A stretch of 10,120 bases of DNA, taken from positions 1-10,120 of the forward strand of contig JAFVAA010000888.1 of NCBI GenBank assembly GCA_017476305.1. The letters are read 5' to 3'. Positions 1-10,120 of this stretch are shown here, one piece after another. Positions within the stretch are counted from its first letter, which is position 1. Each line of letters opens with the position of its first letter. The position numbers and the translations under genes are program-made. The notes under the pieces are model-generated. The model was not told the DNA's origin, searched no databases, and was given only the letters and a program-made list of their open reading frames with translations. This stretch comes from Lachnospiraceae bacterium (GTDB lineage: Bacteria > Bacillota > Clostridia > Lachnospirales > Lachnospiraceae).

Positions 1-4
1 ATCT

Positions 5-243
5 TTGGTGCTTTAGCACTAATCTATCCAACATATCGAAGATATGTTATCAATTTCTAATTCAGAATAACAATAACAATTTAGGTGTCATATCCTTGAC
101 ACGAGCGGGAATAAGAAAAACACTATTAGTTGTTCCGTTCCCATAGGGTATTTCTCATCGCGAAGAGAGTTTTAAGACACAGCTAAAGCTGTGCAGCAAA
201 GCCCGTTACTATTTGCAGACGGAATAGCTATAAACAGTAACCG
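5..243 (+). ncRNA. Cluster of stem-loops, candidate structured RNA
   Basis: This gene-free stretch carries at least five clear hairpins in about 240 bases. A 7-bp stem at 5-22 has a TTTA loop. An 8-bp stem at 30-48 (AACATATC/GATATGTT) has a GAA triloop. A 6-bp stem lies at 85-102 (GTGTCA/TGACAC). A nested element at 107-142 pairs GGGAAT with GTTCCC around an inner bulged stem. A 6-bp stem at 178-193 (CACAGC/GCTGTG) has a TAAA loop. A further imperfect stem pairs 205-210 with 236-241. There is no usable reading frame with a ribosome binding site. The density and variety of stems, with unpaired A-rich linkers, resembles a structured RNA rather than a terminator, and no T-run follows any stem. 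It could belong to a known class such as the clostridial raiA motif, but that is only an impression. The strand is not certain, and the left edge may lie outside the window. Confidence 0.4.
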
Positions 244-271
244 AAAGTATGAAAAAAGGAGAATACGCAGT

Positions 272-300
272 TTGACAAGAGGGCAGGTCTATACTATAAT
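272..300 (+). promoter_or_regulatory. Perfect-consensus sigma-A promoter
   Basis: The -35 box TTGACA (272-277) and the -10 box TATAAT (295-300) both match the consensus exactly and are separated by the optimal 17 bases. A transcript would start near 307, giving a leader of about 68 bases before the start codon at 375. It most likely drives the PAS-repeat protein. Such a strong core promoter in front of a signalling gene suggests either high expression or control by a repressor or by the leader RNA. Confidence 0.85.
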
Positions 301-306
301 TTTGGT

Positions 307-331
307 ATTACCTATCATAATAGTATGTAAT
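307..331 (+). promoter_or_regulatory. Hairpin at the predicted 5' end of the mRNA
   Basis: ATTAC-CTAT (307-315) pairs with ATAG (320-323) and GTAAT (327-331) around a CATA loop, with a three-base TAT bulge on the 3' side. The stem begins almost exactly at the start site predicted from the promoter at 272-300, so it would cap the transcript. Such 5' hairpins can protect mRNA from decay. A role here is inferred from position only. Confidence 0.4.
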
Positions 332-374
332 GGGAATACGGATAGAAAAATAGTAGAAAGGGGGATATGGATTT

Positions 375-2564
375 ATGTTTGGTTTTGAGAAGGATTTTTA
401 TCAGAATCTGTTTGAGTCTTTAGATAATAATTCCGTGCTTATGCGCGTAGGCGAGAATGGTGCCTATGAGCCTGTCTGGTGTTCCAGGGAATATGCGGAA
501 ATGATGGAAGGGACAAAGGAAGAGTGTATTCAGCGTGAAAGTGAAGAGGAGAACGATCTGGTTCATCCGGCTGACAGGGAAGAAGTATCCTATCTCTTTA
601 AAAATCAGGTTACGAAGGATGGTACGAACAATTTGACGGTTCGAAAAAAAACATTACAGGGAAAAAATATCTGGGTAAATGTTCATTATGCTTTTGTAAA
701 AGAGGGCGGGGTGCAGTATGCGTACTGTACCTATATTGATGTGACAGAGCTGATACAGAGTCAGCAGCAGACCATGGCGATGTACCGGGAATTAAATAAG
801 GAGCTGGATGCGCTGTCCAGCCAGAGTCTGGCTGCGCTGCGTTCGAATCTGACGAAGGGTGTCGTAGAAGAGGTGCATGGAACGGATCTCTATGATGTGG
901 ATAAGCCTGGTGCACCGATAGAGGATCTGATACGTGTCCGTATGGAGAATATGCCGGTAGCTTCTGACAGGGAGACGTATGTAAAGGTATTTGATTTGGA
1001 GGAGCTTCAAAGAAAGTATTATCTGGGCGAGGGACCTTCCTCCCTGGTTATTTTTTCCAGAAGGCAGTCCGGGAGACAGTGCTTTATCAAGTATTCTGCC
1101 TCTATGCGGAAGGATCCGGTGACGGGTGATGTCATTGTACTGGGCGTAGAGACGGAGTACAACTCACAGAAGGTGACGGAGATTTTAAATGATAAGGTAT
1201 TGGCAAAGCAGTATGATTTTGTGGGCTATATCGTGGATGAAAACTATGGAATCTCCATAGGGGACGCGGCAAACATAGGAAAAGGCAGTATTTTCCCGAA
1301 GAAACGGGATGGAATCTATATGGATTACATAAGAGAGCAGGTGCTTCCTGTGGTTCCGGAAAAGGAACGGGAGATGACATTACACGCTCTTTCTTTAGAT
1401 ACCATTGAAAAAGAATTAGAGACGGAAGAGGATTACACTGTAGATGTAAATTGTGTGATCGAGGGAGAAAAATTCTTTAAACGTTTTACGTTTTATACAG
1501 TGGATAAAAAGACGAAATTTTATATCTTTTTAAAGGCAGATATCACGGATGCGATACGGGAGCAGGGAGAGCGCGAACAGACACAGGCGACCTATAACAG
1601 TATGCTCGATCAGTTCAATGCGATGGCAGATGAGAGTCTGACGGTGCAGAGAACGAATCTGACGACGGGACTTATAGAGGAGTCGAGAGGCCGTGATCTC
1701 TATGATACCGACTATGCGGGAGGCTCTATCGCAGAAAGTGCGAGGGTTCGTTCGGAAAGCTTTTTAGTAGAGGGTGACAGGGAAAAGTATGAGGAGACCT
1801 TTGCGTTAGATAAGCTGCTAGAGCGTACCTTGTCCGGAAAGGGACCGGCGACCTTTGTAGGGTATTGCCGCAGGCAGTCCGGTCGTCAGTGCTTCGTGAA
1901 ATTCTCCGGTTCTGCCAGTAAAAATCCGGTGACCGGTGAGGTGATCGCATTTGGCGTGGAGACGGAATATAATACCGAAATGGTAAATCAGGTGTTGGAC
2001 GAAAAGGTTTTAGCACAGCAGTATGATATGATTACCTATATCGTCAATGGTTACTATGGCGTGGCGATTGGTGATGCGGCGAACATCGAAAAGGGCAGTA
2101 TCTTCCCGAAAGAAAAAAATGGAGTTTACATGGATTATCTCTTAGAACAGGTGCTTCCTGTGGTCGAGGGATCGAAGGAAGATAAGGAGGCGATGTTAGA
2201 GGCACTTTCTTTAGAAACGATAGAGGCGAAGCTAAACGAAAGCGAACCTTACAGTGTGGATGTGCCATGTGAGATAGAAGGCGAGAGCTTTCATAAACGG
2301 TTTATGTTCTATGCGGTAGACCGGGAGAGAAATTTCTATCTTCTTTTAAAATCGGATATGACAGAGGTGCTAAGAGAGCAGAGGGAGAGAGAGCGGACGC
2401 AGACGATTCATAATAGTATGATGGATCAGTTCAATTCGATGGCAGACGAAAGTCTGACGGTCGTTCGTTCGAGCATGACGACAGGACTTGTCGAAGATAT
2501 CCGGGGGAATGATCTGTACGATACGGACTACCCGGAGTGGATGCGTGCTCGGTCAGCCTTTTGA
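375..2564 (+). pseudogene. PAS-repeat sensor protein, truncated in its third repeat
   Basis: This is a 729-codon frame with the ribosome binding site AAAGGGGGA at 357-365 and ATG at 375. Residues about 1-128 look like a PAS sensor domain, ending in the usual D-V-T-E linker. A repeat of about 270 residues follows. Repeat 1 begins at S151, repeat 2 at S421 and repeat 3 at S693. Shared motifs include the NLTxG strand, DLYDxD, RRQSGRQCF, DPVTG/NPVTG, GVETEYN and YG-x2-IGDAANI. Each unit probably contains two PAS-like folds joined by a helical linker rich in E, R and Q. Repeat 3 breaks off after DLYDTDYP (residue 720), and the last nine residues are out-of-frame reading of a copper ATPase scrap. 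Related Lachnospiraceae proteins normally end in an output domain such as GGDEF, EAL or histidine kinase, and here that end is missing. The truncated protein could still be made from its strong promoter but would lack output. The PAS assignment of the repeats is by resemblance. Confidence 0.75.
825..2533 (+). repeat. Tandem coding repeat, about 270 codons per unit
   Basis: The three units start at about 825, 1635 and 2451. The first two are complete and the third is cut after about 83 bases. The units are clearly homologous in protein and partly in DNA: for example AGTCTGACGGT recurs at the start of units 2 and 3. Internal homology of this length makes the gene prone to recombination. Confidence 0.8.
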
Positions 2565-2756
2565 CAAATTCCATGGGTGTAGAGGGTACGGCTTCCGGCA
2601 TGGAGATTATTCAGGCAGTAGAAAAGTCTCGTCCTTACAGGACTTATCATGGTCATTAATCAGAAATTCTTTATAAATGGTTTTAAGAGCCTTCTTCACA
2701 GGGCACCGAACATGGATGCCCTGGTGGCATTGGGGGCTTCCACAGCATTCCTTTGA
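2534..2756 (+). pseudogene. Copper P-type ATPase (CopA) remnant, two pieces
   Basis: Two stretches of one P1B-type copper ATPase survive in different frames. In the frame starting at 2534, residues reading DACSVSLLTNSMGVEG and then EIIQAVEK match the second half of an N-terminal heavy-metal-binding (HMA) domain. In the frame starting at 2643, INQKFFINGFKSLLHRAPNM and DALVALGAS match the conserved membrane segment ahead of the CopA transport site, ending at TGA 2754-2756. The region between them (end of HMA plus the first membrane helices) is missing, and so are the CPC motif, phosphorylation domain and nucleotide-binding domain. The left edge is fused to the PAS-repeat gene and the right edge to a histidine kinase tail. 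The piece cannot encode a transporter. The family call rests on the highly characteristic APNMDxLVALGA motif. Confidence 0.8.
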
Positions 2757-3086
2757 ATAGGGCAGGTGCTTGCCAATCTGCTGTCGAATGCAATCAAATA
2801 TACTGATGAAAACGGCAGGATATCCATATCGGTGAAAAAAGAACAGGATAGAGTGGAATTTGCCGTGGAGGATACAGGGATAGGAATTTCAGAGAATGAA
2901 ACCGGTCGTGTGTTTGAGCGGTTTTACCGAACAGACAAGTCGAGAGCGAGGAAGACAGGAGGAGCTGGAATTGGTCTTTCTATAGCCAGGGCAATCGTAC
3001 AGGCACATCATGGGACGATTACATGTGAAAGCAGACCTGGGGCTGGCAGTCGGTTTCTTGTTACGTTACCTGAAAAAGACAATTGA
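2757..3086 (+). pseudogene. Histidine kinase, C-terminal ATPase domain only
   Basis: The frame reads straight out of the copper ATPase scrap after its stop codon and encodes about 109 residues of a HATPase_c domain. The N box is NLLSNAIKYT, the G1 box DTGIGIS, the F box FERFYRTDKSR and the G2 box GGAGIGLSIA, followed by the usual GSRF-x-VTLP end and a stop at 3086. The sensor part, membrane segments and phospho-accepting histidine are absent. A GTG at 2766 could serve as a start, but no convincing ribosome binding site precedes it, so translation is doubtful. In its parent this would be a sensor kinase paired with a response regulator, and none is present nearby. It is not the natural end of the PAS-repeat gene on present evidence, because copper ATPase DNA lies between them. 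Confidence 0.85.
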
Positions 3087-3168
3087 GTTTATAAGAAAGG
3101 ATGGGAAAAAGTATTTGAAATGAAATGACAGAAATATCCAGGGATGGAATTGATGAAAGGAGAATAGT

Positions 3169-4133
3169 ATGGCATTAGTGACAGACGGAAAAATGGATCA
3201 GAGGATAAACAGGGTTGTAGATAATCTTATGAAAGATTATGAGGAAGGGAAAGCCATTGATGAAATTAAGATTTTTGAGCGTCCGAACAGGGATACTGTA
3301 GTTGATATTTTGGAAAAGCTGAGAAAGATCGTGTATCCGGGATATTACACAGCTTTAAGATATACACTGTTCGGAATAATACAACGATGCTTCTGGAAGA
3401 TGTAATCTATAATTTGATTTCACAGATTGCGATTGTTTTGAAATATTCACCACAATATGAAAAAGCGGATTCAGAAGTGATTTCACAGGCTTCCGAGCGG
3501 ATTACGTTTGATTTCCTTGACAGGCTGCCTAAAATCCGGTCTTTTATAGAAACGGATGTACAGGCGGCATTTGACGGGGATCCTGCCGCTTATAATAAGG
3601 ATGAGATTATCTGTACCTATCCGGGGCTGTTTGCAACATTGACAAACCGCATCGCACATGAGCTATATCTGCTTGGAGTTCCTTTGATACCGAGAATCAT
3701 GACGGAGTACGCCCATAGCGTGACAGGGATTGATATCCATCCGGGAACCACGATTGGCAAATATTTTTTTATCGACCACGGAACAGGCATTGTGATTGGA
3801 GAAACTACGGTAATCGGGGATAATGTAAAAATATATCAGGGTGTGACGCTGGGGGCACTTTCGACCAGAGGCGGTCAGAACCTGAAAAACGTGAAAAGGC
3901 ATCCGACAATCTGTGATAACGTTACGATTTATTCCGGAGCCTCTATTTTAGGAGGAGATACTGTGGTGGGAAAAGATGTCGTGGTCGGAGGTAATGCTTT
4001 TATCACGACATCCATTCCGGAAGGTGCGAGAGTCAGTGTAAAAAGTCAGGAGCTGATGTATAATTATGATGCAGGTCATCCGGTCGAAAGAAAAGAACTT
4101 GAAATGGATGAATCATGGTATTATATGATATAA
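3169..4133 (+). pseudogene. cysE: Serine O-acetyltransferase with a frameshift
   Basis: The enzyme makes O-acetylserine from serine and acetyl-CoA, the first step of cysteine synthesis. The start at 3169 has the ribosome binding site GAAAGGAG (3155-3162). The first frame runs to 3405, and the rest of the protein continues in another frame to TAA at 4133, about 321 residues in total, the usual length of the long-form clostridial enzyme. The N-terminal helical domain spans both frames. The hexapeptide beta-helix with acyltransferase residues follows: HSVTGIDIHPG, DHGTGIVIGETTVIGD, YQGVTLGALS and VVGGNAF. The break lies at the T-run 3354-3356. Adding one T would read GCT TTT AAG ATA TAC ACT and join the frames as Y-T-A-F-K-I-Y-T-V. 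An internal start at 3387 would lack the N-terminal domain. The cause could be a real one-base loss or a sequencing error in a homopolymer. Confidence 0.85.
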
Positions 4134-4136
4134 CAC

Positions 4137-4146
4137 AGGAGGTGAT
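4137..4146 (+). promoter_or_regulatory. Ten-base perfect Shine-Dalgarno
   Basis: AGGAGGTGAT is fully complementary to the 16S rRNA 3' end and lies four bases after the serine acetyltransferase stop. It fixes the start of the nitroreductase remnant at ATG 4153. Such a strong site in front of a gene broken after 12 codons shows the gene was once well expressed. Confidence 0.8.
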
Positions 4147-4152
4147 GGCAGA

Positions 4153-4447
4153 ATGAACACAGCAGAATTGATAAGAACCAGAAGAAGCACTGGAAATGGC
4201 GCGCTTAGCACCATCTGCCGTAAACAAGCAGCCGTGACGTATTGTCAGAGAGGGAAATTATTTTCATTTTTACATCAGGCATGATAAGGGATACATTATG
4301 GATCATACATGGGACATGCAAAAAATTGATATGGGAATTGCGCTTTGTCATTTCATGAGTGTGAAGCCGGGCGGACTTTCTATAGTGAATCCTGGAATTG
4401 CTGTAAGTGATGATATCATTGCATGGCTTAAAGAGCAAAAAGCATAA
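4153..4447 (+). pseudogene. Nitroreductase-family flavoenzyme, internally deleted
   Basis: Pieces of a single FMN-dependent nitroreductase survive in order. The ATG frame gives MNTAELIRTRRS, the typical first helix and RRS motif. From 4187 a different frame gives ALEMARLAPSAVNKQP, the conserved substrate and FMN contact segment. A TGA at 4235-4237 stands where family members have tryptophan (QPWR), followed by RIVREGNYFHFY. The frame continues to WDMQKIDMGIALCHFMSV and VNPGIAVSDDIIAWLKEQKA, ending in TAA at 4447. About 98 codons remain, far fewer than the usual 170 or more. At least two deletions are needed: one after RRS, with a change of frame, and one or more inside the middle. The gene follows the serine acetyltransferase by 19 bases and was probably in its operon. 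No functional enzyme can result. Confidence 0.8.
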
Positions 4448-4517
4448 AACAGAAAGCGTTCATTGTAACGGATTTTTGACGGAAATACATGAAAAGACTG
4501 TAAGAAGAGGAAGGATT

Positions 4518-5315
4518 ATGAAAATTGCATTGGCACAGATGAAGATGTCTGCTGACATCAAAGAAAATTATAAAAAAACACTACAGCTCATTTGTGAAGC
4601 CTCAAAGCGGGGGGCAGAAATGATTTGTTTTCCGGAGATTCAGCTTACCCCGTTTTTTCCACAATATCCGGATCGTGATGTAGACGAATATACCATGACA
4701 GAGGATGGCAGTTATGTGAAAGGCATATGCGAAGCATGTAAGGCTTATCATATATTTGCTTCTCCCAATCTCTACATGGAAAAAGATGGATGCAGATACG
4801 ATATGAGTCTTCTCATTGATGACCAGGGGGAGATAATCGGCAGACATAAAATGGTGCATATAGCCAAGTGTGAGAAGTTTTATGAACAGAGTTATTATAC
4901 CCCTTCGGAAGAGGGATTTTCGGTTTTTGAAACGAGACTTGGGAAAATAGGAATCGTCGTATGTTTTGACCGGCATTATCCGGAGAGCATACGGACGGAG
5001 GCACTTCGAGGAGCAGAACTGATTGTGATACCCACAGCGAATACTTCCGAGGAGCCTTCTGAACTATTTCAATGGGAAATTCGGGTTCAGGCATTTCAGA
5101 ACAGTGTCAATATTGCCATGTGTAATCGTGTGGGTATCGAGGAAAATATGAATTTTTCCGGGGAATCACTTCTCTGCGATTGTATGGGAAATATCATTGC
5201 AGCTGCCGGGGATACAGAGGAACTGCTGGTAGCCGATGTGGATGTTCCAAAAGCAGCCGTGACGCGAAAGGCAAAGCCATACACATCCCTCCGCAGAAAG
5301 GAACTGTATGAGTGA
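4518..5315 (+). CDS. Carbon-nitrogen hydrolase (nitrilase superfamily)
   Basis: The product is a cytosolic amidase of 265 residues, a normal length for the family. The catalytic triad is visible: Glu40 in CFPEIQ, Lys111 in GRHKMVHIA and Cys149 in GIVVCFDRHYPES. These enzymes hydrolyse small amides or carbamoyl compounds. N-carbamoylputrescine amidase and omega-amidase are the nearest familiar types, but the substrate cannot be read from the sequence. The start at 4518 is chosen because GAGGAAGG (4507-4514) lies just upstream and the protein then begins MKIALAQMK, the standard first strand. The open frame extends back to 4407, but that part overlaps the nitroreductase remnant. The gene looks intact. 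It converges with the minus-strand hydrolase 18 bases downstream. No clear promoter of its own was found, so it may be read from upstream. Confidence 0.9.
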   Translation: MKIALAQMKMSADIKENYKKTLQLICEASKRGAEMICFPEIQLTPFFPQYPDRDVDEYTMTEDGSYVKGICEACKAYHIFASPNLYMEKDGCRYDMSLLIDDQGEIIGRHKMVHIAKCEKFYEQSYYTPSEEGFSVFETRLGKIGIVVCFDRHYPESIRTEALRGAELIVIPTANTSEEPSELFQWEIRVQAFQNSVNIAMCNRVGIEENMNFSGESLLCDCMGNIIAAAGDTEELLVADVDVPKAAVTRKAKPYTSLRRKELYE

Positions 5316-5333
5316 ATAACGCTGTCCTTTTTG

Positions 5334-6212
5334 TTATAAAAAGCTTTTGAAAAAATTGCATTCTTCATCATTGCAGAGCTTTGCTTCCTCTGATTTTATA
5401 TCGCAGTGAAATACATGGGGAAGCATATTTTTTGCATCTCCGTAAAAGCGAAAAAGGAAAGGAATATTTTTCGAAAGAAATTTTTCTGCCAAAAGTGGAG
5501 CCTGTCCTTTCAAAAAATCATCCGTACAGGTCATGAGAAATGCAGGTGGAAATTTTTCTGTAATATAATCTGTCACCTGGATCATCTCTAATTCCTTTTC
5601 GGAACCACCCTCCGGAAGATATTCTTTCATCAGAGCGGTGGTCTGCTCGTCTCCGTCGGATTCGACACGATATACGCCACAATTTAAGGCAATGGCAGCC
5701 GGTACAAAGTTCGCAGGAGGTTCTATTTTGAACTTCGTCCTGTAAGCAGGATTTGTACATAGATTTACATATATCCCTAAATTGTGCGCACCGGCAGAAT
5801 CGCCTACCGCAAAGATATGTTCTGTATCAAGACCATAGTTCCCGGAATTGGCTAAAACCCATTCAAATACGGCATTCGTATCCTCCAGAGAGGCAGGAAA
5901 TTTATTTTCCGGTGCAAGTCTGTAGGTAAAATTAACGACAGCGAATCCTCTTTGTGCCAGATTCATACAGTAATACTGATAGCGTTCTTTATCGCCATAT
6001 ACCCAGCCGCCTCCATGAACGCTGACGATTACGGGAAGAGTGTTTTTCTCTGCATTTGCAGGTCTATATACATCTAAAACCTGCCATTTCGGATCACTGC
6101 CGTACACGATATTATCATACCGAAGAATATCCTCTGGCGTAGTCAGACCTGCATCACGAATATCATCATATTTTTTGAAATCGTTTCTTATTTTTTCGCT
6201 TATCTGTGACAT
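5334..6212 (-). CDS. Alpha/beta hydrolase, HSL-type esterase
   Basis: The product is a 292-residue esterase or lipase-like hydrolase. HGGGW (66-70) is the oxyanion-hole motif of the hormone-sensitive lipase group. GDSAG (137-141) holds the nucleophile Ser139. Asp231 or Asp232 in TCTDDFLKGQ and His266 in PHVFH complete the triad. No signal peptide is visible, so it is probably cytosolic. Likely substrates are short acyl or acetyl esters, for example from plant glycans or small molecules, but this is inferred from the family. The start is supported by AAAGGAGG (6218-6225 read on the minus strand) five bases before the ATG. A promoter lies at 6303-6331. It is the only minus-strand gene in the window and appears complete. 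Confidence 0.9.
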   Translation of the reverse strand: MSQISEKIRNDFKKYDDIRDAGLTTPEDILRYDNIVYGSDPKWQVLDVYRPANAEKNTLPVIVSVHGGGWVYGDKERYQYYCMNLAQRGFAVVNFTYRLAPENKFPASLEDTNAVFEWVLANSGNYGLDTEHIFAVGDSAGAHNLGIYVNLCTNPAYRTKFKIEPPANFVPAAIALNCGVYRVESDGDEQTTALMKEYLPEGGSEKELEMIQVTDYITEKFPPAFLMTCTDDFLKGQAPLLAEKFLSKNIPFLFRFYGDAKNMLPHVFHCDIKSEEAKLCNDEECNFFKSFL

Positions 6213-6302
6213 GAAAACCTCCTTTTTCCGGTTCCATTACCCGGTCCGTCCGGTTCTTCAGGCAATGCAGTACCGGGAATCTGTATTTTTTTCTATACAA
6301 AC

Positions 6303-6331
6303 AACATATCACAAATATCGTATAAAAACAA
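6303..6331 (-). promoter_or_regulatory. Probable promoter of the alpha/beta hydrolase
   Basis: Read on the minus strand, TTGTTT (6326-6331) and TATGTT (6303-6308) are spaced by 17 bases. The predicted leader to the start codon is about 85 bases. The match is moderate (4 of 6 in each box), but spacing and position fit. Confidence 0.4.
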
Positions 6332-6496
6332 GCAGACTGTGAGATCTTTTCAGAGCAGATGTGAACAGTTACTGTAATTTCGGGATAGTTATGGAGGGCA
6401 GACTGCCGCTTTTTCTGTGGTAAAAAGAGAGTGGCTGTGCTATACTTTATATTGTAGCATATGCAGTTTAGTTATACTATGCTTGCGTGATTGGCA

Positions 6497-6541
6497 TTGT
6501 ACTTTTTTGACAAGGTACAGTATGATAGGAATAAGGTACAG
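6497..6541 (+). promoter_or_regulatory. Promoter-like region with 21-bp spaced repeats
   Basis: TTGTAC (6497-6502) and TATGAT (6521-6526) are separated by 18 bases. AAGGTACAG occurs exactly twice, at 6512-6520 and 6533-6541, a distance of 21 bases or two helical turns. The first GTAC also forms an inverted pair with GTAC at 6499-6502. Repeats placed on one face of the helix around a -10 box suggest binding of a regulator, and the long spacer would fit a MerR-type activator. This is inference. It would control the DUF4405/flavodoxin genes downstream. Confidence 0.4.
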
Positions 6542-6608
6542 ACAGAAGGTTTATTTTGGAGAAGGAGCAGCAAAGGCGAATTTAAAAAAATAATAAGGAG
6601 AGAAGCGG

Positions 6609-6863
6609 ATGCATGGTTTGGAAAATAAAAAGGTAAAAATGGTTATTGATATTCTGATGACGATACTTCTGTTCATTCTGATGGCATATCACTATATCGG
6701 TCAGATGTGGCATGAGATATCGGGAACGGTCATGTTTCTACTGTTTGTATTTCATCATGTGATGAACAGGAAATGGTATCTGGCGATCGGAAAAGGAAAG
6801 TATCCGGCAGGTTGGGTTCTTTTCACGGTCAGGAAGGGTTGTAAAGCATTTTGCGGAGCATAA
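6609..6863 (+). pseudogene. DUF4405 membrane protein, truncated
   Basis: The frame encodes 84 residues with ribosome binding site AAGGAG at 6595-6600. Residues about 10-27 (MVIDILMTILLFILMAYH) and 38-51 are membrane helices. Histidines in YHYIGQMWHEISG and FHHVMNRKWY resemble the heme-ligand positions of cytochrome b-like DUF4405 proteins. The family normally has about four helices. Here the family sequence ends near GKGKYPAGWVLFTV (about 6828), and the last ten residues are flavodoxin coding DNA read out of frame. A deletion therefore joined this gene to the next, or removed the middle of one fused DUF4405-flavodoxin gene. Without its third and fourth helices it is unlikely to work. Confidence 0.7.
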
Positions 6864-7467
6864 AAAAAGATATTTGATTTTATCGGCTGCTTTGGTGGTC
6901 ATCTGTGTTTTGTTTTTTCTGTTTGGTGGACGAACCTATATAAAAAGACATTATCAGACGGTCCATGTGGATCGGGCAAAGGAAACACTGACAGAAAAGG
7001 TGGACATGAATGGGAAAAATGGCATCATCATTTATTTTACCAGAGTGGGAAATACGAATTTTAAGGAAAATGTGGATGCGGTTTCGAGTGCATCTTTAAT
7101 GGAGGAAAATGGAATCCTGATTGGAAACAGTGAACTTTTAGCAGAAATGCTTGAAAATGCCACAGGCTATCCATCCTATGCTATCAGGACAAAGAAAAAA
7201 TACTCCTCCAGCTATGGGGATACGGTCAGTGAAGCGAAGAAAGAGATGGATGAGAATATCCCTTCGGAGCTGGAAAACGATATTCCGGATTTGTCAGAAT
7301 ATGATACGGTAGTATTGGTATATCCCCTTTGGTGGGGAACGCTCCCGATGCCGGTACAGACTTTTTTATCGGAAAATGATCTGGAGGGAAAGACGGTTTA
7401 CTCTCTGGTGACGCACGGAGGGAGCGGCTTAAAAAAACTGCCTCTTGACGGAGCAGTATCTTTGTGA
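6838..7467 (+). pseudogene. Membrane-anchored flavodoxin, damaged at both ends
   Basis: The frame is recognisable from about 6838 (VVKHFAEHKKRYLIL). A membrane segment of about 16 residues follows (LILSAALVVICVLFFLF), then a flavodoxin domain. The phosphate-binding loop is YFTRVGNTNF, the flavin-stacking loop VYPLWWGTLPMPV and the third loop VTHGGSG. The family normally continues for 40 or more residues after THGGSG. Here only LKKLPLDGAVSL remains before TGA at 7467. That tail may be the end of the same protein after an in-frame deletion, or DNA from the promoter region of the next gene. No good start codon exists: TTG at 6874 lacks a well-placed ribosome binding site. With DUF4405 upstream the parent was probably a membrane electron-transfer unit. 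It is unlikely to bind FMN normally. Confidence 0.75.
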
Positions 7468-7473
7468 GATAAT
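7445..7473 (+). promoter_or_regulatory. Probable promoter of the flavodoxin/radical SAM pair
   Basis: TTGACG (7445-7450) and GATAAT (7468-7473) are each one base from consensus and are spaced by 17 bases. The site overlaps the last codons of the damaged flavodoxin. The leader to ATG 7571 would be about 90 bases and includes a GCAGA/TCTGC hairpin at 7517-7530 nested within TATGCA/TGCATA arms (7514-7519 and 7538-7543). Confidence 0.5.
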
Positions 7474-7570
7474 ATATTTTGTAAAATTTAATTGAGCAAA
7501 ATGAAAATATCAATATGCAGAAAAATCTGCGTGCAGTTGCATAAAATTTTATTATGGGAGGGTGATGGAT

Positions 7571-7978
7571 ATGAAGGCTGCAATTCGTTATTATACCCAG
7601 ACGGGCAACACAAAGAAACTTGCAGAAGCAATCGCTACACAGCTTGGTATCGAGGCTAAGTCTGTGGAGGAGCCATTAGAAGAGAAAACGGAAATTCTGT
7701 TCCTCTGCAATAGTGTCTATTGGGCGGGCATTGACAAACATGTCAAACAGTTTGTGAAAGCAAACGCGGGAAAAATTGGTACACTTGTAAATGTAAGCAC
7801 TGCTGCAATGATCGAATCCACCTATAATCAGATGAAACGAGTGGCAGCAGAGACGGGTGTGAACATAAGCGGGAAAGAGTTCCATTGTCGTGGGAAGTTT
7901 GCGGCACTGCATTCCAAGCATCCAAACGAGGAGGATATTAGTGCAGTAAAAGAATTTGCAAAGAAGGTGGCAGGATGA
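7571..7978 (+). CDS. Flavodoxin
   Basis: The product is a small soluble FMN-binding electron carrier of 135 residues, typical for the family. The signature TQTGNT (residues 9-14) forms the phosphate-binding loop after the first beta strand (MKAAIRYY). The middle loop LCNSVYWAGI supplies aromatic residues to stack on the flavin. GGGAGGG at 7556-7562 places the ribosome binding site correctly for ATG 7571. The GTG and ATG at 7562 and 7565 lie on or next to it. The stop codon overlaps the start of the radical SAM gene (ATGA at 7975-7978), so the two are translationally coupled. This strongly suggests the flavodoxin is the reductant for that enzyme. The gene looks intact. Confidence 0.85.
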   Translation: MKAAIRYYTQTGNTKKLAEAIATQLGIEAKSVEEPLEEKTEILFLCNSVYWAGIDKHVKQFVKANAGKIGTLVNVSTAAMIESTYNQMKRVAAETGVNISGKEFHCRGKFAALHSKHPNEEDISAVKEFAKKVAG

Positions 7979-9078
7979 GAGAAAAAGCGGAAAATTTTGA
8001 TATTCAGGAATATATGACAAGAGGTGTGGAACGGGTGGTTTCAGATACTATGAAAGCTACACGGAAGGATCCAAAGGAAAGTGCTTTCATGCTGAAATTT
8101 GCTGCTGCCAGCAGATCCGCATCAAAGAAACGAAAAAAGGCAGAGGAACAGGGGGAGCATATTCCGCCATTTTTGATTGCCAGCATTACCAGTCAGTGCA
8201 ATCTCCACTGTGCCGGCTGTTATTCGCGCTGTAATCACGCCACTTTGGATGCAGAGCCGATAGCACAGCTGACGAGTGAGGAATGGCTGAATATTTTTAG
8301 TGAGGCAGATGATTTGGGCATAAGCTTTATCCTTCTGGCAGGGGGAGAACCGATGATCAGGCAGGATATTATTGAGGCGGCGGGAAAACGGCAGAGCATT
8401 CTTTTTCCGATTTTTACCAATGGCACCTTTATGAGCGGTACATATTTTGAGCTTTTTGACAGATGCCGAAATCTTATCCCGATCATGAGTATCGAGGGAG
8501 AGAGGCAGATTACGGATGAGAGACGTGGTCAAGGTGTGTATGATCAGCTGATCAAAAACATGGGTGAACTTCATGACAGAGGATTGATATTTGGTGCTTC
8601 TGTCACTGTGACGACACAGAACATAAAAGAAGTAACATCGGATGATTTTTTGCGGATACTTTCCGAAAGGGGATGTAAAGCAGTTATCTTTGTGGAGTTT
8701 GTGCCTGTTACTGATGAGAGTAAGGAATTGGCACCGGGAGATGCGGAAAGGGAATACTTACGTGACGAGATAAAAAGGCTGCGTGCCGATCAGCCGGAGA
8801 TGGTTTATATTTCTTTCCCCGGAGATGAAAAAAGCTCCGGAGGCTGTGTGGCGGCCGGACGAGGATTTTTCCATATCAATTCTCATGGTGGTGCAGAGCC
8901 CTGCCCGTTCTCGCCCTATTCTGATGTTAATATCAGAAATACATCTCTTAGGGAGGCGATGCATTCCCCACTGTTTACCGCACTGCGGGAGGGGAATCTT
9001 CTCATGGACGACCATGATGGGGGCTGTATTCTCTATGAAAAGAAGGAGCAGGTGGAGGCATTGCTTGCGGGGAACTGA
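7975..9078 (+). CDS. Radical SAM protein with SPASM/twitch-like C-terminus
   Basis: This 367-residue enzyme has CNLHCAGC, with Cys75, Cys79 and Cys82 in the CX3CX2C pattern binding the 4Fe-4S cluster that cleaves SAM. GGEP (123-126) binds the SAM amino group. The barrel continues through TNGTFM, SIEG and SVTVT. The C-terminal part, GGCVAAGRGFFHINSHGGAEPC with Cys291 and Cys310, and later Cys351, has the look of an auxiliary-cluster domain (SPASM or twitch). Such domains are common in peptide-modifying and anaerobic maturase enzymes of the MoaA/PqqE group. The N-terminal 60 residues are charged and helical. The ATGA overlap with the flavodoxin marks one operon. No small precursor-peptide gene is visible beside it, so a peptide-modifying role is not supported, and the substrate is unknown. 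The gene appears intact. Confidence 0.88.
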   Translation: MREKAENFDIQEYMTRGVERVVSDTMKATRKDPKESAFMLKFAAASRSASKKRKKAEEQGEHIPPFLIASITSQCNLHCAGCYSRCNHATLDAEPIAQLTSEEWLNIFSEADDLGISFILLAGGEPMIRQDIIEAAGKRQSILFPIFTNGTFMSGTYFELFDRCRNLIPIMSIEGERQITDERRGQGVYDQLIKNMGELHDRGLIFGASVTVTTQNIKEVTSDDFLRILSERGCKAVIFVEFVPVTDESKELAPGDAEREYLRDEIKRLRADQPEMVYISFPGDEKSSGGCVAAGRGFFHINSHGGAEPCPFSPYSDVNIRNTSLREAMHSPLFTALREGNLLMDDHDGGCILYEKKEQVEALLAGN

Positions 9079-9121
9079 GAATGAGAAGAAGAGGGGGCAT
9101 TCTGTTTCTTGGGACTTCGCT

Positions 9122-9814
9122 ATGGAAAATATGATGGTGGTCGGCTCAAAGTATTGGAATCTTATCAGCTAAAAGGAGGTCTGGCTTTTGAATCGTGGCA
9201 ACAGGAAAGCCGGAATACCGGAGGGCGTCCGTCCGAGCCATACCTATGATGAACGGTATATTCCGCTGGGGGTGCATGGAAGGAATGGGTTCTGGCAGGT
9301 CATAAAACGCATGATGGAGGAAAAGCCGGTCATCATTCAGGGGGATGGCACATCTCTGTGGACGGTAACTTTTAACAGGGATTTTGCAATCGGCTATACG
9401 GGGCTGATGGGGAACCGTCATGCAATCGGAGAGGCTTTTCAGATTACAGGGGACGAAACTCTTACATGGAATCAGATTTATGAAACGATTGCGGATGCTC
9501 TTGGTGTGAAGCTGCATGCTTACCATGTATCCTCAGAATTTCTGGCGGCCGTCGGAGATAAATATGGCTTTGATTTGGAAGGAAGTCTGGTGGGTGATAA
9601 GTCAGTTTCTGTGGTATTTGATAACAGCAAGTTAAAGAGGGCAGTGCCGGATATGCGGACAACGGTGCGGTTTGATGAAGGAGTGAGAATTGCACTTCAT
9701 TATGTGCTTTCGCATCCGGAGGAATGTCAAAAGGAAGACCCGGAATTTGATGCGTGGTGTGACAGGGTGATTGCTGCATTGGAAAAGGCAAAAGAGGAAA
9801 TTATGTATCGCTAA
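9122..9814 (+). pseudogene. NAD-dependent epimerase, nonsense codon and internal deletion
   Basis: From 9122 the frame gives MENMMVVGSKYWNLIS, resembling the first Rossmann strand and glycine motif (usually VVGGSKYFG), then TAA at 9170-9172. The same frame resumes with KEVWLLNRGNRKAGIPEGV, the second strand and NAD-binding turn. It jumps directly at about 9227 to RPSHTYDERYIPLGVHG, which lies well after the YxxxK active site in intact proteins. About 100 residues, including the catalytic Tyr and Lys, are therefore missing. The C-terminal substrate domain is well preserved (VIIQGDGTSLW, FQITGDETLTWNQIYETIAD, YHVSSEFLAA) and ends at TAA 9814. A TTG at 9188 preceded by AAAGGAGG (9172-9179) could start a 208-residue product, but it would lack catalytic residues. 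Family members act on nucleotide sugars or related substrates. The direct GTCCGTCCG at the junction may mark a short-homology deletion. Confidence 0.75.
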
Positions 9815-9855
9815 GGAGATTTTTTATACTTATTAAGGAGATTTTTTATACTCAT
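9812..9855 (+). repeat. Two tandem 22-base units carrying ribosome-binding-site-like sequence
   Basis: Units 9812-9833 and 9834-9855 differ at one base only (T or C near the end). Each contains AAGGAG, a T-run and ATACTYATTAA. The first unit begins in the stop codon of the epimerase. In each, AAGGAG is followed after seven bases by ATA where a start codon would be expected. Confidence 0.9.
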
Positions 9856-9890
9856 TAACGAAACGGCAAGCCATTTCGTTAATGAGTATA
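9847..9890. repeat. Perfect 17-bp inverted repeat with 10-base spacer
   Basis: The arms 9847-9863 and 9874-9890 are exact reverse complements beginning TATACTCATTAACG. The spacer CGGCAAGCCA itself contains GGC/GCC. The left arm overlaps the second 22-base unit. Four Ts follow the right arm (9891-9894), so it may act as a terminator for the epimerase, but the stem is A/T-rich and longer than usual. A recombination or mobile-element end is an alternative. Confidence 0.8.
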
Positions 9891-9892
9891 TT

Positions 9893-10108
9893 TTGGAGAA
9901 CAGTACCTTTGAATATTCTACGGCAGATGCGGATATTGACGGCAAAATTGACAGTGTTATGAATCCGGCTGGAGGGATCATCCGGGCAGACCGGATTGAT
10001 GAACTGATTCTGGAAAAGGATAAAGTAGATACAAAGGCAACGAAGGTTATCTGCAGGAGCCGGATGGACAGAAAGTGTCCCATAGGATTGTGTAGACAGG
10101 CGGGTTAG
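9893..10108 (+). CDS. Unidentified reading frame, possibly a gene fragment
   Basis: I do not recognise this protein. From TTG 9893 it gives LENSTFEYSTADADIDGKID, then SVMNPAGGIIRADRIDELIL and EKDKVDTKATKVI, a composition typical of real coding DNA. The frame stays open upstream through the palindrome back to the epimerase stop (reading LINETASHFVNEY across it), but no ATG occurs. The last residues (CRSRMDRKCPIGLC) look less natural. Another frame at about 10045-10095 reads YLQEPDGQKVSHRIV before a stop, so a frameshift near 10040 is possible. There is no convincing ribosome binding site at 9893. It may be a fragment joined to the palindrome, or a gene whose start codon has become ATA (9848). 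Confidence 0.35.
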   Translation: MENSTFEYSTADADIDGKIDSVMNPAGGIIRADRIDELILEKDKVDTKATKVICRSRMDRKCPIGLCRQAG

Positions 10109-10120
10109 AACGTATGAAAT

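Follow-up and report, generated by a model that had tools for sequence, protein, structure and literature searches.

At least seven genes damaged, mainly by absent stretches, in a 10-kb Lachnospiraceae contig

Genes and gene remnants in the window

The window, the whole 10,120-nucleotide stretch analyzed here, is one contig of a Lachnospiraceae draft genome (G000). At the level of its letters, damage to at least seven genes was confirmed, mainly through absent stretches (Table 1). Alignment to intact relatives showed that approximately 230 to 500 bases are absent between two ordered pieces in each of four genes (CopA, nitroreductase, DUF4405-flavodoxin, and epimerase), and three more genes (PAS hybrid kinase, second kinase, and DUF3737 protein) are shortened. 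Intact homologues exist for the four two-piece genes, the DUF3737 protein, and the PAS kinase. Inactivating lesions thus lie in several neighboring genes, numbering seven without the serine acetyltransferase (SAT): the original prediction of at least seven broken genes in 10 kb holds even when SAT is set aside, with the DUF3737 remnant, which that prediction lacked, added. In each of four genes, two pieces keep the expected order and strand, an arrangement that is not a product of chance. Mapping on intact relatives bore out the predicted two-sided order and supported, for these four genes, separate short deletions rather than one large loss or an insertion. The PAS-CopA and CopA-kinase joins bring different genes together, so a simple deletion is not evident there.

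Table 1. Features of the window, with the evidence for each.
Feature	Position	Strand	Evidence
PAS-repeat hybrid histidine kinase, N-terminal part	375..2531	+	paralogues of 1,077 and 1,097 aa on G000:C849
CopA piece 1, residues 41-72 of 860-residue G009 frame	2534..2629	+	tblastn, 69% identity; junction alignment
CopA piece 2, residues 149-190 of G009 frame, then gene cut	2628..2753	+	tblastn, 74% identity
Histidine kinase C-terminal HATPase domain, N-terminal part missing	2757..3086	+	Pfam HATPase_c
Serine O-acetyltransferase (SAT), 7-base loss near 3352 in window version	3169..4133	+	intact in sister record P0160
Nitroreductase remnant, 12 residues plus residue 187 onward of frames of 279-304	4153..4444	+	homologues G068, G034, G126, L236
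Carbon-nitrogen hydrolase, 265 aa, whole	4518..5315	+	Pfam PF00795, profile 1-255 of 256
Alpha/beta hydrolase, 292 aa, whole	5334..6212	-	Pfam BD-FAE, profile 1-200 of 215
Possible iron-containing alcohol dehydrogenase N-terminal scrap	about 6533..6593	+	translation reading, weak
DUF4405 part, first piece	6609..6842	+	73% identity to intact G009 protein
Flavodoxin part past internal loss	6829..7430	+	82% DNA identity to G009:C328 over 6843-7430
Promoter-like TTGACG-17-GATAAT and conserved AT-rich element, ahead of next genes	7445..7502	+	
Small flavodoxin, 138 aa, unbroken frame	7562..7978	+	Pfam Flavodoxin_3, profile 2-114 of 160
Radical SAM protein, 367 aa, whole	7975..9078	+	near full-length match in 20 of 22 loci
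Epimerase piece 1, residues 27-44	9176..9229	+	tblastn with P0002, 78% identity
Epimerase piece 2, residues 150-340, in-frame join	9227..9814	+	
DUF3737 protein (presumed name), about 49 residues near end	9908..10054	+	69% identity to G012

Homology to the PAS protein stops near 2531, where the 1,077-aa paralogue continues for several hundred residues; the open reading frame reaches 2564, running into other sequence, and the absent part presumably corresponds to the kinase and receiver domains of the paralogues. The predicted CopA join exists, but alignment places it near 2626-2629 instead of at 2643. Only the HATPase domain remains of the second kinase (HATPase_c, E = 2.3e-31 for the frame at 2766-3086). 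The nitroreductase pieces meet near 4181-4190, with another small gap near 4355-4370 and a TGA codon at a position where four homologues have W; its 12 leading residues, assigned to the N-terminus by reading only, had no significant match in the tblastn comparison. The DUF4405-flavodoxin gene lacks about 476 bases near 6829-6842 and its final 46 residues after about 7430, the latter loss stopping short of the promoter-like stretch, whose AT-rich element recurs ahead of the G065 radical SAM gene. The scrap ahead of this gene, which on a weak reading we take to be from an alcohol dehydrogenase, has a counterpart upstream of the DUF4405-flavodoxin gene on G009:C328. The epimerase pieces are joined in frame near 9225-9231, and the DUF3737 remnant lacks the N-terminal 237 residues of a 313-residue frame.

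The SAT gene stands apart. In the window it carries a frame shift near 3352, as predicted, but the public protein P0160 is intact and identical to the window version over 60 and 248 residues, which makes this part of the prediction doubtful. P0160 comes from a contig of 10,127 bases, 7 more than the window. Since the lesion varies between two contig versions, it is a population variant or an error and lies outside the firm set. The sister record is longer by exactly these 7 bases, a hint that the large losses are common to both versions. On G009:C66, an acetyltransferase relative was also found truncated.

Conservation of the remaining pieces

To gauge wear, we counted changes at strongly conserved sites in five pieces of three broken genes (CopA, flavodoxin, and epimerase); the PAS kinase, second kinase, nitroreductase, and DUF3737 protein (only three homologues) were left out. 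Changes were found at 5 of 258 sites, compared with 2 of 162 in the acetyltransferase and 1 of 155 in the radical SAM protein, which served as controls. The window pieces exceeded the median of their homologues in three of five cases and never exceeded the largest homologue value. Across eleven pieces (5,526 bases), one internal stop was present. The pieces of the three genes thus vary no more than working homologues do, and the unconstrained drift that is a hallmark of pseudogenes was not seen in them.

These counts argue against long neutral decay, and the near absence of wear in the tested pieces indicates either very recent losses or, in part, a fault of assembly. Of the proposed decaying region with an active deletion process, decay in the usual sense is therefore unsupported, and a possible deletion process would fit both the excess of deletions and the rumen relative described below. 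With about nine junctions and almost no point change, the case is ordinary in kind and unusual only in the excess of deletions over point changes.

Junctions and the surrounding assembly

Of the window junctions, two were measured, and the joined ends overlap by 3 bases at the CopA junction and by 0 at the DUF4405 junction. Neither overlap is k-mer sized, and both are too short for a k-mer (de Bruijn) misjoin. Three other CopA relatives gave split tie points and no clean 3-base overlap. In the rumen relative RUG441 (locus L208), the DUF4405-flavodoxin gene carries three other deletions of 186, 102, and 193 bases relative to G009, with overlaps of 7, 1, and 1 bases (random cuts, 0.75), likewise too short for a de Bruijn misjoin. 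Like the window gene, it has lost several short internal stretches and what is left of it is conserved, but its breakpoints differ and two of its three losses are multiples of three. The excess of junction overlap is weak: one RUG441 junction supplies most of it and the DUF4405 junction none. A different RUG441 contig carries the name k87_, which agrees with the MEGAHIT co-assembly with k of 27 to 87 described in PMC5830445.

We sampled 37 loci of the window's own genome, a fragmented draft in 957 contigs (79% complete), for gene integrity, using closed open reading frames only. Among 31 comparable genes, 27 were full length, 4 were truncated, and none had an internal deletion or frame shift (8 more lay at contig edges). 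The 4 truncated genes had matches at 51 to 57% identity, perhaps reflecting shared domains. The caller flagged internal losses also in G014 (1 of 55), G034 (1 of 10), and L185 (1 of 4); at least two of these had negative gaps, which suggests repeats. A further weak point of this yardstick is that P0002 and P0122 joined the reference set because of the window. No runs of N were found inside the 34 G000 contigs with sequence. A fault of the whole assembly was rejected, given the sample free of internal deletions. A contaminating contig was likewise rejected, since the composition of the window fits G000 (distance of 0.094, against 0.10 to 0.29 for 23 G000 contigs measuring at least 5 kb). A plasmid or phage origin was rejected as well: at megablast sensitivity, positions 1-8000 had no match among plasmids and the whole window none among phages; a viral-contig scan with P0160 returned one distant relative (55%). 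The absent parts were not seen on other contigs in the case of the flavodoxin middle, a region that no other G000 match covers, although contigs under 3 kb may have escaped view. Separate relatives occur elsewhere in G000 for CopA (C898 with C427) and epimerase (C15).

Origin of the losses

We give an even chance to a recent, deletion-led loss of dispensable genes. A dispensable gene run in a Lachnospiraceae genome would have been cut very recently by a series of separate deletions, the four measured inside genes spanning roughly 0.2 to 0.5 kb, with the genes between them kept. Such deletions would exist in cells; they may stem from illegitimate recombination or from slippage of strands where repeats are short or imperfect, and may have persisted because the genes had ceased to matter. 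In favor of this reading are the ordered two-piece genes, the local character of the damage, the fit of the composition to G000, the short junction overlaps, the different deletions in RUG441, the truncated acetyltransferase relative in G009, the end of the loss after 7430 ahead of the promoter-like stretch, and the lack of another G000 match to the flavodoxin middle. The Salmonella pseudogenes described by Kuo and Ochman (2010, PMC2916853) mostly carry one lesion (346 of 378), and few have lost more than 20% of their length. The window resembles them in that genes with intact relatives were inactivated mainly by deletions. It differs in that between a third and most of the length is gone from several adjacent genes, in two steps for some of them, and that point changes are nearly absent from the tested pieces. 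Weighing against recent deletion-led loss are this contrast with the Salmonella pseudogenes, the weakness of the overlap excess, the sister record free of the SAT lesion, and about nine junctions with so little point change, which is far from ordinary neutral decay.

We favor deletion-led loss over a chimeric or collapsed assembly, in which pieces of whole genes would have been joined and the parts between them dropped in a thin-coverage or strain-variable stretch; this alternative, raised by the original prediction, has a substantial but less than even chance. The four measured losses, each below about 0.5 kb, would fit inside a usual paired-read insert. Like chimeric metagenome contigs, the window belongs to a fragmented draft, its tested pieces look fresh and resemble working genes, and one lesion (SAT) differs between contig versions, being missing from the record 7 bases longer. 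Unlike them, it has overlaps of 3 and 0 bases that do not suit k-mer joins, there are no N gaps, and damage in the sample is local, the other sampled contigs being undamaged in this way; the 7 extra bases of the sister record, by suggesting shared large losses, also argue against this reading.

That an old pseudogene region has decayed slowly and neutrally is very improbable: several broken genes adjoin, the nitroreductase has a nonsense codon, and three pieces lie above the homologue median, but the conserved-site counts and the single stop largely contradict it for CopA, flavodoxin, and epimerase. Chimeras from multiple displacement amplification (MDA, whole-genome amplification) of a single-cell or low-input library are the least credible source, for although short overlaps with intervening deletions are typical of MDA, PMC1855051 reports 337 inverted and 11 direct joins within 10 kb, and the within-gene joins here are direct in four of four.

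Many named relatives of the window's genome are ruminant-gut drafts. A broader proposal, which we consider unlikely, is that a ruminant-gut Lachnospiraceae lineage sheds accessory genes in bursts of short deletions that outrun point mutations, through a deletion-prone state of repair or replication, with the same genes hit independently in sister species. The RUG441 flavodoxin gene and the acetyltransferase relative in G009 suggest such independent hits.

If the deletions are absent from cells, the window is a warning that draft genomes may hold contigs with pseudogene-like genes, for which testing whether the gene remains are still conserved offers a simple flag. If the deletions are present in cells, the window captures gene loss at a stage when deletions have far outpaced point mutations, and it would help in measuring how genes are lost from gut bacteria.

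Damaged and intact genes

Comparison with intact relatives was used to map the broken genes of the window, which comprises the entire 10,120-base contig C810 of the source draft genome, G000. The clustering of at least seven broken genes claimed in the original prediction stands as an observation, with one gene now doubtful (serine acetyltransferase [SAT], for which an intact public protein, P0160, exists) and one added (a DUF3737 protein). CopA retains residues 41 to 72 and 149 to 190 of an 860-residue frame, and the epimerase retains residues 27 to 44 and 150 to 340, joined in frame. The DUF4405-flavodoxin protein has lost approximately 476 bases internally together with its final 46 residues. 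Nitroreductase is kept from residue 187 onward, with TGA where four homologues have W; on our reading, the 12 residues 5′ of this remnant are taken to be its N terminus. Beyond the point where the PAS protein ends, its paralogues on contig C849 (1,077 and 1,097 residues) continue, presumably into kinase and receiver domains. The second kinase retains the HATPase domain alone, and approximately 49 residues near the C-terminal end remain of the protein that we take to be DUF3737.

The carbon-nitrogen hydrolase and alpha/beta hydrolase are both whole, as is the radical SAM protein, which 20 of 22 loci match over almost its full length. The frame of the small flavodoxin is unbroken but matches positions 2 to 114 of a 160-position profile. 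Contig C15 of G000 carries relatives (76 to 78%) of both the carbon-nitrogen hydrolase and the epimerase, and a second CopA in this genome lies partly on C898 and partly at the beginning of C427. Because identity reached at most 88% among the 120 epimerase matches listed, no intact same-species copy was seen among them.

Features of the window and of relatives' loci, with coordinates
Feature	Sequence	Position	Observation
Dispersed repeat	Window	1-240	Parts also on G000 contigs C102 (91%), C864, C696, and C192; part in G062:C12 (87%)
End of PAS protein	Window	near 2531	
SAT lesion	Window	near 3352	Seven bases missing relative to frame
Gene scrap	Window	near 6533-6593	Weak; possibly iron alcohol dehydrogenase N terminus; similar scrap upstream of DUF4405-flavodoxin gene in G009:C328
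Promoter-like pattern	Window	7445-7502	Upstream of small flavodoxin and radical SAM genes
Short element	Window	7465-7506	Also in genome of L184
DNA match in 22 loci	Window	~7951-9082	Radical SAM gene and immediate ends
Near-perfect palindrome	Window	9847-9890	Directly before DUF3737 remnant; seven further G000 contigs carry relatives (C129, C461, C293, C142, C598, C309, C750)
DUF4405-flavodoxin gene	RUG441 L208, contig C60	~840-1780	Three internal deletions
Protein remnant	RUG441 L180	4180-4338	Directly 3′ of radical SAM gene; protein of 255 residues (85% identity) reduced to approximately its final fifth

A search of 5.8 billion proteins with the SAT query returned P0160 as the best match, a 323-residue protein identical to SAT over its first 60 residues and over the whole 248-residue second frame; the runner-up among the 120 matches listed was 89% identical. 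In the search output, P0160 is flagged in the way used for the window's own proteins. P0160 is intact, and its gene lies on a 10,127-base contig; the contig therefore seems to exist in two versions, with the SAT lesion in only one. As the size difference is exactly seven bases, the remaining losses are probably present in both.

Damage relative to the rest of the genome

The G000 draft spans 4.01 Mb in 957 contigs and is 79% complete. The tetranucleotide distance between the window and the G000 sample is 0.094, below the values for 23 further G000 contigs of at least 5 kb (0.10 to 0.29); the window is therefore probably binned correctly. The title is Lachnospiraceae, Butyrivibrio, or Pseudobutyrivibrio for 14 of the 22 named loci that encode relatives of the radical SAM protein, and many titles mention samples from the ruminant gut. 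The closest of these relatives are in the rumen genome RUG441 (90% identical at the protein level) and in SRR8387716_bin.70 (88%).

Breakage was scored against a yardstick of approximately 1.4 Mb of relatives, with genes counted when matched at ≥50% identity; 14 of the 48 fetched G000 contigs were N throughout. The sampled G000 contigs yielded 26 full and 1 truncated gene, with 5 at edges and none internally deleted or frame-shifted. After the reference set was enlarged and three loci were added, the count was 27 full, 4 truncated (51 to 57% identity), and 8 at edges, again with no internal or frame-shifted cases. Of the window genes in this larger count, one was full length, two were truncated, one carried a frame shift, and one had an internal deletion. 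Broken genes were thus 4/5 in the window versus 4/31 in the sample (one-sided Fisher P ≈ 0.005; P ≈ 0.02 without SAT; both by hand). In other genomes, edges excluded, broken genes numbered 4/64 (G003), 2/56 (G012), 4/55 (G014, one internal), 2/31 (G009), 2/8 (RUG441), and 1/10 (G034).

Origin and age of the losses

Junction overlaps in the window cover the CopA and DUF4405 joins, which measured 3 and 0 bases when aligned to both sides of the relative G009; three other CopA relatives split the tie points at the CopA junction. Compared with G009, the DUF4405-flavodoxin gene of RUG441 lacks three internal stretches (186, 102, and 193 bases), for which the overlaps are 7, 1, and 1. Random cuts gave a mean overlap of 0.75 (≥7 in 0.085%, ≥3 in 6.8%); the excess over random is mostly due to one junction, and the counts are blurred by the approximately 80 to 90% identity of the relatives. 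Another RUG441 contig bears the name k87_, consistent with the MEGAHIT co-assembly of PMC5830445. The k-mers used for joining in such graphs greatly exceed the measured overlaps in length. A 4.7-kb contig of G009, C66, carries a truncated acetyltransferase relative and, as we read its translations, presumably scraps of other genes.

We favor recent deletions in cells as the explanation of the broken genes, at roughly an even chance; this reading is supported by the short overlaps, by the clean G000 sample, and by relatives that show parallel losses. An assembly fault, for which the SAT sister record and the freshness of the pieces both argue, is somewhat less probable.

This freshness was measured at sites kept in ≥95% of homologues (90% for CopA, with seven homologues) in the CopA, DUF4405-flavodoxin, and epimerase pieces. 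Deviations numbered 1/118 in the epimerase (homologue median, 1), 1/79 in the flavodoxin (median, 0), 2/24 in DUF4405 (median, 0), and 1/19 and 0/18 in the CopA pieces (medians, 0 and 0). The window exceeded the homologue median in three of five pieces and the largest homologue value in none. Controls deviated at 2/162 (SAT) and 1/155 (radical SAM protein) sites, and one internal stop occurred across eleven junction-bounded, slightly overlapping retained pieces (5,526 bases). The flavodoxin-gene pieces of RUG441 are likewise fresh (1/41 and 3/89). Long decay is therefore ruled out for the three tested genes, whose deviations lie within the homologue range.

Upstream element and radical SAM gene

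In the stretch with the promoter-like pattern, a 37-base AT-rich conserved element recurs on G009 contig C66 (92%) and, in G065, ahead of the radical SAM gene (83%); the loss in the preceding gene stops short of this region. The element may serve as an operator in a small regulon. Apart from the short element found in the genome of L184, the DNA match of the window in the 22 loci (L180 to L201) is confined to the radical SAM gene. Two draft genomes bearing the label Methanobrevibacter contain relatives at 55 to 56% identity, so the radical SAM gene may move between genomes.
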